In this document: in pieces, positions 1 through 55,385 of the stretch | How positions within the stretch are numbered: the first letter of the stretch is position 1 | How the letters are laid out: the number at the start of each line of letters is the position of its first letter | IMG/VR virus record: IMGVR_UViG_3300046804_004030 | Location: 1-55,385 of that record | Length of the DNA: 55,385 nucleotides | Source: a virus | Strand: one strand, 5' to 3' | Notes under the pieces: model-generated | Databases searched by the model: none | Seen by the model: only the letters and a program-made list of their open reading frames with translations | Told to the model about the DNA's origin: nothing | Position numbers and translations under genes: made by a program

Positions 1-234
1 GGCCCACGGCGCTACCACGTCAATATGACCTATTTCAAGAAAAGCGGAAAGTTTTACGATGAAGCGTGGATTAGCGTTCCCGGCGACATGGAATTACATC
101 AGATCTGGGAGTTGGTCCGTAGGATGCGCAGCGAAGGAAGGCTGGAGGGCCTTGTAGAAGGCGCTGGCCGGGAATTCATGATTCTCGTCAACGTACCAGG
201 CCATCGCCACGAACACCCTCACCTAATTGTCTGA
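1..234 (+). CDS. Hypothetical protein, 5' end cut by window edge
   Basis: The reading frame is open from base 1. An ATG sits at position 25, but it has no Shine-Dalgarno sequence and the eight codons before it read as natural protein (ending RRYHVN), so the true start is probably just outside the window. The visible product is about 77 residues. It contains YFKKSGKFY near the start and ends in a PGHRHEHPHLIV-type tail. I recognise the general pattern (aromatic-Lys-x-SGK-aromatic, then a GxLxGL-like segment and a C-terminal H-P-x-LIV) from small phage proteins of unknown function. It overlaps the next gene by one base (TGATG), so the two are probably translated together. Confidence 0.7.
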   Translation, partial: GPRRYHVNMTYFKKSGKFYDEAWISVPGDMELHQIWELVRRMRSEGRLEGLVEGAGREFMILVNVPGHRHEHPHLIV

Positions 235-554
235 TGACAGAAATTACCCCCAAAACCTGGAGCGTATCACTTCTTGCAAGAGAAATCGAAAACGCTTCTG
301 CTGGTTCAGAAAACTTCAACACCGTCTTGGTCCACCCCGAAATCATTGAAAGGGATTTCAAGCTGTGTTGCAAAGAAGAGCGTGAGTATGACTGGAGATC
401 GCTGTCTCCCACTTATAGAGTTACGTGCAAAAAAGGGCTGTGGATGGTAGAGGGCGCCGATCAGGAATATGTCAAAAGTCAGGCAAGGCACTATTTCATC
501 CAGTACTGGCCTGATGGCGAGTATGACGACATTCTCGATGCCGTGGAGGAGTAA
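234..554 (+). CDS. Hypothetical protein, 106 aa
   Basis: It starts with an ATG that shares its A with the stop of the previous gene. The product is acidic at its C-terminus (DGEYDDILDAVEE) and contains a WRSLSPTYRV segment and a C-C pair around residue 46. I do not recognise a family. A frame on the opposite strand covers the same bases, but the tight coupling on both sides favours this strand. The next gene starts two bases after its stop. Confidence 0.65.
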   Translation: MTEITPKTWSVSLLAREIENASAGSENFNTVLVHPEIIERDFKLCCKEEREYDWRSLSPTYRVTCKKGLWMVEGADQEYVKSQARHYFIQYWPDGEYDDILDAVEE

Positions 555-555
555 G

Positions 556-768
556 GTGTCCAAAGTTAATTGCTCTTGCTGTGGCAAGCAGATCGTCGAG
601 TATCAGGTTCCACGGTATGACAAATATTGCGCACCGGCCAAAAATGCAAAGCCTCTCGGCACCGGCAGATGGTGTTGCGGCTACTGCGGAGAAGACCTTG
701 ATGAACACGGATTATTTCCCGAGGAAAAGCATCTAGCCTATGAGCTTTATGGACTGCCACTGTCATGA
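556..768 (+). CDS. Small zinc-finger protein, 70 aa
   Basis: I chose the GTG at 556 because GGAGGAG lies at 546-551, an ideal ribosome binding site that overlaps the end of the upstream gene. An upstream in-frame ATG at 469 would overlap that gene by 86 bases. The product has CSCCGK at its N-terminus and CCGYCGE in its second half, plus a lone Cys between them, giving two CxxC knuckles that could bind one zinc ion. It probably binds nucleic acid or a protein partner. Its stop overlaps the next start (ATGA). Confidence 0.7.
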   Translation: MSKVNCSCCGKQIVEYQVPRYDKYCAPAKNAKPLGTGRWCCGYCGEDLDEHGLFPEEKHLAYELYGLPLS

Positions 769-1121
769 GAGTCATCATCGCCGGATCTCGCGACATCGCT
801 GATCCACGGGCACTACAAGCTGCCCTGCAGGAAGTTGACTGGCGAATCACGCAGGTCGTCTGTGGCATGGCCCGTGGTGCCGACAAGCTCGGATACGACT
901 GGGCCAAAGCCAATAACATTCCGATCGCCGAGTTTCCTGCAGACTGGAATCGGTATGGCAAAAGTGCTGGCCACAGGCGCAATGCCGAGATGGCCAAAAA
1001 TGCTGATGCGTTGCTCGCGCTATGGGATGGTCAAAGTCGCGGCACGAACAACATGATCTATCTCGCTGCCTGCCACAACCTAAAGGTTCACATCTTTAAT
1101 CCATTTGACAGAGAAAAATGA
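765..1121 (+). CDS. DUF2493/SLOG-domain protein
   Basis: The 118-residue product has the full pattern of the DUF2493 (YspA-like) family, a Rossmann-like SLOG fold related to DprA and LOG proteins: GSRD at residues 7-10, GMARGAD at 34-40, FPADW at 57-61 and AGHRRNAEM at 68-76. These loops line a nucleotide-binding pocket in the superfamily. SLOG proteins are thought to bind or process nucleotide-derived ligands; a specific reaction for the phage members is not known. The gene overlaps both neighbours by four bases, so it belongs to the left-hand operon. Confidence 0.9.
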   Translation: MRVIIAGSRDIADPRALQAALQEVDWRITQVVCGMARGADKLGYDWAKANNIPIAEFPADWNRYGKSAGHRRNAEMAKNADALLALWDGQSRGTNNMIYLAACHNLKVHIFNPFDREK

Positions 1122-1381
1122 TGAATCGAGTTCAGGTCCTACTGCCAAGGCCGATTCCATTTACGGAGCGCCAGCCAAGCCTTGCTGATTGCGACCAAAG
1201 CGGCAAGGTATGGGTTGGTCATTGGAACAGATCTATCAGTCATAATAGGTGGATATGGACACTGATTGATCTGGGGAAGCTTGAAATATGGAGATCGTCA
1301 ATGCTGGCGACTCATTTTACGCCTGGCTTTACACGAGCGCTGCCGACAACACTCTTCAATCCGTTTGGCAACAAGGAATGA
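1118..1381 (+). CDS. DUF551-like small protein
   Basis: The 87-residue product has the layout of the DUF551-like C-terminal module seen elsewhere in this window: P-I-P-F-x-E-R-x-P near the start, an A-D-C-D-x-x-G-K-V-W segment, a W-T-L/W-x-x-H centre and a final A-L-P. Here the module stands alone without the long variable N-terminus carried by the copies at 6043, 6720 and 28757. The function of this module is unknown. The final W-x-H-W-A-L-P of the other copies is degraded here, so this is a divergent member. Confidence 0.6.
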   Translation: MMNRVQVLLPRPIPFTERQPSLADCDQSGKVWVGHWNRSISHNRWIWTLIDLGKLEIWRSSMLATHFTPGFTRALPTTLFNPFGNKE

Positions 1382-1641
1382 TGGCTCGTCTTATTGAATT
1401 TCAGGTTCAGCACGTTTATGCCATCGGCAGTCGGCGGCGCGAATGTCATGGTCACGGAGATTATTCCGATGAGCTTGCTATTCGCCAGTGCGTAACTAGC
1501 AACTGGCCCGCTTGTGATTTTGCGCCTTTGTTTGCGAGCGAAGAGGCTGCATGGAAATGGATCAGGCATAATCCGCAATTTGGACCTGGGCTAGAACCTG
1601 TCAGACTAAGCTACATTGCTACAGTTGATAAAGAGGAATGA
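1378..1641 (+). CDS. Hypothetical protein, 87 aa
   Basis: The frame is open further upstream, but ATG 1378 overlaps the previous stop (ATGA) and follows AAGGA, while a start at 1288 would overlap the upstream gene by 94 bases. A second ATG at 1381 is spaced better from AAGGA and may be used instead. The product starts MMARLIEFQVQ, has an H-G-H-G segment and a DFAPLFASEEAAWKWI stretch. It resembles small phage proteins that carry an x-P-L-F-x-x-x-x-A stretch. No function can be given. Confidence 0.65.
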   Translation: MMARLIEFQVQHVYAIGSRRRECHGHGDYSDELAIRQCVTSNWPACDFAPLFASEEAAWKWIRHNPQFGPGLEPVRLSYIATVDKEE

Positions 1642-1862
1642 CTATGGCCCTTATGCGTGATGTCCTTGGCGACCTAGAGTCATTCGCTAGGGATGATGTA
1701 ATGCCGGTCGCTATCGAGCTTGGCGCAGCTGAATACGAAGAGGGCATCCAAGACTACTTGATTCAAGAGCTTTCAGGTGTAAGTCTTTTATTTGGCTTTG
1801 TCGTAAGTCAAAGAGAAGGCGTACAAAGTGGAAGGTTCTATCTGTTTAGCGAGAGAAATTAA
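1638..1862 (+). CDS. Hypothetical protein, paralogue of the next gene
   Basis: The ATG at 1638 overlaps the upstream stop; an ATG six bases later lies at a better distance from the GAGG at 1632-1635. The 72-74 residue product shares a frame of positions with the gene that follows it: a D-L-x-x-F/Y segment, an acidic residue, x-P-x-x-I/E, then (I/F)-x-L/F-G and a helical stretch, and an F-G-x-x-V near the C-terminus. This suggests duplication. It may be a small helical binding protein. No family is recognised. Confidence 0.65.
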   Translation: MTMALMRDVLGDLESFARDDVMPVAIELGAAEYEEGIQDYLIQELSGVSLLFGFVVSQREGVQSGRFYLFSERN

Positions 1863-1864
1863 CC

Positions 1865-2110
1865 ATGGAAATCATTCAAACCATCATCGAAGATCTCAAG
1901 TTTTATCAAGAAATGGACCTCACGCCAACCGAAATACTTTTCGGAGAAAAGGCGTGGAGGGAAGTGATGCAAGAGGCTGCGAGCCGCTCTTTGTTTCTTT
2001 TTGATGCCAGCAATGTTCAGGGCGGCAAGCTTTTTGGCGTGAACGTCAGACTTGAGCCTAAATTTGCCCCATGGGCAAGAAGCTACAGATTTAAGGAAGC
2101 CCTTGGCTGA
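1865..2110 (+). CDS. Hypothetical protein, last gene of left + block
   Basis: The 81-residue product is similar in layout to its upstream neighbour: an amphipathic N-terminal helix (IIEDLKFYQEMD), then LTPTEILFGEKAW, then a second half with KLFGVNV and WARSYRF. The order tide of P-x-x-I-x-x-G followed by x-L-F-G-V-x-V is reminiscent of small phage proteins of unknown role. Its start lies three bases after the previous stop. The tRNA gene on the opposite strand begins eight bases after its stop, so this marks the end of the + block. Confidence 0.65.
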   Translation: MEIIQTIIEDLKFYQEMDLTPTEILFGEKAWREVMQEAASRSLFLFDASNVQGGKLFGVNVRLEPKFAPWARSYRFKEALG

Positions 2111-2117
2111 AAATAAA

Positions 2118-2189
2118 CACCCCCGGTTGGATTTGAACCAACGTAAGACTTCTTAGAAGGAAGTTGCAAGTCCGCTTTGCGACGGGGGC
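2118..2189 (-). tRNA. tRNA-Arg (anticodon UCU)
   Basis: The minus strand folds into a complete cloverleaf of 72 bases. The acceptor stem pairs GCCCCCG with CGGGGGT (one G-U pair), the D stem is GCAA/TTGC with a GG-containing loop, the anticodon stem is ACTTC/GAAGT with loop CTTCTAA, and the T arm is GTTGG/CCAAC with loop TTCAAAT. The anticodon is TCT, which reads AGA (arginine). The discriminator base is G and no CCA is encoded. It lies between two convergent gene blocks. Phages often carry tRNAs for codons rare in the host; tRNA genes can also serve as attachment sites. Confidence 0.95.
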
Positions 2190-2223
2190 ATAAAAATGAG
2201 CCTATCGCACAGGCTCAAGCATG

Positions 2224-2568
2224 TCAAGCCTTGTCGGTGTCGCGCAGGAATCGCTCTTGCACGGCATCGGCCGCTTCTTGCAGGCCTGCATCCACCAAAA
2301 ACTGATGGATTCTGGTGGTTTGCTGCTGGCCACCCCAGGCTGCTGCGAGATCCGCGACGTCTTGAAAAGCTGTTTTGCTGGGGTACAGGGCATGAACATT
2401 ATCCCGCCAGCGCAACACCAGCTCATACGACGGAGCTGGTGATCCATTAACGAAGAAAGCTGAAGACATCGCCTGCAGTGCAGACATCCGGCCTTTTTGC
2501 CAGGCAAGCGCAAGTGCAGAATAGCGCTCGTATGGACACTGATCGCCTTCTGTTCTAATGTCGTCCAT
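2224..2568 (-). CDS. Hypothetical protein, 114 aa
   Basis: This is the last gene of the leftmost minus operon. The product is mostly helical by composition, with a YSALALAWQKGRMSALQAMSS stretch broken by small residues and a C-terminal half AADAVQERFLRDTDKA. It starts at an ATG 29 bases after the XRE regulator. A + strand frame over the same bases is less convincing because it runs into the tRNA. No family is recognised. Confidence 0.6.
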   Translation of the reverse strand: MDDIRTEGDQCPYERYSALALAWQKGRMSALQAMSSAFFVNGSPAPSYELVLRWRDNVHALYPSKTAFQDVADLAAAWGGQQQTTRIHQFLVDAGLQEAADAVQERFLRDTDKA

Positions 2569-2597
2569 TGTTTTGTGTGGTAATTTTTATTGATAGG

Positions 2598-3227
2598 TCA
2601 ATCCGTAAACTGCTCCCAGTCGTGAATCCACTGTTCGGGCTTGTAGACAGTCGTGTGAACCCACAATCTTGCGAGTTCTTGATGGGTGTAGTCAAAGCCC
2701 ATCAGTAGCTCGCGAAATTCCTGCTCGTGCTCATCAGGTACAAATTGCATCAGCCGATTCAGGGCCTTGGTTCGATCCCCCAGTACCTCCGCGTGCTGCT
2801 GCACCATCCGCCGCCAGCGGCTGCACAGCGCCTTCAGGGCCTTGTGGGGCACCGTCAGGGCTTCTGGAACGTCCTTCCGGCCCAGGTAGCAGGCGATCAG
2901 ATCGACCGCATCCCATGGCCTGCCGGCGCTGTTCAGGATCGGCCTGGAGTCCTCCACCCGCTTCCGGGTCAGCTCGTCGGTGATCGAGCCGTAATCGCGC
3001 TCATGCAAGCGCCTGAACAACTCCTCAAACTGCAGGAAACTTGCAAATCGCAGCTCACCGGACTTGCCAGATTCAATCACTGACCAGTTACCGTAGCTGA
3101 TCGTATCAAAGCCAGCTTGTCTGGCCCAGTAATAGGCTGTGTACTGCGTCCAGCCTTGCTGAATCCGCCAGTTGCGGATCATGGAGCCAAAACGCTCCTT
3201 GTTTGCTTGGATTTCAGCTTCAGTCAT
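2598..3227 (-). CDS. XRE-type helix-turn-helix regulator
   Basis: The 209-residue product begins with a helix-turn-helix domain at about residues 14-72: IRNWRIQQGWTQ, a divergent second helix, then SYGNWSVIESGKSGEL, which carries the conserved SxIExG-like end of XRE/Cro domains. The rest is an all-helical C-terminal part with no known ligand-binding domain. It probably binds an operator as a dimer. It overlaps the upstream gene through the sequence ATGACTGA. Because the operon's promoter at 8201 has two 10-bp direct repeats, it is a candidate autoregulator; this is inference. Confidence 0.75.
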   Translation of the reverse strand: MTEAEIQANKERFGSMIRNWRIQQGWTQYTAYYWARQAGFDTISYGNWSVIESGKSGELRFASFLQFEELFRRLHERDYGSITDELTRKRVEDSRPILNSAGRPWDAVDLIACYLGRKDVPEALTVPHKALKALCSRWRRMVQQHAEVLGDRTKALNRLMQFVPDEHEQEFRELLMGFDYTHQELARLWVHTTVYKPEQWIHDWEQFTD

Positions 3228-3918
3228 TTTGGTATTTTACTCCATGGTTATCTGGGATCATGACAAGTTCAGTTTTTTCGTGTAAGTCACTGAGCGGCAC
3301 AAAACCGGCTCCGTCCCAGATACCAAATCCAAGCCCACGCTCGCCTGTATCTGGATTTGTGTAAAGACGGGCAAGTGATTTCATTGGTTCGTGTGGCGAA
3401 GAAACCCAGTAGAAACCATCTTCAAGCTCGTAGATGGGATTTTCTTCGTCAGACCCTGCTTCTTTAAGCTTGCGCAGGGCATCCTCCGCAGCATCCACCC
3501 TTTCAAGTAGCTCGTTGGTGCACCTAAAAAGTACATCTTTGACATACGCAAGCTGATTATGCGTATCAACAAGACAAGATGCAATTGATTCAATTGTGTG
3601 TCTATTTCCGTTCGGCCGAGTAGATACGGAAACCAGTCTAACCGTGTTCCAATCCAAATCGGATGCCTCTTCAAGCGGCTCTTGTTCATTCATTTGGTTT
3701 GGCTCCATCTTGCTTTTTGTTGCCGATTGGCCATCAAGTTCATTGGCAATGTCAAAAATAAGTTCCCCGTCGTGATCGCTGATCATATTCGGCGCTAGTA
3801 CGCGAAGCGCAGCTGCAAGCTTGTCCCCATAGTCAATGAAGACGCCAGCTTCTTCCAGATTAAAGGCTTCCCAGATCTTGTTCGCAAGGTTGCTGAGGGG
3901 CTTTTTGTTGTTAGTCAT
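3220..3918 (-). CDS. Hypothetical protein, 232 aa
   Basis: The frame stays open up to 4320, but that part overlaps a better gene, so I chose the ATG at 3918, which overlaps the upstream stop by eight bases. The N-terminal 75 residues look helical, the middle is polar, and residues about 150-190 could form a coiled coil (ELLERVDAAEDALRKLKEAG). The C-terminal 50 residues contain FYWVSSPHEPMKSLARLY and GLGFGIWDGAGFVPL, a small beta-rich unit. No family is recognised. Confidence 0.65.
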   Translation of the reverse strand: MTNNKKPLSNLANKIWEAFNLEEAGVFIDYGDKLAAALRVLAPNMISDHDGELIFDIANELDGQSATKSKMEPNQMNEQEPLEEASDLDWNTVRLVSVSTRPNGNRHTIESIASCLVDTHNQLAYVKDVLFRCTNELLERVDAAEDALRKLKEAGSDEENPIYELEDGFYWVSSPHEPMKSLARLYTNPDTGERGLGFGIWDGAGFVPLSDLHEKTELVMIPDNHGVKYQND

Positions 3919-4291
3919 TGTTGAGTTCCTCAAGCTTTGTTTTTGCAAGCGCCATGCCTCGGCGTGACTTAGATAGCTGATACTCAAGTATTGCAATGCG
4001 TCGTTTCTGTCTTGCAACGTAGGACTCAAGGGCGTCTTTTTCGTTGTCATGAGCGAAGCGTTTACGGGCTTTTGCAAGTATGAACTTGAACTTTGGCCGC
4101 CAATACCAGCTTTGCGGTGAAATCCATGCGCCTTTCGGAGTGATAGAAGTGACGACGTACTCTTCTTTTGAAAGAGCAACGCGGCCAGTACCATCATCCA
4201 TGTCGCCATCGTAATCATGAGACGCGTAGACGACCTCTCTATATCTAAAGAGGATCTGTTTTTCTGTGAATTGAGGGTTTTCTTCAGCCAT
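3911..4291 (-). CDS. Hypothetical protein with C-terminal coiled coil, 126 aa
   Basis: I chose ATG 4291, preceded by AGAAGGGAG and overlapping the upstream stop by eight bases. The N-terminal half reads as a short beta-rich unit (KQILFRYREVVYASHDYDGDMDDG, broken here into its acidic part, and SKEEYVVTSITPKGAWI). The C-terminal 50 residues are strongly charged and heptad-like (ESYVARQKRRIAILEYQLSK), indicating a coiled coil. It may be a structural or regulatory small protein. Function unknown. Confidence 0.65.
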   Translation of the reverse strand: MAEENPQFTEKQILFRYREVVYASHDYDGDMDDGTGRVALSKEEYVVTSITPKGAWISPQSWYWRPKFKFILAKARKRFAHDNEKDALESYVARQKRRIAILEYQLSKSRRGMALAKTKLEELNND

Positions 4292-4526
4292 CTCCCTTCT
4301 CCATGTGTCGCGCAATGCAAAGCAGATCAGGCGCGTAAATACATCCCATTGAGTTTTGGCATTGATTAACTGCTTCGCGTAGCGCTGCGGCAATCATTTC
4401 CTCTTGGGAGACCTCCCTGTTGCGAAAATCCGCCAATTCACAAGCAGCTGTAATAATGGCCTCCGCTTTGCGCTTAATCATTGCTCTTGCGGCGCGTGTT
4501 ACCCAGTCAGTCATTGGATCAGTCAT
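4284..4526 (-). CDS. Hypothetical helical protein, 80 aa
   Basis: The ATG at 4526 gives the ATGACTGA overlap with the upstream stop that is repeated through this operon; longer frames start with TTG. The product begins MTDPMTDWVTRAARAMI and continues with short helices and an N-terminal-like ITAACELADF segment followed by IAAALREAVNQC. Proteins with this helix pattern are common and unassigned in phages of cyanobacteria. Confidence 0.65.
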   Translation of the reverse strand: MTDPMTDWVTRAARAMIKRKAEAIITAACELADFRNREVSQEEMIAAALREAVNQCQNSMGCIYAPDLLCIARHMEKGDG

Positions 4527-4890
4527 CGGGGAGCGAGTCAATGAGTGCGCGAAGCTTGTTGTAAGCCTCTTGTTTTTCGTGCATGGTCAGATTGTGATAG
4601 ATGCCGGCATCAAGAAGATTGCGGGCCTCGTACTTTGTTGGCAATAATTTTGGTGCAAGAATTGCGCGAAGCTGTTTGACAAGGAAATGCTTGTCTATCA
4701 GTCTCGGATCGCCGGTTGCTGCTCGATCGGAATAGGCTTCCCGTATTAGGTCAAGGCAAGCGTTAAGCATCTGATTGGCGCCCCATTGAGCAGCCTTGAT
4801 CAAGATCAGATCAACACAGTCGCCATTAGTCTTTAGCTCTTGGCACCAGTTATGGATTTTGTCGGGAGGAGGCGTGATTGGATGAGTCAT
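4519..4890 (-). CDS. Hypothetical protein, paralogue of 4922-5221
   Basis: The 123-residue product opens with P-P-P-x-x-I-x-x-W, followed by an A-A-Q-W-G-A-N-Q-x-L-x-A-C segment. The next gene upstream (4922-5221) has the same layout (P-P-E-x-L-I-x-x-W, then a V-A-D-W-Q-x-x-R-C-C segment), so the two are diverged duplicates. This PPP-W/AxWG module is familiar from small proteins in cyanobacterial phages, always of unknown function. The C-terminal part (LRALIDSLPDD) also matches the end of the paralogue (LEALPGD). Confidence 0.75.
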   Translation of the reverse strand: MTHPITPPPDKIHNWCQELKTNGDCVDLILIKAAQWGANQMLNACLDLIREAYSDRAATGDPRLIDKHFLVKQLRAILAPKLLPTKYEARNLLDAGIYHNLTMHEKQEAYNKLRALIDSLPDD

Positions 4891-4921
4891 GATTTTGAAT
4901 TAACAGGGATGGTGGCGGTGA

Positions 4922-5221
4922 TTAGTCGCCTGGCAGGGCTTCCAGTGCCTCCTGGATGTCGTCAAAGTCTTCATCGCTGCCGACACCAAGCTTGACGCGA
5001 TCAAGAAGTGCGATAAGCGCACGTTGCTTCAGGCTTGGCTGCCTGCACTTTTTTCGCATCAATCTGGCTGCACCACGGGAGACGTAGAGCGACACGTGCT
5101 CACAGCATCTATCAAGCTGCCAGTCGGCCACCTCCTTGACGACATCTTGGCAGCTGGACGCCTGATGCGACCATTTCTGGATTAGCTGTTCAGGTGGATA
5201 GCTGTTGTTCGATTGAGTCAT
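4922..5221 (-). CDS. Hypothetical protein, paralogue of 4519-4890
   Basis: The 99-residue product shares the N-terminal P-P-E-x-L-I-x-x-W motif and the acidic x-L-P-G/D-D end with the downstream gene. The middle is basic (LMRKKCRQPSLKQRALIALL). The gap of 31 bases between the two genes contains no feature other than the ribosome binding region. Function unknown. Confidence 0.7.
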   Translation of the reverse strand: MTQSNNSYPPEQLIQKWSHQASSCQDVVKEVADWQLDRCCEHVSLYVSRGAARLMRKKCRQPSLKQRALIALLDRVKLGVGSDEDFDDIQEALEALPGD

Positions 5222-5252
5222 GACTTGGTTTTGTGGATTTGCGTTGATTCGG

Positions 5253-5576
5253 TCAGTCTTTCATCGGCCAGCCCATTTTGATAAGCGCCTCATTGAGTGA
5301 ATTGCCATCATACCAGACATTTGCAAGCCAGCGACCGAAGGAATCCTTGCGGACGGTATGGACGATGATTTCATTGGCAGGCCACAGGCGAGATGCGGTG
5401 GCATGGGTGGCTCCAACGTATCCAGCTTCTCCCTTTTCGGGAGTGTCAACGCCAAGCAGCCGTAAGCGCTGCCTGGTCCTGATCTTGTCAAATCCGAGGT
5501 CAATGTCAACGTCAATCGTGTCGCCATCAATAACGCGCACAAGCTCGACGCGGTAGTGGTAAAGCTTTTCGTTCAC
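5253..5576 (-). CDS. Thermonuclease-like (SNase) protein
   Basis: The 107-residue product is a compact staphylococcal-nuclease fold. Candidate active-site residues line up with the family: Asp19 in IDGDT, Arg39 in RLRLLGVDTPE, Asp44 and Glu47 in the same segment, and Arg82 in FGRWLANVW. Such enzymes cleave DNA or RNA with calcium. There is no signal peptide, so it would act inside the cell, and it is shorter than secreted thermonucleases. It uses a GTG start that overlaps the upstream stop (GTGA). It could degrade host nucleic acid or serve in nucleotide salvage. Confidence 0.9.
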   Translation of the reverse strand: MNEKLYHYRVELVRVIDGDTIDVDIDLGFDKIRTRQRLRLLGVDTPEKGEAGYVGATHATASRLWPANEIIVHTVRKDSFGRWLANVWYDGNSLNEALIKMGWPMKD

Positions 5577-5788
5577 GGTTCTACCTCAAGATAAATTCCA
5601 TGATTGAAATGCCGTGGCCTAGCGGGCTCCCTGCGAGGAAGATCAAACACTTCCTTGCCGTAAATAAGCTCTGACGAAACCTGGATAGAATCAACTGCCA
5701 AGCCAGTCTTAGCAGAAAAATCGTCCATGGCTTTTTTGATCGCTCTTTCGAGCAGCCGCTTTTCTTCTTTTGCCTGCTGGATGTCCAT
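5573..5788 (-). CDS. Small phage protein with AKTGLxVDSI motif, 71 aa
   Basis: The product begins with a charged helix (MDIQQAKEEKRLLERAIKKAM) followed by DDFSAKTGLAVDSIQV. This order, a basic helix then an F-x-x-K-T-G-L-x-V-D-S-I segment, recurs in small proteins of many phages and has no assigned function. It overlaps the thermonuclease gene by four bases. Confidence 0.75.
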   Translation of the reverse strand: MDIQQAKEEKRLLERAIKKAMDDFSAKTGLAVDSIQVSSELIYGKEVFDLPRREPARPRHFNHGIYLEVEP

Positions 5789-5794
5789 AATGCT

Positions 5795-6046
5795 TCAGAT
5801 CAATTTAATTTCAGTGATGGCTCCCGTGTCTTGATTGACAAAGGAAAGCCGTTGGTTGGTTTCTTCGCAGCGCTTGGCCATCAAATAAATGGCAATGCCC
5901 TTGCGAATACTGTCTGACATACTGATGCCATACTTGTTCTTCAATTCACGCAATGCAGAAATGGTTGTGCGGCTGGCGCGAAAGTGAATTCGTTCATTAA
6001 GGCGCTTGGTGTCGAGTATTGCTGGAATGTCGTCGTCAGGAATCAT
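5795..6046 (-). CDS. Ribbon-helix-helix-type protein, 83 aa
   Basis: I chose ATG 6046, which overlaps the upstream stop (ATGA). Residues about 18-62 match the ribbon-helix-helix pattern: a short strand (ERIHFRAS), a helix (TTISALRELKNKYG), then SMSDSIRKGIAIYLMA. The domain usually binds DNA as a dimer. The C-terminal tail (LSFVNQDTGAITEIKLI) could form an extra strand pair. It is a likely transcription regulator of this operon. Confidence 0.7.
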   Translation of the reverse strand: MIPDDDIPAILDTKRLNERIHFRASRTTISALRELKNKYGISMSDSIRKGIAIYLMAKRCEETNQRLSFVNQDTGAITEIKLI

Positions 6047-6723
6047 TTGTTTTCCGAGTCTTTTTGAGGAATAGGCAGCGCCCAGTGGGGGAGCCAATGA
6101 GTCCACTCATCGAACACGTAGTAGTTCTCGGGCGGATAAATCAACTCCCAGCACTCCGCACCTTGCTGCCAATGCCAGCACTCACCCCTACCAGTTGTGC
6201 AATCCTTCTCCTCTGGCTTTCGCTCGCCCAATGGGATAGGGGCGATGGCGGGGCGGCCCCAGCGGGCAATGGCTCGTTGAATCAGGTCGAGAAGTGCATC
6301 GTCCTCATGGCGCCACTCGGTCGGAGCAATGACAACTCCCCAAGTTCTGTCATTGCGCAACCACTGCAGGATCTCCTCATACGTCGGCCCCACCGGCTCC
6401 AGCTGTGCCACCTCAGCAGCATTTAACGCAGCAATCACATCTTCAATCGGCTGCATCACGCCATCTTTCAGGATGGCAGCACCGTCCCCGCAGACACCTT
6501 CTGTCCAGATGGGGCGCTCTGTTGACTCGGGTTGAGCATTTGTATCATGTAGATACTCTTCAACGGCTTCCTTTGTAGCTAAAAATCCGTTCATTGTTGC
6601 TGACTCTGGTGCGCGGGCCTGCAAGGCAGCAATAGCTTCGGCTTCAATATGCGGTGGAACGCTGTTGCCAGTTTTGTGAGCGTGGATGTAGATGGACAGG
6701 TAGTAGGCGGGATCAGTGGTCAT
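6043..6723 (-). CDS. DUF551-like C-terminal module protein, 226 aa
   Basis: The N-terminal 150 residues are variable and helical. From about residue 155 the sequence follows the module shared with 28757-29377: ARWGRPAIAPIPL, then ERKPEEKDC, GECWHWQQGAECWEL, and finally WTHWLPHWALPIP. The same end occurs in weaker form at 1118 and 6720. The module resembles DUF551, a small domain common in phages. Role unknown. Start ATG 6723 overlaps the upstream stop (ATGA). Confidence 0.8.
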   Translation of the reverse strand: MTTDPAYYLSIYIHAHKTGNSVPPHIEAEAIAALQARAPESATMNGFLATKEAVEEYLHDTNAQPESTERPIWTEGVCGDGAAILKDGVMQPIEDVIAALNAAEVAQLEPVGPTYEEILQWLRNDRTWGVVIAPTEWRHEDDALLDLIQRAIARWGRPAIAPIPLGERKPEEKDCTTGRGECWHWQQGAECWELIYPPENYYVFDEWTHWLPHWALPIPQKDSENK

Positions 6724-7319
6724 GAGTTGTCGTCAGCAGTTGGAAGTGGAAGCGCCCAAAGTGGCAGCCAGTATTGATAGCCGAATCTACCAATAAGCCG
6801 CCAATGAGTTCGTTTCCAGCAAAGGTGAGCATCAAGCCCCCAGACAAGGCCATCCTCGTCAGCGTCATCTGCTGTAGGCGGCTCTTTGGCGAAAGACCTA
6901 GGTTTTTGCAGCGCGGTTGAGCTGACACGCGGATCAGTTGCAACTTGTACGTCCCAGGCAATCAGGTCATTTAACGCCTTGCGCGGATTTGAGTAATGCT
7001 CTTTTTGCAGTATGTGACTGCAGACAAGTGCATCAATCAATTCAGCTTTCCAAGGATTAAGTTGCTCGGATTCGATAGCAGCGGCGATACCAGCACCCCA
7101 ACCAGCGGCATAGCCCTCTTTGTAAACAAAGAAAGCATCGCCACGGTGGTAAGCGGGGACTTCTAGTTCATCGCAGTCAAGAGTCGGTGGCTCTGGTTTT
7201 GCAAGTTCTGTGCGGGCGCGTAGTAATAGCCCAGCTAAGAGCGGATGACAGGCAATGTCTTCAACAGAATCAAACGCGGCTAAAAGCTCAGCACATAAAG
7301 AACGAAATACATCAGTCAT
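6720..7319 (-). CDS. DUF551-like protein with FRxLCAELL N-terminus, 199 aa
   Basis: The N-terminus reads VFRSLCAELLAAFDSVE; the start of the protein at 26004-26360 is similar (MFRELCAEVLA), so this N-terminal unit is shared between otherwise different proteins. A central segment reads GYAAGWGAGIAAAIE. The C-terminus ends CWKRTHWRL, then YWLPLWALPLP, which is the DUF551-like end. The gene is therefore a mosaic of two modules seen elsewhere in the window. Function unknown. Confidence 0.75.
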   Translation of the reverse strand: MTDVFRSLCAELLAAFDSVEDIACHPLLAGLLLRARTELAKPEPPTLDCDELEVPAYHRGDAFFVYKEGYAAGWGAGIAAAIESEQLNPWKAELIDALVCSHILQKEHYSNPRKALNDLIAWDVQVATDPRVSSTALQKPRSFAKEPPTADDADEDGLVWGLDAHLCWKRTHWRLIGRFGYQYWLPLWALPLPTADDNS

Positions 7320-7647
7320 TCGTTTCCTCCGGCTTGTAGGGACCAGTCAGTTGACCGTTTTCATTAATCACACCCATTTCCATCAGGAATTGCTTGGCGG
7401 CAGCTTTATCGCCAGCCAGGGCACGATCCAGCAAGGTCGGGGCTTCAAGCTCAAGTACAAGGTCTTCCAGCGTTGAAACCGGAACACCGGTCAAGCTCTC
7501 GCCTTCGCCATCGCAATAAGCCTGGAAGGCGTAGGCAACATGCCTCAGCACATTGGCAATGCCATGGCGGGTGTCCTCACCCTCTCCAAACTCTTCAATC
7601 AACCGCTGAGCGCGGCTTGTCAGGTGATCAGTGTTGCTGTCGGTCAT
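7312..7647 (-). CDS. Hypothetical protein, 111 aa
   Basis: A soluble, acidic protein. A repeated theme is helices with small residues (LTSRAQRLIEEFGEGED, ANVLRHVAYAFQAYCDGEG), followed by LLDRALAGDKAAAKQFLMEMG, which resembles the end of small helical adaptor proteins. The start ATG overlaps nothing upstream (four-base gap), and it overlaps the downstream gene by eight bases. No family is recognised. Confidence 0.65.
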   Translation of the reverse strand: MTDSNTDHLTSRAQRLIEEFGEGEDTRHGIANVLRHVAYAFQAYCDGEGESLTGVPVSTLEDLVLELEAPTLLDRALAGDKAAAKQFLMEMGVINENGQLTGPYKPEETND

Positions 7648-7651
7648 TTTG

Positions 7652-7948
7652 TCAAAGAATTGCCGTAGAATGAAATTTCAGGTAATCAAGTGCCTCAATG
7701 TTCTCGGGCTTAAATAGGTTCCACGCCTGATGATCAAAAACAATTGCGGAAAATCTTTGGCCTAAAACTTTTTCTCTTCTCAACCATGACAGCGACCTAA
7801 TCAACAGATCTTCGCGATCAATTCTTTTTGCAAGCTGGCGTGGATAATGCAGATCAACGTTCGGCCATACAAATATGGCGCCTTTGGGAGCGTCTAGCAT
7901 TTGCCGCGTTGTGCGACCGGTTTGGCGATCCACTACATAATCAATCAT
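7652..7948 (-). CDS. Small P-loop-like protein, 98 aa
   Basis: The N-terminus contains RQTGRTTRQML, a degenerate Walker A that lacks the usual G-x-x-x-x-G-K spacing, followed by a GAIFVWPN strand and a later SAIVFDH segment at the place of Walker B. Small phage proteins with RxTGRTTRxL share this layout. It may bind nucleotide or be a relic of an ATPase. The start overlaps the upstream stop (ATGA). Confidence 0.65.
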   Translation of the reverse strand: MIDYVVDRQTGRTTRQMLDAPKGAIFVWPNVDLHYPRQLAKRIDREDLLIRSLSWLRREKVLGQRFSAIVFDHQAWNLFKPENIEALDYLKFHSTAIL

Positions 7949-8160
7949 TTTGCCTCAATACGAAGATCAAGAAAAAGTGCATCCATGGCTGTCACCTTTG
8001 GCCCCGTTGTCAGGCGATTGAAGGCATCAGCCTCCATTTTTGCTGAAAACAGGGTAAAAGCAATGACGCAAGCAAAGAATCCGATTGGGACAAGGATAAA
8101 GCTGTAGGTCAGTGCTTCTTGCCAAAGCCGTTGCAGCTGGCTGTGCTTACGCTCTGTCAT
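7945..8160 (-). CDS. Small membrane protein, 71 aa, first gene of operon
   Basis: I chose ATG 8160, about 34 bases after the predicted transcription start. The product has a basic N-terminus (MTERKHSQLQRLWQEALTYS broken by the membrane boundary), one membrane segment (ILVPIGFFACVIAFTLF) and a C-terminus with AFNRLTTGPKVTAMDALFLDLR. Small phage membrane proteins ending in a Y/F-N-x-L-T-G ... W/M-D-A ... L-R pattern are widespread and unassigned. Topology would place the conserved tail outside the membrane or in the periplasm if the basic end stays inside. Confidence 0.75.
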   Translation of the reverse strand: MTERKHSQLQRLWQEALTYSFILVPIGFFACVIAFTLFSAKMEADAFNRLTTGPKVTAMDALFLDLRIEAK

Positions 8161-8200
8161 GCGTTGGTTGCAGGTTGTCCACCGGTTCCCCGGCACCAGA

Positions 8201-8236
8201 ATTGTAGCACCTTTTGTCCGCACAGGTGTCCGCACA
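8201..8236 (-). promoter_or_regulatory. Extended -10 promoter with tandem operator-like repeats
   Basis: On the minus strand, TGC-TACAAT forms an extended -10 element (bases 8209-8201). Instead of a -35 box, the + strand shows two identical copies of TGTCCGCACA at 8215-8224 and 8227-8236, 12 bases apart. They sit where a regulator could block or activate transcription. Transcription would start near 8194 and the first gene starts at 8160. The encoded XRE and RHH proteins are candidates to bind here. Confidence 0.6.
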
Positions 8237-8739
8237 AATCCGAGGCCCCTCACCCCAAGCGCGGCGGGGACAGACAGGGCATCCCAAGCAGAGATTGACA
8301 GGGGAGTGGTGGCTCTCTGGGCTCCGGGCCTGCTCCTGCACCGGGCAGGTTCTTGCGTCGGCAGGAATCTATAAGACCACGACCGGACAAGTCCTCATGG
8401 AAATACCGGAAAAAATTTCAGCCCAGCACTTCTAGCAATTCCAGAATCTTGAACTTTTTGTTGGTGGGAGCTTTGTGGAAGCTGCCGGGGGTTGTGATGG
8501 CTTATTTGTGATGTGCGTGGGTTCACCAATTAAAGCGAAGCCGAAAATGATGGAGGAGCGTGACAACTTTCAAAACAAAGTGGCTTGTAGCGACTAGGGG
8601 AAAACCGGCGTTGGACTAATTTGTATGTCAAGTAAAATATAAGGAGTCTTTGTGGGAAAGGGGAAAAAACCTCGGAAGGACGGGGTGCCAACTACCGGCT
8701 CCAGGGATACCCCACCCCGGCCAACTTACCGGCCGAAAG

Positions 8740-8769
8740 TGTAAACTAACGGCCGACTGGTAGTTTACA
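8740..8769. repeat. Inverted repeat, 9-bp arms
   Basis: TGTAAACTA (8740-8748) and TAGTTTACA (8761-8769) are perfect reverse complements separated by 12 bases that contain GGCCGACTGG. No T-run follows on either strand, so it is more likely a protein-binding site than a terminator. A similar AACTTACCGGCCGA sequence lies just upstream. Confidence 0.6.
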
Positions 8770-8914
8770 TTTAACGCCTAGTTTCCTGACGAAGCTGCCA
8801 GCTCACAGCGTAAGGTTGCGCAACGATCATAAAAGGAAGGGCGAGTAAAAGGAAGCCGGCAACATTAACGGCGAGACTAGAAAGTTTCACGATAGAAAGG
8901 AAGGTTAGAAAGGA

Positions 8915-8945
8915 GGATAGAAAGGGAGCCTAAGGTTAGGCTCCC
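8915..8945 (-). terminator. Intrinsic terminator of the 232-aa gene
   Basis: GGGAGCCTAA (8924-8933) and TTAGGCTCCC (8936-8945) form a stem with perfect pairing; on the minus strand it is followed by TTTCTATCC. It lies 14 bases after the stop of the gene at 8960-9658. Confidence 0.6.
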
Positions 8946-8959
8946 GGTTAAGGTTAAGG

Positions 8960-9658
8960 TCAATCGGTCAGCGAGTCGCTCAGATGCACAGTCTGACCGT
9001 TGATGTAAGCGTAACGACCCGACGCTTCAGCCAGTGCACCCAACAGGGTGATGTTGGCTTGCTGTTCATTCTGAAGACATTTCCAAGACTTTAACTTCTC
9101 GCCAATGGCGGCAATGGTTGGATTGCCCATGGCCTGCAGGATACGGAGCAATGGGAGTCCCTCGCCAGCGGCCATGCTCGGCACCCTGCCCTCCATGCCG
9201 TGGATGAGGCGCAGCATGAACTGAGCAGAGGGGCGACCGCCTGCCTGAGGCGTGGGGATCGGCTGCGACAGCCGGTCTAGGTCGTTTGGGCAGGCTGCCA
9301 GTGACCACGGGAGGGGTGGCAGGGTGACGGTCACGCCGTCAACCGTACGGCGGCGCACCTTCCTCTCGCGGGGGGCACTGACAGGCAGGCTGAAGCCGAT
9401 ACGCTCAGCCGCTGCGACGACAGCCGGCGACCATTCCAGCGCCACACGGGAGGGTCCAGAGACGACCTTGCCGCCACCCTTGCCACTGGCTGGAATGGTT
9501 TGGTAGTCCATGTCTGCGAAGGGGTCGCCTTCAAGGTCTGAGGGGTCAGCCTGAGGGGTCTGCGCCACGATCGGCGGCTGCTCGGCCGCCTGCTCGGCCG
9601 CCTTGATGATCCGCACCGGACCGGCGGGGGTGGATTGGGAACGCTTGCGAGTTGCCAT
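8960..9658 (-). CDS. Orphan hypothetical protein, 232 aa
   Basis: The first 75 residues are disordered by composition (basic, then Ala/Gln/Pro-rich, with a DPFADMDYQTIPASGKGGGK segment). The remainder is folded, with RVALEWSPAVVAAAERIGF, a proline-rich PLPPLPWSLAACPNDLDRL stretch that is shared in style with terminase-adjacent proteins, and a C-terminus ending YAYINGQTVHLSDSLTD. It is transcribed alone from its own promoter and terminator, next to the repeat arrays, so a role in replication or partition is possible. No family is recognised. Confidence 0.75.
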   Translation of the reverse strand: MATRKRSQSTPAGPVRIIKAAEQAAEQPPIVAQTPQADPSDLEGDPFADMDYQTIPASGKGGGKVVSGPSRVALEWSPAVVAAAERIGFSLPVSAPRERKVRRRTVDGVTVTLPPLPWSLAACPNDLDRLSQPIPTPQAGGRPSAQFMLRLIHGMEGRVPSMAAGEGLPLLRILQAMGNPTIAAIGEKLKSWKCLQNEQQANITLLGALAEASGRYAYINGQTVHLSDSLTD

Positions 9659-9717
9659 GGTTGGAACTTGTAAAGGGAACGCCGGGGGGAGCCTATGGCT
9701 CCGCCACCGGTTCGCAC

Positions 9718-9745
9718 ACTATACAACCAAACCAGCAGGATGCAA
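9718..9745 (-). promoter_or_regulatory. Sigma-70-type promoter of the 232-aa gene
   Basis: On the minus strand TTGCAT (9745-9740) and TATAGT (9723-9718) are separated by 16 bases. Transcription would begin near 9711, leaving a leader of about 50 bases. That leader starts with a small hairpin, GGAGCC-ATA-GGCTCC (9690-9704), which could protect the 5' end. Confidence 0.65.
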
Positions 9746-10162
9746 CGGTCCAAGCGCCCAATACTTTATAGATTCTGCGATCAGTGAACCTATCACCTCA
9801 CCTTAGGCGCAGCCAGTATCGGCAGCGAAGCGGAAACTGTAACTTACCTGCCAGGCAGTAAAGTTAAGCTATCTCCACTGTAGGTTACGCTCGATTGTAA
9901 CTGTAACCTCGCGCAGTGTCACCGCGTTACAGTTACGCTAGCCTGTCAGACTTTATAGGTTAGCCTCTCACCTTAGCCTGTAACGTTGCCGTTGTTAGTT
10001 GTAGTTGTTAGCTTAGGATTGCGGCTCGGATAGTGACACCAACACTTCGCACCTTAGTCTGTAAGTTACCGTGCCAGTCTGGCAGGTTAGCTTGCGTCGC
10101 AAGTTACCTATAGTTTAGTTTAGTTTGCATGTTGCTCGACTTAATTAAGTCCCCAGGATAGG
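9746..10162. other. Non-coding region left of the 55-bp array
   Basis: This 417-bp stretch holds no gene. It is rich in GTTAC/GTAAC words and contains the long hairpin at 9897-9936 and short GTTAG-rich runs. Around 10108-10150 there is a weak, degenerate version of the 55-bp unit that follows (GCATGTT at the expected phase), so the array probably once began further left. Together with the arrays it forms a candidate origin or partition region. Confidence 0.6.
9897..9936. repeat. Long imperfect hairpin (cruciform candidate)
   Basis: GTAACTGTAA (9897-9906) pairs with TTACAGTTAC (9927-9936), and inside it CGCG (9910-9913) pairs with CGCG (9923-9926), leaving a 9-base loop and a 3-base bulge. 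The total is 14 pairs in 40 bases. There is no T-run and no adjacent gene end, so a terminator is unlikely; a replication or partition protein site, or a single-strand origin, fits the neighbourhood. Confidence 0.65.
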
Positions 10163-10560
10163 TAACATTTAAGATACTTAGCAAGATGCCGCATGTTAGT
10201 TAATCTTACAACTTAGCTAACATTTAAGATGGCAGCTCAGATGTTGCATGTTAGTTAATTCGACAAGTCAGCTAACATTTAAGATATCCAGGAGATCACC
10301 GCTATTTAGTTAATCTGACAAGTTACCTAACATTTAAGATACTGGGCTAATCGTTGCATGTTAGTTAATCTGACAGATTAGGTAGCATTTAAGATTCCCA
10401 GGGAATCGCTGTTAGTTAGTTAATGTGTCAAGTTAGCTAGTGTTTAAGATAGTTAGCTAATCGTTGTATGTTAGTTAATCCTGCAAGTTAATTAGCTATT
10501 AAGATAGTTAGTGAGTCCTTGTTAGTTAGTTAATCGAGCAACTTAGTTAGTGTTCCTGGG
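10163..10560 (+). repeat. Tandem 55-bp repeat array (7-8 units)
   Basis: The core TAACATTTAAGAT begins at 10163, 10218, 10273, 10328, 10383, 10438, 10493 and, much degraded, 10548: an exact 55-base period. A second block, GTTAGTTAATC, recurs in the same phase at 10195, 10250, 10305, 10360, 10415, 10470 and 10525. Between them the sequence varies. The first four units are best conserved and the array decays to the right. Two conserved boxes at fixed spacing suggest binding by one or two proteins, as in plasmid iterons or partition sites. Confidence 0.9.
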
Positions 10561-10612
10561 CTGGTTAGTTGGCTACTAGCTTGGTTAGCTAACGGTGCTA
10601 GTTAGTTAGCGT

Positions 10613-10835
10613 GAATGCCAGTTAGTCAATGATGAATGTTAGTTAATGATGAATGCAACTTAGTCAGTAGATGAATGGCCTTAGTCAGTGAATGAATGCA
10701 GTTGGTCATGAATGGCAGTTAGTCAGCATGAATGGCGTTTTAGTAAGTGAATGGCTTTTGTAGGTGAATGGCCATTCAAGCAGTTATGAATGGCCTTTGT
10801 TAGTTAGCTATGAATGGCAGTTACTCATGAATGGC
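10613..10835 (+). repeat. GAATGGC short-repeat array
   Basis: TGAATG(GC) occurs about twelve times at intervals of 16-24 bases: near 10613, 10634, 10651, 10673, 10694, 10710, 10730, 10749, 10766, 10788, 10812 and 10829, usually followed by AGTTAGTCA or (C/G)TTTT. The array runs into the 3' end of the RepL-like gene. Further copies lie inside the gene and in a cluster at 24.97-26.2 kb. Confidence 0.85.
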
Positions 10836-11312
10836 AGTCTCGTCCCTGCGGTTCCTATGTAAGTCAAGGTGAATGCAGTTATCAACTGGCTTCTTTTTGT
10901 TTTCTCTGTGAAGCTGCACAGCCTCATCGAAGCACTTAACCAGGAACCCTCGTTTCTTACCAGAGCCACACACCAGGAAGTTAGGGTTAATGATGTGATA
11001 CTTATCTCTTGTTCTGTAGTCAATGAATGGCAGCATTAGTTCTTCCTCCTTGAGGCGTTTAAGTGACAGAACAACGTGATTAGCTTTCTTTTCAATCAAG
11101 TCAGCAACAGCGGCACAGGTAGCTCTGCATCTACCACTGCGCCAGTCAGTCAATGAAATGAACGCAAGTAAGACAGTAATGTCACGATGTTGAATAGCAC
11201 CAGAAGCTGCCAAGTTAACCAACCTAGAAAGCTCAGCAGCGCCAATACGAAAGAAGTTACTTGAGTCATCTTCAAAGCTTTGTTCGTTAGCAGGTGGTGG
11301 ATTGTCAGTCAC
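10821..11312 (-). CDS. RepL-like winged-helix protein, candidate replication initiator
   Basis: The 163-residue product has a winged helix-turn-helix at about residues 44-100 (DITVLLAFISLTDW, CRATCAAVADLIEKK, VVLSLKRLKEEEL) followed by YHIINPNFLVCGSGKKR, which matches the YxINPxLxxxG signature of RepL-type plasmid replication proteins and related phage proteins. The GTG start has AGGAGG eight bases upstream. The gene sits directly beside two repeat arrays. RepL proteins start plasmid replication by binding origin repeats. A plain transcription regulator is the main alternative. Confidence 0.7.
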   Translation of the reverse strand: MTDNPPPANEQSFEDDSSNFFRIGAAELSRLVNLAASGAIQHRDITVLLAFISLTDWRSGRCRATCAAVADLIEKKANHVVLSLKRLKEEELMLPFIDYRTRDKYHIINPNFLVCGSGKKRGFLVKCFDEAVQLHRENKKKPVDNCIHLDLHRNRRDETAIHE

Positions 11313-11549
11313 CTGGAAGGCCTCCTCAGGTAGGGTGGATTGTTAAGGAACACAACAGCCCAGTCATACCAATGAGTCTCATAGTGCTCATGGGTGAGAC
11401 TGAGTCAATGTAGCCCCTGCTCAGCCTAGTGAGTCACTCAACGTTTTACGCGCCACTCTTATTCTCTTAAATAGTTAACAGACAAACGGCCTGGGGGCCT
11501 CCTTAACGGTGGTCGGGCTGACCTTTCTCAGATTGGTCGTGCAGTCAGT

Positions 11550-11579
11550 GGGTCAGGGAAGTAGCGAAACGCCTGACCC
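11550..11579 (-). other. Hairpin downstream of the terminase-like gene
   Basis: GGGTCAGG (11550-11557) and CCTGACCC (11572-11579) are perfect 8-bp arms around a 14-base loop, 24 bases after the stop of the gene at 11603. No T-run follows, so it may protect the 3' end of the mRNA or be a binding site. The surrounding 290-base gap (11313-11602) has no gene. Confidence 0.5.
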
Positions 11580-11602
11580 AGTTACCTATAAACTCTGGCG
11601 CC

Positions 11603-12427
11603 TTAATCAACTTCGGCTTCTTCGATAGCCGCTAGCAGCTGATCCACACCGAGAGCATTGCCCTGTAAGTTTTTACCGACCTCAGCTAGCTTTGCGGCAG
11701 AATTAAGTAGCGAAGGCAAGTCTCTGGTGTCTAGGTCCTGGTCACTATCCAGCATGTTAGTTAGCTTGCGGTTTGCCAAGTAGGCAATACGTGCAGCACT
11801 TAAGCTAAGCTGCTGACCTATCGTTTCCTGTTGCTCACGGTACTCCTCTAGCTTCCTAAGATGGAGCTTATGACGCTCTCCCTCCACCTCAGCCATCCGC
11901 TTGCTAAGCTGGTACCTGTCGAAGTCAGCCGCTCTCTGTAACCAGTTGTTACGTGTTGCGATCTTACGAACCTTATCTAATCCTAAATTTGTAATCTGCG
12001 ATACATATGTTAGTGTACGCCCCCCTCCACACCTAACAAAACAACTGAACAATTCAAATTCTTTGTCAGTCTCAGTTGGTGCAAGGACACTATTTTTAAG
12101 CCAAGTAGCATTAAGGTTAGGGGACCTGTCGGTCTGGTTGGTTAGGTTTTGAGGTTCCGAGAAGGTGTTGCTTTGGTTAACGGCATTTTCTACATAGCTG
12201 GAGGTACTAGTCAGTGAGTGGGTGGGTTCCTGGGGGTCTTGGTCAACTTCTGTAAACTCCTCTTCTACATACTCAATAGTGTCCTCAAGGTTAGTATCCT
12301 CATCATCTTCATACTCACCGAACTCATTTACCTTTCTAAGCCTGCCATCGGCGAACTTGGTGGCGTCCTTTTCAATACGTTCGGCGGAATCCAGTAAGTC
12401 TTCAAAGTCAAAATCTGAAGCCGGCAC
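11603..12427 (-). CDS. Putative small terminase subunit / HTH protein, 274 aa
   Basis: The first 110 residues are acidic and low in complexity. From residue about 115 the sequence fits the DNA-binding part of many small terminase-like proteins: EFELFSCFVRCGGGRTLTYV, ITNLGLDKVRKIATRNNWLQRAADFDRY (a helix-turn-helix followed by W-x-x-R-A-x-x-(Y/F)-D), then a long helical region that would form the oligomer core. Small terminases recognise viral DNA for packaging. No large subunit is in the window. The start is a GTG; its own transcript begins after the terminator at 12489. Confidence 0.6.
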   Translation of the reverse strand: MPASDFDFEDLLDSAERIEKDATKFADGRLRKVNEFGEYEDDEDTNLEDTIEYVEEEFTEVDQDPQEPTHSLTSTSSYVENAVNQSNTFSEPQNLTNQTDRSPNLNATWLKNSVLAPTETDKEFELFSCFVRCGGGRTLTYVSQITNLGLDKVRKIATRNNWLQRAADFDRYQLSKRMAEVEGERHKLHLRKLEEYREQQETIGQQLSLSAARIAYLANRKLTNMLDSDQDLDTRDLPSLLNSAAKLAEVGKNLQGNALGVDQLLAAIEEAEVD

Positions 12428-12488
12428 GGTTTGTTAGCGATGGCCTCAGTATTCTATCGGCTCAGTTAGCTAAACGTCAATGGATACT

Positions 12489-12522
12489 AAAAAACCCGGC
12501 GCGGTTTGTGGACCGGCCGGGT
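12489..12522 (-). terminator. Intrinsic terminator of the 12.6-17.5 kb transcript
   Basis: ACCCGGC (12494-12500) pairs with GCCGGGT (12516-12522), with a further GGT/ACC pairing inside the loop. On the minus strand the stem is followed by six T residues. It ends the leftward transcript after the gene at 12559. Confidence 0.85.
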
Positions 12523-12558
12523 CAGTTATTTATTGAAACTCAACAAATAAATCTAAAG

Positions 12559-12822
12559 TTACGCAGACTGCACAGCAGCTAAGTCGTCTTTCAAGATAAG
12601 GCGAAGTGCAGTATCAATGTGACTATCATTAAGATACTTATGTAGGTCTTTAACGAAACCTTCTGGCAGATACTTACGGGAAGCATGAAATACATCCCAG
12701 CGCCAGCGTTCCTTGCTAAGCCCATTGTCAACATAGGCTTGCAGTGTTGAGTCAGGATGAGCTTCCTTAACTTTGGCAATGGCGTCAGTCAGTGCCACGA
12801 GATGTTCGGACTTGATCTTCAT
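12559..12822 (-). CDS. Hypothetical protein, 87 aa
   Basis: Starts MKIKSEHLVALTDAIAKV. The pattern, a basic start, H-L-x-x-L-x-x-A-I, then ERWRWDVFHAS and FVKDLHKYLNDSHIDTALR, is typical of a small helical phage protein that I have seen repeatedly in phages of several hosts without an assigned role. It is the last gene before the terminator. Confidence 0.75.
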   Translation of the reverse strand: MKIKSEHLVALTDAIAKVKEAHPDSTLQAYVDNGLSKERWRWDVFHASRKYLPEGFVKDLHKYLNDSHIDTALRLILKDDLAAVQSA

Positions 12823-12824
12823 TG

Positions 12825-12998
12825 TTAGTAAATGAGCTTGGTTGGTTTGCGCCTATGCTTAGGCTTAGTCTTTTTGACTACTTTGTAGCATAATCCCTTA
12901 CCTGGAATGTCAGCTACAGTAACCTTACGGTCACTACTTAACCGGCTCTCAATGGAGTCAAGTTCATCCAAGTTTCGGATGGGTCTCCAATTAGTCAT
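12825..12998 (-). CDS. Hypothetical basic protein, 57 aa
   Basis: Read by hand in an apparent gap. The ATG at 12998 overlaps the stop of the upstream gene (ATGA) and GGAG lies about 10 bases before it. The product begins MTNWRPIRNLDELDSI and ends in a very basic tail (KKTKPKHRRKPTKLIY), suggesting nucleic-acid binding. The stop is two bases before the next gene's ATG. Confidence 0.7.
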   Translation of the reverse strand: MTNWRPIRNLDELDSIESRLSSDRKVTVADIPGKGLCYKVVKKTKPKHRRKPTKLIY

Positions 12999-13219
12999 TG
13001 CTCCTCCTTAACAGTAAAGAACACCTTGCCATTTAGTGTGACGCCATCACGCCAAGTCAAGTAAATACAACTGTTATTAAGCAAGCACTTAATAAAGTAT
13101 TGACCGATGTTATCTTTGACAACTTGGTAAGCCAACGTATCGGCATACACTGCCTTTCCTTCGTCAACAGCTTGGCGAATAGCGTTGGCTTCGCTTGGCA
13201 AGTAAATGTAGTCGTTCAC
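12995..13219 (-). CDS. Hypothetical protein, 74 aa
   Basis: A small beta-rich protein: YIYLPSEANAIRQAVDEGKAVYA, then YFIKCLLNN, then IYLTWRDGVTLNGKVFFTVKEE. It overlaps the genes on both sides by four bases. It uses a GTG start. No family is recognised. Confidence 0.7.
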   Translation of the reverse strand: MNDYIYLPSEANAIRQAVDEGKAVYADTLAYQVVKDNIGQYFIKCLLNNSCIYLTWRDGVTLNGKVFFTVKEEQ

Positions 13220-13704
13220 TTGGTAAACTCCCTCAGTTGGCTTTTGATGTCAGCTACCTTGGCTTCCAGCTCACTTAGCTCAGTCATCTTCTGAACCACC
13301 TCCTCCAACGTGTAGTCAGTGCGGAAGTTGGCCAAGTCAGGCAAGCCAGTGATCGACGTGCCATCACAGTTACCATCCAGCCGGCACACGGTAAACTCCT
13401 GCTTTACATAGTCAACACTATACTCACTCAACCTGTAAGTGGTATCTACCGTTGCATACACACTGTAAGCTGAGTAGTTAAATACAATCCTGAACTCAGT
13501 ATCTAATCCCTCTCGGCTAATCAGTGGATCAATAACAGCAGCTACCTGCTTCGTCCATTGCCTGTAAGGCGTGACTTTAATCACCTTCTTGCCCACGAAG
13601 GGCTGAAGCAACTTAGCGAACTCAGCTTGAAGTTCGTTAGCCTTAGCATTAACTTTGTTGCGGGTGTCAACTTTGCGTTGCAGTCGGTCAGTGTCGATGT
13701 TCAT
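13216..13704 (-). CDS. Hypothetical protein with terminal coiled coils, 162 aa
   Basis: The N-terminus is a charged helix (RLQRKVDTRNKVNAKANEL) and the C-terminus another (EEVVQKMTELSELEAKVADI). Between them is a beta-rich domain with repeated aromatic residues (YSAYSVYATVDTTYRLSEY). The architecture resembles small phage proteins that dimerise through a coiled coil. The 30 bases upstream of the ATG carry three copies of the CTGAC word found before many starts in this region. Confidence 0.7.
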   Translation of the reverse strand: MNIDTDRLQRKVDTRNKVNAKANELQAEFAKLLQPFVGKKVIKVTPYRQWTKQVAAVIDPLISREGLDTEFRIVFNYSAYSVYATVDTTYRLSEYSVDYVKQEFTVCRLDGNCDGTSITGLPDLANFRTDYTLEEVVQKMTELSELEAKVADIKSQLREFTK

Positions 13705-13734
13705 GTCAGTTAGTCAGTTGGTTGGGTTAGTTGG

Positions 13735-13911
13735 TCAGACCGCGAGGCGCATGAACTTACGCTTAAGCGAAGTCAGCTTGACACGCAGTTTGGCGTGACG
13801 CTTGAAGCAATTAGTCAAAACGACATGGTTATCGGTCAACTCAGTTACGCGCCACCGAACACCAGTAGAATCTTGCCAAACAGTGCTAAGCAGGGAATTG
13901 TCAGTTTGCAT
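13735..13911 (-). CDS. Hypothetical basic protein, 58 aa
   Basis: Read by hand in a 234-bp gap. It starts MQTDNSLLSTVWQDSTGV and has RWRVTELTDNHVVLTN, a small beta hairpin, followed by a strongly basic tail (KRHAKLRVKLTSLKRKF). The layout (beta hairpin, then basic tail) suggests an RNA- or DNA-binding peptide. Confidence 0.7.
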   Translation of the reverse strand: MQTDNSLLSTVWQDSTGVRWRVTELTDNHVVLTNCFKRHAKLRVKLTSLKRKFMRLAV

Positions 13912-13938
13912 TGGTAATCACCTAGTTGGTTAAGTTGG

Positions 13939-14199
13939 TCAGAAGCGAATAGCAGTCTTTATGCCTTGCTCAACGTAGCGATCAAGCTCCGCGAACAAGT
14001 CCTCCTTAGCAGCGGTTACTGTCGGATAATACTTAGGTGCCTGCCGCCTGAACTCACTGAAGAAGTGAGCGTAGCTAAAGCGGTCGCCTAGAGTGCTATA
14101 AAGCACTGCCGCCAACTTAGTGTCAGAGCCGTCATCCATAAAGACGTGCTCAACATAGCCAGCAGCTTCTGCGACACGTTGAGTGGTGAACTTGGTCAT
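13939..14199 (-). CDS. Hypothetical protein, 86 aa
   Basis: I chose ATG 14199 over the upstream end of the frame, because the upstream part overlaps another small gene. Product: MTKFTTQRVAEAAGYVEHVF, then a soluble helical part with FFSEFRRQAPKYYP and a C-terminal helix (AAKEDLFAELDRYVEQGIK). Function unknown. Confidence 0.65.
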   Translation of the reverse strand: MTKFTTQRVAEAAGYVEHVFMDDGSDTKLAAVLYSTLGDRFSYAHFFSEFRRQAPKYYPTVTAAKEDLFAELDRYVEQGIKTAIRF

Positions 14200-14329
14200 C
14201 TTCGTTGTCCCTTGGGTAGTAATCACGGTCGGTGAAGTAAGCGTTCGATACTTCGTCAGCCATACAGTCAGAATCCAGCCAAGGAAACAAAGCGGTTTCC
14301 TGAGCCAGCTGTTCACAGTCAATGCTCAT
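14150..14329 (-). CDS. Hypothetical acidic Cys-containing protein, 59 aa
   Basis: Read by hand. It starts at ATG 14329 right after the upstream stop and overlaps the next start by 50 bases. Product: MSIDCEQLAQETALFPWLDS, then an acidic middle (YFTDRDYYPRDNEDD), then a Cys-rich end (HHSTCRRSCWLC). The Cys-His end could bind zinc, but it lies in the overlap and may simply be extension. Confidence 0.55.
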   Translation of the reverse strand: MSIDCEQLAQETALFPWLDSDCMADEVSNAYFTDRDYYPRDNEDDQVHHSTCRRSCWLC

Positions 14330-14331
14330 GA

Positions 14332-14628
14332 TTAAAAAGTTTGCACGATCAAGTTAAGTTCGTCCTTCAGTCGGTCAAGATCACTGTTAAGAACAAAGCC
14401 GCCTTCTTCCTCAGCATGGCAGAGGATGCTACGAAGTTGGCGAATGTCATCTTCGCTAGTCATCGTGATGTTAATAGTGATTGAGACCTGAGACTTAAAA
14501 GTGATTGCCATTGGTTTGTAAGTTAAGGATTTAGTGAGCCAACACGGAAGGGAATTTTGCTTAATAGTCAGTCGATGCTCGTCATCAAAGATGGATGGAG
14601 CATTAGTCCCAAGGAAAACGTCGGTCAT
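14332..14628 (-). CDS. Hypothetical protein with truncated duplicate N-terminus, 98 aa
   Basis: The start ATG 14628 is supported by its match to the gene at 15961: MTDVFLGTN and DEHRLTIK in both, backed by a near-identical stretch of DNA. After about 30 residues the similarity stops and the frame runs through what looks like an old intergenic segment into a second unit that begins at an internal ATG (14511, MAITFKSQVSITINIT). The second unit ends in a helix (DLDRLKDELNLIVQTF). Either the fusion or the 59-residue product from 14511 may be the real protein. Confidence 0.6.
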   Translation of the reverse strand: MTDVFLGTNAPSIFDDEHRLTIKQNSLPCWLTKSLTYKPMAITFKSQVSITINITMTSEDDIRQLRSILCHAEEEGGFVLNSDLDRLKDELNLIVQTF

Positions 14629-14647
14629 ACGGAAACGTAGATAGTCT

Positions 14648-14854
14648 TCATTGGTTGGTTGGTGAAGGCGATTGGCTAGCAGGTTGGGCAACGTACACAG
14701 TCGGCGACCACACTCGGTCAGCCTGGACAGCATTGTTATCAGCTACCCACTGCTTGAACTCAGTGAGCACTGGCAGGTTACTGCAATCCTTGGGACACTT
14801 AACTTCCCCGCAGTACATCGAAGTACAACAGGTTGGGTAGGCACGAGTTTGCAT
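14648..14854 (-). CDS. Small Cys-rich protein, 68 aa
   Basis: The product has six Cys in its first 25 residues, arranged as C-C-x(4)-Y-C-G-x(4)-C-x(3)-C, followed by LTEFKQWVADNNA. Small phage proteins with this arrangement are widespread and would bind zinc. The tail is Ser/Pro/Gln-rich. It lies between two other small genes of the same operon with 28 bases on each side. Confidence 0.75.
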   Translation of the reverse strand: MQTRAYPTCCTSMYCGEVKCPKDCSNLPVLTEFKQWVADNNAVQADRVWSPTVYVAQPASQSPSPTNQ

Positions 14855-14882
14855 GGTTGGTCAGCGATGGGGTGACAGTCAG

Positions 14883-15143
14883 TCAGGCGTGAACGTAGTC
14901 TTGGTGGCCGATGCTGAAGCCATCAGCCATGTAGATACCAATGACCTCATCTTGGTCATCAATAATGCAGGCGTTGGGATAGAAGATCCACCAGCTACCG
15001 ATGTTGTTCATTCTGTCAACTGCCTGACGAAAGGTAGCGAAGTCACCTTCGCGAACATAGTCGTCAAGGAACTTGGCTACGCCGTCAGCAATGCGAGTTG
15101 CGGTCATAACGTCGTCACCGCAGAAGAAGCATAAAGTGAACAT
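14883..15143 (-). CDS. Hypothetical protein, 86 aa
   Basis: Starts MFTLCFFCGDDVMTATRIAD, continues with a helical part (AKFLDDYVREGDFATFRQAV) and ends with beta-strand-like segments (WWIFYPNACIID, EVIGIYMADGFSIG). Two Cys near the start may bind a metal. Function unknown. Confidence 0.65.
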   Translation of the reverse strand: MFTLCFFCGDDVMTATRIADGVAKFLDDYVREGDFATFRQAVDRMNNIGSWWIFYPNACIIDDQDEVIGIYMADGFSIGHQDYVHA

Positions 15144-15180
15144 GACTGATAAGTTAGTGAAAGTGATTGGTCAGCGCTGC

Positions 15181-15552
15181 TCAGCTAGCAAGCGGCAGCG
15201 GATTGTAATTCTCGTCAACGTCGTCAATCAACTCAAACGACGGACAGTGAGTCAACAGGAAAGTTTCTTGGTAGCCTGCGACAACGTAGTCGGCGTATCG
15301 CTTGATGAGTTCCATCGTTCGATGGTTGTCAAGCAAGTCAGGAAACTCACCGAGATTAAAGTAAGTTACTGATTCTTTCTCGCCCATGTAGTAAGCAACT
15401 CGCTTGAAGATCAGTGAGAGTCCGTCAACAAAGAACTCACAGTCATAGCGATAGTCATAACCATCACTCACAGTAAACGAGTCAGTGTAGTAACTGTTCG
15501 GCTCTGGGTTGCTGAACTGCGAGGAGTGACGCCAATTAAGGATGATTGCCAT
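15181..15552 (-). CDS. Hypothetical protein, 123 aa
   Basis: Starts MAIILNWRHSSQFSNPEP. It is rich in Tyr and Asp, with YYTDSFTVSDGYDYRYDCEF and a later helix (TMELIKRYADYVVAGYQET). It ends CPSFELIDDVDENYNPLPLAS. No family is recognised. The upstream leader carries GGGGCGAAG and a CTGAC word. Confidence 0.65.
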   Translation of the reverse strand: MAIILNWRHSSQFSNPEPNSYYTDSFTVSDGYDYRYDCEFFVDGLSLIFKRVAYYMGEKESVTYFNLGEFPDLLDNHRTMELIKRYADYVVAGYQETFLLTHCPSFELIDDVDENYNPLPLAS

Positions 15553-15586
15553 GTTGGTTAGGGGCGAAGTTTGTGAAGGTTGTTGG

Positions 15587-15925
15587 TCAGCTAAGCTTTG
15601 CTACTGTTGCTCCGTAGTAAGCCTGAGCGTGGTCAGCCGCACCGCTGTCAATAGATAGCAGCGCAATCGGCTTACTACACTCAATCGCCCAACTACCTGC
15701 ACCAGTCTCCTGAACAAAGTCATAAAAGCTCTGGAGCGAAGTGAACCGCATGGCAACACTGTCAGTTGGGAATGGACCCAACCTTACAGCTGCGTGACGC
15801 AAGTAAGCCGACTTCCTTTGCTTAGCTGCTGCATCCCTTAGCTTTTGTTTCTCAAGCTCAGCTTCTCGCTCAATCTCAGCTAATCGTTCCTTGCGCCAGT
15901 CATCATAAACAAAGTCAGTTGCCAT
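15587..15925 (-). CDS. Hypothetical protein with N-terminal coiled coil, 112 aa
   Basis: Starts with a long charged helix (WRKERLAEIEREAELEKQKL, continuing basic), followed by a folded part with RLGPFPTDSVAMRFTSLQSF and a C-terminal SGAADHAQAYYGATVAKL. It probably forms a coiled-coil dimer. Function unknown. Its leader is related in sequence to that of the next gene downstream. Confidence 0.65.
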   Translation of the reverse strand: MATDFVYDDWRKERLAEIEREAELEKQKLRDAAAKQRKSAYLRHAAVRLGPFPTDSVAMRFTSLQSFYDFVQETGAGSWAIECSKPIALLSIDSGAADHAQAYYGATVAKLS

Positions 15926-15960
15926 GTCAGTGGAAGAACGAAGTTCGTGAGGGTTGCTGG

Positions 15961-16275
15961 TCAGTTAGCTTGCTGACTCAGCCAGGTCGAAGCCGCAAAT
16001 AAACAGCGAACCACTGTCTTGTACTTACCTGTCCAGATAGGTTGCGGACGCTTGACCGCAGCCCAGTTACTGTTTAGTTCAGCTGGATCATACAGCTGGA
16101 TAAAGAACTTATCTTCCAGCTCAGTGTTGCGACCAACATAGCCAACAACTTCCTGCTTGTAGTTACGGATCTCGTAACTTGCAAAAGGTGCTGGCCAGTC
16201 AGACGGCTTAATAGTCAGTCGATGCTCGTCAGCAAAGACAGGTGGAACGTTGGTTCCGAAGGGAACGTTAGTCAT
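15961..16275 (-). CDS. Hypothetical protein, intact paralogue of 14332-14628
   Basis: I chose ATG 16275 because the duplicate at 14628 starts at the same place (MTNVPFGTN here, MTDVFLGTN there). A GTG at 16284 would overlap the upstream stop and is the alternative. The 104-residue product is beta-rich (ASYEIRNYKQEVVGYVGRN, FFIQLYDP) and ends with a helix (YKTVVRCLFAASTWLSQQ). Function unknown. Confidence 0.65.
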   Translation of the reverse strand: MTNVPFGTNVPPVFADEHRLTIKPSDWPAPFASYEIRNYKQEVVGYVGRNTELEDKFFIQLYDPAELNSNWAAVKRPQPIWTGKYKTVVRCLFAASTWLSQQAN

Positions 16276-16280
16276 GGCGA

Positions 16281-16622
16281 TCACTTAAAACAGTAAGCGA
16301 TGGAACCGTCAGGCTCATGAGTGAAAGAAGTAGTCAGCTTCACAAGCTGGTTACGCTGCTCAAGAAGCGAGTCAGTGTAGAGAAGATGGTTAGATGGCAG
16401 GAATCCATACCAAACTCGCCCGTCAGGCAGCTTGGAACTGGAAGCATTGCAAACAACCAGCCACTTGTTAATTACTGCGATCAGCTGCTTATCCTTGTCA
16501 AGCAGCTGGATAGTACGCTTAAGCGTACGGTAGTAACCGGTTGCCGTGCCGGTAGGATCAAACAGCGACTCAACGAACTCGCGATCGTTTGCAGCAAACT
16601 TAACACCGTTAATAGTAATCAT
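16281..16622 (-). CDS. Hypothetical protein, 113 aa
   Basis: I chose ATG 16622 (MITINGVKFAANDREFVESL), at which the protein starts with a strand-turn-strand. It then has a TGTATGYYRTLKRTIQLLDKD segment and LVVCNASSSKLPDGRVWYGFL, which recur in phage proteins that carry an I-N-G-x-x-F-x-x-x-x-x-F-x-x-S-L-F start. It may be a small binding protein with an oligosaccharide-type beta fold. Function unknown. Confidence 0.7.
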   Translation of the reverse strand: MITINGVKFAANDREFVESLFDPTGTATGYYRTLKRTIQLLDKDKQLIAVINKWLVVCNASSSKLPDGRVWYGFLPSNHLLYTDSLLEQRNQLVKLTTSFTHEPDGSIAYCFK

Positions 16623-16680
16623 TGAACCAGAAACGAAGTGAGTGAAGCGCCGGTTTAACGCCAACCGGCAACGCGCTTAG

Positions 16681-17055
16681 TCAACTGTTGATCTGTCCGT
16701 CAGCATTGATGCAGACATACATACCCTGCAACCAGCCAACAATGTTCCCGCTGGGAAGGTAGTAAGTCGTGCCAGCCACGTTGACAATCTTCTGTTCGTA
16801 GCTGAAGTTCTCAATCAACTTGCTGATCGGAGTGTTCTTCAGGCTGTCGTAAGTCAGCGTCCGCAGCGCCAACGTACGCCACTGCTGCTCAGTGACCATC
16901 CACGGATTGTTTGCTACGTTCCAGCCACCGGGACCAAAGTCCCAAGCATTGCCAGTCAGCTTGTAACCACCTTGATTACCAAGCTTGACGATCAGCTTGT
17001 AGGTAGCGTTGTCAGCGTGCTTGAGTTCCGTGTAGTCAGCGAAGACGGTTGCCAT
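16681..17055 (-). CDS. Hypothetical protein, 124 aa
   Basis: Starts MATVFADYTELKHADNATYK. It contains GGYKLTGNAWDFGPGGWNV, LKNTPISKLIENF and a C-terminal beta pair (GTTYYLPSGNIVGWLQGMYV). The 21 bases before the start (CAACCAACGGAGTTCACTGA plus C) are identical to the leader of the next gene upstream, so the two genes share a duplicated ribosome binding site with CGGAG. Confidence 0.7.
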   Translation of the reverse strand: MATVFADYTELKHADNATYKLIVKLGNQGGYKLTGNAWDFGPGGWNVANNPWMVTEQQWRTLALRTLTYDSLKNTPISKLIENFSYEQKIVNVAGTTYYLPSGNIVGWLQGMYVCINADGQINS

Positions 17056-17096
17056 AGTCAGTGAACTCCGTTGGTTGTTGTGGATTGATCGGCAAG

Positions 17097-17459
17097 TCAG
17101 TCAACGCCAAGCAAGTCAGACCAGTCAGCGGCGTTCATCGGTCGGTCAGCTTGCCGAGGCTGACAGTTAGTCAGCCATTGGACGCGCATCAGTAAGTCTC
17201 CTTCATAGAAAACTACGTTGCCGGCACCGTGAATCACGGCAGGATCGTCAGTAACGCTCTCAATCAGTGGAGCGTGATACGAAGTCAGCCTCCGACGAAC
17301 TACGTTGCCGGCATCGGTACGGTACTCAATCTGTTGAGTGGTTTCACGCTGAGGCAACTCAGTCAGCCAGTAAGAACCGGCGAACTCAGTCATGTCGCCA
17401 ACATACAAAGTGTTGGCAATGCAGTGAAGGCTGCTGAAGTTACGGATGGAGGCTTGCAT
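17097..17459 (-). CDS. Hypothetical protein, first gene of its transcript, 120 aa
   Basis: I chose ATG 17459, whose leader matches that of the next gene (CGGAG followed by CACTGAC). The product is beta-rich: LHCIANTLYVGDMTEFAGSY, QQIEYRTDAGNVVRRRLTSY and NVVFYEGDLLMRVQWLT. It starts the leftward transcript that begins at the promoter near 17571 and ends at the terminator at 12489. Confidence 0.7.
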   Translation of the reverse strand: MQASIRNFSSLHCIANTLYVGDMTEFAGSYWLTELPQRETTQQIEYRTDAGNVVRRRLTSYHAPLIESVTDDPAVIHGAGNVVFYEGDLLMRVQWLTNCQPRQADRPMNAADWSDLLGVD

Positions 17460-17539
17460 GTCAGTGAACTCCGTTGGTTGGTGAGCGCAACTAACCACCA
17501 ACTAAGTCGGTGACTCAGCTGGTTAGTTAGCTACAGGCA

Positions 17540-17627
17540 GGAGAGGCTACACCTCTCCCCCATGCCCACAATTATACAGCATCACGGCCCTTAGTGCCAT
17601 CCTTTGCTTCGATTCTGTAACATTAGC
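17540..17627 (-). promoter_or_regulatory. Promoter with 5' leader hairpin and distal box
   Basis: On the minus strand TATAAT lies at 17576-17571, with only a weak -35 match. Forty bases further upstream is GCTAATGTTACA (17627-17616). Downstream, the leader begins with GGGGGAGAGG and forms the hairpin GGAGAGG-TGTAG-CCTCTCC (17558-17540) at its very 5' end. The same distal box, at the same distance, and a similar GGGGAGAG leader occur at the promoter near 20806. Confidence 0.7.
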
Positions 17628-17899
17628 TATGGCCGGTTTCTAAATAGCTAGATCGGCTCTGGTCCGCAGTAGAACCGCCTAGGCTTAGCGTTTCTGCTCA
17701 GCGAAAGGGCCTGCTGGCCTTAGCGTTCTGCGGCCCTGTGAGCAGCCTGGCCCCAGATCCGCAGTCAGCTACCGATCAGCTCAGTCAGCCGTCTTCCCGG
17801 CCCGGCTACCGACCACTGGCAGCGTCATTAGCGATCGACTCGCGTAGTCAGCTGGATAGTGACAGCTGCAGCAGGGCCAGACCACATGACGCCGGTTAG
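17628..17899. other. Non-coding region upstream of the 17.5 kb promoter
   Basis: With the promoter region this makes a 440-bp gap (17460-17899). I see no gene in it. It is GC-richer than its surroundings and holds several near-repeats of GCTCAG and GGCCT, and several CAGCTGG/CAGCTGC words. It may hold regulatory sites. Confidence 0.5.
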
Positions 17900-18178
17900 T
17901 CAGCGACGCACCGGCTCACTTTCCATGATCTCGACCTCACCCTTCCAGGTATTGACCAAGATCATTGCCGCACCGAAGTCAATCTTGCGGTCAGCCAGCA
18001 GCTTGCCACTTGAGTTACGGCACTGATAAACGAACTTATCAGACTTACCTGTCGTATCAGCATTGCGAGTAATTTGATGCGACAGGTCAGTTACCTTGTC
18101 GTAATTAGTGGCCTTGTAGATACCGTGCAGCCACTTGAAACCAGCTTGGTTGCACTTGACATTAACTTGTTCAGTCAT
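17900..18178 (-). CDS. Hypothetical protein, 92 aa
   Basis: I chose ATG 18178, giving the ATGACTGA overlap with the upstream gene. The product starts MTEQVNVKCNQAGFKWLHGI and contains a TGKSDKFVYQCRNSSGKLL stretch and FGAAMILVNTWKGEVEIME. It looks like a small beta-sheet protein with two Cys. Function unknown. It is the last gene before the non-coding gap. Confidence 0.65.
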   Translation of the reverse strand: MTEQVNVKCNQAGFKWLHGIYKATNYDKVTDLSHQITRNADTTGKSDKFVYQCRNSSGKLLADRKIDFGAAMILVNTWKGEVEIMESEPVRR

Positions 18179-18674
18179 GGGAAGTAAAGTGAACGATGAT
18201 AGTTTGACACCAATAAAGTGTACCACTATTGTCGGGTACGCAGGTAGCCGCAGTCAAATAGTCAGGAAGCCCAGGTAAGTGAACGTCCATGACCGAAGAA
18301 AGAAACACAGGGCCAACTTTCTCAGCCCCGAGCGCAAATAAGCTGCGCCCTCCCTGAATAATTAGATAGCCGATCCAGTTCAGGTAGTAACCGCGCTCCT
18401 CGTCATCAGCAATGAATCCAGGATTGTCAGATACCATTGCCGATGCCCAGTCAGCCGGGACAACATACTGACGCTCTGCCGTGCCAACCTCCTCGACGAG
18501 GTAGGCAGTGAAGGCCCTGTACGCAGCCAGAATCTCCCGCTCAGTGAGGTTATCAACTGAATCAGTGAACAACTCGGCTGCGTAGGCAGTGAATAGCTCA
18601 CGCAGCCTTTCCGTTTCCTCAAAGTCACCAAACTCCTTGGTAACCAAGTCAGCAAACGGAGTATTCTGGATCAT
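18171..18674 (-). CDS. Hypothetical protein, 167 aa
   Basis: Acidic, helical first half (EFGDFEETERLRELFTAYA; LTEREILAAYRAFTAYLVEE), then a mixed second half with SLFALGAEKVGPVFLSSVMD. It overlaps both neighbours by a few bases. No family is recognised. Confidence 0.65.
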   Translation of the reverse strand: MIQNTPFADLVTKEFGDFEETERLRELFTAYAAELFTDSVDNLTEREILAAYRAFTAYLVEEVGTAERQYVVPADWASAMVSDNPGFIADDEERGYYLNWIGYLIIQGGRSLFALGAEKVGPVFLSSVMDVHLPGLPDYLTAATCVPDNSGTLYWCQTIIVHFTSHD

Positions 18675-19213
18675 GGAAAATAGCCATCGTGCCAGCTTTG
18701 TGATTCCTCAATCTGAGCCAGGAACCTGTCGCACATTAGCTTAGCCTTCTCGCCCGACAAAGTTTGTGGATCGCTGTCAAAGTTGAGTGGTCCGTGGTAG
18801 TCAGCTAGAGACTTGTAGGCAGATGCCAGGGTAACAGGGTCGCTAGATAGCAAGTCAACAACAAGCTTATCAAAGCTGCTGCCAATGAACTCAGCAACAC
18901 TACTAAGGCTGGCGCAGTTACCAAACCATGCACATAAGTTAGGATGAAATCTGTTGTCGCTTACCCCGATCCATCCGAGCGCACTACTGGATTGGTCGTC
19001 AACAACTGACATAACCTGCTTAACCGCAGTAAGCCGCTCAAGCCGAATGCTGTAAGCTAGCCTGCTCTCAGATGAGTCATCTGAGTCGGTCATCACAATT
19101 AGCTCGGGGCAGTAGATACCACGCCTGTCAACCAAGACAAGCGCGCCACCATGTTCGTAAGGATCGACGTCACCGATGTTAGCGACGCACCAGTAAGAAG
19201 GTTGCTGAGTCAT
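18671..19213 (-). CDS. Hypothetical protein, 180 aa
   Basis: Starts MTQQPSYWCVANIGDVDPYE. It contains GALVLVDRRGIYCPELIVMT and a VMSVVDDQSSSALGWIGVSD segment, then a helical C-terminus with a KLMCDRFLAQIEESQSWHDG end. The GYFP C-terminus overlaps the next start by four bases. Function unknown. Confidence 0.65.
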   Translation of the reverse strand: MTQQPSYWCVANIGDVDPYEHGGALVLVDRRGIYCPELIVMTDSDDSSESRLAYSIRLERLTAVKQVMSVVDDQSSSALGWIGVSDNRFHPNLCAWFGNCASLSSVAEFIGSSFDKLVVDLLSSDPVTLASAYKSLADYHGPLNFDSDPQTLSGEKAKLMCDRFLAQIEESQSWHDGYFP

Positions 19214-19356
19214 TGTTGGTTAGGATTGAAGTCAGGGTCAACTTTCTGAATCAGTGCAGCAACTGCTTGACCAAGCAGGTCAATGTTGTCAAGCGCCTTG
19301 CTTAACTTGGCTTCCAGGTCACTGATGCGACCATCAAAGTCAGCAAGCTCTTGCAC
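19210..19356 (-). CDS. Small coiled-coil protein, 48 aa
   Basis: Read by hand in an apparent 460-bp gap. It begins at GTG 19356, sharing a G with the upstream stop, and ends overlapping the next ATG (ATGA). The sequence is a single heptad-patterned helix (ISDLEAKLSKALDNIDLLG) ending in DFNPNQQ. Its exact fit between two genes supports it. Confidence 0.65.
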   Translation of the reverse strand: MQELADFDGRISDLEAKLSKALDNIDLLGQAVAALIQKVDPDFNPNQQ

Positions 19357-19508
19357 TAGCTCGGGGAATGGTCAGGCTGCTCGTCGCCAAGTGTGTAACG
19401 ACGATGCCAGCAAACCATAGTGCCGACATTGTACCACTCACGCGAGCTCTCAGCAAAGTCATCTTGCCTGATCTCGATAGTCAGGTTGCCGTGCTTGATG
19501 GTTTCCAT
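19356..19508 (-). CDS. Short version of a GTMVCxHRRYxLGD phage protein, 50 aa
   Basis: Read by hand. ATG 19508 is preceded by AACTAACTGAC. The product contains QDDFAESSREWYNVGTMVCW followed by HRRYTLGDEQ. I recognise the core (ES-x-REW-x-N-x-GTMVC-x-HRRY-x-LGD) from the N-terminus of a common phage protein that is usually over 100 residues. Here it stops ten residues after the core, so this is a truncated but intact-looking copy. Function unknown. Confidence 0.75.
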   Translation of the reverse strand: METIKHGNLTIEIRQDDFAESSREWYNVGTMVCWHRRYTLGDEQPDHSPS

Positions 19509-19513
19509 GTCAG

Positions 19514-19681
19514 TTAGTTGTTGTAGGGATTGGCCCAGGAAGTCACCTGCTGGTCAGTAATCAGCCCGTCACGGTGCAGGCAGTCAATGAAAATGCACCA
19601 TGCCTCGCCAGCAGCTGGCTTGTCAGTCTTGTCGAAAGTAAACCGTTGATTGAACTCTCGTCTAGCTTGCTTGTAAGTCAT
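19514..19681 (-). CDS. Hypothetical protein, 55 aa
   Basis: Read by hand. It starts at ATG 19681, overlapping the upstream stop, and ends five bases before the next ATG. Product: MTYKQARREFNQRFTFDKTD, then an amphipathic helix (AWCIFIDCLHRDGLITDQQV). Function unknown. Confidence 0.7.
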   Translation of the reverse strand: MTYKQARREFNQRFTFDKTDKPAAGEAWCIFIDCLHRDGLITDQQVTSWANPYNN

Positions 19682-19965
19682 CGGAGATCATCGTTGTTTT
19701 CTTCAGCCAGCCAGTCATAAACCCAGCGAGCAAGCTCAGCGAGGCTGCCGTAACGAGCCTCGCGTTCGACCATTGTCCAGTAAGTCAGCGAAGTGTACTT
19801 AACAAACCACTGCTCATCGTTAAGGACAACGAAACAAGCTGGCTTCTTATCGTCGGCATCAAACCAGTCAGGCTCAATGCAGTTTTCTTCGGCAATGCGC
19901 GAAGCGTAGAACTCAGCGCATGGAACTTCCTTAGCAGAAGCAAGAAAGCTATCGAAGTCAGTCAT
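19678..19965 (-). CDS. Hypothetical protein, 95 aa
   Basis: I chose ATG 19965 because it gives the ATGACTGA overlap; ATG 19971 is two codons upstream and equally possible. The product starts MTDFDSFLASAKEVPCAEFY and has a DKKPACFVVLNDEQWFVKYT segment, then an ARYGSLAELARWVYDWLAEE helix. An acidic protein of this kind could be a mimic or inhibitor, but no evidence shows this. Confidence 0.65.
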   Translation of the reverse strand: MTDFDSFLASAKEVPCAEFYASRIAEENCIEPDWFDADDKKPACFVVLNDEQWFVKYTSLTYWTMVEREARYGSLAELARWVYDWLAEENNDDLR

Positions 19966-20266
19966 TGTCATCATCAACAGTGAGGACGTAGTAGTAGCCA
20001 ACATGATCGCTACCGCGAGCAACTACCTTCATCTTGGACAGGAAGCCAGTCGAGAAAGGCTTGTCAGTGAACCGCTCCATCCACTTAGTCAGTGCAGCAT
20101 CGTGACCGTCAGTACTGCTGTATGGCGCAGGAATCCTGACCTGCCACTTAGTTTCCGAGTCGCGCTGGTGAGTGGCGAAGTAGTGAAGCGAGCCGCGATA
20201 GTAGCGACACTCAGTCTTGACACAGACACCGACAAGTAAGTCAGTGATCGGCGGAATGGTTTGCAT
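19958..20266 (-). CDS. Hypothetical protein, 102 aa
   Basis: Starts MQTIPPITDLLVGVCVKTEC. It is beta-rich (YYRGSLHYFATHQRDSETKW; GYYYVLTVDDDND) and may be a small barrel. A run of CCAACCAACC precedes the ATG. Function unknown. Confidence 0.65.
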   Translation of the reverse strand: MQTIPPITDLLVGVCVKTECRYYRGSLHYFATHQRDSETKWQVRIPAPYSSTDGHDAALTKWMERFTDKPFSTGFLSKMKVVARGSDHVGYYYVLTVDDDND

Positions 20267-20295
20267 GGTCGTTGGTTGGTTGGGGTGGGGCGAAG

Positions 20296-20529
20296 TCAGG
20301 CCAGATGACCGAAGGGAACTGGGATTGGCGGCTTCTCAATAGTCGGCCGCACTACCTTGCTAACTGATCTGTCTTTCCAGTTAGCGCAGCAGCGCGTACT
20401 GATGTAGTACCTTGCCGCAGGATCAGCCATCTGATACTCAGTTAGCATCTTTCTGGCTAGCAAGCGATACGGAAACTCATCGACGGTCTCCAGATAGCGA
20501 CTGTCTTTGCGTTGGATGTAGTAACTCAT
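20296..20529 (-). CDS. Conserved small phage protein (YYIQ/ARYYIS type), 77 aa
   Basis: The product has the order SYYIQRKDSRYLETVDEF, then ARKMLTEYQMADPAARYYIS, then RCCANWKD. I recognise this order (YLETVDEF; EA-x-x-M-x-x-EY; ADPxARYYISxRxCxxW) from a conserved unassigned family of small phage proteins. It overlaps its upstream neighbour by four bases. Confidence 0.8.
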   Translation of the reverse strand: MSYYIQRKDSRYLETVDEFPYRLLARKMLTEYQMADPAARYYISTRCCANWKDRSVSKVVRPTIEKPPIPVPFGHLA

Positions 20530-20738
20530 TTGTCAAGCTCAGTCAGCTTGTCAACGTTGATGACTTGCTCAAGATCAATGCCGTTGGTCACTGTCAGATC
20601 GAAACGATCATTGTCAGTACCATCGCGAAGATTCTCAAGTTCTTCCTCAGTCAACTTCTCAACATTGATAAGAAAGGCAGTATCAAGTGAGAAGTAGCTG
20701 CCATCAGTGGACAGCACAACGTAGTCAGCGAAGTCCAT
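20526..20738 (-). CDS. Small acidic protein, 70 aa, first gene of transcript
   Basis: The product is acidic (MDFADYVVLSTDGSYFSLDT; LTEEELENLRDGTDND) and ends with a repeated theme, INVEKLTE and INVDKLTE. It is the first gene after the promoter at 20806, with a leader of about 60 bases. Its acidity and place at the head of a transcript are suggestive of an inhibitor, which is only a guess. Confidence 0.7.
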   Translation of the reverse strand: MDFADYVVLSTDGSYFSLDTAFLINVEKLTEEELENLRDGTDNDRFDLTVTNGIDLEQVINVDKLTELDK

Positions 20739-20805
20739 AGTGAGCGAAGTAGGTGACTTAGTTAGCGAGTGCGACTGCGGGATACACTCTCCCCATCGCC
20801 CTCTA

Positions 20806-20862
20806 ATTGTACCGCAACAGGGCTAAATGGTCAAATTCGTGTTGCGTAGTTGTAACATTAGC
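20806..20862 (-). promoter_or_regulatory. Promoter with distal box, sister of the 17.57 kb promoter
   Basis: On the minus strand TTGACC (20834-20829) and TACAAT (20811-20806) are 17 bases apart, a good sigma-70 promoter. GCTAATGTTACA lies at 20862-20851, exactly 40 bases from the -10 element, as at 17616-17627. The leader begins with GGGCGATGGGGAGAG and can form a small GAGTG/CACTC hairpin. Confidence 0.75.
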
Positions 20863-20920
20863 GGCTGGGCTGATCCTACATACTTTTACCGGACTCTTCC
20901 CGTAGCAGAAGCTGAGTCGC

Positions 20921-21526
20921 TTAGTCAGCAAGAGATCCCAATTGCTCAGCCATTGCCTCTGCGATACCCAGATAAGTTCTCGACCTATTCTTCTGACGAT
21001 CTTTTCCTGGTGCTTCCCAGTGAACCTTAGCTTTCTCGGATGAGTGCATACCGATCATCCGCTCAGATACGTTATTTGACGCACGCAGCAAGGGAAGCCC
21101 CTTTAGCCACAAGCATGTCCCTTTCCTTTCTGGATGGCCATGGTGGAAAGGTTGAATCTTTTGCGTATAAGCCGTCTGATTACTTAGCCGCTCTCTTGCG
21201 TAGCCGTGCATGATTGGATTCTCAATGCAGATCCTTGGACAGGGATGATCAAGGAATAAGTTAAAGAAGTTGACCGCATCAATCATCTTCTCCCATCGCC
21301 CACTTACTCTCTTGAGCCATTGCACACCGCTCTGGGCGAGGTAGGTACAAGGAGGAAAAGCGATAATCAGGTCCCAGTCTTGACTAAGTAAGTCACGAAC
21401 GTCGCCAACGTAGTGAGGCCCCGGCGACTCAGTTTCAAGAATGTCACACGAGATGGCATCATGACCGCGCTTAATAAACGCATCACGCACTCTGCCACTA
21501 AACTCGCAAGCAACTAAAACCTTCAT
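20921..21526 (-). CDS. Putative orphan DNA cytosine methyltransferase-like protein
   Basis: The 201-residue product starts with a SAM-binding motif (VLVACEFSGRVRDAF, residues 3-17), has PPCT at 58-61 in place of the usual PC(Q/N) catalytic Cys motif, and IENP at 101-104 in place of ENV. Small phage proteins with this N-terminus are often called cytosine methyltransferases. The C-terminus has GRKDRQKNRSRTYLGIAEAM-type residues, close to the end seen in the family. The length is short for a full 5-methylcytosine enzyme and no restriction partner is near. It could modify phage DNA against restriction. Confidence 0.7.
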   Translation of the reverse strand: MKVLVACEFSGRVRDAFIKRGHDAISCDILETESPGPHYVGDVRDLLSQDWDLIIAFPPCTYLAQSGVQWLKRVSGRWEKMIDAVNFFNLFLDHPCPRICIENPIMHGYARERLSNQTAYTQKIQPFHHGHPERKGTCLWLKGLPLLRASNNVSERMIGMHSSEKAKVHWEAPGKDRQKNRSRTYLGIAEAMAEQLGSLAD

Positions 21527-22038
21527 GAGTCTCCTGGTAGGGTTGGCAGCTTTCTACGCTTAGCCAGCGTAGCAACAATCTCTTCCATTGTCATCTTATT
21601 CATACAGTCCCACTCATTAGTTTGTATCACCTTCCACAAGCAAGGTGGCATACTTTTCTCAGAGAAGCTAAACTGGTAAAAGTCACCCAGTCCGTCAAGA
21701 CACAGAACAAACTGCTTGGCTCGCTGCTTCGCTTCGTACGCTAGATAGTGAAGCTCGATCCACTTGAGCAACTTAAGTTGCGTACCTTCGTAGCGATCGA
21801 CCTTGTGGTCAGGAACAGCGTTCTCCCAGCCTTCCTCTAGCTTGACTGGTTTGTCATTCAGCTTGGTGCCCTGCTTAGCTGCATACCACTCAAGTACGTC
21901 AACCATCTGTGAGTTATTAGACCACTCAAAGATGTCAGGAGCGATGAAAGCTACCTTGCGACCATTGGCGACAAGGTTGCAAGTATGTCCACCAGGGCAG
22001 CGACGGACACCGCGAACCTCAAGAATGATGTTCCTCAT
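21523..22038 (-). CDS. Hypothetical protein, 171 aa
   Basis: Starts MRNIILEVRGVRRCPGGHTC, with a Cys-x(5)-C pair, and reads VAFIAPDIFEWSNNSQMVDV, AYEAKQRAKQFVLCLDGLGD. It ends with a helical TMEEIVATLAKRRKLPTLPG. It overlaps the methyltransferase-like gene and could be its partner. No family is recognised. Confidence 0.65.
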   Translation of the reverse strand: MRNIILEVRGVRRCPGGHTCNLVANGRKVAFIAPDIFEWSNNSQMVDVLEWYAAKQGTKLNDKPVKLEEGWENAVPDHKVDRYEGTQLKLLKWIELHYLAYEAKQRAKQFVLCLDGLGDFYQFSFSEKSMPPCLWKVIQTNEWDCMNKMTMEEIVATLAKRRKLPTLPGDS

Positions 22039-22538
22039 TTAATAAGATCAGAATACTTAGGTAGTGATTCAAGCTTGATAGCTGGTGACTTAGCTTGACG
22101 CCAAGCGACGATTGGCGAGTGGTGCCATGTGCCAAGCCACACTGAAGCGAGCTTAGTTGCTGGCACCTCGTCAATGTAGTCATCATTGACACGTTCCCAC
22201 TTATAGAAAACGATGTCAACGACAGCGCCAATAGATGCTTGGCCAGCTAAGTCCCAGCATACAAAGTCAATAGCGTTCAACTTTCTGAACGAAAGATTCT
22301 TGTACCAGCTATCGGCAGTTACCGTAAGAGCCCGCTCACTAATGAACTTAGTGTGCTGAGCCTCTAAGCGTGGCGCAGAAAAGTAACTTTCATCAGAATG
22401 TGGGTCGTAGCCTGCTGGTAGTAAGCAAACCTTGGCAGCCCGGAAAGCCAAGCGTTCCTTGTTACCAAGAAAGCTCTTGACTTCCTGAAGCCGCTCAACA
22501 GTTTCCTTGCGCGTGAAGCGAAGTGAGTTACGCCGCAT
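22035..22538 (-). CDS. Hypothetical protein, 167 aa
   Basis: The first 40 residues are a basic helix pair (RKETVERLQEVKSFLGNKER). The rest has NAIDFVCWDLAGQASIGAVV and DYIDEVPATKLASVWLG. It overlaps its neighbours by 4-11 bases. Function unknown. Confidence 0.65.
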   Translation of the reverse strand: MRRNSLRFTRKETVERLQEVKSFLGNKERLAFRAAKVCLLPAGYDPHSDESYFSAPRLEAQHTKFISERALTVTADSWYKNLSFRKLNAIDFVCWDLAGQASIGAVVDIVFYKWERVNDDYIDEVPATKLASVWLGTWHHSPIVAWRQAKSPAIKLESLPKYSDLIK

Positions 22539-22776
22539 ACTCAGTTACACAGTCAGGGCGACCGAGCTTAGTGGCGAAGACGTGAGCAATGGACCTTCCA
22601 GCCGATGGACATAAGTCTTCGATCTTGCCTAATCTAAGATCGCTTGACCAGTGAGCTATCGGACCGAGAAAGCCACCGAGCCTCCATGTATCTAGGTGAG
22701 TTAGGCCATACCCGTAAGCCTGGTACTCCGCCCAAGTAACTAAGCGGCCTGCTTGACTCAGCTTGTAGAGTGGCAT
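22528..22776 (-). CDS. Hypothetical protein, 82 aa
   Basis: Starts MPLYKLSQAGRLVTWAEYQA and ends KLGRPDCVTEYAA. It contains YGYGLTHLDTWRLGGFLGPI. It overlaps the downstream gene by 11 bases. Function unknown. Confidence 0.6.
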   Translation of the reverse strand: MPLYKLSQAGRLVTWAEYQAYGYGLTHLDTWRLGGFLGPIAHWSSDLRLGKIEDLCPSAGRSIAHVFATKLGRPDCVTEYAA

Positions 22777-22778
22777 AA

Positions 22779-23210
22779 TCAGACTCGGATGTTGTCAAAG
22801 GTCAGGTAAATCTTGCCGTTGTCACCAACGTCAGCATGAATCTCACCATACTTTTTGGCAAGTTTGTCAAGGATGCTGCCTACTTCTTCTGGCCAGTCAG
22901 ACTCCTCCCAGAAGCCGCAGCCATGACCGTTAGCAGTCATGATGAAGTCACGCTCAGTCTGATAGTCACTATTAGCTGTGCCAGTGTAGAAGTCATCAAT
23001 AGATGACCAGTCATCACCGATCTTCTCAGTGATCTCCTTCTCAGCCTCCTCAACGAAAGACTGAAAGCGCCTGCTTAGCTCCTGTAGGGAGTCAGCATCA
23101 ATGTCCTCAGGTGTGTAGTTAGCGTCAAGTGGCTCACCACCTGACTCGTCCGCGTTGTCAGTTTCTGACCAGAGCAGTGTTTCTGCAAGTTGACGAAGTG
23201 ACGGGTTCAT
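22779..23210 (-). CDS. Hypothetical protein, 143 aa
   Basis: An acidic protein. It contains EDIDADSLQELSRRFQSFVE, then EKEITEKIGDDWSSIDDFYT, then a part reading GHGCGFWEESDWPEEVGSIL and KIYLTFDNIRV. The G-x-G-C-G-F-W and final Y-L-x-x-D patterns occur in a family of phage proteins of about this size with no known role. It overlaps the upstream start by four bases. Confidence 0.75.
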   Translation of the reverse strand: MNPSLRQLAETLLWSETDNADESGGEPLDANYTPEDIDADSLQELSRRFQSFVEEAEKEITEKIGDDWSSIDDFYTGTANSDYQTERDFIMTANGHGCGFWEESDWPEEVGSILDKLAKKYGEIHADVGDNGKIYLTFDNIRV

Positions 23211-23434
23211 TGCTCGTTGTTAATAGCTTGGGCCATGTAAACAGTACGGCCAGCTACCGTACACATACCGCAGTCAGTCAGATGAATCAGTCCGCGACGT
23301 TCAAGTGACTTAGCGATCTTGATGCTTAGCCGGTCGGCTGGAACATAGAAGCGAGCGTCAGGATAGGGAGCACGCTGTATGAAGTTAAGCATCTGCCGCT
23401 GCAGATAACCAAGTCCAGCAGTTGGGTTAGTCAT
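23207..23434 (-). CDS. Small winged-helix-like protein, 75 aa
   Basis: The product follows a winged-helix order: GYLQRQMLNFIQRAPYPDAR, then SIKIAKSLERRGLIHLTDCG and TVAGRTVYMA. The SLERRGLI helix and following strand pair resemble the recognition helix and wing. It may regulate phage genes. It overlaps both neighbours by four bases. Confidence 0.65.
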   Translation of the reverse strand: MTNPTAGLGYLQRQMLNFIQRAPYPDARFYVPADRLSIKIAKSLERRGLIHLTDCGMCTVAGRTVYMAQAINNEQ

Positions 23435-23802
23435 GCAGCCGCCTCGTTAGCTTGCGACTTCTGCCACGAAGCAATCTCTTGGATGCGATCGTGAATCTCG
23501 TTGATGATGTCGTTAGCAAGCTCCTTGCAGTTAGTGCGCTTCATCACCGAACAAGTGAACCATTCGGGATGACCATAGGCACCACCAGTGAAACTGTTGT
23601 CACCAGTCTGGTAGTTCCAGCTAATTGACGCAGCCTCAAAGTCAAAGGTGCAGCCGATAGTTACCTCGATACCAGGAATGTCACCATCACCCGTCTCAAT
23701 CAGCGTGTCAGTGCCGATGTCTTGCTTGAGCCCGCGAAACAGTGAGTAGAGATCCTTGCGAAGCTGAGGAACATCGCCAAGGATAGTCAGATTGCCTTTC
23801 AT
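23431..23802 (-). CDS. Hypothetical protein, 123 aa
   Basis: I chose ATG 23802 (MKGNLTILGDVPQLRKDLYS). The product is soluble, with a GDIPGIEVTIGCTFDFEAAS beta stretch, NYQTGDNSFTGGAYGHPEW, which resembles a metal- or ligand-binding loop, and a helical C-terminus (ELANDIINEIHDRIQEIAS). I recognise it as a type of conserved phage protein but know no function. Confidence 0.7.
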   Translation of the reverse strand: MKGNLTILGDVPQLRKDLYSLFRGLKQDIGTDTLIETGDGDIPGIEVTIGCTFDFEAASISWNYQTGDNSFTGGAYGHPEWFTCSVMKRTNCKELANDIINEIHDRIQEIASWQKSQANEAAA

Positions 23803-23821
23803 GGTTGGTTGCGGTAGTAGA

Positions 23822-24172
23822 TCAGGCAGCGTAGTTACCAAGCTCGAACTCCTGAAGCTCGCCGTGCGCGATAGCAACGCAGGCTCCAGTGATTAGCTTG
23901 CTGCGATTGTTAATCAGCCACTGAGTCTTGAAGGTATCGCGCTCAGGAAACGCTTTCCAGAACCAGTGCGTAGCAAACTCAACGCAAGCGGCTGACGCAA
24001 GCGGAAGGTAGCTGTTGACTGAATGAGCAACAGGCGTAGTTACCTTGTAAATAGACTCAAGCTCACGCCTCAGCGCGTTCCACTGGTTGCCATCGCAGTT
24101 CTCAAGGTAGATAATCAGTGAGTTAAGACAGTCAGCATAAAGCTGCTTGTCGTAGTTAGCGAACGCAGTCAT
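23822..24172 (-). CDS. Hypothetical protein, first gene of transcript, 116 aa
   Basis: I chose ATG 24172, 46 bases after the predicted start of transcription; the longer frame would include the promoter. Product: MTAFANYDKQLYADCLNSLI and a helical body with NQWNALRRELESIYK, AACVEFATHWFWKAFPERDT and SKLITGACVAIAHGELQEFE. Function unknown. Confidence 0.65.
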   Translation of the reverse strand: MTAFANYDKQLYADCLNSLIIYLENCDGNQWNALRRELESIYKVTTPVAHSVNSYLPLASAACVEFATHWFWKAFPERDTFKTQWLINNRSKLITGACVAIAHGELQEFELGNYAA

Positions 24173-24224
24173 GAAGTTAGCGTTTCGTTGGACAGCAGCG
24201 CAAGGCTTCGCCCGCGCATGACTC

Positions 24225-24233
24225 ATTATATCA
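24225..24233 (-). promoter_or_regulatory. Extended -10 promoter
   Basis: TGA-TATAAT on the minus strand (24233-24225) is a consensus extended -10 element. No -35 box is visible. Transcription would start near 24218 and serve the genes from 24172 leftwards. Confidence 0.6.
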
Positions 24234-24306
24234 TGTAAGAATCCTGCGCGGTGGATAGTATGAAAAATAGTGTCACACGATCTGCTGCTTAGCAGTCGCA
24301 TGAGTC

Positions 24307-24549
24307 TCATAGCTGAAAGCCGATGCTCTCAATAGGACCGCCGCAGTGGTCGCAGCGAAGTACGCAGCCAGTGCGATTAACTTGGTCAGTCAGCACACGC
24401 CAGTTCTTACTCAGTGCAAAGTTGCTACGCTCCTTGCCACAGCAGTCAGCGCAAATCTTTCTGCGGTCAGCCGTGTAGACGTATCTAAACCTTTGCTTGG
24501 TTACGAAAATGAGATCGGTTAATCTCAGGGTTTGGGATGCAGTCGTCAT
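24307..24549 (-). CDS. Small zinc-finger protein, 80 aa
   Basis: The first half is basic (TKQRFRYVYTADRRKICADC). It has two Cys pairs, CADCC and CDHCGG, spaced as a zinc ribbon. The middle reads LTDQVNRTGCVLR. It may bind nucleic acid. It overlaps the upstream gene by 65 bases and is the last gene of the 24.5-45 kb block before the promoter at 24225. Confidence 0.65.
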   Translation of the reverse strand: MTTASQTLRLTDLIFVTKQRFRYVYTADRRKICADCCGKERSNFALSKNWRVLTDQVNRTGCVLRCDHCGGPIESIGFQL

Positions 24550-24727
24550 CAATACTGTCCTTGATTCGTTTGTAAAGCTTTCTCATTCGTTTCTGACATT
24601 CCTGCCAGGCTTCTTGCTTAGGTGGCTTGTCACCATCCCATAGCATTCCTACATAGTGAGGACCAGCGCGGTAAAGAAACTTGATGCACACAAGAAGCAA
24701 GCGCTTTTCAAAGTTGGAGAACTCCAT
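24485..24727 (-). CDS. Hypothetical basic protein, 80 aa
   Basis: The product starts MEFSNFEKRLLLVCIKFLYR, followed by a basic helix with RMRKLYKRIKDSIDDD. Two ATGs (24727 and 24733) are possible starts. The final 22 residues are encoded in the overlap with the zinc-finger gene, so the true end of coding selection is unclear. Function unknown. Confidence 0.6.
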   Translation of the reverse strand: MEFSNFEKRLLLVCIKFLYRAGPHYVGMLWDGDKPPKQEAWQECQKRMRKLYKRIKDSIDDDCIPNPEINRSHFRNQAKV

Positions 24728-25418
24728 TGTCATCAGGCAGGTGTTCAGTCAAGATGGATTCAATCTGTTTCCAGTCAACAGCTTTCTCAATATTTGCCTT
24801 CGCTTCCTTTCTGATGTCCGCCAGCTCAGGCTCATCGAACTCCCTACTTAGGATGCTGCACAGCTCAGCCATGAACATCTCATTGCGCATTGAATCAATG
24901 CGATCCTTCACGGTTATCGCCTTCTTCTTATCCGGCGACCGTGAGTATTCTTGGATAGTGAACACCTTATGAATGGCGCTATCAACGTCAAGCAATGCGT
25001 TGATTTGCGCATCGTTGAGGCCAACTTGCTTCGCTTGAATGGCGATTTTTGCCCTGGCAACGTTGTTAAGTGAAACGCGCCAAGTTACCTCTCGTTTAAT
25101 CAGCTTGTAGAACGAGTTGTAGACGGCAATCTTTTTAGCAAGCTGCTTTAGCCTCCACTCAACACGCTCTCGCGACTCACCTTCATGGAGTCCAGTTTGC
25201 TGAAGCTCGTCATTCAGCGTTTCGACTGCTTTGAACATTGACTGACGTGCGCAGTAAACCTCATGATACAAAGCACGCAGCTCGTCAACATGAATGGTTG
25301 CCAGCTCACTAACCAAGACAGTTCGACCAAGAGCCTCGCTGTTTACCTTGAAGATGTGTGAGTAGTTTTTATCAGGATTCTCAGCCTGTTCTCTCATCGC
25401 TGCGGTAAGCGTTGTCAT
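24708..25418 (-). CDS. Hypothetical helical protein, 236 aa
   Basis: Almost entirely helical by composition, with coiled-coil stretches (KAVETLNDELQQTGLHEGES; ERVEWRLKQLAKKIAVYNSF). It contains AKIAIQAKQVGLNDAQINAL, close in style to a helix-turn-helix but not diagnostic. The DNA holds two GAATGGC words. It overlaps the dNMP kinase gene by four bases, so the two are co-expressed. Function unknown. Confidence 0.7.
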   Translation of the reverse strand: MTTLTAAMREQAENPDKNYSHIFKVNSEALGRTVLVSELATIHVDELRALYHEVYCARQSMFKAVETLNDELQQTGLHEGESRERVEWRLKQLAKKIAVYNSFYKLIKREVTWRVSLNNVARAKIAIQAKQVGLNDAQINALLDVDSAIHKVFTIQEYSRSPDKKKAITVKDRIDSMRNEMFMAELCSILSREFDEPELADIRKEAKANIEKAVDWKQIESILTEHLPDDNGVLQL

Positions 25419-25987
25419 GCAATTAGTTCAGATACGGATTTGTAGAGCTCGTCAAGCGTTCCTTTGTTGTCAATCTGGTGATTCCAGCCAGCAAAAGAAG
25501 CAAGGTCAATGTCAGACTGGTGAATGTCCTGCAGGCCAACTCTCCTTTCTTGCCGAACAACCTTGACAAGAAGGAAGCCCTTGCGCATCAGAAGTGCAGC
25601 TTCGTTGCGGAAGCGCATGTCATCAACGCAGATAGGCGCACGCGATGAATGACGATCAAACTTCTGCTCAAAAGCGTCAAGCCAGGTTGACTCTTTGATA
25701 AGCTTGCGCCCCCATTCTGTACCAAGCGTGCGAGCAAGGTGGCGATAGCTTTTGCCAACGCCAGGAATTGGCTGTTCCTTGGCTTGCCTGCAGTAATAGT
25801 CAATCTCTTCCATGGAAAGTCCATGGTGCATCAGGAAAGTCTCAATCATCTCCAGCAATGGAGACGCAAAGCTAAGTATCTCGTAGCCATAGTTAGCCGC
25901 AAGATAAGTTGCAATAGTGGACTTACCTTGCTGAGGTGTTGGACTCCAAAGTGCAATGTGCTTGAATGGCTTTTTTGCTTTAGTCAT
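25415..25987 (-). CDS. Deoxynucleoside monophosphate kinase
   Basis: I chose ATG 25987, the first codon of MTKAKKPFKHIALWSPTPQQ. The 190-residue product has a Walker A-like loop (SPTPQQGKST, residues 15-24), RTLGTEWGRKL at 86-96 and VDDMRFRNEA at 121-130, in the order of the T4 gp1-type dNMP kinase family. The enzyme phosphorylates dNMPs to dNDPs with ATP for phage DNA synthesis, probably using nucleotides from host DNA breakdown. The first Gly of the classic loop is replaced by Pro/Thr, a common variation in this family. Confidence 0.9.
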   Translation of the reverse strand: MTKAKKPFKHIALWSPTPQQGKSTIATYLAANYGYEILSFASPLLEMIETFLMHHGLSMEEIDYYCRQAKEQPIPGVGKSYRHLARTLGTEWGRKLIKESTWLDAFEQKFDRHSSRAPICVDDMRFRNEAALLMRKGFLLVKVVRQERRVGLQDIHQSDIDLASFAGWNHQIDNKGTLDELYKSVSELIA

Positions 25988-26003
25988 GTCTTGAATGGCG
26001 TTT

Positions 26004-26360
26004 TCAGGAAAGTAGTTTCTCAAAAAGCTTGACAAGCACAACAGCCGGCCATACAGCTCCCATCAATAGTTTCTGATAAACAGGAACAGAGCTTGGAATA
26101 GCCCAAGTAAAACAAGCAGCACCAAAAGCAAGAAAGCAGCCCAGTGGGTCGAGCCTGTATTTGAATGGCATTTCCGTTAAAAAAGCGCCTTGAATGGGGT
26201 TTTCTGTCAGAGCTTCCTTGATCCTTTGCCTAATGTCCTGCCAAGCGTCAAAGGCGGCATTGTCTCTGTCGTAAAAACTTAAATGAGAGAAGTTGTACTT
26301 ACCTTGGCCTTCATTGTATGCAAGGACTTCTGCGCAAAGTTCGCGAAACATGCTGCTCAT
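26004..26360 (-). CDS. Membrane protein with FRELCAEVL N-terminus, 118 aa
   Basis: The N-terminal segment MFRELCAEVLAYNEGQG resembles the start of the protein at 6720. The C-terminal half holds two membrane segments (LGCFLAFGAACFTWAI; LLMGAVWPAVVLVKLF). Two GAATGGC-like words lie in its DNA. It may be a membrane-acting accessory protein. Function unknown. Confidence 0.65.
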   Translation of the reverse strand: MSSMFRELCAEVLAYNEGQGKYNFSHLSFYDRDNAAFDAWQDIRQRIKEALTENPIQGAFLTEMPFKYRLDPLGCFLAFGAACFTWAIPSSVPVYQKLLMGAVWPAVVLVKLFEKLLS

Positions 26361-26361
26361 C

Positions 26362-26895
26362 TTATTGATCTCCGGTTGCGTGATAGCCCTGTGGAGTCAG
26401 CGCAGCAAACTCTTCATCGCTGAGGCGATTGCTATCAGCAATCTCCAGTGAAGGAAGATGGCCTGGATAGCTCAGCAGCGGCTCCACGTACTCGGGATCC
26501 AGCGTCGTGAAGGGGCTGGAATAGCCTCCCAGCAGGTCAACGGACTCAAGCTCCCGGTAGTAGCGCAACCGGGCTTCCCGCGCCTTCTGGGCCAGGGGGA
26601 GAGCGTTTTGCTGCCGCTCCAGCAGTGACTCAGGCAGGCCTTGATCCCGAATGTAAATCCTGAGGCCCATGAGCATCCAGTGGCGATCTGCAATACCCCG
26701 TTTCACAAGTTCATAAAACATGCGGGAAGTTGTCGGGAAGCCATCGTCCGGGAAAGCGGCTACAGAAACAAGTTCACCCGCTTTCGGCAAAAACTCTTCC
26801 TCAACCTGTTTGTCAAGGATCAATGCTTGAGCGCCATACAAGTGAGCCCTTGCGGTAGTGCAGTTACGGATCTGAACAGAAAGCTTGTAGTCCAT
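26362..26895 (-). CDS. Hypothetical protein with TARAHLxGAxAL N-terminus, 177 aa
   Basis: The N-terminus (IRNCTTARAHLYGAQALILD) matches that of the protein at 30943 (CRSITARAHLAGAEAAELG), revealing a shared helical module. The rest differs and ends SLEIADSNRLSDEEFAALTP. Modular N-termini with different tails are a theme of this genome. Function unknown. Confidence 0.65.
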   Translation of the reverse strand: MDYKLSVQIRNCTTARAHLYGAQALILDKQVEEEFLPKAGELVSVAAFPDDGFPTTSRMFYELVKRGIADRHWMLMGLRIYIRDQGLPESLLERQQNALPLAQKAREARLRYYRELESVDLLGGYSSPFTTLDPEYVEPLLSYPGHLPSLEIADSNRLSDEEFAALTPQGYHATGDQ

Positions 26896-26898
26896 TGA

Positions 26899-27207
26899 TT
26901 AGTGAGTGGTGTTTGCAGTTGCTCGGCGGATCATTAGAACAGATCCTCCGCCAGATTCAATTGATTCAGCAATCCCGATCTTTGCCAGCCATTGCATAGC
27001 AATTAGCAGATCATGCTCTTGCTCCCATTCAACGCCGGCAAGCTTAATGGCAAAGCCAAAGCTAAGAAGTGCCTCGGTTGGACGCTTCCATTGCAGCGGA
27101 AGTGCAAGGCTTAATTTCGCCTTGTTGGCATTAAGCCATTCATCTGAACCAAGCGTTGGCTTGAGTCTTGCCGCTGAGGCGAGAATCTTGCCCCTGTTGT
27201 CTGACAT
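26899..27207 (-). CDS. Hypothetical protein, 102 aa
   Basis: Product: NRGKILASAARLKPTLGSDE, then LSLALPLQWKRPTEALLSFG and a C-terminal EHDLLIAMQWLAKIGIAESI-type helix with a VLMIRRA strand. The winged-helix-like order is weak. It overlaps the upstream gene by 97 bases, more than usual, so its start or the end of that gene may be further inward. Confidence 0.55.
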   Translation of the reverse strand: MSDNRGKILASAARLKPTLGSDEWLNANKAKLSLALPLQWKRPTEALLSFGFAIKLAGVEWEQEHDLLIAMQWLAKIGIAESIESGGGSVLMIRRATANTTH

Positions 27208-27839
27208 AATTTATTAAACTGGGTTGGGTCAATACGGCGCCAGTGATAGCCAGCGCATGTACCGTTGATCCGCATGGCAGAATGAATGCCCTGTGGCGTG
27301 ACATAAAGCGCCTTGGCCGCAGCCCTGACGCTTGGGAAGATTCTACCAGATTCAATCGCCTGTACTGCCGTCCCAGAGCCCTTTCGCCTCGGGAAACGCG
27401 CTGCAATGGAATCCGCCAGGTCGGCATCCTCCAGTAACAGGAACAATCTGTCACGTTCGATGCCGCCGAACAGCTCTGGCTGCTCTTTGGCCAACTTAAC
27501 AAGATCGGAACGCCTAAAAAACCTTGGGTCGCAATGCTTTCCAGAATGGATAGTTGGAACGTAGCTACGTTCAGCCCATCTCTGGGGAATGTCGATTGCA
27601 ACGTCGAGTATTTCGGCGATCTTTCCTGAAGTAAGAAAGCATCCTTCAGCTTGCCTGGAGATTTTGTTTCTTGAACAAGCATTGAGCACGGCGGACTTTG
27701 TTCTTACCGGAAAACCAGCTCTCTTGGCCCAGCGATTGTAAGTTTCAATCACCTTTGGCGTGTAAGTAGAGCCTGCGATTGCCTCAAGTGAGGCGAGTTC
27801 TTCTGGCGTCCAAGGAATTCCGTTCAAGGCACCATCCAA
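27111..27839 (-). CDS. HTH protein with NUMOD1-like C-terminus, 242 aa
   Basis: The first 60 residues resemble a SANT/Myb-like or HNH-associated HTH (WTPEELASLEAIAG, YNRWAKRAGFPVRTKSAVL). The middle reads FLTSGKIAEILDVAIDIPQR, another HTH. Near residues 168-205, FPSVRAAAKALYVTPQGIHS and YHWRRID match the NUMOD1 DNA-binding motif of homing endonucleases. No nuclease residues are present. It could be a regulator or the DNA-binding part of a lost endonuclease. Confidence 0.65.
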   Translation of the reverse strand: MDGALNGIPWTPEELASLEAIAGSTYTPKVIETYNRWAKRAGFPVRTKSAVLNACSRNKISRQAEGCFLTSGKIAEILDVAIDIPQRWAERSYVPTIHSGKHCDPRFFRRSDLVKLAKEQPELFGGIERDRLFLLLEDADLADSIAARFPRRKGSGTAVQAIESGRIFPSVRAAAKALYVTPQGIHSAMRINGTCAGYHWRRIDPTQFNKLCQTTGARFSPQRQDSSQRLVQMNGLMPTRRN

Positions 27840-28096
27840 GCTTGACGAGAAATACCAGGGTGAATAAGCTCACGCCTATCAGCAAGTCGCCTCATGGCAC
27901 GACTAAGGCGATGGCGCCAGATTTGTCTTCCTGCTGCGTTGATAGGTTTAAGATCAGCCGGAGAAAGCTGAACTCCACCTTCTTCAACCCAAGAAAACAC
28001 ATCTTTTGACCTAAAAATCTCACCGCTTGGGTGGTTTTTGATCCAATGCTCACGAATTAAAGCGCTCCAAGCACTAACATCCAGCGCATCGCTCAA
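27824..28096 (-). CDS. Small wHTH-like protein with TTG start, 90 aa
   Basis: The frame is open to 28219, but TTG 28096 has AGGAGG nine bases upstream and lies immediately after the stop of a newly found 53-aa gene. The product reads MSDALDVSAWSALIREHWIK when started there, then GEIFRSKDVFSWVEEGGVQL and SRAMRRLADRRELIHPGI, which looks like a winged helix. It ends overlapping the next start. Confidence 0.65.
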   Translation of the reverse strand: MSDALDVSAWSALIREHWIKNHPSGEIFRSKDVFSWVEEGGVQLSPADLKPINAAGRQIWRHRLSRAMRRLADRRELIHPGISRQAWMVP

Positions 28097-28254
28097 CGTT
28101 CTTGCTCCTCCTGTTGTTTTTCGTGGCCAATCTCTTGAAGCAGGTAAAGCCCAAAACCAACATGGCTGGCAATAGCGTGCTTTCCAGGGGGCGAATTTGG
28201 AAAACTCTGCTTCCACCAATCGCGAAACTTTGATTCAAGTTGAGATTCGTTCAT
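28093..28254 (-). CDS. Hypothetical protein, 53 aa
   Basis: Read by hand. ATG 28254 overlaps the stop of the upstream gene (ATGA), and the stop overlaps the TTG start of the next. Product: MNESQLESKFRDWWKQSFPN, then HAIASHVGFGLYLLQEIGHE and a charged end. It is a small helical protein of the kind that precedes regulators. The perfect fit between neighbours supports it. Confidence 0.75.
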   Translation of the reverse strand: MNESQLESKFRDWWKQSFPNSPPGKHAIASHVGFGLYLLQEIGHEKQQEEQER

Positions 28255-28718
28255 TGCTGAGTTGAAGTTTGTTCAAAGTTAGAGCAGTAGGAAGCGAATG
28301 TCAAGCCCTCCTCAATGGGGTCAACATGGCCAAGTCCACATGGATCTTTTTCGACAGTGGTGTAATGAATACACTTCCTACAAGTTTTTCTACCAGGCTT
28401 TGTCTTGTCCTTGAACCTCGGAATCTCTGGATGAACATTAGGATGCAGCTCACCTCTGCGAATTTTGCCGACAGTTGACAGTGAACAACCATGGCGAGCC
28501 GACAAGACAGTCTGAGGGGCTTTTGTTGTCAGGATGTCAAAAATTATGTCATCAGAAAGCCTGACGGCTGGTACGGACGTAGGAGGTTTTTCACCGTTCC
28601 AGATAGTCCACCGATGCCCACAATCCTTGCAGCAAAAGCGGCGGCGAATGTCACCACCTTTCTTTCGACGCATGTCAGCGACATACGCTCTGCCACTACA
28701 TTTTTCGCATGGGGTCAT
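28251..28718 (-). CDS. Zinc ribbon and HTH protein, 155 aa
   Basis: Three parts are visible. A zinc ribbon like that of NrdR lies at residues 4-40 (CEKCSGRAYV ... FCCKDCGHRWT). A helix-turn-helix follows (TVLSARHGCSLSTVGKIRRG, residues about 70-90). The C-terminus has a second Cys cluster (CRKCIHY, CGLGH, YCSNF). It is probably a DNA-binding regulator or recombination factor. The second cluster resembles a short zinc finger common in phage proteins. Confidence 0.75.
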   Translation of the reverse strand: MTPCEKCSGRAYVADMRRKKGGDIRRRFCCKDCGHRWTIWNGEKPPTSVPAVRLSDDIIFDILTTKAPQTVLSARHGCSLSTVGKIRRGELHPNVHPEIPRFKDKTKPGRKTCRKCIHYTTVEKDPCGLGHVDPIEEGLTFASYCSNFEQTSTQQ

Positions 28719-28756
28719 GTTACAACTGGCTAAACATTAAGTTGCATCAAGCCGTG

Positions 28757-29377
28757 TCAGGGGGTGGGGAACGGCAGGGCGTGGGCGGGGAGCCAGTGTG
28801 ACCACTCCATCCACTTGAGAGGCGGACGCGGAAGCAGATCCCATCGCTCTGCGCCGGCATGAAACCACCAGCACTCGCCCTCGTCGCTGCACTCTGCGTC
28901 GTACGGCAGCCGCTCGCTCACCGGGATGGGGGTGATGGCGGGGCGGCCCCAGCGGGCGAGGGCGTCCGCAGCGGCGTGGAATATCCTCGGCGCGTGCCAT
29001 TCGGGCTTGTGGATGATCGTGTCCGGCCCTGGATAGTTGCGGCAGAAATACGCGGTGAAGCTGGCCAGGGCTTCATCCGTCAGCCCCACCGGCTCCGGCT
29101 GGGGCGGCACCAGGATGCTGCGGCCTTCATGCTGAACGACCTGCATCATCGTCGTCTGGTCGCAGGGGATCGGCGTGAACTCCACCGGCTCCGGCTGGGC
29201 CAGGCGCTCCAACAGGTCTGCAACGCGGCTGTACCGGCACTGTTCCTCTGGGTTGTGCTCACCAGCCAGCTCGCGCATGGAGCGCAGCCACTCCACCAGC
29301 TCTGCCACCTCTCCCTCGGCGGCCGGGCCCGGCTGGGCTAGGGAATTGTTCGTGTTAAATGGTTGGTTGTTAGACAT
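28757..29377 (-). CDS. DUF551-like C-terminal module protein, 206 aa
   Basis: I chose ATG 29377 (MSNNQPFNTNNS). The N-terminal part has a helical VAELVEWLRSMRELAGEHNP unit. From about residue 140 the module seen at 6043 recurs: ARWGRPAITPIPV, SERLPYDAEC, GECWWFHAGAERWDL and WSHWLPAHALPFP. The shared 60-residue end with different N-termini suggests a transferable domain. Function unknown. The DNA here is GC-richer than its neighbours, which may mark recent arrival. Confidence 0.8.
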   Translation of the reverse strand: MSNNQPFNTNNSLAQPGPAAEGEVAELVEWLRSMRELAGEHNPEEQCRYSRVADLLERLAQPEPVEFTPIPCDQTTMMQVVQHEGRSILVPPQPEPVGLTDEALASFTAYFCRNYPGPDTIIHKPEWHAPRIFHAAADALARWGRPAITPIPVSERLPYDAECSDEGECWWFHAGAERWDLLPRPPLKWMEWSHWLPAHALPFPTP

Positions 29378-29816
29378 GAGCGATAAGAGATGGGTGGGCA
29401 AATTGGTCTTGAAGTTCAAGGGCAGCTTTTGCGTAGGCCGCTGCAGCTTCTTCTGGTGTAGCAAAAGTCCCCAAAAGCCTATTGCGTCCATTGCGATCTT
29501 GGATCTGCGCACGCCACTTGCCATAGTGGGGTGAAACACCTTTCAATCCGCACTTGTTAGTGACAAGGACAGGGCGGTTGTACTGATTCTGAGTCCTGGT
29601 AGCCAATCGCAAGTTTTTTATCCTGTCGTCATTCTTGATTCCGTTAATGTGGTCTACTTCCATTTCTCCGGGCTCGCCATTGAAGAAACACCAGACAATG
29701 CGATGCCTCTTGTAACTGGCCCCGTTGACCCTGATTCCGTGGTAGCCGTTTTGCTGTAGCCAGCCGGCGGGCTTGTTCAGGTCGATTTGGCTGTTATGGC
29801 GACGTTTCCAAAACAA
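29370..29816 (-). CDS. HNH endonuclease with AP2 domain
   Basis: The 148-residue product has an HNH_3-type nuclease core: YKRHRIVWCFFNG (residues 35-47) and DHINGIKNDDRIKNLR (55-70), with the metal-binding His and Asn residues. An AP2-type DNA-binding domain follows (GLKGVSPHYGKWRAQI, TFATPEEAAAAYAKAALEL, residues about 90-140). Such proteins act as homing endonucleases or packaging nicking enzymes. It is inserted between small unrelated genes and overlaps its neighbours, so it is likely an old mobile gene now fixed. Confidence 0.9.
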   Translation of the reverse strand: MFWKRRHNSQIDLNKPAGWLQQNGYHGIRVNGASYKRHRIVWCFFNGEPGEMEVDHINGIKNDDRIKNLRLATRTQNQYNRPVLVTNKCGLKGVSPHYGKWRAQIQDRNGRNRLLGTFATPEEAAAAYAKAALELQDQFAHPSLIAHV

Positions 29817-30064
29817 TGCACCATCGGAAGCAGTGGGCCATAGGGCTTGTCGTCGCTGAGATCGTCAGCATTGACTGTCTCAATGTCTTTCCACTCTCCG
29901 CCGCGCTGGCTCCATCCCTGCGTCCAGGTGAAATACCCCTGGAGCTTGAGATGGGTCGCACCCTCCTCGGTGCGATAGCGGACGAGTCGGTAGACATCGG
30001 GCACTCTCTTGTCGGTTCGCGCAGCAGTGATCTGAAGCTCCGTGGTGACTTGCTGGTTGTCCAT
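29777..30064 (-). CDS. Hypothetical protein, 95 aa
   Basis: Product: MDNQQVTTELQITAARTDKR, then VYRLVRYRTEEGATHLKLQG and YFTWTQGWSQRGGEWKDIET, which is a small beta-sheet protein that ends LLPMVHCFGNVAITAKST. It has AGGAGG upstream of its ATG and overlaps the HNH gene by 40 bases. I see similar small proteins in other phages but know no function. Confidence 0.65.
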   Translation of the reverse strand: MDNQQVTTELQITAARTDKRVPDVYRLVRYRTEEGATHLKLQGYFTWTQGWSQRGGEWKDIETVNADDLSDDKPYGPLLPMVHCFGNVAITAKST

Positions 30065-30068
30065 GTTC

Positions 30069-30164
30069 TTAGTCCTCCTGTCCTGTAGTGGTTTGCGGCC
30101 CGCCCTTCAGTTCGGCGGCGATGGCGAAAAGTTGGCTGCGGATCCAGCGGTCAGATTTAAGCAT
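30069..30164 (-). CDS. Very small protein, 31 aa
   Basis: Read by hand. ATG 30164 overlaps the upstream stop by eight bases, and the stop lies five bases before the next ATG. Product starts MLKSDRWIRSQLFAIAAELK. The MLK(S/N)DRWI start equals the N-terminus of dCTP deaminases, including the one at 46082 here, which may be coincidence or a relic. Small size keeps this uncertain. Confidence 0.45.
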   Translation of the reverse strand: MLKSDRWIRSQLFAIAAELKGGPQTTTGQED

Positions 30165-30420
30165 CAGATTCAGCGGAGAACACGCATTGGAAAACGTGCA
30201 CATCGCCGTCGTTCCACCAGGCTTCACCAAAGCGGTTGTGGTGGTCAGGGAGCTTGTGCGGGAATGGTGCATCCACTTTGTAGATGACAGTGCGGCCAAC
30301 CTTTATCGCCCAGGCCATTGCAGCCGAAAGCGTGTTGAAACCCCTTACTGGTGCTTTGATGTAGCCGGTTGCGCGATAAAGCCGCGCTTTTTTGGGTGTA
30401 GTGGCGTGATACAAGATCAT
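30157..30420 (-). CDS. ART-like fold candidate protein, 87 aa
   Basis: Product: MILYHATTPKKARLYRATGY, then KAPVRGFNTLSAAMAWAIKV, VIYKV, and FPHKLPDHHNRFGEAWWNDG. The YHxTTPxxAxxYxxTGxIxxPVxGFxTLxxAxAWA order is conserved in a family of small phage proteins. The leading YHATT and the later F-G-E-A-W-W resemble the H...E arrangement of ADP-ribosyltransferase folds, although the core is short. A role in modifying a host target is possible but unproven. Confidence 0.7.
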   Translation of the reverse strand: MILYHATTPKKARLYRATGYIKAPVRGFNTLSAAMAWAIKVGRTVIYKVDAPFPHKLPDHHNRFGEAWWNDGDVHVFQCVFSAESDA

Positions 30421-30632
30421 TGCTTGCCCTCCAGTTCGGCGGCGATATGGTCCAGAAAATCCGATGATGCTTCAATGCCTTCCATGTACTTCGGATGGCA
30501 GATGTCGCCAATTAGGCTCGTGATTCGATATGAAGCAGCGCGGAGGGCGGCGGCGGCGATTTCATCGGCTGGCGCTGGACTGATCTCCGTGATGGCATCC
30601 AGCACCGCTTGCGCAGCGGGGGAGAGGCTCAC
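30417..30632 (-). CDS. Small phage protein (AAQAVLDA / AAELEGK type), 71 aa
   Basis: Starts MSLSPAAQAVLDAITEISPA, contains ADEIAAAALRAASYRITSLI and ends DFLDHIAAELEGKQ. This arrangement, with a final IAAELE, is common in cyanobacterial phages and prophages, always without function. It overlaps both neighbours by four bases. Confidence 0.8.
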   Translation of the reverse strand: MSLSPAAQAVLDAITEISPAPADEIAAAALRAASYRITSLIGDICHPKYMEGIEASSDFLDHIAAELEGKQ

Positions 30633-30946
30633 GGCTCCACCTCTGCTGGTTTCTTCATGCCCTTGATGTTTTCGTAGCGGCTATTTGTCAGCTCCAGTTG
30701 GCGACGGGCGGCCTTGACTGCATCTTCCTCTCTCTGCAACAGAAATGCGTGTGCTTCCTCCCATGTGTCGTGATAGGCGTGCGTTTGAGAGAGTTTGTTT
30801 TCGCGCTCCGGTTGTGGCAGGTGGCGACCATCCTTTTGCCAGAGATCAGTGAGCAGCCAGACAGAACACTTGGTTTCCTTGGCGCACTCAACACGCCGGA
30901 TCCTGTCTCTCCAATCGGTGCGCCACTTGATGATGGATTGCGTCAC
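30629..30946 (-). CDS. Conserved small phage protein, 105 aa
   Basis: The C-terminal part (TWEEAHAFLLQREEDAVKAA, RRQLELTNSR, KGMKKP) is a pattern I recognise from phage and prophage proteins found in many hosts, with W-E-E-A-H-x-F-L-x-x-R and A-R-R-Q-L-x-x-A/T-x-x-R. It is probably a helical hairpin. The N-terminus is basic with SVWLLTDLWQKDG. Confidence 0.8.
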   Translation of the reverse strand: MTQSIIKWRTDWRDRIRRVECAKETKCSVWLLTDLWQKDGRHLPQPERENKLSQTHAYHDTWEEAHAFLLQREEDAVKAARRQLELTNSRYENIKGMKKPAEVEP

Positions 30947-31278
30947 GGTTCCACCCCCAGCCGCTCAGCGGCCTCCCAGCGGTGGCCCACCAGGGCCTGG
31001 GCGGCGGCGACTTCCCGCCAGTAGCGGCGGCGGGCGGCGGCGGCACAACGCCACGCCAACTTGTAAGCATCCCAAGCCGGCAGCCATACCGCTTGAAACT
31101 CCTTAGTGGCACCTTCAATGCCACCAGGATGCGCAAATGCGTCTGTAAGGTCTGGCGGCTCGGGGATCAAGGCTCTGGCCTCTCGGACCAGTCGCCCCAA
31201 CTCCGCCGCCTCAGCCCCAGCCAGATGCGCCCTGGCGGTGATGCTGCGGCAGAGGGCTAGACGGAGATCGTGGTTCAT
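30943..31278 (-). CDS. Hypothetical protein with TARAHLAGAEAAEL N-terminus, 111 aa
   Basis: The N-terminal helix pair (ITARAHLAGAEAAELGRLVR) is shared with 26362-26895. The rest is Ala/Arg-rich and helical (YKLAWRCAAAARRRYWREVA), so the protein may be DNA-binding. High GC and alanine content distinguish it from nearby genes. Function unknown. Confidence 0.7.
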   Translation of the reverse strand: MNHDLRLALCRSITARAHLAGAEAAELGRLVREARALIPEPPDLTDAFAHPGGIEGATKEFQAVWLPAWDAYKLAWRCAAAARRRYWREVAAAQALVGHRWEAAERLGVEP

Positions 31279-31382
31279 CGAAACATCCTCCAGGTGATAG
31301 CGGTAAAGCAGCCGATCATCGTCAGCGGGACGATCAGGTCCAGTGCCTGAGACGCGATCTGTGGCCAGGTGGCGTCAGTCAT
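31275..31382 (-). CDS. Small membrane protein, 35 aa
   Basis: I chose ATG 31382, which overlaps the upstream stop (ATGA); the longer frame repeats upstream sequence. Product: MTDATWPQIASQALDLIVPL plus TMIGCFTAITWRMFR: one membrane helix with a short tail. Size and shape fit a small holin-like or inhibitor peptide, with no direct evidence. Confidence 0.65.
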   Translation of the reverse strand: MTDATWPQIASQALDLIVPLTMIGCFTAITWRMFR

Positions 31383-31789
31383 CGCTGTTGCTCCAGCGTT
31401 GAACATTCGTTTTGCGCATTCATTAGGTTCTCGTGTGATACAGACTCTGACGGGCATCCGCCAGATGGATCCACAATAGCACCAGTAGGGCTGATCTGCA
31501 AAGGAGCGGCCCACAGCTCAAATGCACGCTGCACCAGTGGCACGATCTGCCACGGGACGCCATCGGGGAAGAATTCGTCGGCGAGCTGCAGGATCTGGCG
31601 CTGGGTCGGCTGTGGGCTGATGGCTGGCTTGGCGGCAAACAATGCAATACCGGCGCGAAGAAACTTACCTGGGCTCACAGGTTCATAACCAATGACGACA
31701 TCAGTGCCGTCTGGCTGTGTGTGGTGAATTTCTTGGCGAATTGAATTGAAGAGTTCCTGAGCCTGCTCATCGGTTGGGTAAATAGTCAT
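31379..31789 (-). CDS. Hypothetical protein, 136 aa
   Basis: I chose ATG 31789 (MTIYPTDEQAQELFNSIRQE). Product: N-terminal helix, EIHHTQPDGTDVVIGYEP, then QRQILQLADEFFPDGVPWQI and a low-complexity C-terminus (ENLMNAQNECSTLEQQR). It is 17 bases after the coiled-coil gene. Function unknown. Confidence 0.65.
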   Translation of the reverse strand: MTIYPTDEQAQELFNSIRQEIHHTQPDGTDVVIGYEPVSPGKFLRAGIALFAAKPAISPQPTQRQILQLADEFFPDGVPWQIVPLVQRAFELWAAPLQISPTGAIVDPSGGCPSESVSHENLMNAQNECSTLEQQR

Positions 31790-31805
31790 TGCGAAATCCA
31801 CCCGA

Positions 31806-32705
31806 TCAAGCTTTCGCCCAGTCAATGCAAATCGCCGGATGAAGTGTGCCATCAACAATAGCTTCGGCAACGTGCGAGCGATCCTTATGTGCCATCGCCT
31901 TGACCAGGGACTGGATCAGGCTTTCGCGCATCAGCTCGGCCTCAATCTGCACCTCATTCACCGGCTCGGCCTCTACGCGGGCCTCCAGCTCCATCGCACG
32001 CTGCTCTGCCTCCTGGGCTCGCCGCTCAGCTTCCTCAGCCCGCTGCTCAGCCTCTGCGGCAACCTCCTGACGGATCCGCTCGATCCGCTCAGCCTCCTCC
32101 TTTGCAGCCTTCTCAGCACGGAGAACTTCAAGCTCGGCCTGCTCAGCTTCCCTGATACGAAGTTCGTCCAAGAGCTGCTTAAGCTTCTCCTCGGCCTCGG
32201 CTTGGCGATTAACGCCAGCCTTACTGAACTCTTCAAGACTCTCAACATCAATAGCCGCAAGTTCAAGCAAACGCTCCTGGGCTTCAGCTAATGTCGTCAC
32301 TCCTTCCGTAAGTTGAGCGATCCTATCAAGGACGGCTCGGTGCGCAGCAATACGCGCCTCCTCCCTGGCTTCAATCGCCTTGATCTCCCTGTCGTGCGGC
32401 TCAATCAACCTGAGAACAGATGCCTCAAGCTCTTTGGCAGCAGCGTCAACGGCTCTGCCACGCTGAAGGTGAACATCTTTTGCGGCCTTGCGAGCACGCT
32501 CAATAGATGCTTTGATCTTGCGAAGCTCTGCAACCCATGAACGAGCCTGCCTGTTACCTTGCTTTGACTCGTAGTCAAACTGCTTGGTCAGCGACTGTTC
32601 AGCTGCAATCGCAATGTCATGCTGAAGTGCCTCAAACCTACTGATTGCTTGAATTTCTTCTTCAAAAACAATTGAAGTGACTTCCTGTGCTTGGGTTGAT
32701 GTCAT
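31806..32705 (-). CDS. Coiled-coil protein (DUF1351-like), 299 aa
   Basis: The product has a short N-terminal domain (IVFEEEIQAISRFEALQHDI), a basic helical region with KQGNRQARSWVAELRKIKAS, and a very long Glu/Ala/Arg coiled coil (about residues 180-250). The C-terminus is a small domain (SLVKAMAHKDRSHVAEAIVD, LHPAICIDW). This arrangement matches phage proteins of the DUF1351 type found next to recombination genes. Role: probably an accessory factor of single-strand annealing. It is the largest gene between 24 and 37 kb. Confidence 0.75.
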   Translation of the reverse strand: MTSTQAQEVTSIVFEEEIQAISRFEALQHDIAIAAEQSLTKQFDYESKQGNRQARSWVAELRKIKASIERARKAAKDVHLQRGRAVDAAAKELEASVLRLIEPHDREIKAIEAREEARIAAHRAVLDRIAQLTEGVTTLAEAQERLLELAAIDVESLEEFSKAGVNRQAEAEEKLKQLLDELRIREAEQAELEVLRAEKAAKEEAERIERIRQEVAAEAEQRAEEAERRAQEAEQRAMELEARVEAEPVNEVQIEAELMRESLIQSLVKAMAHKDRSHVAEAIVDGTLHPAICIDWAKA

Positions 32706-32905
32706 TGGTTTTGCTGAGTGGTTAAATTAAGGTGTTCGCCAAGAACCTTGATGTGCATTCGTATGACATAATTTTTAAGGGTTTTTTCGTCATTAGTCAG
32801 ATCAAGTCCCCACTTTTCTTTAGCCCTGATAATGTCAACTACATCGTCTACAAAATCTGCAGGAGTCTGCAAAAACTCCTCGTAAGTCAAACAGCGGTTT
32901 GCCAT
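32702..32905 (-). CDS. Hypothetical protein, 67 aa
   Basis: Product: MANRCLTYEEFLQTPADFVD, then a helical region (VVDIIRAKEKWGLDLTNDEK) and a TLKNYVIRMHIKVLGEHLNL helix. It overlaps the coiled-coil gene by four bases. Function unknown. Confidence 0.65.
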   Translation of the reverse strand: MANRCLTYEEFLQTPADFVDDVVDIIRAKEKWGLDLTNDEKTLKNYVIRMHIKVLGEHLNLTTQQNQ

Positions 32906-32908
32906 TTT

Positions 32909-33559
32909 CTAGACAACCACTTGAGGAAGAATCTTACTGGTTTCATCACTGGTGAAAACGGATTCGGGATCTACTGGTGTGAACTCGCGCAAAAAGCTGC
33001 CGATTGAGCTTCTAAAAGTTTTTCCCTCTGGAGTTCTTCCAATAACTCGATAGCCACCGTAAACAACAACAAACAGGCCCCGGTCCTCGTGTCTAATTTG
33101 TCGCCAAACCGAACCAGTCTTGACCCTTGGTGAGGGAGGCTCCTTCGGCTTTTCTTTGACAACTTCTGCAATTGCCCGTTCAGCCCGAATCCTGTCCCCA
33201 AGCCCCTGCCAACCTTCTTTGTTTAAGAGTGCGCAACAAGCTTCGCGCTCAACACGCATTTCATGTTGCTGGAGCAGCGCCAAACCCTCAAAAGCATAGT
33301 CCTCGGCTTGCTTATAGGTTAGCGTGCCATCGTCTTCTTGATAGCGATATGTATGATCGCCCATTCTGATACGAATGGCATAAAGCGCCTCAATAGCAGC
33401 GTGTTCGGCGGCAAGACGAGCAAGCTCGTAAGCAGCCGCCTCGGGCTTATCTTCAGTGCCAAACAGCTGCTGGCACCATTCATCAACAAGCTCAAACAGT
33501 TCTTCGCGCAGAAAAGCAGGTGGCCCCTGCTCAGGAAATGAAGAAGTTGAGGTAGTCAT
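32909..33559 (-). CDS. Hypothetical protein, 216 aa
   Basis: I chose ATG 33559 (MTTSTSSFPEQ). The N-terminal part is helical, with AAYELARLAAEHAAIEALYA and RYQEDDGTLTYKQAEDYAFE. The C-terminal part is beta-rich: SPRVKTGSVWRQIRHEDRGL, VVVYGGYRVIGRTPEGKTFR. The second half resembles a small SH3-like unit. Function unknown. Confidence 0.65.
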   Translation of the reverse strand: MTTSTSSFPEQGPPAFLREELFELVDEWCQQLFGTEDKPEAAAYELARLAAEHAAIEALYAIRIRMGDHTYRYQEDDGTLTYKQAEDYAFEGLALLQQHEMRVEREACCALLNKEGWQGLGDRIRAERAIAEVVKEKPKEPPSPRVKTGSVWRQIRHEDRGLFVVVYGGYRVIGRTPEGKTFRSSIGSFLREFTPVDPESVFTSDETSKILPQVVV

Positions 33560-33788
33560 TGAAGCTCCAGACAAAAGCGAAGTTTCCTGGGATTTCCCAG
33601 CTTGATCGGTCGTGGAGTGTTCCATCGGCATTAAATTGTTCAATCATGTAGCGGCCTTGGTTATGCCAGTAGAGGCGGCCAATGTGACCACCTTCGGCAC
33701 CTATCTCAATGAAAGCTTGGTCTTCTGGCTCATGTAATTTGCTGCAGTCTTCAAGGCTTAGGTATTCAAGCGGATCTTTCCACATCAC
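33531..33788 (-). CDS. Hypothetical protein, 85 aa
   Basis: Product: MMWKDPLEYLSLEDCSKLHE, then AFIEIGAEGGHIGRLYWHNQ and YMIEQFNADGTLHDRSSWEI. It is beta-rich. It starts at ATG 33788 and overlaps the next start by 29 bases. Function unknown. Confidence 0.6.
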   Translation of the reverse strand: MMWKDPLEYLSLEDCSKLHEPEDQAFIEIGAEGGHIGRLYWHNQGRYMIEQFNADGTLHDRSSWEIPGNFAFVWSFNDYLNFFIS

Positions 33789-34066
33789 TTAACGCGCTCT
33801 TGTTTTGATTCCAGCCAAAGAAGTACGGCTTCATTGGTGAAAACCGTTGTAATCATCAAGCCGGAAAAAAGCGTAAGAGCAGCCATCAACACGATTCCGC
33901 TTGTTCGCTGACTACTTTGCTGCCGCTCCTTAGCAGCAAGATACTGCCAGAGAACCTCACGCTGATGCTGGTGGCCTTTATCCCAGCTATCATGTCGGCC
34001 AAGATGATGATCCTTCTTAATGTTTACCGGATGGCGTGAATTCAGAAAACCCAGTGATGTTGGCAT
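33785..34066 (-). CDS. Small membrane protein, 93 aa
   Basis: I chose ATG 34066 (MPTSLGFLNSRHPVNIKKDH). The N-terminal 55 residues are basic and His-rich. A single membrane segment follows (GIVLMAALTLFSGLMITTVF), with a short tail (LLWLESKQERVK). It overlaps the upstream gene by 50 bases. Function unknown. Confidence 0.6.
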   Translation of the reverse strand: MPTSLGFLNSRHPVNIKKDHHLGRHDSWDKGHQHQREVLWQYLAAKERQQSSQRTSGIVLMAALTLFSGLMITTVFTNEAVLLWLESKQERVK

Positions 34067-34196
34067 TTTGGTGTCTTGACTTAAAGGATTCAATTGATCG
34101 CTCAACTGTCCAGTCTGAAGGGGATACCCATTCAATCTCTTCCTTGATTGCGTGTCCATGCTCAGCAGTTGTGTAGTAGATTGTTAGGATTGGCAT
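34017..34196 (-). CDS. Hypothetical protein, 59 aa
   Basis: I chose ATG 34196 (MPILTIYYTTAEHGHAIKEE). Product: a strand, then EWVSPSDWTVERSIESFKSR and HQNANITGFSEFTPSGKH. Small proteins beginning with a (V/L)TI-x-YxT segment occur in phages. Function unknown. Confidence 0.6.
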   Translation of the reverse strand: MPILTIYYTTAEHGHAIKEEIEWVSPSDWTVERSIESFKSRHQNANITGFSEFTPSGKH

Positions 34197-34200
34197 AAAA

Positions 34201-34380
34201 TTACCATGATCGCTGACTGCGAAGAGATGGATTTCGCTCCTCAACAGTCAGAGACGGATGCTCATCAAAATCCGCTGGATCAGGATCCAGGTCATCGTCA
34301 TAGCATTTCGGTGGATCATCAACCTCATCGAAACCCATGGCACACCATTCGTCCTCAGAAATCAGATGCCTTGGTGACAT
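34201..34380 (-). CDS. Small acidic protein, 59 aa
   Basis: Read by hand in an apparent gap of about 200 bp. ATG 34380 is followed by MSPRHLISEDEWCAMGFDEV and a very acidic run (DDPPKCYDDDLDPDPADFDE). The stop lies four bases before the next ATG. The acidity resembles DNA-mimic or anti-restriction proteins, but there is no specific match. Confidence 0.65.
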   Translation of the reverse strand: MSPRHLISEDEWCAMGFDEVDDPPKCYDDDLDPDPADFDEHPSLTVEERNPSLRSQRSW

Positions 34381-34392
34381 TGTTGTGATAGA

Positions 34393-34719
34393 TCAGGGTT
34401 GTGGTAGTGGTGGAAGCGGCTCCCATAAAAACTGAAGGTCGCTTTTTACTTTGAGCGAGAATGCAGCTCCGTCATCAGAAACAGCAAGAACTAGCCCGTT
34501 AGCTGTAATGAGCTGGGCTATCTTGCGAGTTGGTCGCTTTTTGGCTTCTTTGATAGGCATTGCTTCGTGAATACGTATCCAAGGCTGATATGGAAGTACG
34601 CAATCCCATTTGACAACGCGAAAGCCGGGATCTTCACCGTCCGCCTGAACAAGAACATCTCCGTCGTCATCACCGTCTTCAACTGTCGGAGGTGGATAGG
34701 TGATCCATGGGCCTGCCAT
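34393..34719 (-). CDS. DUF551-variant protein, 108 aa
   Basis: I chose ATG 34719, which shares its A with the upstream stop. The product opens WITYPPPTVEDGDDDGDVLV and continues with WDCVLPYQPWIRIHEAMPIK. The W-x-x-x-P-P-T-x-x-D-G-D-D-D-G-x-V start is typical of DUF551-like phage proteins with the domain at the N-terminus. The C-terminus (SLKVKSDLQFLWEPLPPLPQ) ends in a proline-rich tail. Function unknown. Confidence 0.65.
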   Translation of the reverse strand: MAGPWITYPPPTVEDGDDDGDVLVQADGEDPGFRVVKWDCVLPYQPWIRIHEAMPIKEAKKRPTRKIAQLITANGLVLAVSDDGAAFSLKVKSDLQFLWEPLPPLPQP

Positions 34720-35144
34720 CAGCCCCCCTCCTGATAGGTGTCCTCGGGGGCGGCGATAAACGGCGCCCTGAGGTCGCTGGCGGGCATCCAGCAGGTCACG
34801 CCATGGAAGGGCTCCTCCTGCAGGTGCCAGGCGGCGTTGTAGGGCTCTCCGGTGTACTCGTCGGCCCGATGCGGCACGCCCCACCAGACGCGGCCAGAGC
34901 CGTCCCGATCCTTGGGCTCTGGCATGGCATCGACAATCTCCGTGATGCGACGGCAATCGGTCCAGGTGTAAGGAACCTGGCCTTCGCCACCGTACTTGCC
35001 AACAATTTCAGGGAATGCGTCGCAGAGACGGCTGAAGTTGACGGGATCTGCAGCAATCATCGCGGCTGCCAGCTTGCTGACAAAGTTGCCGCCAGTCTGC
35101 ATGTTCTCAACAAGCGGAAACTTGTTGACTGTGATCTGGTTCAT
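34719..35144 (-). CDS. Hypothetical protein, 141 aa
   Basis: Product: MNQITVNKFPLVENMQTGGN, then FVSKLAAAMIAADPVNFSRL and a CDAFPEIVGKYG segment. The second half reads WTDCRRITEIVDAMPEPKDR and ADEYTGEPYNAAWHLQEEPF. The motif A-x-x-x-A-D-x-x-N-x-x-R-L-x-x-x-F-P occurs in many small phage proteins. Function unknown. Confidence 0.65.
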   Translation of the reverse strand: MNQITVNKFPLVENMQTGGNFVSKLAAAMIAADPVNFSRLCDAFPEIVGKYGGEGQVPYTWTDCRRITEIVDAMPEPKDRDGSGRVWWGVPHRADEYTGEPYNAAWHLQEEPFHGVTCWMPASDLRAPFIAAPEDTYQEGG

Positions 35145-35208
35145 TGGAGTAGGTTGGTTGGGCTGCCTGCTTGCAGCTATTGAATCTTACAGGTTCTAGG
35201 ACGAGCCG

Positions 35209-35706
35209 TCAAGCACCATCCGAGAACATCTTGACTTTACCATAAGTTGCCATTTCAGCAAGCTCACGGTAGGTGATCGGGATGACCTCTCCATTCCTGG
35301 TATCGGTTTTGACAATCAGGTAGCAGTGTTTGTCGCGACCAGCATTAAACAGCTGCTGGAAGCTGGCATTGCACTGAAACCTGTATGCCTCGCCATACCA
35401 GCGGCTAAAGAGCATCTGGATCGGAGCAATTCTTGCATTTGGCCCCGATAACCATTTGTGGCGATCAGAAACCTTGCAATAAGCTGGTGTCAGATAGCTT
35501 CCCATCTGACCAACAATCCAGTAGCAATAGCAGCCGGCTGGAATGTTTTTCAGCTTTTCTTTGTCATGGATGGCAACATCCGTCCAGTTGTGCTGGATGA
35601 TGGATTCCGCCTCCAGCATCATTTTTTCATGGAGCGTGCGCGGGCGAACCTGCTGACGCTCGACTTCGTGGTACGAGTAGATGGAGCTGAGATCGACTGG
35701 TTGCAT
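35209..35706 (-). CDS. Hypothetical protein, 165 aa
   Basis: The frame is open to 35754, but that would include the promoter's -10 element, so I chose ATG 35706, preceded by CGGAGG. Product: MQPVDLSSIYSYHEVERQQV, then basic helices, GCYCYWIVGQMGSYLTPAY and NGEVIPITYRELAEMATYGK. A second Cys pair is near the middle. Function unknown. Confidence 0.65.
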   Translation of the reverse strand: MQPVDLSSIYSYHEVERQQVRPRTLHEKMMLEAESIIQHNWTDVAIHDKEKLKNIPAGCYCYWIVGQMGSYLTPAYCKVSDRHKWLSGPNARIAPIQMLFSRWYGEAYRFQCNASFQQLFNAGRDKHCYLIVKTDTRNGEVIPITYRELAEMATYGKVKMFSDGA

Positions 35707-35728
35707 GGCCTCCGATGACAACTCATAA

Positions 35729-35737
35729 ATGGTAGCA
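35729..35737 (-). promoter_or_regulatory. Extended -10 promoter
   Basis: TGC-TACCAT (35737-35729) follows GGAGG on the minus strand. The longer word AGGTGCTAC is shared with the promoters at 8201 and 45316. Transcription would start near 35722, giving a leader of about 16 bases before ATG 35706. Confidence 0.55.
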
Positions 35738-35789
35738 CCTCCAAGGCCTTGCACGCGAGCACTGGACCAGCCGTTGCAAATTTTAATCT

Positions 35790-36329
35790 CTACAGCTCTG
35801 GGACGACCGGCAGATCAAGGTTTGGGTAGAAGCGCTTATCCGAAAGCCTTCTCCAGTTATTGAGCACATTACCTATCGGCTCAAACGGCTCAGTCAGTAT
35901 GTAACCCATCCCAGAATACGGACTCAGCCAGTCAGCTACCAAGTTGTTGACGTAGACCCTTGGATACTCATGTTTGGTACCAATCCAGATGCAGCCATGG
36001 TCAACCGGCCTACAACCTTCAATAAAACGAACAAATGGATAAAACGCTCCCTCGTGAGCAAACTTAGGCGTCTTAAACTTGCCGCCCCAGCCAAGCTCAG
36101 CAACTTTCTTGAAGTGCTCAGAAAAGTATTCGCCGTAAACAAATTTCAGCTTACACAGTTTCTCAATTTCGCTATTTGACTGATAGCAGTCCTTGAGTTT
36201 GATTCTCAGGCTGCGATCCGGGCAGAGCGACTTTTTGCAAAGTGCAATTCTGTTGTCGGTCTGGGTTGACGTGAATAGCGGCCATCCAGTTGGCGAGTAT
36301 CGCTGGTGATACTGGACAGCTCTTGCCAT
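35790..36329 (-). CDS. Hypothetical protein, 179 aa, overlapping next gene
   Basis: Product has basic N-terminus, then CKLKFVYGEYFSEHFKKVAE, WGGKFKTPKFAHEGAFYPFV and YILTEPFEPIGNVLNNWRRL. It overlaps the gene at 36206-36820 by 124 bases, so it may start further inward or the pair may be one frameshifted gene. Function unknown. Confidence 0.55.
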   Translation of the reverse strand: MARAVQYHQRYSPTGWPLFTSTQTDNRIALCKKSLCPDRSLRIKLKDCYQSNSEIEKLCKLKFVYGEYFSEHFKKVAELGWGGKFKTPKFAHEGAFYPFVRFIEGCRPVDHGCIWIGTKHEYPRVYVNNLVADWLSPYSGMGYILTEPFEPIGNVLNNWRRLSDKRFYPNLDLPVVPEL

Positions 36330-36820
36330 GGCCTTGGTTTCTGGAATGGATTGGCAGCAATATACTCCTCCTGTTCACGCTGACCTGGCTTCAGGAAAAT
36401 CAGTCGAAGCAAGAAGTGGTTTAGCTCCCTTGTGTACTGCTGTGGATCAAGCAATTCAAGCCATTCAAGGACTTCACGACTTTTGTTCGCGCAATCAACC
36501 CAGTATTTCCTGACAGAAGCAGCCTCTTCCTGGGATATTGTTCTTGCAATCATGCCAGAAAACGGACAGATAAACTCATTAACGTTTGGGGCGCCGTAGC
36601 CACGAACCGAATAATACTGATACCACTTCCATCTTGCGCGCCTTGAAGCTTTCTCAATCTGCACTGTCAAAAGCATCTTAACGTTGTAGATAGCTCGATA
36701 CTTCCAGAGCGCCGTGCCATGCCTAGCTCGTTTGCCGACCGGCACCGGAGGCCTGTTGTCTTCAGGGACAAGCAGGATGCGATACGGAAACCTCTCTCGG
36801 CCCTTGACCGTTCTTGGCAC
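36206..36820 (-). CDS. Hypothetical basic protein, 204 aa
   Basis: The product is basic throughout (MPRTVKGRERFPYRILLVPE; KASRRARWKWYQYYSVRGYG), with a helical middle and QPRPTTELHFAKSRSARIAA at its C-terminus. It starts 35 bases from the + strand gene at 36855, on the other side of the divergent promoter region. Function unknown. Confidence 0.6.
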   Translation of the reverse strand: MPRTVKGRERFPYRILLVPEDNRPPVPVGKRARHGTALWKYRAIYNVKMLLTVQIEKASRRARWKWYQYYSVRGYGAPNVNEFICPFSGMIARTISQEEAASVRKYWVDCANKSREVLEWLELLDPQQYTRELNHFLLRLIFLKPGQREQEEYIAANPFQKPRPWQELSSITSDTRQLDGRYSRQPRPTTELHFAKSRSARIAA

Positions 36821-36839
36821 GCTTCAACTGTCAACTTAA

Positions 36840-36848
36840 TGGTAAGAT
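36840..36848 (+). promoter_or_regulatory. Extended -10 element upstream of a possible leaderless gene
   Basis: TGG-TAAGAT lies at 36840-36848. With the usual spacing the transcript would begin at about 36855, which is the A of the ATG of the next gene. Confidence 0.45.
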
Positions 36849-36854
36849 AGCGCC

Positions 36855-37061
36855 ATGGAACGCGCTTCTTACCGCTTCGTGGTTTTCAGGGGAGACAGCT
36901 TCCCTGCAGCTGGCCGCCTTGACGACTGGAGCGGTGGCAATGCGTCAGCACTTCGCCATCTGGAAGCGCTGTATCCAGACTGGACTCAAATCACCCTGCA
37001 AAAAGTAAAAGATGCTCAAGCTTGCGGACTCAGAGAAGAAAGAGATCTCTGCAGCGTTTGA
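36855..37061 (+). CDS. Hypothetical protein, 68 aa
   Basis: Product: MERASYRFVVFRGDSFPAAG, then LDDWSGGNASALRHLEALYP and a helical end. It is one of only four genes on the + strand between 2.1 and 45.4 kb. No ribosome binding site precedes the ATG, consistent with a leaderless mRNA. It overlaps the next gene by 50 bases. Confidence 0.55.
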   Translation: MERASYRFVVFRGDSFPAAGRLDDWSGGNASALRHLEALYPDWTQITLQKVKDAQACGLREERDLCSV

Positions 37062-37266
37062 AGAGGCAGAGAAGGCGGTCATCGCTGCTGGCGAAGCGAT
37101 GGAAAAACTAATGCAAACACTTGAGCAAAAAGCTGCATGTGTCAGCATGAAAAAAGTTGACCACCTCAGGAACATCTCGGTTCCAGTCGGGGCCAACTGT
37201 TTCAAACTGCAGTGCCAGCGCTACAAAATTCAGGAAATGATGAAGCTCAGTCGAGTCTTTGAGTAA
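37012..37266 (+). CDS. Small coiled-coil protein, 84 aa
   Basis: Product: an Ala/Glu-rich helix (KKEISAAFEEAEKAVIAAGE) followed by a part with KKVDHLRNISVPVGANCFKL. Its stop is adjacent to the stop of the convergent MazG-like gene. Function unknown. Confidence 0.6.
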   Translation: MLKLADSEKKEISAAFEEAEKAVIAAGEAMEKLMQTLEQKAACVSMKKVDHLRNISVPVGANCFKLQCQRYKIQEMMKLSRVFE

Positions 37267-37692
37267 TTAAACGAGATCTGATAGGTCAGGGGGCTGATAG
37301 TTCGGCCCCTTCAACACCTTGCCGTCTTCTCGATACACAGGCTTGCCATTTTCGTCAAGCTTGCTCATGTTTGACTTGAAAACCCGGCACATTGCAGCTT
37401 CTAGGTCAACACCAAGAAACGCAGCCATTTGCTCGCAGACAAAGGCAAGGTCAGATAACTCCTTAATAACCTGCTCCTTAAACGCATAAAGAGCTTCTTC
37501 GTCGGTGCTGCTGTTGCTGGCAGAGACCCAGGCGTCCAAGGCTTCCTTAAACTCATTTCCCTCTTCTTCAATCAGACTGAGCTGCATTGTGAGATCAGGC
37601 AGCATTGCGTCAGGCACTTTTGCGGTGCCCGGTGCAATCACTACCTGGTTGAAGACACGGCGAAACTCAACAGCTTGCTCGGTGCGGTTCAT
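37267..37692 (-). CDS. MazG-like nucleotide pyrophosphohydrolase
   Basis: The 141-residue product has the all-alpha NTP pyrophosphatase metal-binding pattern: EEEGNEFKE (residues 42-50) and KELSDLAFVCEQM (77-89), and the C-terminal signature SNMSKLDENGKPVYREDGKV (107 onward) then LKGPNYQPPDL, typical of the phage and phosphoribosyl-ATP pyrophosphohydrolase-like branch. It probably hydrolyses dNTPs or alarmones such as (p)ppGpp. It is the first of the DNA metabolism block when read rightwards. Confidence 0.9.
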   Translation of the reverse strand: MNRTEQAVEFRRVFNQVVIAPGTAKVPDAMLPDLTMQLSLIEEEGNEFKEALDAWVSASNSSTDEEALYAFKEQVIKELSDLAFVCEQMAAFLGVDLEAAMCRVFKSNMSKLDENGKPVYREDGKVLKGPNYQPPDLSDLV

Positions 37693-37889
37693 TGCGGGGC
37701 TTGAGCTGGGTTCTTGATGCTGGAGGTGATAGTACGCCAGCTGTTACCGAAACTGTCGCCAAAACGTGCGCGAGTTCGCCACCAAAGACGAACAAAGTTG
37801 CGACGTTCGCTGCGTGGCATCTTGTTCCAGTTAGCCGCAAGATAAGCAGCTTCGGCGCGTTGCAGATCTGTACGCGTTGATTGGGTCAT
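37689..37889 (-). CDS. Hypothetical basic protein, 66 aa
   Basis: I chose ATG 37889 (MTQSTRTDLQRAEAAYLAAN). Product: helical, then NFVRLWWRTRARFGDSFGNS and TITSSIKNPAQAPQ. It overlaps the MazG-like gene by four bases. Function unknown. Confidence 0.65.
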   Translation of the reverse strand: MTQSTRTDLQRAEAAYLAANWNKMPRSERRNFVRLWWRTRARFGDSFGNSWRTITSSIKNPAQAPQ

Positions 37890-37947
37890 CAGTAGATAAA
37901 AAGATGGCCCCGGTTTCCCGAGGCCGTTTGCCATTTAGGCGATCAGA

Positions 37948-38562
37948 TCACAGATCCAGATCGGCTTCTTCTTCGTCACCTTCAGCATCGAAGTCAACTT
38001 CGGCCTGCTCGGCGACTTCCTTGACGCCAGCGGTGATGATGATCTGGCCGGGGGCAGCCTCGATCTTCACGTAGCTGTCAACGTCTTCACCAAACGGGAA
38101 GCCAGCGATGGAGGTATGGCGACCGCCAACAACAATGTTGCCGGTTTTGCCGATCTTCACAACCGGGCTGCGGTTGGTGCGGCGATGCGAACGCACAGGA
38201 GCCGCAAGCTTCACGCCAGACAGAGCTTCAAGCGAAGCAGTCAGGAAAGCGTTGGAATCGGCGGCGGTAACACGAACTTCGACAGCGCCGGTAGCGTTAT
38301 CGGTGATCTCGGTGTAGAAACCGCAGGCCTTGGCCACCGCATCAAGCGGCTGGCCTTCCATGGCGGTCATGGTTGCCTTGATCTGATCCAGGGGCAGCGG
38401 AGTGCCTTTGGTGCGAGTCGTGGCGGCAGTCTTCTCGGCGGGAGCTTCAGACATTTGTTCGGGACTGGGACTATCAGTGATGGGGATTTCAGCCGTTTCG
38501 ACTTCGGCTGCTTTTCGGCTGGGCAACGTCGGTTCCTTTGGACGACCCAGAAATCCTACCAT
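37948..38562 (-). CDS. cyAbrB-like transcriptional regulator
   Basis: From about residue 55 the 204-residue product follows the cyanobacterial AbrB-like (cyAbrB) family: PLDQIKATM, AKACGFYTEI (77-86), then a long region ending LEALSGVKLA, then SPVVKIGKTGNIVVGGRHTS (132-151) and a final beta part with KIEAAPGQIIITA. The N-terminal 50 residues are disordered and the C-terminus is acidic. In cyanobacteria these proteins control nitrogen and carbon metabolism genes. A phage copy might reprogramme host transcription. The start ATG 38562 or the one at 38454 could be used. Confidence 0.75.
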   Translation of the reverse strand: MVGFLGRPKEPTLPSRKAAEVETAEIPITDSPSPEQMSEAPAEKTAATTRTKGTPLPLDQIKATMTAMEGQPLDAVAKACGFYTEITDNATGAVEVRVTAADSNAFLTASLEALSGVKLAAPVRSHRRTNRSPVVKIGKTGNIVVGGRHTSIAGFPFGEDVDSYVKIEAAPGQIIITAGVKEVAEQAEVDFDAEGDEEEADLDL

Positions 38563-38592
38563 GACAGATCACGGTTCTGCAAGGTGCCGGCC

Positions 38593-38988
38593 TCACTTTT
38601 TTTGAGGAGGCGCCCACGGCAGCAGGTACAGGAACACCTGCTGGTTGTCTGTTGGCGCCGGCTGCCACCAGATCAGGGCGCCTGGAACGCGTGCGCACCG
38701 ATCATCCACCAAAACCCCAGCCTTAACAGCTGCATCAAGCACAGCCCCTGACAGGTTGTCAACATCGCTCCGGCCATGGCCATGCAACTCGATCCCCACC
38801 AGAGCGTGTTCCAAGGGCGGACGGCCTTGCCATTGCTCGCGGAGTGAGGCCTGGGAGGCCGCCAGCCAGGCCCTGTACTTACCAGATGTGTATGACCGGC
38901 CCATGCCCTGACGAGGCCGCTCCTTAGGCTGCAACGGGCCTGCCAGGCGCAGGGTGAGCCACTCATGCCCACTCGGGCTCGGCTGCAT
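38593..38988 (-). CDS. rusA: RusA-family Holliday junction resolvase
   Basis: I chose ATG 38988; an ATG at 39036 would overlap the upstream gene by 74 bases. The 131-residue product has the RusA core: RSDVDNLSGAVLDAAVKAG (73-91), with catalytic Asp75 and Asp77, and VLVDDRCARVPGALIWW with the paired Asp95-Asp96. It cuts four-way DNA junctions at phage recombination or packaging intermediates. It lies next to the recombination genes. Confidence 0.9.
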   Translation of the reverse strand: MQPSPSGHEWLTLRLAGPLQPKERPRQGMGRSYTSGKYRAWLAASQASLREQWQGRPPLEHALVGIELHGHGRSDVDNLSGAVLDAAVKAGVLVDDRCARVPGALIWWQPAPTDNQQVFLYLLPWAPPQKK

Positions 38989-39721
38989 AAACGTCAGCAG
39001 CAGCGGATGAATCCCTTGCCCCGGCTGCACGCGCATCAGCGCATTGCTCCAACAGTTTCAATGCAAGGATCCTAGACTTACCTGGGCCAAAGCGCTCGAA
39101 TAGCAGTCTACCAACTTCCTCAACTTGAAGAGTCGTTGGATTCCTGAATACACTGATTGGCTTAAGTGCCTGCTTTTTCTCACCGTATCCATGTGCGTAA
39201 TAACATTCCTGTACGTCCTTGTACTTTCTTCCTGGTCCTATGTCAGCCAGTGAATCTGGCTGCATCTGATACAAAAACTTTACCGTTCTGTAGTCAATAA
39301 TCTTGTTAAATTTCTTCTTTTTTCTGTTTCTTGCAATCTCCCTGATTAACCTTCTGTACTCAAAGAATGACTCGGGGAAGCAAAAAGTGTGATCTTCTTT
39401 TCTTAACCAATCAACGAACTTGTAAGCATATTTGTTTTTGGACTTTTCCTTAAGCGCTGACTTGGTAACTGCGACAATAAACTCACCAAGATCCCTGATG
39501 CCAAGTCCGTAATAAACGCTATGAACAAAATCTTTGATACCTTTCAGCTTAACTTCTTTTCCACGCATAGTTGTATAACCATGGTGAACATTGGCTTCAA
39601 CGATTTTTAGCATCGTCATGAAAAAAGGCTCCGAATCTTGCCCCGCCATGACGGTTGCAAGATGGAGCCTCGCATCCTCTACAAGCATTGCCTCGTAGAA
39701 GGGATCGCCTTTGTTAAGCAT
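38963..39721 (-). CDS. Hypothetical protein, 252 aa
   Basis: The product is mixed: YTTMRGKEVKLKGIKDFVHS, GEFIVAVTKSALKEKSKNKY, then a basic middle (RLIREIARNRKKKKFNKIID) and LYQMQPDSLADIGPGRKYKD near the end. It ends with an Ala/Asp-rich tail overlapping RusA. It may bind DNA and partner RusA. No family is recognised. Confidence 0.65.
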   Translation of the reverse strand: MLNKGDPFYEAMLVEDARLHLATVMAGQDSEPFFMTMLKIVEANVHHGYTTMRGKEVKLKGIKDFVHSVYYGLGIRDLGEFIVAVTKSALKEKSKNKYAYKFVDWLRKEDHTFCFPESFFEYRRLIREIARNRKKKKFNKIIDYRTVKFLYQMQPDSLADIGPGRKYKDVQECYYAHGYGEKKQALKPISVFRNPTTLQVEEVGRLLFERFGPGKSRILALKLLEQCADARAAGARDSSAAADVYAAEPEWA

Positions 39722-39756
39722 TGACTATTTTCAGAAAGCTTAACGGTTTAGGTGTA

Positions 39757-40149
39757 TCAGAACGGAACTTCGTCTTCTTCGGGATCTGGCTGACTGCGCT
39801 TAGCAGACATTGGAGAACCACCTGGCTTATCACCGCCAAGCAACGTGAAGTTCATGCAACGAAGCGTAGGGGTGACATTTTTTTTGCCATCCTTCTCCCA
39901 CTCGTCAATCGCAAGCTCGCCGCTAACGATAATTTGCGTGCCTTTCTTCACGTAGTCACTGACGACCTGGGCTTGCTTGCCCCAAACTTCAACACGCACC
40001 CACATGGGAGCGGGCTTGGGATCACCCTTTTTGCCGTACTTATCAACGGCAATATTGAACTTGGCAACAGAGTTGCCGCCATTGAGAGCTTTCAGCTCAG
40101 CATCGCTACCAGCGCGACCGCTGAACGTACAGGAGTTAAATGAGGCCAT
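39757..40149 (-). CDS. ssb: Single-stranded DNA-binding protein
   Basis: I chose ATG 40149 (MASFNSCTFSGRAGSDAELK). The 130-residue product is one OB fold: the first strand CTFSGRAG, then VAKFNIAVDKYGKK, PMWVRVEVWGKQAQVV and KKGTQIIVSGELAIDEW. It ends PEEDEVPF, the acidic tail with a terminal Phe that recruits partner proteins in SSB. It protects single-stranded DNA in replication and recombination. It is adjacent to a second OB-fold-like protein. Confidence 0.9.
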   Translation of the reverse strand: MASFNSCTFSGRAGSDAELKALNGGNSVAKFNIAVDKYGKKGDPKPAPMWVRVEVWGKQAQVVSDYVKKGTQIIVSGELAIDEWEKDGKKNVTPTLRCMNFTLLGGDKPGGSPMSAKRSQPDPEEDEVPF

Positions 40150-40166
40150 TGGCTGGGGGCAGTAGG

Positions 40167-40568
40167 TCAAAGTGACAGTTCATCATCGCCCGAAGGCGAG
40201 CCGTTGTCAATACCTTCGTCAAGGTTGTAGCCCTTGGGAAGCTCGGGCTTGAAGGCTGGCGAGAAGCCAAGCTTTGGCGGAAGCGTGAAAAATGCGTCCC
40301 GCAAGTAGATGTGACAGCACTTCACGCCATCTTTTCTGACCCTTGGCATGATGCGACTTATAGAGCCAGTCATTGTCATGTAGTCATTAGCGCGAACGTA
40401 GTCAAGGAGAAGAGTGATTTTTCTTCCGTAAAAGCGGCCTTGCGCATAATGCACCTCTCGGCCGCCAAGATTTATTTTCAGAATAAGATCCGAGTAACGA
40501 CCATACTCGCCATTCTTTTCCTCAGGATTTTCAACGACGTATCCATCAAAGTTAGCGGAAATTGGCAC
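40167..40568 (-). CDS. Second SSB-like OB-fold protein, 133 aa
   Basis: The product has OB-like order: FDGYVVENPE, RYSDLILKINLGGREVHYAQ, GRKITLLLDYVRANDYMTMT, SISRIMPRVRKDGVKCCHIY and a helix-free end. The C-terminal tail is acidic (SGDDELSL), like SSB tails but without the final Phe. It differs from the first SSB and lies next to it, so it may be a paralogue with a specialised role. Four bases of overlap are not visible here, but only 17 bases separate the two. Confidence 0.7.
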   Translation of the reverse strand: MPISANFDGYVVENPEEKNGEYGRYSDLILKINLGGREVHYAQGRFYGRKITLLLDYVRANDYMTMTGSISRIMPRVRKDGVKCCHIYLRDAFFTLPPKLGFSPAFKPELPKGYNLDEGIDNGSPSGDDELSL

Positions 40569-40570
40569 TG

Positions 40571-41341
40571 TCAGACAGCCTCAATTTTTTTACGAGGAAA
40601 GGGTGAGTTTTCTAGCTCCTGATAAATCTTAAAGCGCTCGATAAACTCATTAGCATATTCCCTAATCTTTTCGATTGGCTCAACGAAAAGGGTAGGCTCG
40701 CACCAGTCATAGCAAGCGCAAATAACCATCTGCTCAATCGGCGGGTACTCACCAGTTTCTTTTGCGTAAATGTTATGCGCAAGTGTGTACGCACTCATCT
40801 GTACGAAACCTTCATGAAACCTGCTGCGAGGCTTACGCTTCTTCTGAACGCCCTCCTCAAGGTGTGATCTTGAGCTTTTCCAGTCCCATACCGTGTATTT
40901 CTGATTCCACCACAGCCTGATGTCAGGCTTGCCGGCAAAACCGTAGGGACAGTAAAGCGGCTCCTCAATAATCATATTTCCATTTGCCAAGCCAGGCCAC
41001 GCATCGCAAGCGCCAGCATTGGAATCACGCATATCCCGTAGCAATGGCTCCAGGTAGTGCATGTATGCAGCAATGTTGTGATGCGTCAGTTCCTCAACTG
41101 TTGGCGCATCTTCTACATGCTTTTGGCGGCCTCCAGTAAGGAAGCCCTCTGCCATGTAATGAACAATGGTGCCACGACGCTGGGCCTTTTCAAGAATTTC
41201 CTGATAATTTGGCTCGCGCTCCTGCCAAATACCAAGACCCTTGGCTTTGGCTGGATGGAAGATAGGCATTGTCTTGCCAAGGATTGTTGAAATCCTTGCG
41301 TATTCCAGCCCATCCTTTTCGTAAAACTCATGATTAGACAT
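40571..41341 (-). CDS. RecB/Cas4-type PD-(D/E)XK nuclease
   Basis: The 256-residue product has the nuclease motif order: RGTIVHYMAEG with His61, EEPLYCPYGFAGKPDIRLWW with Glu127 and Asp140, VWDWKSSRSH with the Asp153-Trp-Lys155 of motif III, and QMSAYTLA with Gln181 of motif IV. Such proteins resect DNA ends to give the single strands that annealing proteins use. The start overlaps the Rad52 gene's end by eight bases, so the two are a recombination pair. No iron-sulphur Cys cluster is visible. Confidence 0.85.
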   Translation of the reverse strand: MSNHEFYEKDGLEYARISTILGKTMPIFHPAKAKGLGIWQEREPNYQEILEKAQRRGTIVHYMAEGFLTGGRQKHVEDAPTVEELTHHNIAAYMHYLEPLLRDMRDSNAGACDAWPGLANGNMIIEEPLYCPYGFAGKPDIRLWWNQKYTVWDWKSSRSHLEEGVQKKRKPRSRFHEGFVQMSAYTLAHNIYAKETGEYPPIEQMVICACYDWCEPTLFVEPIEKIREYANEFIERFKIYQELENSPFPRKKIEAV

Positions 41342-42107
41342 TCAGTGCCTCCTGAGCAGCAGACTGTAGATCGGCAATGGAAGGGGCCTGCACCTCTTCC
41401 GTTACGCGCACAACCTGATCGCCTTTGCTGTTCTGGCCGGCATTCAGCTTGACGGCATATTCAGCTGTCAGATTCTGAAGCAGCTTGCCACGGATACTTT
41501 CCTTGACCTCCTCCCATTTGCCAACACCAAGAATTACCTTCAGAGCTGCAATGCCAGTCCTGTTGATACCAACGGACTCCATTTTTTCGGTAAGCCTTGA
41601 AATAAACTCAGCATTGATGCGATCCATGTCAGATACCTGCATCTGACTCGGGGGCGCATCTTCAACGGCTCGCTGATCCTTGTCGTACAGCGCAAGGCCA
41701 AACGGGTTGCCAAAGGTCATGGCAGCCCTCTTCATTGCATCAGTTGCCGCTTCCTTGATTGCGGATTCGTGAGCAAGGCCGAGATCAACGTCAATGCCGT
41801 GACCAGCGCCAACACCTTCACGGCAAACGCCGCCAACATTGAGCTTGATACGAGCAATGTAAGAAACGCCCCAACCGTCTTTTTGCTGACGACCAATCTT
41901 CCTTTCGGCTTCATTGACGCATTTGATTTCGATAATGTCCTGATTCCATCCATCAAAACCAAAGATGCGGTTCATCTCACGGATGACCCACCATCCTTCA
42001 ACATAAGAGAGCTTCCTGCCACTCTGCTCACGTTGCTTGACGACCTGAGCTGATAGCGAGCCCTTCAGTTCATCGTTTTGATGATCGGAGAAAATTCCAG
42101 GTTTCAT
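41334..42107 (-). CDS. Rad52/Rad22-family single-strand annealing protein
   Basis: The 257-residue product shows the Rad52 core: RKLSYVEGWWVIREMNRIFG (31-50), FDGWNQDIIEIKCV, SYIARIKLNVGGVCREGVGA and GHGIDVDLGLAHESAIKEAA (103-122), and TDAMKRAAMTFGNPFGLALY (122-141). It promotes annealing and strand exchange of phage DNA. The C-terminal part is a linker and helix. It is the first gene after the promoter near 42141. Confidence 0.95.
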   Translation of the reverse strand: MKPGIFSDHQNDELKGSLSAQVVKQREQSGRKLSYVEGWWVIREMNRIFGFDGWNQDIIEIKCVNEAERKIGRQQKDGWGVSYIARIKLNVGGVCREGVGAGHGIDVDLGLAHESAIKEAATDAMKRAAMTFGNPFGLALYDKDQRAVEDAPPSQMQVSDMDRINAEFISRLTEKMESVGINRTGIAALKVILGVGKWEEVKESIRGKLLQNLTAEYAVKLNAGQNSKGDQVVRVTEEVQAPSIADLQSAAQEALNV

Positions 42108-42131
42108 CGGCGGGGGTGGTTGGGGCTGTGT

Positions 42132-42482
42132 TTGACACGGATTCTATCATGCCAGAAGCCATGCAAGCAACCCTTGAGCACCACCGCATCCACGCAACTC
42201 AACCGGATCTTGCGGACCACGGCCAATCTGCTGTTTGAAAAGGGTGAAGATGCTGCAAACGTCATCAACTTGCTACAGGGTTTTGTTGCTCCATCTATGG
42301 TAAGAAAGTGGCACCAACGCTACCAAGAGCTGCACGGACTGGCCGGCGCTGATACCAGTAAGCGCGACATTCGCAGATTACCGATGCCACCCATCGCGTT
42401 TCAGACTGTTGAGCTGAAGACAATGGAGCGGCTACTTGAACAACCACCGGCCGAGGATGACGCGGTAGAGCCTGACTGGTGA
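42132..42482 (+). CDS. Hypothetical protein of uncertain start, about 116 aa
   Basis: The frame is open from 42078 but that would overlap the Rad52 gene; TTG 42132 and TTG 42174 are the candidate starts. The clear part is NRILRTTANLLFEKGEDAAN, then FVAPSMVRKWHQRYQELHGL, which looks like a helix-turn-helix with linker, then an acidic end (LEQPPAEDDAVEPDW). It is on the + strand within the minus block, so it may be separately expressed. Function unknown. Confidence 0.5.
   Translation: MTRILSCQKPCKQPLSTTASTQLNRILRTTANLLFEKGEDAANVINLLQGFVAPSMVRKWHQRYQELHGLAGADTSKRDIRRLPMPPIAFQTVELKTMERLLEQPPAEDDAVEPDW
42141..42149 (-). promoter_or_regulatory. Extended -10 promoter of the recombination operon
   Basis: TGA-TAGAAT on the minus strand (42149-42141) is an extended -10 element. 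A -35-like TTGCTT lies 18 bases upstream, just outside the usual range. Transcription would begin near 42134, 27 bases before ATG 42107. Confidence 0.5.
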
Positions 42483-42513
42483 TCGCAGCTAGGGTTCCTT
42501 GGCCAGGGGTGAG

Positions 42514-42717
42514 ATGGCGCAAGCCGATCGACGCCCGTATTCACAAGGAACTGCTGTGGAGAAAACTGTCAAAATTCCCGAGCAAGTGTGCGCAGTTCTT
42601 AATGACATCGCAAAAATCAGGCGCACCATTCTTGAGAATGCTCCACAGTGTCTCCCGCTCTTGGCTCCGATCATCGTTGACGCAGAGGATCACCTGCATT
42701 CACTGTACCCTGGCTGA
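42514..42717 (+). CDS. Small protein, 67 aa
   Basis: ATG 42514 follows AGGGGTGAG. Product: MAQADRRPYSQGTAVEKTVK, then a helical IPEQVCAVLNDIAKIRRTIL and PIIVDAEDHLHSLYPG. It converges on the gene at 42700, with 18 bases of overlap. Function unknown. Confidence 0.6.
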   Translation: MAQADRRPYSQGTAVEKTVKIPEQVCAVLNDIAKIRRTILENAPQCLPLLAPIIVDAEDHLHSLYPG

Positions 42718-42930
42718 CTTACGCCTGGCCTGAGTCCTGGCCTTATTCTTGGTACTGTTTTTTTGTTTCAGGATCTCCTGCATCTGGGCCTTGATCCTGT
42801 CGATCTCGGCCTGATTCTTCTTGTCGCGCACAGCCTGCAGCGCCTCTTGATAGCCTGGGGCTTCAAGGTCTGGTCGCTCCGCAAAGATCGCAGACCAATC
42901 CGGTGCAGAAGACTTTCTAAGTTCAGCCAT
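42700..42930 (-). CDS. Small basic protein, 76 aa
   Basis: ATG 42930 follows CAGGAGGATT, an ideal ribosome binding site. Product: MAELRKSSAPDWSAIFAERP, then PGYQEALQAVRDKKNQAEID and a strongly basic tail (KKNSTKNKARTQARRKSARV-like). It overlaps the end of dnaB by eight bases. The basic tail suggests DNA binding; a helicase-loader role is only a guess. Confidence 0.7.
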   Translation of the reverse strand: MAELRKSSAPDWSAIFAERPDLEAPGYQEALQAVRDKKNQAEIDRIKAQMQEILKQKNSTKNKARTQARRKSARVQ

Positions 42931-44401
42931 CAATCCTCCTGAGTGTTTCATCAAAAACAATAGAGCTTTGTAGATCTATGGCACAACGAAGTGTGCCGCA
43001 AACGCCATGACGGTTCTTTGCGACACTAATTGCAAGCTCATAGGGATCCTTTGATTCATCGTAATAAGCCGGTCTTAGCATGAACATAACAATATCGGCG
43101 TCTTCTTCAATGCGGCCGGAAGCACGCAAGTCAGAGAGTGTCGGCATCTTATCTGTTCTACTTTCAACACCGCGATTGACCTGACTTAACAGGAAAATGT
43201 CAATGCCAGCTCTAACGGCAAGTTGCTTAAGCGCTCTTGTGACATGACCAATGTTTGACGCTTCTGTATTATTGGCGTCACCAGAGCATCCTTCAATTAG
43301 CTGAAGATAGTCAATAAATACTGCAGATAGCTTGGGCCTTGTTTTAGATAACAAAACGACTTTTGAGGAAATGCCGCCAATGCTCTCGGATGAAGCATCA
43401 TAAATATGGAATCTATTAACAAAAGGAGAATTACGATAGCTCTCAAGCCTCTCGCGTTGATCAGTTGTGTAGCTGCGTTGCCTCAAGTTGTGCGAACGAA
43501 TTGGATTTGTCAGATTCTTGGACATGCTTAAGTTCAAATAGTCATAGCAAGAAATTGCTTTGTACTGAACTTGTCTTTTAGACATTTCAAGACTAAAGAA
43601 AGCAACATCTCCGTGTGAATCAGCCAGCTGCGTGGCAAGAGAGATGGCAATCGTGCTCTTGCCCATCGCTGGCCTTGCAGCAACGACAATCAATCGACCC
43701 GAGTAAGGAGAATTTCTTGAAGCAATGCCACCCTGTATCGCCTCGTCAAGAACCTGCAAGCCAGTGCTGATGGCAATTCCTTGCGGCAGTGGGGCAAGAA
43801 GTTCATCAACAGATGACTGCCAGTCATCATCCTTGCGATCTATCAGCGATATATTATTCCAGGTATCGTGCTGAGCCTCAATAAGTTTTGGAATCTTATC
43901 GAGAATACTGTCTACATCTGGAGGAGCGTTAAAAATATCAAGCATCTCCTCCGAGTTTTGAATCATCTGACGCCTTATCAGCTTGAGGCGCCAAACAGGA
44001 AGGATTGATTCAAAGTTTTGAACAGAGTAAAAGATAGATGGCGAGTTGAGTACGCCTTCTATAAGCTCGCACTCTTTTTCATGCCCACGAATTTTGAGCA
44101 CACGCTCTGCCATAACGGCAATGCTGCCAGGAAGCAGAAACTGAGATTTCGTCGTTCCAGCAAAAAACTTCTTAATTACAAAGAATATTGCCTTCCTGTG
44201 AACTTCGGTAAACCAACTGTCATCAATCGTTGAGAAGACTTTCATGAGTCCCTCTACGTCGCCCTTATTGGGCTCTCCCTCAAGCAAAAAGCAAGACGAA
44301 GCAAGAAAGCAGGTCTCAAATTCGTCAGTATCCCATGTCTGAATACCGCTGAGAAGATCTTCAAGTGTCTTCTCTAGTGACTTTTGACCTTTCTGGCTCA
44401 T
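42923..44401 (-). CDS. dnaB: DnaB-type replicative helicase
   Basis: The 492-residue product has the N-terminal DnaB domain (about 20-150) and the RecA-like helicase core: ARPAMGKST Walker A (242-250), SLEMS (270-274), VFIDYLQL Walker B (361-368), SQVNRG (406-411) and RASGRIEEDADIVMFM (426-441). It unwinds DNA ahead of the phage fork as a hexamer. It overlaps the gene upstream by four bases. Confidence 0.95.
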   Translation of the reverse strand: MSQKGQKSLEKTLEDLLSGIQTWDTDEFETCFLASSCFLLEGEPNKGDVEGLMKVFSTIDDSWFTEVHRKAIFFVIKKFFAGTTKSQFLLPGSIAVMAERVLKIRGHEKECELIEGVLNSPSIFYSVQNFESILPVWRLKLIRRQMIQNSEEMLDIFNAPPDVDSILDKIPKLIEAQHDTWNNISLIDRKDDDWQSSVDELLAPLPQGIAISTGLQVLDEAIQGGIASRNSPYSGRLIVVAARPAMGKSTIAISLATQLADSHGDVAFFSLEMSKRQVQYKAISCYDYLNLSMSKNLTNPIRSHNLRQRSYTTDQRERLESYRNSPFVNRFHIYDASSESIGGISSKVVLLSKTRPKLSAVFIDYLQLIEGCSGDANNTEASNIGHVTRALKQLAVRAGIDIFLLSQVNRGVESRTDKMPTLSDLRASGRIEEDADIVMFMLRPAYYDESKDPYELAISVAKNRHGVCGTLRCAIDLQSSIVFDETLRRIDG

Positions 44402-45066
44402 TTCAGTGTATAGCTGATTTCAGACATTGCTGGCTTAAAGGACTTTCCATGTTTTTCTTTTGCCAGCTTATCTACTGTATCTTTATAGCCAGCAAAGCCA
44501 AGAGACTGCCAGGACTTTTCAGCAGCAAGTTCGCAAAGCTCTGCAATAACTTTCTGATCCCTTGCGTATCTCAGTGCCGTTATGGACCTGGACGTGATTT
44601 CCCACTCCAGAGACGGATGGGCCTTCAGGCGCCTCGCCAGCCACCGCTCCAGCAGCTCTCGATGGGGCTCCAGCCATGGCTCAAGGGCAATGGGCTCAGC
44701 CGGTGCCGATGGCCTGCTGGAGCGCCTCCTGGGGGCCTGCGGGATGAGCTGGTCGGCCAGATCCGGCAGATCGGTGAAGACGTAGAAAGCCTCTCCATTT
44801 TCAGAAAACTTTTTCAAGTAACCAAGTGAAAGCAGTTCCCTGAGAGCTTCGCTAATAACTTTCGCGTCTTCACTTCCATGTGAAGCGATCCAGTTTTTAG
44901 TGAAAGATTTTGTCGAAGAAAGACAAGTCAAAAGCACACCCTTTGCGGTGTAGCTCATTGAAGTGTTAGATAGCAATGAACTCCTGACAACAACAAAATC
45001 AGCAGCACTTGACTTGGCAGAAAACATCGGCTGGCACTGTTTCTTGCCAGAAGCTTCCCGAGGCAT
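44398..45066 (-). CDS. Winged-helix replication protein, putative helicase loader
   Basis: The N-terminal third has a winged helix (SYTAKGVLLTCLSSTKSF, SHGSEDAKVISEALRELLSL, GYLKKF), as in phage replication O- and DnaD-like proteins. A proline- and Ser-rich linker with a PLEPWLEPH-like repeat follows, then a helical C-terminal part (ERWLARRLKAHPSLEW), typical of the helicase-binding end. It sits directly upstream of dnaB, the usual place of an initiator or loader. Confidence 0.7.
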   Translation of the reverse strand: MPREASGKKQCQPMFSAKSSAADFVVVRSSLLSNTSMSYTAKGVLLTCLSSTKSFTKNWIASHGSEDAKVISEALRELLSLGYLKKFSENGEAFYVFTDLPDLADQLIPQAPRRRSSRPSAPAEPIALEPWLEPHRELLERWLARRLKAHPSLEWEITSRSITALRYARDQKVIAELCELAAEKSWQSLGFAGYKDTVDKLAKEKHGKSFKPAMSEISYTLK

Positions 45067-45096
45067 GTAGTATCGTCCTGTTGGTTGGGCAGGGCC

Positions 45097-45288
45097 TCAG
45101 CGAGTTTCGCTGGGGTCTTTTTCTATTCCGTAGTGCTTGTCAAGAGAAACCTTGACTTGCTTGATGGCACTAAGCCAGCTTGAAAATGCAAGCGAACAGG
45201 CGTGAGAGAAGCTGATACCGCGCTTTTCCGCCTCCGCTGACATTTTTTCGTAAACGTCATCATGTATGTAGATGTTTTTCTTTGCCAT
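45097..45288 (-). CDS. Ribbon-helix-helix (CopG-like) regulator, 63 aa
   Basis: The product reads KKNIYIHDDVYEKMSAEAEK, then RGISFSHACSLAFSSWLSAI, matching the RHH order strand, helix A, helix B. It binds DNA as a dimer. It starts 20 bases after the transcription start of the minus block and would be well placed to control the divergent promoters. Confidence 0.85.
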   Translation of the reverse strand: MAKKNIYIHDDVYEKMSAEAEKRGISFSHACSLAFSSWLSAIKQVKVSLDKHYGIEKDPSETR

Positions 45289-45315
45289 AGGCTTGCTGAC
45301 AGATCAACTTGAAAG

Positions 45316-45344
45316 AAGGTAGCACCTCTGTCTGGATCCGTCAA
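45316..45344 (-). promoter_or_regulatory. Promoter of the minus replication block
   Basis: On the minus strand TTGACG (45344-45339) and TGC-TACCTT (45324-45316) are 17 bases apart. The word AGGTGCTAC recurs at 8201 and 35729. Transcription starts near 45309. It is divergent from the + promoter. Confidence 0.75.
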
Positions 45345-45349
45345 CCCCC

Positions 45350-45378
45350 TTGCCATGGTGCCACAAACCTGTAAAGAT
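45350..45378 (+). promoter_or_regulatory. Promoter of the + dcd-thyX-sigma block
   Basis: TTGCCA (45350-45355) and TAAAGA or AAAGAT (45372-45378) are 16-17 bases apart, with TG directly before. Transcription would start near 45384, 21 bases before the first ATG at 45405. Confidence 0.6.
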
Positions 45379-45404
45379 GGGCTTGCTCAATACGCTCAAC
45401 CAAC

Positions 45405-45695
45405 ATGGAGCCTATCAAGCCAGTTCCAAAAAAAGTCGAACCACGAAGAATCGTTCCAGGCAAGCCGACAATACAGCCAACCGAATTCAAGGTCGGCGAT
45501 GGCGTTTACGCACGCTATCACGGTGACAGAATCCTACAAATTGTAGGAGTTGCCAAAGTGAACACCCCTGCCCCGCACTACATCTGCGAGCTTGACGGGG
45601 AAAAATACATCATCCCCAAGATGCACCTCTCAACAAGAAGCCTGCTTTCAGAAGTGGAAGGTGGCAACCGCCGTCAACTTCAACTTCCTGTTTAA
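45405..45695 (+). CDS. Small SH3/KOW-like protein, 96 aa
   Basis: The N-terminal 25 residues are Pro- and Lys-rich. The rest is beta-rich: FKVGDGVYARYHGDRILQIV, APHYICELDGEKYIIPKM. This is like a small SH3 or KOW-type barrel that binds RNA or DNA. First gene of the + block. Its stop TAA precedes the next ATG by one base. Confidence 0.65.
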   Translation: MEPIKPVPKKVEPRRIVPGKPTIQPTEFKVGDGVYARYHGDRILQIVGVAKVNTPAPHYICELDGEKYIIPKMHLSTRSLLSEVEGGNRRQLQLPV

Positions 45696-45696
45696 C

Positions 45697-46062
45697 ATGG
45701 AAAAACTGAAAGAAGCGGCAGAAATCTTTGAAGATATGCTGCCCGCCTCGCTCGGCAAACCAATCATCCTAAGCACAAAAACCGCGCCAATAGTTTTTGC
45801 TGCATTTTACACGCCAGCAATGCACACGATTGAAAGCGGCCAAAAGATTCTGGGATCCGAGTTCAGGCTTTGGCATACAAATGAAACCCTCAGAAGAAAT
45901 GGAACATTGGCTGGAATTGTTGGAGTCTCAAAAGGCGTACCAGCAACAATCGTATGCGCACTTAACGAGCACGGAACGACGGGTGATATGATCAAACCCT
46001 ACGCAAAGCTAATCCTCGCAATGATGGATCACTTTGCTGATGGCAAAACTGAAGTAATCTAA
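45697..46062 (+). CDS. Hypothetical protein, 121 aa
   Basis: I chose ATG 45697 (MEKLKEAAEIFEDMLPASLG), one base after the previous stop. Product: GKPIILSTKTAPIVFAAFYT, LGSEFRLWHTNETLRRNGTL and GVPATIVCALNEHGTTGDMI. An alpha/beta protein; no nucleotide-binding motif is clear. Function unknown. Confidence 0.65.
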   Translation: MEKLKEAAEIFEDMLPASLGKPIILSTKTAPIVFAAFYTPAMHTIESGQKILGSEFRLWHTNETLRRNGTLAGIVGVSKGVPATIVCALNEHGTTGDMIKPYAKLILAMMDHFADGKTEVI

Positions 46063-46081
46063 AAACATCGCAAAACACACA

Positions 46082-46699
46082 ATGCTTAAAAACGACCGCT
46101 GGATCAAGGAACAAGCCGAAAAGGGGATGATCACTCCCTTTGTGAAAACACTCGTGCGCGAGGTTCTGCCATACGACGAAAATCGCGGACTTTATCGAGA
46201 CAACACGGTTGGCGTACTTTCTTACGGCCCGAGTTCTTTTGGGTATGACTGTCGCCTGAGTCCCGATGATTTCAAGATTTTTATGCACGTACCTGGCACT
46301 GTGATGAATCCCAAGAGATTCAATCCGGCCAACCTGCAACAAGCTCAGCTACATAGCGATGACGACGGAGATTTTTTTATTCTCCCGGCTCATACCTATG
46401 GCCTGGGTGTTGCAATTGAAAAACTTAGAGTACCATCAAACATAACAGTTATCTGTCTTGGTAAGTCCACGATGGCCAGGCTAGGTATAATTATCAACAC
46501 AACTCCAGCTGAAGCAGGCTGGGAAGGACATCTAACGCTTGAGTTCAGCAACAGCAGTGGGGCAGACTGCCGCGTTTACGCAAATGAGGGCATCTGCCAA
46601 CTGCTATTTCTTGAAGGGGAGCCATGCGAAACCTCGTATAGCGATAGAAATGGGAAGTATCAACACCAACCCTGCAATGTAGTTACAGCGAGGATCTGA
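46082..46699 (+). CDS. dcd: dCTP deaminase
   Basis: The 205-residue product has the Dcd core: SYGPSSFGYDCRLS (47-60), GKSTMARLG (127-135) and TTPAEAGWEGHLTLEFSNSS (140-159), with the catalytic Glu region of the dUTPase-like trimer. It converts dCTP to dUTP, which supplies dTMP synthesis with ThyX encoded next. N-terminal MLKNDRWI is typical. Only 20 bases separate it from the upstream gene. Confidence 0.95.
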   Translation: MLKNDRWIKEQAEKGMITPFVKTLVREVLPYDENRGLYRDNTVGVLSYGPSSFGYDCRLSPDDFKIFMHVPGTVMNPKRFNPANLQQAQLHSDDDGDFFILPAHTYGLGVAIEKLRVPSNITVICLGKSTMARLGIIINTTPAEAGWEGHLTLEFSNSSGADCRVYANEGICQLLFLEGEPCETSYSDRNGKYQHQPCNVVTARI

Positions 46700-46779
46700 G
46701 CAGGTTAAGGCACCTTGCAGGTTGCGCACGCCGGGGTTGGGCTAGTAGGGTGATCCCCGAACACCGCAGCCCCTTTTTC

Positions 46780-47499
46780 ATGGATCCACGGTTCCGGGTG
46801 GAGACGATCGCGGCAACGCCCGAGCCGAATCGGCTGGTCTGGCGGGCGCTACACACCGACTACTCAGAAGATTTCATCGCTGACCAAGAAGCGCCAGATG
46901 AAGGAAGGGCCGGTGAAATCTTTATCAAGAGACTTCTAAGTGCAGATCGCGGGCACTTTGGATGCGTAGAGCATCCGCAAATCTCATTTGCTGTTGGATG
47001 GTTTCCGCATTCCGTGATGCAACAGGCTCGTACACATCGCGTATCAGTTAGTTTCGATGTAATGTCGGGGCGCTATACGGGACAAAGAATTCTTGACGTA
47101 GTAAGCGGTAAACGGGAACTTGAGGAAGTCTTCTATCTTAGGCCACTAGGCAACTACTCGGACAGACAGGGCAAGAAATATGAGTACACCGAAGATTGGC
47201 GTGCGTTCGATCTGAAGGAGTGCATGAACGCTGCACGCATCTACGCCGATAAGATTGCAGAAGGCTTCGCCGAAGAACATGCAAGGGGTATGGTTCCCTT
47301 TGATTTCAGGCAACACTTTGTCGTCAGCTTCAATGCTCGCTCGCTGTGCCACTTTCTTGATTTGCGTAGCAAGGCTGATGCACAGATCGAGATCCGCTGG
47401 CTTTGTGAGTTGCTCATGCCGAAATTCAAGGAATGGATGCCTGAGCTTGCCGAATGGTACGCCAGCCACAGATATGGAAAAGCGAGGCTGGCACCATGA
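46780..47499 (+). CDS. thyX: Flavin-dependent thymidylate synthase
   Basis: I prefer ATG 46780 (MDPRFRVETI), the usual start for cyanobacterial ThyX, over a GTG at 46750. The 239-residue product has the ThyX signature RTHRVSVSFDVMSGRY (84-99) and GHFGCVEHPQISF (58-70). The enzyme makes dTMP from dUMP with FAD. The stop overlaps the sigma factor start (ATGA). ThyX of this type, not ThyA, is the cyanobacterial form. Confidence 0.95.
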   Translation: MDPRFRVETIAATPEPNRLVWRALHTDYSEDFIADQEAPDEGRAGEIFIKRLLSADRGHFGCVEHPQISFAVGWFPHSVMQQARTHRVSVSFDVMSGRYTGQRILDVVSGKRELEEVFYLRPLGNYSDRQGKKYEYTEDWRAFDLKECMNAARIYADKIAEGFAEEHARGMVPFDFRQHFVVSFNARSLCHFLDLRSKADAQIEIRWLCELLMPKFKEWMPELAEWYASHRYGKARLAP

Positions 47500-48437
47500 C
47501 ATGCGAAGACTACTTAAGGGATATAGGCCGCGTGCCTTTGCTGACAAGCGAAGAAGAGATTGTCCTTGGCAATAGTGTCCAGACCATGATTCGCCTGCTA
47601 GAGGGCAAGGGTGTCACCCATCAGCTTTCGGCAAGCAATCTTGACGAAGCACTGGAGCAACTCAACGGCCAGGAGAGGCGAATCGTCAGGAATGGGCTGA
47701 GAGCAAGAAACCGCATGGTTTCAGCTAACATGCGTCTTGTAGTTGCCATAGCAAAGAAGTACGTCAATAAACAGGTTCACATGACAATGCAAGATCTGAT
47801 CCAAGAAGGTGCGATCGGTCTTGCAAGAGCTGCTGAAAAGTTTGACCCAGCGCGAGGATACAAGTTTTCCACCTACGCCTATCTGTGGATCAAGCAGGGG
47901 ATGACGAGGGGATGCGAAGCCCAGGAGGGAATGATCAAGCTCCCGGCGCATCTCCAGCGACTAATCAGGAAGGCTGCTGAGGTGCGGATTCGCCTGGCTG
48001 CAAAGCTTGGCAGAGAGCCAAGCTTCAAAGAACTGTCGGATGAGATGGGTGAAGCTGATCACGACAAGCTGAGAAGCATCATCTCAATGCACATGCTGAT
48101 GTCACCGGCAATTATTTCGATTGACATCAAGGCAGAAGGAAATGATAGGTCATTCCTGTCGCTGTCTGATATTTTGAATACAGATGACGAAAGTGAAATT
48201 AGAGAGTCAGAAGAAGACGCATCAAAGCTAAACTTTGTAATGCTTGCAATTCAGGCTCTTGATCCAGTTGACAGAGAGCTAATTACGAGAAAGTACGGGA
48301 TTGGCTGCGAACCAGTTTCTATCAAAGAACTTGCAAGAATGACAGAGCTTGCGCCGCAGGTGATACGAGAGCGACAGCAGCTGGCAGCAGCAAAGATTCG
48401 ATATGTGGTTACGAGCTTTGTAGCGCCAGCTATTTGA
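47496..48437 (+). CDS. Sigma-70 family RNA polymerase sigma factor
   Basis: I chose ATG 47496, which overlaps the thyX stop. The 313-residue product has region 1.2 (YLRDIGRVPLLTSEEEIVLG, 6-25), region 2 (NMRLVVAIAKKYV to ARGYKFSTYAYLWIKQGMTR, 78-138), region 3 (LPAHLQRLIRKAAEVR, 149-164) and region 4 (LDPVDRELITRKYG and ELARMTELAPQVIRERQQL, 252 onward). This is the group-2 layout of cyanobacteria, not a short extracytoplasmic factor. It would direct host polymerase to phage promoters. A terminator follows. Confidence 0.9.
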   Translation: MTCEDYLRDIGRVPLLTSEEEIVLGNSVQTMIRLLEGKGVTHQLSASNLDEALEQLNGQERRIVRNGLRARNRMVSANMRLVVAIAKKYVNKQVHMTMQDLIQEGAIGLARAAEKFDPARGYKFSTYAYLWIKQGMTRGCEAQEGMIKLPAHLQRLIRKAAEVRIRLAAKLGREPSFKELSDEMGEADHDKLRSIISMHMLMSPAIISIDIKAEGNDRSFLSLSDILNTDDESEIRESEEDASKLNFVMLAIQALDPVDRELITRKYGIGCEPVSIKELARMTELAPQVIRERQQLAAAKIRYVVTSFVAPAI

Positions 48438-48444
48438 AAGATTG

Positions 48445-48471
48445 CCTCCGACCAGCTTCGGAGGACTTTTT
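48445..48471 (+). terminator. Intrinsic terminator after the sigma gene
   Basis: CCTCCGA (48445-48451) and TCGGAGG (48458-48464) form a 7-bp stem with a 6-base loop, followed by CTTTTT (48466-48471). It lies 8 bases after the stop. Confidence 0.85.
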
Positions 48472-48831
48472 GCCAGGGCCGGCTATCAGGAAGAAACTGG
48501 CTGGATCCTGAACCTGGCAGCGAACCGCCCCGAACATTTCCAGAACGGTAACAAATTCAAGATAGCACAAAGCCCAACAGCCACCGGAGGGGAACTGCTG
48601 GGCTTTGGCAGGGCTTCGTGCTGACCGCTCCTGTGGTGACGCCCGGTGGCGCCGGAGCATGGGGCCGGCAGATGCTGGAGCCAAGGTAGCCCATCCAGCC
48701 CAGAAGGAGGTACGATGGCCTGCAACGCCTCAAAAAGAAGGGGGCTCCCGGCGAACCGAGAACCCCCTTCAAAAACCAGAACCGCTGAGTTTTGCCGACG
48801 CTGCGGGATCTGGGTTGTCAGAACAGGTCCA
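48472..48831. other. Non-coding region with two further hairpins
   Basis: This 360-bp stretch has no gene. It holds the AAAGCCCA ... TGGGCTTT hairpin (48569-48606), the strong GAAGGGGG hairpin at 48737-48770, and a mostly GC-rich sequence. AGCACAAAGCCC at 48565 recurs at 50862. The start of the primase gene at 48832 is the right edge. Confidence 0.6.
48732..48770 (-). terminator. Strong hairpin, minus-strand terminator
   Basis: GAAGGGGG (48737-48744) pairs with CCCCCTTC (48763-48770). On the minus strand the stem is followed by TTTTT (48736-48732). It would stop leftward transcription from the tail block before it enters the sigma gene. Confidence 0.65.
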
Positions 48832-50250
48832 ATGTTACCCGCTCCACCGCCCAAACCGCAATCCCCCTTCGAGCAATGGCTCAGGGCTGCCCACAGCAGC
48901 GAGTGGCTTGAGGTCATCGAGCGGCACGAGAGCACCGGCTGGTCCTCGATCAGGAAGCCGTTCACGATCGACGGGCTGGTCAAGCACTTCTTCAACCCAG
49001 ACTTTGTAAGTGGTCTGAGGCAGGAAAAGCTTGTGCGTTACGGCGTTGCAGATATTGACTGCAAGCCGGACTCTGCAAGTATCTACTGGAACAAGTTTGC
49101 AAAGAGTCCTGAACTGATCGAGCTGGAGCGCAGAGCCGAGCAGATCGGCTGCCGGGTGTCGCTCCTCAGAAGCAGCCATTCAGGCGGCCTGCACGTCTTC
49201 GTGAGCTTCCCCGAGGCGATCCATGCCTGGCTGGCCCACTGGCTCATGCTGTGGCTCCTGGAGGCCTCTGGGATGACCGTGAAGGCGGGTCAGGCCGAGG
49301 TGTTCCCCAGCCGGATCGACTACCGCTCTGACGGGCAGCGAGCCCGCAGCAATGGCTTCCGTCTGCCGGGTCAGGAGGGCAGCGCCCTGATCGTGGCCGA
49401 GTCCTTCTACGAGGGGGCGGACACGATCTACGGACAGCTGCTTGATGACCTTGAAAATACCGAAAATTGCGGGAAGTGGAAAAGGGCGCTCAGTAAGTGC
49501 AAAGAGTTCAGGTACTTCAGGTTAAAAGCCGAAAGAGACTTCGACAGAACAGGTGTAAGGCCTGAAACTGACATCGAATGGAAAGAGGGCGGAAACAGCA
49601 ACGAGATACTGCGCAGGATTACAACAATTGTTCGGATGGCCAATCGCAATATTAAGTGCGCAATCCAGCTTGGCAGAATCATTCGCGATGTTGCGATGAG
49701 CGCACCAGGCTTCAATCAGTTTGCATCTGAAGAAACCAAAAAAGACTTGATGCGCGAGCGTGGTAGCTGGGGTGAAAGGTGGGCCAAGTCATCACTTAGT
49801 AAGCAGTTCTGTGGAATGCTTGCATCTTGTGAGCGTGATAGCGGCAGAAACGAGCGACTTTACAGAGAAAGCGAAGACAAGCTCAAAGAACTTTCAGAAA
49901 AGCATCCAGAGTCATCTACATGGAGCAAGAGGAAGGTGGCCAGGGAGAGCGGCCTTGCCAGAGGAACGGTTGACAAGCACTGGGAATACTGGCTTTCCCT
50001 ACCGGTCCACACCCCCTCTAATAACGGTGGGGGTCAGTTAAATACAGATAAGAATTTATCCTTAGAGAGAAATTTGGCTCCTGAGGGGGAAAAAGCTGGA
50101 GTCATCAACGAGATTGTAGACCAGTTTTGGAGTATTTTCACGGAACAAGACCTCAATGAATTTGATTGCATGATAAAAAGTCAACGACTTCATGAAGAAA
50201 GGAAGCGAAGTAGGCGTAAGCAAAGTTGGCCAGTAAATTTTTGCACGTAA
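48832..50250 (+). CDS. Archaeo-eukaryotic-type primase (AEP-like), 472 aa
   Basis: I chose ATG 48832; the longer frame runs through the hairpins upstream. The first 190 residues fit the primase-polymerase core: ADIDCKP (73-79) with the paired acidic residues, SSHSGGLHVFVSF (114-126) with the catalytic His, EVFPSR (156-161) and RSNGFRLPG (172-180). Similar domains occur in TOTE-type and cyanobacterial-plasmid primases. The C-terminal part holds a helix-turn-helix (WSKRKVARESGLARGTVDKH, 364-383) and ends in a basic tail. It probably lays down primers for DnaB-driven replication. Confidence 0.75.
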   Translation: MLPAPPPKPQSPFEQWLRAAHSSEWLEVIERHESTGWSSIRKPFTIDGLVKHFFNPDFVSGLRQEKLVRYGVADIDCKPDSASIYWNKFAKSPELIELERRAEQIGCRVSLLRSSHSGGLHVFVSFPEAIHAWLAHWLMLWLLEASGMTVKAGQAEVFPSRIDYRSDGQRARSNGFRLPGQEGSALIVAESFYEGADTIYGQLLDDLENTENCGKWKRALSKCKEFRYFRLKAERDFDRTGVRPETDIEWKEGGNSNEILRRITTIVRMANRNIKCAIQLGRIIRDVAMSAPGFNQFASEETKKDLMRERGSWGERWAKSSLSKQFCGMLASCERDSGRNERLYRESEDKLKELSEKHPESSTWSKRKVARESGLARGTVDKHWEYWLSLPVHTPSNNGGGQLNTDKNLSLERNLAPEGEKAGVINEIVDQFWSIFTEQDLNEFDCMIKSQRLHEERKRSRRKQSWPVNFCT

Positions 50251-50300
50251 CCGTGTGAGAATTTACGCTTAACAGCGTGTAATCAATTTGAACAACAACC

Positions 50301-50777
50301 ATGAAAATGCAACGACAACTAAAGCATGAAGATCCAGCTGCTTATCAGCCACTTGCGATTGCGATCAAACAATCAAAATGCTTGCCGCCGCATGTAAGTG
50401 GACTTGAGGTTTACAACGCATTTAGGTTTGCATTTGGCTATGAACCAGAGCGCAATAAAGAAGATCGCTGTATTTACACGCAAACGCAGCTTGAAATTGT
50501 TGCAGAAACCTGTTCAATTGAAAAAATTTATTTGTCGGAGCTAGAGCAGTGGCGAAAACTTCTTCCTTTGGCTGGTTGTCAATCTCGCAGAGCTGCAATG
50601 CACAAGCTTTCAAAAATCGGTAGTGATGGATGGCTGCTTCGTTGCAGCTACAAGCGCGGCAAGCTCTGGCTTTGCAAGGAAGACGCTGAGCAGCTTTGTT
50701 ACGTGAAGCGGGGTGGGTATGGATCAGTTCCGATCCGGTGGTCACTGCCAACGGTGCTCGGTCCTGTAGCCTCTTGA
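50301..50777 (+). CDS. Hypothetical protein, 158 aa
   Basis: The product is helical in its middle (YTQTQLEIVAETCSIEKIYL; ELEQWRKLLPLAGCQSRRAA) and has a C-terminal winged-helix-like part (MHKLSKIGSDGWLLRCSYKR; GKLWLCKEDAEQL). It follows the primase on the same strand and may be its partner. An ATG at 50307 is also possible as the start. Function unknown. Confidence 0.65.
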   Translation: MKMQRQLKHEDPAAYQPLAIAIKQSKCLPPHVSGLEVYNAFRFAFGYEPERNKEDRCIYTQTQLEIVAETCSIEKIYLSELEQWRKLLPLAGCQSRRAAMHKLSKIGSDGWLLRCSYKRGKLWLCKEDAEQLCYVKRGGYGSVPIRWSLPTVLGPVAS

Positions 50778-50799
50778 AGGCGCTTCAAGCGCTCCGCAT

Positions 50800-50830
50800 G
50801 GCCTGGGACAGCCCCCACAGCACCCAGGCC
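50800..50830. other. Hairpin between convergent transcripts
   Basis: GGCCTGGG (50800-50807) and CCCAGGCC (50823-50830) are perfect 8-bp arms around a 15-base loop, 23 bases after the + gene's stop. No T-run follows on either strand. Confidence 0.5.
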
Positions 50831-50866
50831 CCCTGCCGGGGCTCCTGCAGGCCGCTCAGACAGCAC

Positions 50867-50891
50867 AAAGCCCCCGGCGGGAACCGGAGGC
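50867..50891 (-). terminator. Terminator of the tail block (minus)
   Basis: GCCCCCGG (50870-50877) and CCGGAGGC (50884-50891) pair with one mismatch, and on the minus strand the stem is followed by TTTGTGCT. The same AGCACAAAGCCC word sits in the hairpin at 48565. It lies about 90 bases after the last tail-block gene. Confidence 0.55.
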
Positions 50892-50982
50892 CTTGGCGGG
50901 TGCGTCCAACTGGCGGATCGTGCTGCAGTTCACCGCGAGTTGAGTGCAAGGATAGCTTACATGCAAATGTCCCGCCTGTCAA

Positions 50983-51207
50983 TCAGGTATCAAGCTGGAG
51001 TCCACCAAAGGCCAGACGACGCAGAATCTTCTCCTCCACCGGATCTCGCCATTCACCTTGCGGCAGGTTCCTCACTTGATCGGTGCGTTCACTCCTGATT
51101 GCTGCCGTTCCATCTGCAAGGAACTCCAGTAGCAGAAACCCGTCATGCCAGGTTCCCCTGCCATCTCGTACCTGGACTGGTACTGGATCAATCAGTGAAT
51201 CGACCAC
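50983..51207 (-). CDS. Hypothetical protein, about 74 aa
   Basis: A frame from ATG 51270 overlaps the next gene by 83 bases; GTG 51207 overlaps it by 20 and is preferred. Product: VVDSLIDPVPVQVRDGRGTW, then HDGFLLLEFLADGTAAIRSE and QGEWRDPVEEKILRRLAFGG. It is beta-rich, and D-G-R-G-x-W-x-x-G-x-L-L is reminiscent of small phage tail or baseplate proteins. Function unknown. Confidence 0.6.
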   Translation of the reverse strand: MVDSLIDPVPVQVRDGRGTWHDGFLLLEFLADGTAAIRSERTDQVRNLPQGEWRDPVEEKILRRLAFGGLQLDT

Positions 51208-51424
51208 GTTCGTCGCGTCTGCGCCTAGGACGATTAGCACGGGTTGGCGGCGTGCGACGACGCACTTCATACGGAAACAACTCCTGAGCCATGTGAAGCA
51301 GGAGCTGCAGCACGTAATTCTCCCTGAGAGGGCTCATCGCAATTCCTTCAGAAGCGAAAAACAGAGCCCATCCAGCCAACTCAAGTGCCTGAGTCGCATT
51401 TTCCGGTGTTATGTCAATGCTCAT
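51188..51424 (-). CDS. Hypothetical protein with basic GRFTD tail, 78 aa
   Basis: Starts MSIDITPENATQALELAGWA, a helical part, then RENYVLQLLLHMAQELFPYE and a strongly basic end (RRRTPPTRANRPRRRRDERG then RFTD). The end GRFTD appears in other phage proteins. It overlaps the upstream gene by four bases (ATGA). Function unknown. Confidence 0.65.
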   Translation of the reverse strand: MSIDITPENATQALELAGWALFFASEGIAMSPLRENYVLQLLLHMAQELFPYEVRRRTPPTRANRPRRRRDERGRFTD

Positions 51425-51807
51425 TGTTGCTCCTGGGTAGTGTCGTTTCTTTCTTGAAGTCTTTCAGCGTTGAAGCCAACGCCAACCAAGGAAAGGATAG
51501 CTACCAGTAGTGCCCCCCAGGAGACAATTTGACTAACCGACCACTTTGCAGTCTCTGTTCCACCCTTTCTGTTGGCGTCGGAGACGATCAAGCTGTCAAC
51601 TTTATCAGACAATCCTTTGATATGATCTGCTGTTACCATATTTCTTTCAAGCTCAACCTGGCGCTTTTCAAGTGATTCAACTCGCGTCATGAACGCAGTT
51701 GTACTCGCTTGATTTTGTGAAATAATATTTTGCAGGCCTGTAATCAGGCCCTCTAGTCTACCAAGTCTGTCAACGATGGCAAGCATCGGACTGTCAGAAT
51801 CATTCAT
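51421..51807 (-). CDS. Holin/XhlA-like membrane protein, 128 aa
   Basis: The first 80 residues are a coiled coil (MLAIVDRLGRLEGLITGLQN; RVESLEKRQVELERN), and one membrane segment follows (SVSQIVSWGALLVAILSLVG and VGF) with a short charged tail. This is the layout of phage hemolysin XhlA and DUF2730-like proteins that act with holins in lysis. It lies beside the tail genes, which is a common place for lysis genes. Confidence 0.65.
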   Translation of the reverse strand: MNDSDSPMLAIVDRLGRLEGLITGLQNIISQNQASTTAFMTRVESLEKRQVELERNMVTADHIKGLSDKVDSLIVSDANRKGGTETAKWSVSQIVSWGALLVAILSLVGVGFNAERLQERNDTTQEQQ

Positions 51808-51812
51808 GGCAG

Positions 51813-51923
51813 TCAGCGACGCCTCTCTTGACGCACCCTAGCTTGACTCTGCAGCACTTTACTTTTCTTTGCAGCAGGCTGCTTCTTCTTCGTCGCTTTC
51901 TGCCTTATGGCTTTTCCGGCCAA
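51813..51923 (-). CDS. Possible small basic protein, 36 aa
   Basis: Read by hand in a 97-bp gap. TTG 51923 is preceded by GGCAGGTCAC. The product MAGKAIRQKATKKKQPAAKK then SKVLQSQARVRQERRR is extremely basic. It overlaps the upstream gene by 19 bases and ends five bases before the next ATG. Short length and TTG start keep confidence low. Confidence 0.3.
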   Translation of the reverse strand: MAGKAIRQKATKKKQPAAKKSKVLQSQARVRQERRR

Positions 51924-52345
51924 GTGACCTGCCAAGGAAATCCCTGCTGACTTGGTACGTCCCTAAGTTCTTGGCGATATTCAGCCCAAGCTTCTTTATC
52001 TGCTGTTGAGTCGACAAGTTGGGTCCAGTCTGTTTGCGCCAAAAGACCATTGCGATGTGCTCTGACTTCAGAGGCCTTGCGTTCCGTTCTGTCTGCAATC
52101 TCTTCTTCAGTTGCCGGCTCAATAGCCCACTGCTGAGTTAAAACGTTGTCAATCCAGTCAGGCCAAGCCTCGGACAGGTTTTCATTGTAATTGACAGATG
52201 GTCGCGGAACCTGAACAACAAGCTCGTAGCCATCCGGTGCCTCAAATGGAATCGAGAAACTTGTGTTTGGAAAGCGCTGAATAATGTCACCGGCATACAC
52301 CGGGTATTCAGCCACTGCTCCGTTTTCAACCTTTGCGTATGTCAT
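51905..52345 (-). CDS. Tail-fibre assembly chaperone-like protein, 146 aa
   Basis: The C-terminal part, RAHRNGLLAQTDWTQLVDST then AWAEYRQELRDVPSQQGFPW and QVTWPEKP, is the hallmark of phage tail assembly chaperones (PF16778-like): RNxLLxxTDWTQL, W-x-x-YRQxLRD-(I/V)PxQxGFP, V-x-WPxKP. The N-terminal 80 residues are a beta-rich recognition unit. Such proteins help the tail-fibre C-terminus fold. It directly follows the propeller gene (four-base overlap). Confidence 0.9.
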   Translation of the reverse strand: MTYAKVENGAVAEYPVYAGDIIQRFPNTSFSIPFEAPDGYELVVQVPRPSVNYNENLSEAWPDWIDNVLTQQWAIEPATEEEIADRTERKASEVRAHRNGLLAQTDWTQLVDSTADKEAWAEYRQELRDVPSQQGFPWQVTWPEKP

Positions 52346-53607
52346 GCGATGATTACTGCGTTTTGCGAAAGTGTCCCAGCTGTTTCTGACAGTGTTGGCG
52401 TTCCCGCTGTAAGGCTGGACGTTGACGAAGTGAGTGCAAGTGAGAAGCTTGCGAGGCTTGTAGCAGAATTTATCGCCGTTCCAGCTTCATAAGTATAGCT
52501 GCCAAACGATCCAGTCCCGGCCCCATTTGCGCGCAGTTTACAGGTAAATATTTTATTGATTGAGGGGAATGTGCCAATAACACATATTTCATCGGCTTGG
52601 CCAACGGAAATGTCGGAGGCTGTAATGGTGGCACCAGTGTAAGCAAGAAATCTTTGCCACTGGAGAACTCCAGAGCTGTCATATTTTGCGATGACTATTT
52701 TGCCGTCAAAAGATCCGACCACCACTGGTGCGTTACCGCTTGAAATTGCTATCGAGGATCCCGAGTTATTTGTCGCTCCACCGCTCAATGCACGCTGCCA
52801 CTGAAGAGTTCCCAGGGAGTCATACTTTGCAATCAAAATATCCGTAAATCCAGCCCTGACGGAATCTGTTGAGCCAATGATGTAGACACCAGATGCGGCA
52901 TCAACGGCAACATTGTTTATGGTCCCGTTGCTGTTGGAAGTTCCTATCTTCCTTTGCCACTGGAGAGTGCCAGATGTGTCGTATTTTGCAAGAAAGCTAT
53001 CGAGAGGACCTGTCCCGCTGACCCCGGAAATGTAGACATTGGCCAACGAATCAACGGCAAGGCCAGAGTACCCCCTTGCGTTAGTAATGGTTCTCTGCCA
53101 AACTATTGATCCAGCTGAGTCGAACTTTGAAATATACGCCCTCTGCGGGGAGGCATTTATGTACCCAGAAAGGTAAATGTTGGAGGAGCTATCAATTCCT
53201 ATGGCAGCAGCTACGTCTATCAGTGATGGAAGATTCAGGAATCTTTGATATTGGAGAACTCCAGAGCTGTCATATTTTGCAAATGTTGAGACAAAGGTTG
53301 CGCCATCAATCGTTCCATAGTTGTAGCCAGAGATATATGAATTCCCCAAAGAGTCAATAGCAATTTTTGTGACATCATTTTGAGACGGTGAACCAAAAAC
53401 TCTTTGCCAGACCTGGTATCCGTTAGTGTTAAGCTTAAACGTGTATTGATACAGCGAATTGACAAAGCAGCCATACACATCGCCATTGCTGGCAATTTTC
53501 ACGCTTTTTCCCTCTGTGTTGCCTGTTCCAGTGATTTCAGAGATCCAGTAGCCAGTGGGCGCCTGGCCGCCGCTCATAAAAATCAGCTCACGTGTCAGTC
53601 GGTCCAT
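52342..53607 (-). CDS. Beta-propeller (SBBP-type) structural protein, 421 aa
   Basis: The product is built of about seven repeats, each with a pattern of W-Q-R, I-A-V-D-S-L/S-x-N-V/I-Y-I-S-G and F/L-A-K-Y-D-S-S-G-x-L-Q-W-Q-R (for example from residues 60, 110, 155 and 215). This is the SBBP / Delta-60-type beta-propeller blade. The C-terminal 60 residues, SYTEAGTAINSATSLASF-like, are different. Propellers of this sort occur as receptor-binding or decoration proteins. It overlaps the tail-fibre gene by one base. Confidence 0.85.
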   Translation of the reverse strand: MDRLTRELIFMSGGQAPTGYWISEITGTGNTEGKSVKIASNGDVYGCFVNSLYQYTFKLNTNGYQVWQRVFGSPSQNDVTKIAIDSLGNSYISGYNYGTIDGATFVSTFAKYDSSGVLQYQRFLNLPSLIDVAAAIGIDSSSNIYLSGYINASPQRAYISKFDSAGSIVWQRTITNARGYSGLAVDSLANVYISGVSGTGPLDSFLAKYDTSGTLQWQRKIGTSNSNGTINNVAVDAASGVYIIGSTDSVRAGFTDILIAKYDSLGTLQWQRALSGGATNNSGSSIAISSGNAPVVVGSFDGKIVIAKYDSSGVLQWQRFLAYTGATITASDISVGQADEICVIGTFPSINKIFTCKLRANGAGTGSFGSYTYEAGTAINSATSLASFSLALTSSTSSLTAGTPTLSETAGTLSQNAVIIA

Positions 53608-55385
53608 CAGTTTGTGTAGTTAATTTGACTTGAGGCTCTCCATCTAACTCCACCATCATCAGTTATGAAAGTGAAGAGATGAGTTTTGCCAGACGTAAGT
53701 GAAGGGGCAGTGCCAGAGGGCCACTCTACACCGCTGAACCAAGTAATGGCCCCACTCGTATGAACGACTTCAAAAGTAAAGCTGTATGCCCTGCTGGCTG
53801 GAACATTGCTAACGGTGAAAGTAACAGAGGAAGAGATCGTTTTCGTGAAGTAGTTGCCAGCCGAACAGTCAATGTTCAGCGATGGGACGGCGACTGGAAC
53901 CTGCGCATAGGTGCCATTGACATCAAGATCTGTATTGGCCACTGCACTTGCTTGGCCAACGGCAACTGAGCCCGTTGTTGCAATGTTGCCAGTTGTGTTG
54001 ATATTGCCATAGGTGATAGCGGCACCGCTGACCTTGCCTGGAGTTGTAATGTTGCCAAGCTTGCCCTGATCAATTGAGCCAGCCAACATATCGTTGGTGA
54101 CTGTTCCGCTATCAGCACTTGTAATGATGGTCCCACTGACGTTGGGGGCCGTCAGCGTTCTTGAGGCTGAAAGCGACGCGGGAACGATCTCAAGCACGAA
54201 TGAACCAGTGCCACCGCCGCGACCGCGAAGCAGAATGCCGTCCTGCGTTGCAGCTTGCCTGAAGGTCTGGCCGGTTACATTCGTGAAGGTATTGGCACCA
54301 GTGAAAGCATTATTGCTGGCAGTGCCAATGCCATCGGTGATTCCGTAGCCAGAAAGAGTTGTTGGCTTATTGGCAAGATTCGCAAAAAGATACCCCGTGC
54401 AATAGATAAGATTTCCAGACTGAGGTGTATCAAGAACTGGTGATGTAAAAGTTGGGCCATTGCTGAGCACCACGCTGCCGATTCCCGTGCTGGTGGTGAC
54501 ACCGGTTCCCCCGTTTGCCACGGCCAGGGTGCCAGCCAGCGTCACGGCGCCCGTAGAGGCCGAGGACGGGGTGAGCCCGGTCGTCCCACCCGAGAAGCTG
54601 CTAACGCCTGCCACAGCCGCTGCTGGCGCCGCCCAGGTGCCGTCCGCCCGCAGGAAGTTCGTGGTCCCGCCGCCGCTCGCGGGGGTCAAGCCGGCAAGGG
54701 TGCTTCCGAACAGCGGGATCTCAGCATCCGATCCGGTGCTGCTTTCGATCGTCCTGTTGTATCCAGACCATGTAAGATTGGTTGGAACATTGACTTGTGC
54801 GCCGGTTTCAATTCCGTTAAGCTTTACCTTGTCGGCACCGCTCATGCTTCCAGCGGCACTGGTTGTTGCAGCGCTAATTGAGACGACTGGCGTTGATCCA
54901 CTGGTAACAGAGATCGGCGCAACACCGCTGATACTTGTGATCGCAACAGAGCTTGAGAATGAAATAACCCCGGTATTTGAGTCGTAAGTTAGATCGCCGC
55001 TAGCGCTGATTGCATTACGGGCACGCGCCTGCGTAAAGTACAGATTTGACGCTCCTTCTGTGATCGCATCCGAATTCGTTGGAATTGCCGAGGTCGGTAG
55101 CAGGCTGGTTGGAATCTTGCCACCAGAATCCAGCCTCGCAAGGCCGTTGGCGACGTTCATCGAAAGGGAGATATTCCTTACAAAAGTCCAGTCACCGTTG
55201 CCATCTTTTGTGGCAATTCCGCTAACAGAAAAAGGCTGGCCAGACTCTGATGTTACGTTTGTAACATACCTGCTGCCGGTGAATTCCTTGACAGCAAATT
55301 GAGTTGGCGCTGTATTCGCATCAACTTGACCAGTAGACGCAACAAGGGACGTATTGTTGCTGATCTCCCGCAGCTGTGTCCCAAC
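53607..55385 (-). CDS. Tail fibre protein, 5' end beyond the window
   Basis: A start at 55160 is possible, but the frame stays open for the next 75 codons to the right edge (reading VTNVTSESGQPFSVSG and DGNGDWTFVRNISLS), so the gene very likely continues outside. It contains YFTQARARNAISASGDLTYD, then repeated beta segments (SGVAPISVTSGSTPVVSISA), collagen-like Gly- and Thr-rich stretches and FLRADGTWAAPAA. It ends with SVTFTVSNVPASRAYSFTFE and HLFTFITDDGGVRWRASSQI. Such proteins form long fibres that bind the host. Confidence 0.9.
   Translation of the reverse strand, partial: VGTQLREISNNTSLVASTGQVDANTAPTQFAVKEFTGSRYVTNVTSESGQPFSVSGIATKDGNGDWTFVRNISLSMNVANGLARLDSGGKIPTSLLPTSAIPTNSDAITEGASNLYFTQARARNAISASGDLTYDSNTGVISFSSSVAITSISGVAPISVTSGSTPVVSISAATTSAAGSMSGADKVKLNGIETGAQVNVPTNLTWSGYNRTIESSTGSDAEIPLFGSTLAGLTPASGGGTTNFLRADGTWAAPAAAVAGVSSFSGGTTGLTPSSASTGAVTLAGTLAVANGGTGVTTSTGIGSVVLSNGPTFTSPVLDTPQSGNLIYCTGYLFANLANKPTTLSGYGITDGIGTASNNAFTGANTFTNVTGQTFRQAATQDGILLRGRGGGTGSFVLEIVPASLSASRTLTAPNVSGTIITSADSGTVTNDMLAGSIDQGKLGNITTPGKVSGAAITYGNINTTGNIATTGSVAVGQASAVANTDLDVNGTYAQVPVAVPSLNIDCSAGNYFTKTISSSVTFTVSNVPASRAYSFTFEVVHTSGAITWFSGVEWPSGTAPSLTSGKTHLFTFITDDGGVRWRASSQINYTN

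Follow-up and report, generated by a model that had tools for sequence, protein, structure and literature searches.

A directional repeat array that covaries with a neighboring small-terminase homolog: a possible pac-like region in viruses related to cyanophages

Genes and repeats at the locus

The window analyzed here is a 55,385-base viral record (IMG/VR IMGVR_UViG_3300046804_004030). We found neither end repeats nor a TerL gene in this record, so the window may be a fragment of a genome. The hosts are probably cyanobacteria, and the named relatives are cyanophages. On the minus strand, the locus contains, in order, the gene for a small-terminase (TerS) homolog of 274 aa (11603-12427), a 290-bp gap, the gene for a 163-aa winged-helix protein, P0001 (10821-11312), 1,162 non-coding bases (9659-10820) with repeat arrays and a hairpin, and a 232-aa open reading frame (ORF; 8960-9658). 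An earlier reading of this DNA from its letters alone (the sequence-only reading) had described a mostly non-coding 1.15 kb, in agreement with this layout; it was silent on the TerS homolog, which precedes P0001 on the same strand. Direct similarity searches of the locus DNA against known phages gave no match, and neither did an Rfam search.

The protein encoded at 11603-12427 matches phrog_6299 (terminase small subunit) with an E value of 1.3e-11, its tblastn matches include the terS genes of PSS2, S-CBS2, S-CRES1, and CL131, and a profile of its family matches S-CBS2 terS with an E value of 8e-27. By this similarity to annotated terS genes, we assign it as a TerS homolog. Its structural model, with a pTM of only 0.40, has a disordered N terminus, a helix-turn-helix (HTH) at about residues 121 to 159, and two long helices that form a helical hairpin. 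This predicted topology would suit a small terminase, but no terminase was among the PDB matches listed for this model. The gap between TerS and P0001 holds a conserved element (11359-11409) made up of CAGTCATACCAA plus the inverted repeat AGTCTCA/TGAGACT, and GTCATACCAA(GG) is found at this gap in the window and in the related genome G011 and nowhere else in those two. When the upstream regions of relatives were compared, the DNA preceding the winged-helix gene was found to hold conserved palindromic elements, and the element in the window is a candidate operator or promoter. Loci with similar winged-helix genes also tend to have similar gaps between TerS and that gene, so the gap partly follows the gene.

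The first array consists of 14 directional copies of CATTCA on the minus strand (TGAATG on the plus strand; 10612-10875). GAATG occurs 13 times at 10600-10850, compared to 0.6 expected and a maximum of 5 in 2,000 shuffles. A 20-bp GAATGGC array had been proposed here; the array is real, while the strict 20-bp period is not, as the spacing of the GAATG(GC) units is irregular and mostly 15 to 24 bp. A scan of viral contigs for a 20-base repeat pattern found none. The second array (10133-10550, minus strand) is a 55-bp tandem repeat of about seven copies that carries the second motif, with AAATGTTA and CGATT blocks. Its identity of 0.68 at lag 55 and 0.71 at lag 110 is far above the maximum of 0.41 seen at any lag in 500 shuffles, which bears out the tandem array reported earlier. 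The previously noted 40-nt hairpin is also present at 9897-9936, with perfect 11-bp GTAACTGTAAC arms and an 18-nt loop, although by itself it is near chance, since 55 kb of shuffled sequence should contain 0.6 hairpins of this kind. Hairpins of 44 to 56 nt occur at a similar distal place in the related loci L005, L050, L053, L057, L042, and L048. A distal block ending in CAGAATCTATAAAG (9766-9820, minus strand) is common to the window and L042, with a weak local alignment score of 36 against a shuffle maximum of 32, and may be a promoter of the next gene. That gene, the 232-aa ORF bounding the array, matched no known family in our family searches. About 700 non-coding bases at 8254-8960 have strong predicted folding, with no Rfam match and no blastn match among the compared loci, and a tRNA-Arg (TCT) gene is located at 2117-2190.

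The winged-helix protein and its family

P0001 is an open frame with a GTG start. The Y-x-I-N-P-x-x-x-x-x-G signature on which the sequence-only reading had based a RepL-like assignment is present in a form one residue longer, Y-H-I-I-N-P-N-F-L-V-C-G. P0001 itself matched no Pfam family, RepL (PF05732) included, while 9 of its 23 relatives matched RepL weakly and a single one, L009 from a T7-like phage contig, exceeded the cut-off (21.5 bits, cut-off 20.3). Thus, the RepL resemblance holds weakly for the family and not for P0001. An AlphaFold model of P0001 (mean pLDDT, 83) predicts a winged helix, and its top PDB matches are MepR/MarR proteins, at a probability of 0.9 to 1.0 and with low global TM-scores. 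We classify the modeled protein as a MarR-type winged helix, its fold being as much MarR-like as RepL-like. P0001 and its relatives resemble RepL plasmid replication proteins in having a winged helix followed by an INP motif and in the weak profile matches, but P0001 differs in lacking a match of its own, and nothing indicates that the repeats are its target.

Single-sequence scans found no relatives of P0001 or TerS; alignments and the homolog in Synechococcus phage S-SRP02 opened the family. This hypothetical protein of S-SRP02 is the nearest named relative of P0001 (E value of 8e-10). Its gene is separated by one small ORF from maturase B (TerL), which lies downstream, and nearly all of the roughly 30 related T7-like contigs share this arrangement. 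These T7-like cyanopodoviruses therefore have the same winged-helix family just before a terminase gene, but their loci contain no CATTCA array and instead have tandem CCTAGG sites upstream. Tandem CCTAGG is found upstream of the P0001-family gene in L002 and the T7-like loci and also near the genes for MarR and SSB, which may point to a regulon; because of these additional sites, we set aside CCTAGG in the T7-like phages as an operator of the P0001 family. Members of the siphovirus lineage carry, after TerS, a gene from one of three winged-helix subfamilies; the profile of the P0001 group and a joint profile of the other two subfamilies align over the winged helix and the INP motif.

Recurrence of the array and its association with TerS

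A search with a two-sequence TerS alignment yielded 25 loci, one of them being the contig of L005 again. In every locus read that extends far enough, a winged-helix gene comes next after TerS, and then non-coding DNA rich in repeats. The window, L005, and most other contigs with TerS share the order TerS, winged-helix gene, array, and across about 20 such viral contigs, TerS, the winged-helix gene, the directional CATTCA array, the second array, and an ORF recur in this order. The ORF after the array has 200 to 250 aa in the relatives, and the window ORF is unlike its L005 or L006 counterparts in sequence. Where TerL was found in TerS-bearing contigs, it lies 3 to 28 kb further on; in several contigs, it was not found.

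Of the 19 array regions compared, 18 come with TerS, and the remaining one, L006, begins inside the winged-helix gene. All 19 contain CATTCA, although only one copy is left in L051, and 187 of the 194 copies are on the TerS strand and 7 are reversed (6.8 expected). The second motif, AAATGYTA, occurs 55 times in the relatives, compared to 1.6 expected. Five genomes were compared, and each has its densest CATTCA cluster at the array place. The cultured phages with a related TerS (PSS2, S-CBS2, S-CRES1, and CL131) have terS adjoining terL and no array in the stretches examined, so the array locus seems characteristic of a lineage not yet in culture.

Pairwise array and protein similarities were compared once with TerL left out of the comparison (18 loci) and once with TerL included (13 loci). 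We found that array similarity follows TerS (partial Mantel, 0.64 to 0.76; P = 0.0005), also when both the winged-helix protein and TerL are controlled for (0.65 to 0.69; P = 0.001 to 0.002), while the partial Mantel value for arrays and the winged-helix protein is about 0. The gene between TerS and the array has been exchanged among the three subfamilies while both neighbors stayed. In one natural swap, L005 and L057 have a similarity of 1.00 in the TerS C terminus, 0.07 in the winged-helix protein, and 0.70 in the array. Likewise, the winged-helix gene of L039, the closest relative of the window, is from a different subfamily than P0001, and the arrays nonetheless align (score of 85, shuffle maximum of 27). 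The link between protein and repeats proposed earlier is not supported, given these swaps beside the same array and the T7-like relatives without one. As a counter-example to the TerS association, L055 and L057 are alike in TerS (0.98) and the winged-helix protein (0.95), but their arrays have a similarity of only 0.06, with mainly CATTCA in common. Shared ancestry and linkage may account for part of the correlation between TerS and array.

Candidate roles of the array

We regard it as an even call that the array locus is a pac-like packaging-initiation region of this cyanobacterial siphovirus lineage. A packaging start is more likely than a plasmid-like origin because the array adjoins TerS, recurs there, and follows TerS and not the RepL-like protein. 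As judged from the letters, the repeats are close to terS and conserved with it, with one winged-helix gene between. In this reading, the directional CATTCA array is where TerS would assemble, the second array and the distal hairpin would be accessory sites, and TerS would recruit TerL for a first cut and packaging in one direction. P0001 would be a locally acting regulator, probably of its own and terminase expression via the element upstream of it, together with which it would be exchanged between phages.

A regulatory hub, in which the arrays are operators or sites for a transcription factor that controls late-gene onset (P0001, the phage sigma factor encoded at 47454-48437, or a host protein), and in which the adjacency to TerS is incidental, appears unlikely. 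The presence of the sigma factor, the fold of P0001, which resembles MepR/MarR repressors, the palindromic elements upstream of the winged-helix gene, and the promoter-like distal block are consistent with it. However, the densest cluster is at one place per genome and not at other promoters, the array does not go with the exchanged regulator, and many strictly directional copies would be unusual for operators.

The origin function suggested by the sequence-only reading, with P0001 or a relative acting as a RepL-type initiator on the arrays as iterons of a second or plasmid-like replicon, we consider quite improbable. The weak RepL matches in the family, weak PHROG matches to replication initiators, and the AT-richer repeat region in several relatives point toward it. 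Against it, array similarity does not track the winged-helix protein, T7-like family members lack arrays, and the window encodes an initiator-DnaB pair (42923-45066) separate from the array locus. We found no iterons near these genes in the window. GC skew also disfavors an origin at the array, as the array region in three large related genomes (G006, G011, and G018) is the strongest plus-to-minus (G-rich to C-rich) switch, a cumulative maximum and not a minimum, a polarity that fits a terminus or genome end rather than a bacterial-type origin. Gene direction is unchanged at the array in G011 and G018, which have terminal direct repeats (123 and 127 bases, respectively) and are therefore probably complete circular assemblies. 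The skew minimum is close to DnaB in G006 and G011, though not in G018; in the window, it falls about 2 kb or less from the initiator-DnaB pair. The switch at the window array is weak (top 4 to 9% of positions), and third-position skew does not fall there, unlike in most relatives. Because gene direction changes at the skew minimum of the window, we set aside window-only skew as evidence for an origin. The phage-plasmid life style suggested along with an origin is not supported either: we found no ParA/ParB over the cut-off in 11 records (the window itself may be a fragment) and an integrase over the cut-off in only one of them, no plasmid relatives of P0001 by tblastn, and no TerS relatives in a pattern-based scan of 84,980 bacterial and archaeal genomes.

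A replication terminus or recombination hot spot, where fork ending or strand exchange aids module swapping with no role in packaging, would account for the skew switch and for how often the gene between TerS and the array is swapped, and the phage does carry recombinase and exonuclease genes, but this reading is very improbable, since it leaves the direction and conservation of CATTCA and the steady link to TerS unexplained.

We favor the packaging-site reading because it best explains the position, the direction, and the link with TerS. The L055/L057 arrays, the single CATTCA of L051, the cultured phages without an array, the absent TerL, and the weak skew in the window argue against it. The pac site of phage P1 resembles the CATTCA array in having several hexamer copies near a packaging gene; it has another motif, lies inside that gene, and has no winged-helix neighbor. 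In SPP1, the direct repeats of pac adjoin terS (PMC4737164), and in SPP1 and SF6, a TerS with an HTH is believed to recognize this region and so start packaging (PMC4737164, PMC9611059). In contrast to the window, with its 1.2-kb non-coding array after TerS and an exchangeable winged-helix gene, the repeats of those phages are at promoters and the start of terS. The TerS domains of SF6 bind their own pac repeats non-specifically (PMC4737164), which counts against a pac reading here. Apart from those of a few model phages, the target sites of small terminases are poorly defined, and this candidate is large, directional, and conserved in motif in about 20 uncultured phage contigs. The natural gene swaps already separate two candidate binding proteins, making DNA finding by TerS directly testable in a new lineage, and the packaging-site reading corrects a label that would have made these phages phage-plasmids. 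A further reading, quite improbable, is a packaging-recognition locus whose DNA site stays with TerS and whose winged-helix gene is swapped among three subfamilies, perhaps because this gene determines how specific packaging or immunity is toward related phages or satellites; members of its family also lie beside terminase genes in the unrelated T7-like lineage.

Among loci with near-identical TerS (L049-L063), the TerL type (58% versus 90%+ identity) and the post-array ORF have also been exchanged. The G008 TerL aligns in two pieces, with both matches reporting an 832-aa open frame, and the G005 TerL (L073:8173-10047) is interrupted in frame by an insertion in which an intein splicing domain was recognized (36.5 bits, cut-off 35.8).

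Follow-up and report, generated by a model that had tools for sequence, protein, structure and literature searches.

Layout of the two predicted promoters

The window, which is the whole 55,385-nucleotide stretch of viral DNA analysed, carries two predicted promoters, P1 (17.6 kb) and P2 (20.8 kb). They would start two consecutive leftward transcription units. Their features are as follows.

17616..17627, minus strand: P1 distal box GCTAATGTTACA (exact match)
17606..17622, minus strand: P1 tandem-register site TGTTACAGAATCGAAGC (against TGTWAH, upstream half 6/6, downstream half 3/6)
17595..17600, minus strand: P1 -35-like hexamer ATGGCA, weak, 18-nt spacer (hexamer scoring)
17571..17576, minus strand: P1 -10 TATAAT (exact sequence and hexamer scoring)
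17097..17459, minus strand: first ORF after P1, 120 aa, without a family match
20851..20862, minus strand: P2 distal box GCTAATGTTACA (exact match)
20841..20857, minus strand: P2 tandem-register site TGTTACAACTACGCAAC (against TGTWAH, upstream half 6/6, downstream half 4/6)
20829..20834, minus strand: P2 -35 TTGACC, 17-nt spacer (hexamer scoring)
20806..20811, minus strand: P2 -10 TACAAT (exact sequence and hexamer scoring)
20526..20738, minus strand: first ORF after P2, 70 aa

Judged from their sequences, P1 and P2 are a matched promoter pair of the sigma-70 type. The box GCTAATGTTACA occurs in two exact copies, both on the minus strand, and a search of the whole 55,385-base record for the box returned no other copy within one mismatch. 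The first-pass annotation placed the box 40 bp from the -10, which is right: 39 nt lie between box and -10 at both promoters. Sigma-70-type hexamers are present at 16-18 nt spacing, as TTGACC-17-TACAAT at P2 and ATGGCA-18-TATAAT at P1, each scoring 10/12. Since a 6-kb stretch holds 6 such sites against 4.3 expected, the sigma-70 likeness is by itself no evidence for promoters. Sites scoring at least 10/12 for -35/-10 in the window number six on the minus strand and none on the plus strand, and among those six only P1 and P2 have a GGGGAG/GGGAAG word within the leader's first 40 nt. The common word said to open both leaders is indeed there, as GGGGAGAG at 17553-17560 (P1) and 20787-20794 (P2).

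Sister promoters in a relative

A syntenic relative, G011, with protein identities to this phage of about 45-84%, carries sister promoters (P1B and P2B) at both corresponding junctions. The proposal of sister promoters sharing a distal box thus holds, and G011 keeps the arrangement as a pair at those two junctions. The GCTAATGTTACA 12-mer is absent from the G011 pair. P1B and P2B instead have in common 30 identical bases, upstream and into the -35, that include two GTTAC units 11 bp apart; they also share a block that begins within the -10 and reaches into the leader, and their spacers differ. In an alignment of all four promoters TGTTAC is invariant, lying 46 bp 5' of the -10 in the window and 47 bp in G011. 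The first ORF after P1 is a different gene from that after its G011 counterpart, and the gene after the counterpart of P2 starts, as read by eye, like the 70-aa ORF after P2. Two promoters within one genome have been kept alike while their counterparts elsewhere drift.

At this locus, protein searches for nearer relatives returned only the G011 lineage and a distant group. Two further stretches, L180 and L182, are 100% identical to the G011 lineage, so that the sister lineage counts as one. A scan of IMG/VR with the leader motif returned ten stretches, four from the G011 lineage and six that look like chance matches.

Candidate identity of the tandem site

We read the distal box as the better-kept half of a putative tandem site for an OmpR-family response regulator, in an activating position. 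The form is TGTTAC-N5-CGNNRC in the window and TGTTAC-N5-CGTTACA in G011, and it spans about -58 to -42, presuming a start 7 nt after the -10. The WalR consensus is TGTWAH-N5-TGTWAH (PMC4168254). Scored against it at 46-47 bp from the -10, P1 reaches 9/12, P2 10/12 and both G011 promoters 11/12; of random 17-mers, 0.7% reach 9, 0.13% reach 10 and 0/3000 reach 11. All four promoters match the upstream TGTWAH (as TGTTAC), and the second TGTWAH five bases on is not matched (P1 3/6, P2 4/6, 5/6 in both G011 promoters). When the WalR box was searched for freely in the upstream 100 bp, the best match was not significant at P1 (28% of random 100-mers) and marginal at P2 (4.6%).

PMC13421787 describes the HLR1 site of RpaB as having KTTACA half-sites and activating from about -45 to -66. 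The sites here resemble it in their GTTACA direct-repeat half-sites, which lie upstream of the core promoter in what would be the activating zone; HLR1 differs by its W-rich flanks and a period of 10 bp instead of 11 bp. The strict HLR1 consensus, (G/T)TTACA(T/A)(T/A)NN(G/T)TTACA(T/A)(T/A), and its 10-bp period are found in none of the four promoters; the best scores are 12, 11, 11 and 11 of 16, equalled by 11-37% of random 100-mers. The WalR (YycF/VicR) box shares the identical half-site, the 11-bp period and the direct repeats, but belongs to another phylum, the Firmicutes, and the downstream half-site is degenerate in the window. In cyanobacteria RpaB is the counterpart of WalR; a literature search joining RpaB with YycF found no paper. 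Two other regulator sites were rejected: NtcA, GTA-N8-TAC, scores 5, 5, 4 and 4 of 6 in the four promoters (16% of random 100-mers reach 5), and the Pho box, CTTA-N7-CTTA, scores 6, 6, 6 and 7 of 8 (43% reach 6 and 4.7% reach 7).

The putative tandem site with a -35 and -10 recurs in unrelated viruses. A scan of IMG/VR for the tandem site followed by TTGAC re-found 82 sites, 48 of them distinct with a tail, and 15 of the 48 have TANNWT 18 positions after TTGAC (offset 18), while each of the other 39 offsets has it in 0-3. One stretch carrying the site, L226, is matched by blastn to T4-like cyanophages; its neighbourhood hits 188 phage records, 163 of them Synechococcus and 14 Prochlorococcus by name. 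A relaxed scan of two T4-like regions (Bellamy, S-SM2) gave no such site. In bacterial genomes the tandem site with -35 and -10 was found at 40 loci against 1.4 computed by chance. Clostridial titles account for 33 of the 40, cyanobacterial titles for none, and many of the first downstream frames resemble secreted proteins by eye; the clostridial loci and secreted-looking products are what is expected for a WalR box (consensus in PMC4168254). A scan of IMG/VR for the exact 12-mer, a spacing of 38-40 and TAYAAT gave 64 stretches, and 8 of the matches lie outside open frames of at least 100 aa. A group of stretches with one common promoter-like sequence (L043, L052, L059 and L060) was dropped, no tie to this phage having been found.

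The 55-bp repeats

The first-pass annotation had also likened the box to a TAACATT core of the 55-bp repeats and proposed that one protein links the replication locus to transcription. In that form the tie finds no support. The longest word common to GCTAATGTTACA and the repeats is 8 bases, a length that 4.9% of random 12-mers from the window (n = 4953) also reach; of GC-matched 12-mers (n = 2087), 23% have at least 7 bases in common with the repeats; we rejected the tie as not significant. GTTACA is absent from the repeats themselves. In the 436-bp non-coding stretch beside them, GTTAC is the most enriched 5-mer (9 against 0.67 expected) and GTTACA the most enriched 6-mer (5 against 0.13); in the corresponding stretch of another record, G013, GTTAC is sixth of 286.

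9838..9984, no strand assigned: five GTTACA/TGTAAC words, non-coding, left of the 55-bp repeats (word counts)

This cluster possibly represents further targets of the box-binding protein. The one-protein proposal is thus unsupported by way of TAACATT and survives in a modified form through the GTTAC/GTTACA enrichment; that one protein binds the promoters and the repeat-side locus is possible but unproven.

Leaders and alternative explanations

The leaders contain the following predicted structures.

17539..17559, minus strand: P1 leader hairpin 1, GGGAGAGG / CCTCTCC (fold)
17487..17534, minus strand: P1 leader hairpin 2, long stem (fold)
20771..20799, minus strand: P2 leader half hairpin (fold; whole leader no better than shuffles)
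20745..20761, minus strand: P2 counterpart of the second leader stem, CTAAGT-N5-ACTTCG (four-leader alignment)

The leaders might themselves be the functional part, with two 5' stem-loops acting on polymerase like the put RNA of HK022, which needs no phage protein for antitermination, or shielding the transcript end. As given in PMC9378689, HK022 put RNAs of about 70 nt with two stem-loops follow both early promoters, and the likeness would lie in a promoter pair whose transcripts start with related stem-loops. The P1 leader folds far better than shuffles (z -4.76, 0/200 shuffles), as do P1B (z -2.6) and P2B (z -3.4), and a stem CTRAGY-N5-RCTTAG is paired in 23 of 24 cells (95.8%) across the four leaders. 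Of the distant group's 44 sister promoters, 33 have a hairpin and T run within the next 65 nt; for random stretches the count is 246 in 2100. However, the P2 leader folds no better than its shuffles (z -0.02), so that folding beyond chance backs the noted hairpin or half hairpin at P1 and not at P2. Covariation in the stem is not significant, with one covarying pair that 127 of 500 shuffles equal, and the leaders gave no Rfam match and in none of the four a hairpin with a T run. Unlike the HK022 sites, P2 is without structure beyond chance. We consider this reading very unlikely.

Coincidence, in which a repeated 12-mer happens to stand beside chance -10 look-alikes, draws on the frequency of its ingredients, since the record has 519 distinct repeated 12-mers and sigma-70-like sites are also common. 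The equal spacing, the common leader and the relative's pair at the same two places count against it. The claim that box and spacing together would hardly arise by chance is also upheld numerically: when the 100 bp upstream of the TAYAAT sites are compared at zero offset, one of the 91 pairs has a longest exact run of 12 and the other 90 have none above 5, and a 12-base run appeared in 5 of 300,000 random 100-mer pairs, plus 4 draws of identical stretches. We regard coincidence as highly improbable. Nor is the likeness of P1 and P2 from recent duplication, because the box is identical (12/12) while its flanks have diverged (identity 5/16 between box and -35, 9/17 across the spacer, 13/40 upstream). 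The same divergence bears on the idea that the box is an AT-rich UP-type element or other polymerase contact in paralogous strong promoters, without a dedicated protein. Polymerase alpha subunits touch DNA next to the region of the box, and both -10 elements are close to consensus. An A/T-rich contact would need neither the G and C positions that the exact 12-mer keeps amid diverged flanks nor the GTTAC direct repeat of 11-bp period in G011, and we find such an element improbable. An operator for a phage-encoded regulator, with protein and site changing together between lineages, is a stronger candidate, though still rather unlikely. Such co-change would explain why the two promoters of a genome resemble each other more closely than they do their counterparts. 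The distant group has 7-9 sister promoters per genome with dyad-symmetric spacers, enriched for ACGTG and GTAAC/GTTAC (13 of 35 distinct against 0.66 expected); spacer covariation there is weak (46/2000 shuffles). On the other side, unrelated viruses have this tandem site too, and among the Pfam and PHROG matches listed for the 104 window proteins (25 of 51 PHROG families listed) there is no helix-turn-helix or other DNA-binding regulator family, nucleases, an AP2 domain, SSB and an NrdR-like zinc ribbon having been set aside.

Proposed regulation and its meaning

The phage encodes a sigma factor whose best NCBIfam model is Sig70-cyanoRpoD, at a score below the cutoff, and whose nearest phage relative is in S-CBS3. 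To judge from its sequence, the phage probably infects a cyanobacterium. The reading that we prefer is that of matched promoters with a tandem OmpR-family site, at which a host regulator activates both units; we give this explanation as a whole about an even chance of being right. A regulator dimer would bind the tandem site and recruit RNA polymerase, and both units would be switched on together, following the host cell's state. Host RpaB or a close cousin would be the leading candidate. We infer the transcription starts at P1 and P2, the protein binding, the protein's identity and the activation alike. Fuller forms of the site in relatives and in unrelated cyanobacterial viruses suggest, without proving it, that a host regulator sensing light or stress is being borrowed by the virus. 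There are precedents: PMC10976474 and PMC3037559 describe promoters with host-regulator sites, namely Pho boxes and NtcA sites, in S-PM2 and T4-like cyanophages. Those promoters are alike in that a phage promoter bears a host-regulator site, and differ in that the regulators and motifs are others, not found consistently here, and the phages are T4-like, which this one need not be.

More broadly, several unrelated cyanophage lineages may each on its own have put a tandem GTTAC site of 11-bp period before its promoters, so that the host's RpaB-type light/redox master regulator switches on phage genes, and in this phage the same protein may bind the cluster of GTTACA words at the putative replication locus, tying transcription and replication to the photosynthetic state. 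This fuller picture is speculative, and we think it distinctly unlikely to hold in all its parts. If true, with a tandem OmpR-type site at paired promoters and again in unrelated aquatic phages, light/redox input would join the Pho and NtcA regulation of the host that cyanophages are known to use. The analysis yields a testable motif, its register at 46-47 bp from the -10, and a protein as candidate.

Two Sister Promoters with a Common Distal Box

Two minus-strand promoters of the window, P1 and P2, have a 12-mer box in common upstream of the -10 element:

17616-17627, minus strand: distal box of P1, GCTAATGTTACA, exact match
17571-17576, minus strand: -10 of P1, TATAAT
minus strand, 18-nt spacing to the -10: -35 of P1, merely ATGGCA
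20851-20862, minus strand: distal box of P2, GCTAATGTTACA, exact match
20806-20811, minus strand: -10 of P2, TACAAT
minus strand, 17-nt spacing to the -10: -35 of P2, TTGACC

The first-pass annotation had the box equally placed at both promoters, and it is: box and -10 are 39 nt apart at each, on the minus strand. A search of the whole 55,385-base record, which it had also proposed, returned these two copies and no third, even at one mismatch. P1 lies in the gap 17460-17899 and P2 in the gap 20739-20920, positions from which each could drive a leftward series of small genes.

Repeated 12-mers are frequent in the record (519), and position was compared among 14 TAYAAT sites, or 91 pairs. The exact run at zero offset is 12 in one pair and at most 5 in the other 90. 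A run of 12 arose in 5 of 300,000 random pairs, aside from 4 draws of identical stretches, so the claim that box plus spacing is beyond chance is borne out. Outside the box, identity between P1 and P2 is low (5/16, 9/17 and 13/40), and flanks so little alike argue that the box has been retained by conservation, beyond mere recent copying.

A Matching Pair in a Relative

Related records were reached through the sigma-factor gene. One of them, G011, keeps synteny with the window across roughly 17.9-28.7 kb and further, and has promoters (P1B, P2B) at both matching junctions of gene order; one adjoins the counterpart of 17900-18226, and the other precedes a frame beginning like 20526-20738. Over the stretch they share with G011, L180 and L182 do not differ from it, and all three were counted as one lineage. 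The exact window 12-mer is not present in this pair. The two have 30 identical bases in common, GTGTTACTTTTCCGTTACATGCGACTTGAC, after which most of the spacer differs until common bases resume inside the -10 and continue through GGCATCAAGCGGTGGGGAG. Sister promoters within one genome thus resemble each other more than their counterparts across genomes. In the window, GGGGAG-N1-5-TGTA, a word of the leader, is confined to P1 and P2; the G011 lineage has it at its two sister promoters and once elsewhere, surrounded by different sequence (L169/L175).

TGTTAC is invariant in the alignment of the four promoters, 46 bp 5' of the -10 in the window and 47 bp in the relative. At this register the match to the WalR box, TGTWAH-N5-TGTWAH (consensus from PMC4168254), is 9/12 for P1 and 10/12 for P2, scores that are not independent because the upstream half is common to both, and 11/12 for each of the relative's promoters. 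Random 17-mers score at least 9 in 0.7%, at least 10 in 0.13% and at least 11 in 0 of 3000. A free search for the box at P1 was not significant, and both window promoters have a poor second half-site. P2B carries a third unit, in phase, upstream.

The hairpins proposed for both leaders stand at P1, which folds better than shuffles (z -4.76), and not at P2 (z -0.02); P1B (z -2.60) and P2B (z -3.39) also fold better. A second stem common to the four leaders has 23 of 24 cells paired, with one compensatory pair, which is not significant as covariation. A role like that of put, the HK022 two-stem-loop leader RNA, or in end protection is speculative.

Recurrence in Other Genomes

The pattern GTTAC-N6-GTTACA-N5-7-TTGAC, run through IMG/VR, yielded 84 stretches, with 82 sites re-found and 48 distinct with tails. 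These 48 are not independent, several being near-copies from one phage family. TANNWT stands at offset 18 in 15 of the 48 and 0-3 times at other offsets; therefore, the tandem GTTAC site with TTGAC is a promoter architecture. One tandem site is common to a family of loci around L226, whose neighbourhood (the sole member tested) matches 188 phage records, including 163 of Synechococcus and 14 of Prochlorococcus. For the group L215, L216 and L266, named phages gave no match to L266, the member tested. The tandem site itself was not found in the two named T4-like regions examined. By eye, an inverted repeat, GGTTTRTGT ... ACAYAAACC, encloses the site in L221, L226, L210 and similar loci, and it varies on both sides between variants.

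In bacterial genomes, the tandem site with a -10 is found at 40 loci versus 1.4 expected by our own arithmetic from 257 billion bases on two strands, with 12 spacings and 21 fixed bases. Of the 40, 33 carry clostridial titles and none a cyanobacterial one. Many of the first downstream frames start, by eye, like secreted proteins, a pattern consistent with WalR. The promoter sequence of the cyanophage-like L226 family recurs unchanged in L308 (NZHF01000014, titled Gammaproteobacteria), which is therefore likely to be a phage contig that was assigned to a bacterial genome in binning.

Sister promoters also occur in a distant group, L183-L188 (records G015, G016, G017, G001, G018 and G019), at 8, 7, 8, 9, 8 and 8 per record with up to 3 mismatches; a reversed control gave 0, and a seventh record, G002, has none. 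They are clustered on a single strand, with TTGACA-17-TATAAT and TGC ahead of the -10. With L068 included, 33 of 44 promoters have a hairpin plus T run within 65 nt downstream; among random stretches the figure is 246 of 2100. In the L183-L188 spacers, 52% of cells are complementary at the best centre of dyad symmetry, and ACGTG and GTAAC/GTTAC are over-represented, a makeup like that of an operator between -35 and -10.

The Putative Replication Locus

The likeness of the box to the 55-bp repeats, suggested at first pass, is not clearly above chance, and GTTACA is not found within them. The top words of the adjoining 436-bp non-coding stretch are GTTAC (9 vs 0.67 expected) and GTTACA (5 vs 0.13). 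In the corresponding stretch of the record G013, GTTAC ranks 6 of 286; it is not enriched in the four stretches taken from three distant relatives. A tie between box and replication locus through these words is a lead, not a result. GTTACA/TGTAAC clusters lie in non-coding DNA at 9838-9984 of the window, with a promoter-like site at 9922 (minus strand), and at about 83250-83720 of G013, both adjoining iteron-like repeats. The 55-bp tandem repeats occupy 10133-10517 of the window, followed by TGAATGGC-type repeats at 10620-10840, and comparable TGAATGGC repeats stand at the equivalent position in G013.

Candidate Regulator and Host

A cyanobacterial host may be inferred from the phage sigma factor, which is nearest to that of S-CBS3 and whose best model is the cyanobacterial RpoD type, below cutoff, and from a Rad52-like protein that is 66% identical, along part of its length, to a Microcystis phage protein. 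The sigma factor is encoded at 47454-48437 (plus strand). Pfam finds its regions 1.2 and 2, region 3 sub-threshold and no region 4.

Neither the NtcA motif nor the strict HLR1 consensus, the RpaB element, is matched by any of the four promoters, and the Pho motif is unmatched in three of the four. The HLR1 failure, the poor second half-site in the window and a host that is itself inferred count against a regulator of RpaB/WalR type. In a limited literature search, no retrieved title held either cyanophage or RpaB, and nothing was found joining a GTTACA direct repeat, a response regulator and a promoter; print may hold more. RpaB, an OmpR-family regulator of cyanobacteria, recognizes KTTACAWW-N2-KTTACAWW and activates from sites at about -45 to -66, according to PMC13421787 and PMC11633204. 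The sites here cover about -58 to -42, assuming a start 7 nt after the -10. Given these half-sites and this activating zone, we favour a putative OmpR-family regulator of RpaB/WalR type, which would act from upstream of both promoters.

Follow-up and report, generated by a model that had tools for sequence, protein, structure and literature searches.

A phage gene encoding a remote relative of the cyanobacterial regulator cyAbrB, with a corrected start

In the virus record IMGVR_UViG_3300046804_004030 (the window, meaning the whole stretch of 55,385 bases that we analysed, confirmed as a virus record and carrying phage replication and tail genes) we found a real, conserved gene for a variant of a cyanobacterial nucleoid regulator, and we give a corrected gene model for it. 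A first-pass annotation had described a reading frame of 204 residues with ACGFYT and GNIVVGGRHT segments as cyAbrB-like and phage-borne; the frame and both segments are present as claimed, and profile comparisons establish the product as a remote, very diverged homologue of cyAbrB. The start of the gene is most likely the ATG at 38454, giving a protein of 168 residues. A recent proposal sees CyAbrB2 as a nucleoid-associated protein of cyanobacteria, one with glutathione as its switch and AT-rich DNA as its binding target (PMC11368403 and PMC13421787). The features of the gene itself are as follows:

37948..38562, minus strand: open reading frame as first listed, 204 residues, with the ACGFYT and GNIVVGGRHT segments
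37948..38454, minus strand: phage cyAbrB-like gene with the corrected start (ATG 38454..38452), 168 residues
38323..38325, minus strand: single cysteine codon (C44 of the 168-residue protein), equivalent to redox Cys34 of CyAbrB2

The upstream ATG of the window (38562) is not a conserved start, since an in-frame TGA stands near that position in five relatives (L001, L003, L005, L006, and L007). We also compared codon positions in two independent pairs of sequences, with the upstream part beginning at a TTG/GTG codon that lies 69-72 nt ahead of ATG 38454. Upstream of this ATG the changes were spread evenly over the codon positions, 9 of 25 falling in third position, as against 108 of 150 downstream (Fisher p = 0.0006), and synonymous changes made up 4 of 18 changed codons upstream versus 90 of 122 downstream (p = 4e-5). 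Because a codon pattern is present downstream and missing upstream, we placed the start at ATG 38454; the 168-residue gene is evidently under purifying selection. The 50-residue disordered N-terminus reported earlier therefore has to be given up, as it is mostly leader that was read as protein from a mis-called start. The N-terminal extension left after the correction is about 17 residues, and some host copies have one equally long or longer.

Profile searches in both directions support the cyAbrB-like assignment. A cyAbrB profile run over 1058 peptides of the window matched only this ORF (E = 2e-6), with the next peptide at 5.6 and the best reversed-peptide control at 1.8, which places the homology far beyond chance. 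A profile built from the phage sequences only, run over 117 Cyanobacteriota genomes, gave 42 matches at E up to 1 (best E 7.6e-6), of which 34, including all of the top 25, were cyAbrB genes. Five of the other eight (in genomes G091, G087, G055, G046, and G026, which have no cyAbrB match) were weak matches to the phage N-domain (E 0.004-0.35) in frames of 561-576 residues. When the phage and cyAbrB profiles were aligned with each other, the match covered 99 columns at 26% identity and had a probability of 93.7 and an E-value of 1.8e-7; when 89 host sequences were used, the probability was 97.5 and the score 71.5, the best of 100 column-shuffled decoys reaching 24.0. The homologous stretch of ~100 residues spans both ACGFYT and GNIVVGGRHT, and under the reversed and column-shuffled controls homology at the profile level runs along both halves of the protein. 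The real cyAbrBs used in these comparisons were drawn from cyanobacterial plasmids and genomes.

As a single sequence the phage protein had no significant match in Pfam, PHROGs, NCBIfam, or PDB. It gave no match at the curated cut-off of PF14250, a model that covers the C-terminal part of cyAbrB only and that matched two bona fide plasmid cyAbrBs with E-values of 3.6e-34 and 1.3e-32; for this reason we call the protein a diverged variant and not a filed member of the family. Among the generic SpoVT/AbrB and MazE Pfam models no family was listed for it, which a diverged copy could escape. PHROG 1084 was considered as a relative, and its match was too weak (E 0.15 and 0.079) for us to accept the relation.

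The 168-residue protein is laid out as a short N-tail, an N-terminal helix-helix-hairpin-helix domain with ACGFYT, a basic linker (RRTNRS), the GNIVVGGRHT hairpin region, and a long acidic C-terminal tail. The first-pass annotation had left out this tail, which host cyAbrB has too. The same order is found in cyAbrB1 and cyAbrB2 (Sll0359/Sll0822 type; PF14250), which have a PL motif and helix, ACG(F/Y)Y, F..A...A.G..L, a basic linker, GN(I/L)(V/L)(V/I)G....T, and an acidic tail, with a single cysteine at the equivalent place. Identity of the phage core to 28 host sequences is 22-29%. The phage protein differs from cyAbrB in a longer loop before the third helix, in its hairpin loop (FPFGEDVDSY versus LKPGDEF), and in an acidic N-domain (charge -4/-5 versus -1 to +6 in the 12 host copies examined). 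The net charge of the C-domain is +5, as against +4 to +9 in 12 host copies, and that of the tail, which ends in LDL in all phage copies, is -9 to -11 as against -1 to -8.

All five complete distinct phage sequences have one cysteine, in ACGFYT at the host position. A single cysteine is likewise found in 59 of 61 non-redundant host cyAbrB copies, a set largely extracted by the pattern CG[YFLW], so that the motif count among hosts is circular. In L060 and other host copies position 34 is part of ACGYY, and it is the commonest cysteine position in the 61 copies. In Synechocystis CyAbrB2, Cys34 is glutathionylated with loss of DNA binding (PMC13421787), and the CyAbrB2 cysteine is described as the single conserved one in PMC4264147.

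AlphaFold2 given the five phage sequences only produced a confident N-domain and a C-part without an AbrB match. Once 28 host sequences were included in the alignment, the C-part was modelled as beta-beta-alpha-beta-beta, like the DNA-binding domains of AbrB, SpoVT, and MazE, although the phage domain is C-terminal, lies behind a separate N-domain, and has no sequence match to those proteins. The ten best solved matches of this host-aided C-part (Z 5.1 to 3.3) were AbrB/SpoVT/MazE-type or were viral or plasmid proteins of that fold, the best being SpoVT (Z 5.1, rmsd 1.7 over 46). Among these matches, two archaeal plasmid/virus proteins and the "histone-like" entries are ones we take to be of AbrB-type fold. 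We do not take the AbrB fold as settled, since host sequences helped to build the model that has it. Foldseek gave no E-value under 0.001 with either model. Weaker structural matches (7s03, 4yif, and 2f2e; Z 2 to 3) aligned to the N-domain, which, as modelled, may be winged-helix-like.

Relatives of the gene were found in seven IMG/VR contigs, the same seven being returned by a profile scan and by a motif scan of viral contigs with the pattern AKACG[FY]YT. Besides the protein of the window there are four distinct complete proteins, one identical protein being common to three contigs, and one contig stops inside the gene. No tblastn match to the phage protein was found in 50,697 phage records. 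Host-type cyAbrB was found neither in phage records, using an approximate Sll0822-like probe, nor in viral contigs, using that probe and also real cyAbrBs. The cyanosiphoviruses S-CBS1, S-CBS3, and KBS-S-2A and phage S-H1, each of which has at least one of sigma factor, RusA, SSB, exonuclease, and ThyX, had no cyAbrB-like peptide among 2748 six-frame peptides. A search of genome contigs found no close relative.

The surroundings of the gene in the window comprise the following features:

38593..39036, minus strand: RusA-like resolvase, conserved upstream neighbour
37267..37692, minus strand: MazG-like nucleotide pyrophosphohydrolase, conserved downstream neighbour
39757..44401, minus strand: replication/recombination module (SSB, 133-residue protein, exonuclease, Rad52-like annealing protein, 86-residue protein, DnaB)
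47454..48437, plus strand: sigma-70 family factor encoded by the phage, with recognisable regions 1.2 and 2
38455..38592, minus strand: leader of 138 nt from the RusA stop to the corrected start, from the alignment of relatives
37906..37925, minus strand: intrinsic terminator that lies 22 nt past the stop codon, with an 8-bp stem, a GAAA loop, and then a T run

The gene order is DnaB, Rad52-like, exonuclease, SSB, RusA, then the cyAbrB-like gene, then MazG-like, and the cyAbrB-like gene lies in the replication/recombination module in all seven related contigs. RusA is 5' of the gene in 7/7 and MazG 3' of it in 5/7, the available stretches of the other two ending before MazG; the sigma factor is likewise found in five of the seven, and the contigs that lack it are two 9-kb fragments. 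Between the Rad52-like and DnaB genes a 134-residue frame (42078..42482, plus) runs on the other strand. Between its neighbours the gene is bracketed by a conserved leader, the lower part of which is what had been taken for the protein N-terminus, and a conserved terminator, found 20-30 nt 3' of the stop in 6/6 sequences examined, with a consistent stem change (G-T to A-T) in L001. In the leader a TTGC element is followed 17-18 nt later by TATGAT in six of six relatives examined and by TAGGAT in the window; consensus promoter scans found no sigma-70 site, and the putative promoter is therefore marked as tentative. On the other side, an 81-residue ORF (37689..37934, minus), with a match in 4/7 related contigs, has its listed start before the terminator hairpin, so its real start is probably further in.

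The host of the phage is probably picocyanobacterial, which we infer from the likeness of its dCTP deaminase DNA to a group of genomes that we read as picocyanobacterial by their size and psbA, and from the nearest known ThyX and sigma factor being those of Synechococcus phages. The dCTP deaminase and ThyX genes are adjacent (46082..47499, plus). The deaminase DNA is ~70-74% identical to genomes of this group and 72-74% in the ten best matches, all ten of which are in genomes that the family search had drawn as well. Some genomes of the group, G299 among them, also match the ThyX part, near the deaminase match and on the other strand. Across 201 genomes of the group the phage profile gave five matches with E no higher than 0.1 and no convincing relative. 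The strongest, at E 0.0045, falls in a 140-residue frame of L202 that looks like a shadow frame and was rejected, as was L204.

The first-pass annotation had expected a phylogeny with host copies to show a link to cyanobacteria. The outcome that would have spoken against it, no link to cyanobacteria, did not occur, but the tree could place the phage branch with no host lineage. We reduced 163 extracted host sequences to 61 at under 82% identity, omitting L185 and L186, in which the hairpin is missing, from the tree and profiles, and L182 from the cyAbrB2 set. The tree had 64 rows, and two branches, of 5.27 and 2.41 substitutions per site, connect the phage clade to it. As this puts ~7.7 substitutions per site between the phage branch and each of the 59 host sequences, the gene is by this measure no recent acquisition from a sampled host, and the phage variant is probably old. 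Profile-profile scores were 32.3 for picocyanobacterial cyAbrB (n = 30, a set of low diversity), 64.3 for cyAbrB1, and 67.0 for cyAbrB2; that the picocyanobacterial score is below the other two speaks against recent uptake from the likely host.

Taken as a whole, we somewhat favour a cyAbrB-derived, nucleoid-associated-protein-like DNA-binding regulator used in infection, and such a regulator is the best reading of the mechanism from the sequence data. The 168-residue protein would be a small dimeric nucleoid-associated regulator, with a winged-helix-like N-domain, a basic linker, an AbrB-type hairpin C-domain, and an acidic tail. Its gene would form the final expressed unit of the replication/recombination block, running from its own leader to its own terminator. 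It would bind double-stranded DNA of the phage, the host chromosome, or both, and alter the access of RNA polymerase, including polymerase with the phage's own sigma factor, during phage DNA replication. The regulator is possibly redox-responsive: by analogy with host CyAbrB2, the single cysteine could make binding follow the glutathione redox state. The protein could also retune host carbon and nitrogen metabolism, as was first proposed. In favour of this reading we count the homology, the host-like layout, the cysteine, the SpoVT/AbrB/MazE-like model of the C-domain, the gene order, the terminator, and the selection on the gene; against it we count the acidic N-domain, the altered hairpin loop, the AbrB fold missing from the phage-only model, the failure of PF14250 to match, and the absence of a sigma-70 consensus promoter.

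A strictly phage-directed regulator, acting as an early-to-late switch or in replication timing and leaving host metabolism unaffected, is possible though less probable; its fixed place in the replication module of 7/7 contigs, the conserved terminator, and the phage-encoded sigma factor all fit, and nothing speaks directly against it, but the kept redox cysteine would lack an explanation. We think it unlikely that the protein is a dominant-negative antagonist, which would pair with host cyAbrB, strip it from DNA, and lift the silencing of AT-rich or foreign DNA. Host cyAbrB1 and cyAbrB2 do interact and CyAbrB2 is described as resembling H-NS in its binding of AT-rich DNA (PMC13421787 and PMC11368403), the charge of the phage N-domain is opposite to that of most host copies examined, and PF14250 proteins occur in 198/201 genomes of the picocyanobacterial group (up to 14 matches); however, the phage protein retains the basic linker and the charge of the C-domain, as it would if it still bound DNA, and the great distance from host copies makes mixed dimers less likely. 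The RusA, SSB, Rad52-like, and exonuclease neighbours and the LDL end of the tail in every copy would suit an accessory of recombination or replication, a protein that had given up transcriptional regulation by its fold and used its acidic tail to recruit partners, much as single-stranded DNA-binding proteins do. But host cyAbrB proteins, which are known regulators, commonly have acidic tails too, and we consider such a role improbable. Chance similarity without homology to cyAbrB would account for the single sequence having no family database match and the phage-only model no fold match, but it is strongly opposed by two independent profile directions and the decoys, and we give it very little credence.

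Through the cyAbrB link, a conserved gene of this phage group that had no name is given one. Among open-licence PMC papers we found none describing a phage-borne cyAbrB; AbrB-type DNA-binding domains are reported from a few jumbo phages in PMC7824862. The diverged phage version is a natural variant for testing what the CyAbrB2 system does in infection. A bolder idea, which we offer as speculation that probably does not hold, is that picocyanobacterial phages have long kept their own redox-responsive nucleoid protein of cyAbrB descent and use it to rewire or replace the host nucleoid according to the photosynthetic redox state.

That cyAbrB is confined to cyanobacteria, as the first-pass annotation had it, agrees with our sampling as far as it goes: cyAbrB was present in 49/117 sampled Cyanobacteriota genomes, among them all 48 psbA-positive ones, PF14250 scored over its cut-off in one of 14 control genomes (Synechococcus elongatus), and all 80 kept genome-contig matches were titled as cyanobacteria. 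L185 and L186 both belong to G117, a 1.75-Mb, psbA-positive genome, and are frames of 1110 and 589 residues with the cyAbrB N-terminal domain and no AbrB hairpin. Matches to cyAbrB also occurred in 10 plasmid records of Acaryochloris and Calothrix, and on the Acaryochloris plasmid pREC4 the cyAbrB gene (L015) adjoins a sigma-70 family gene.
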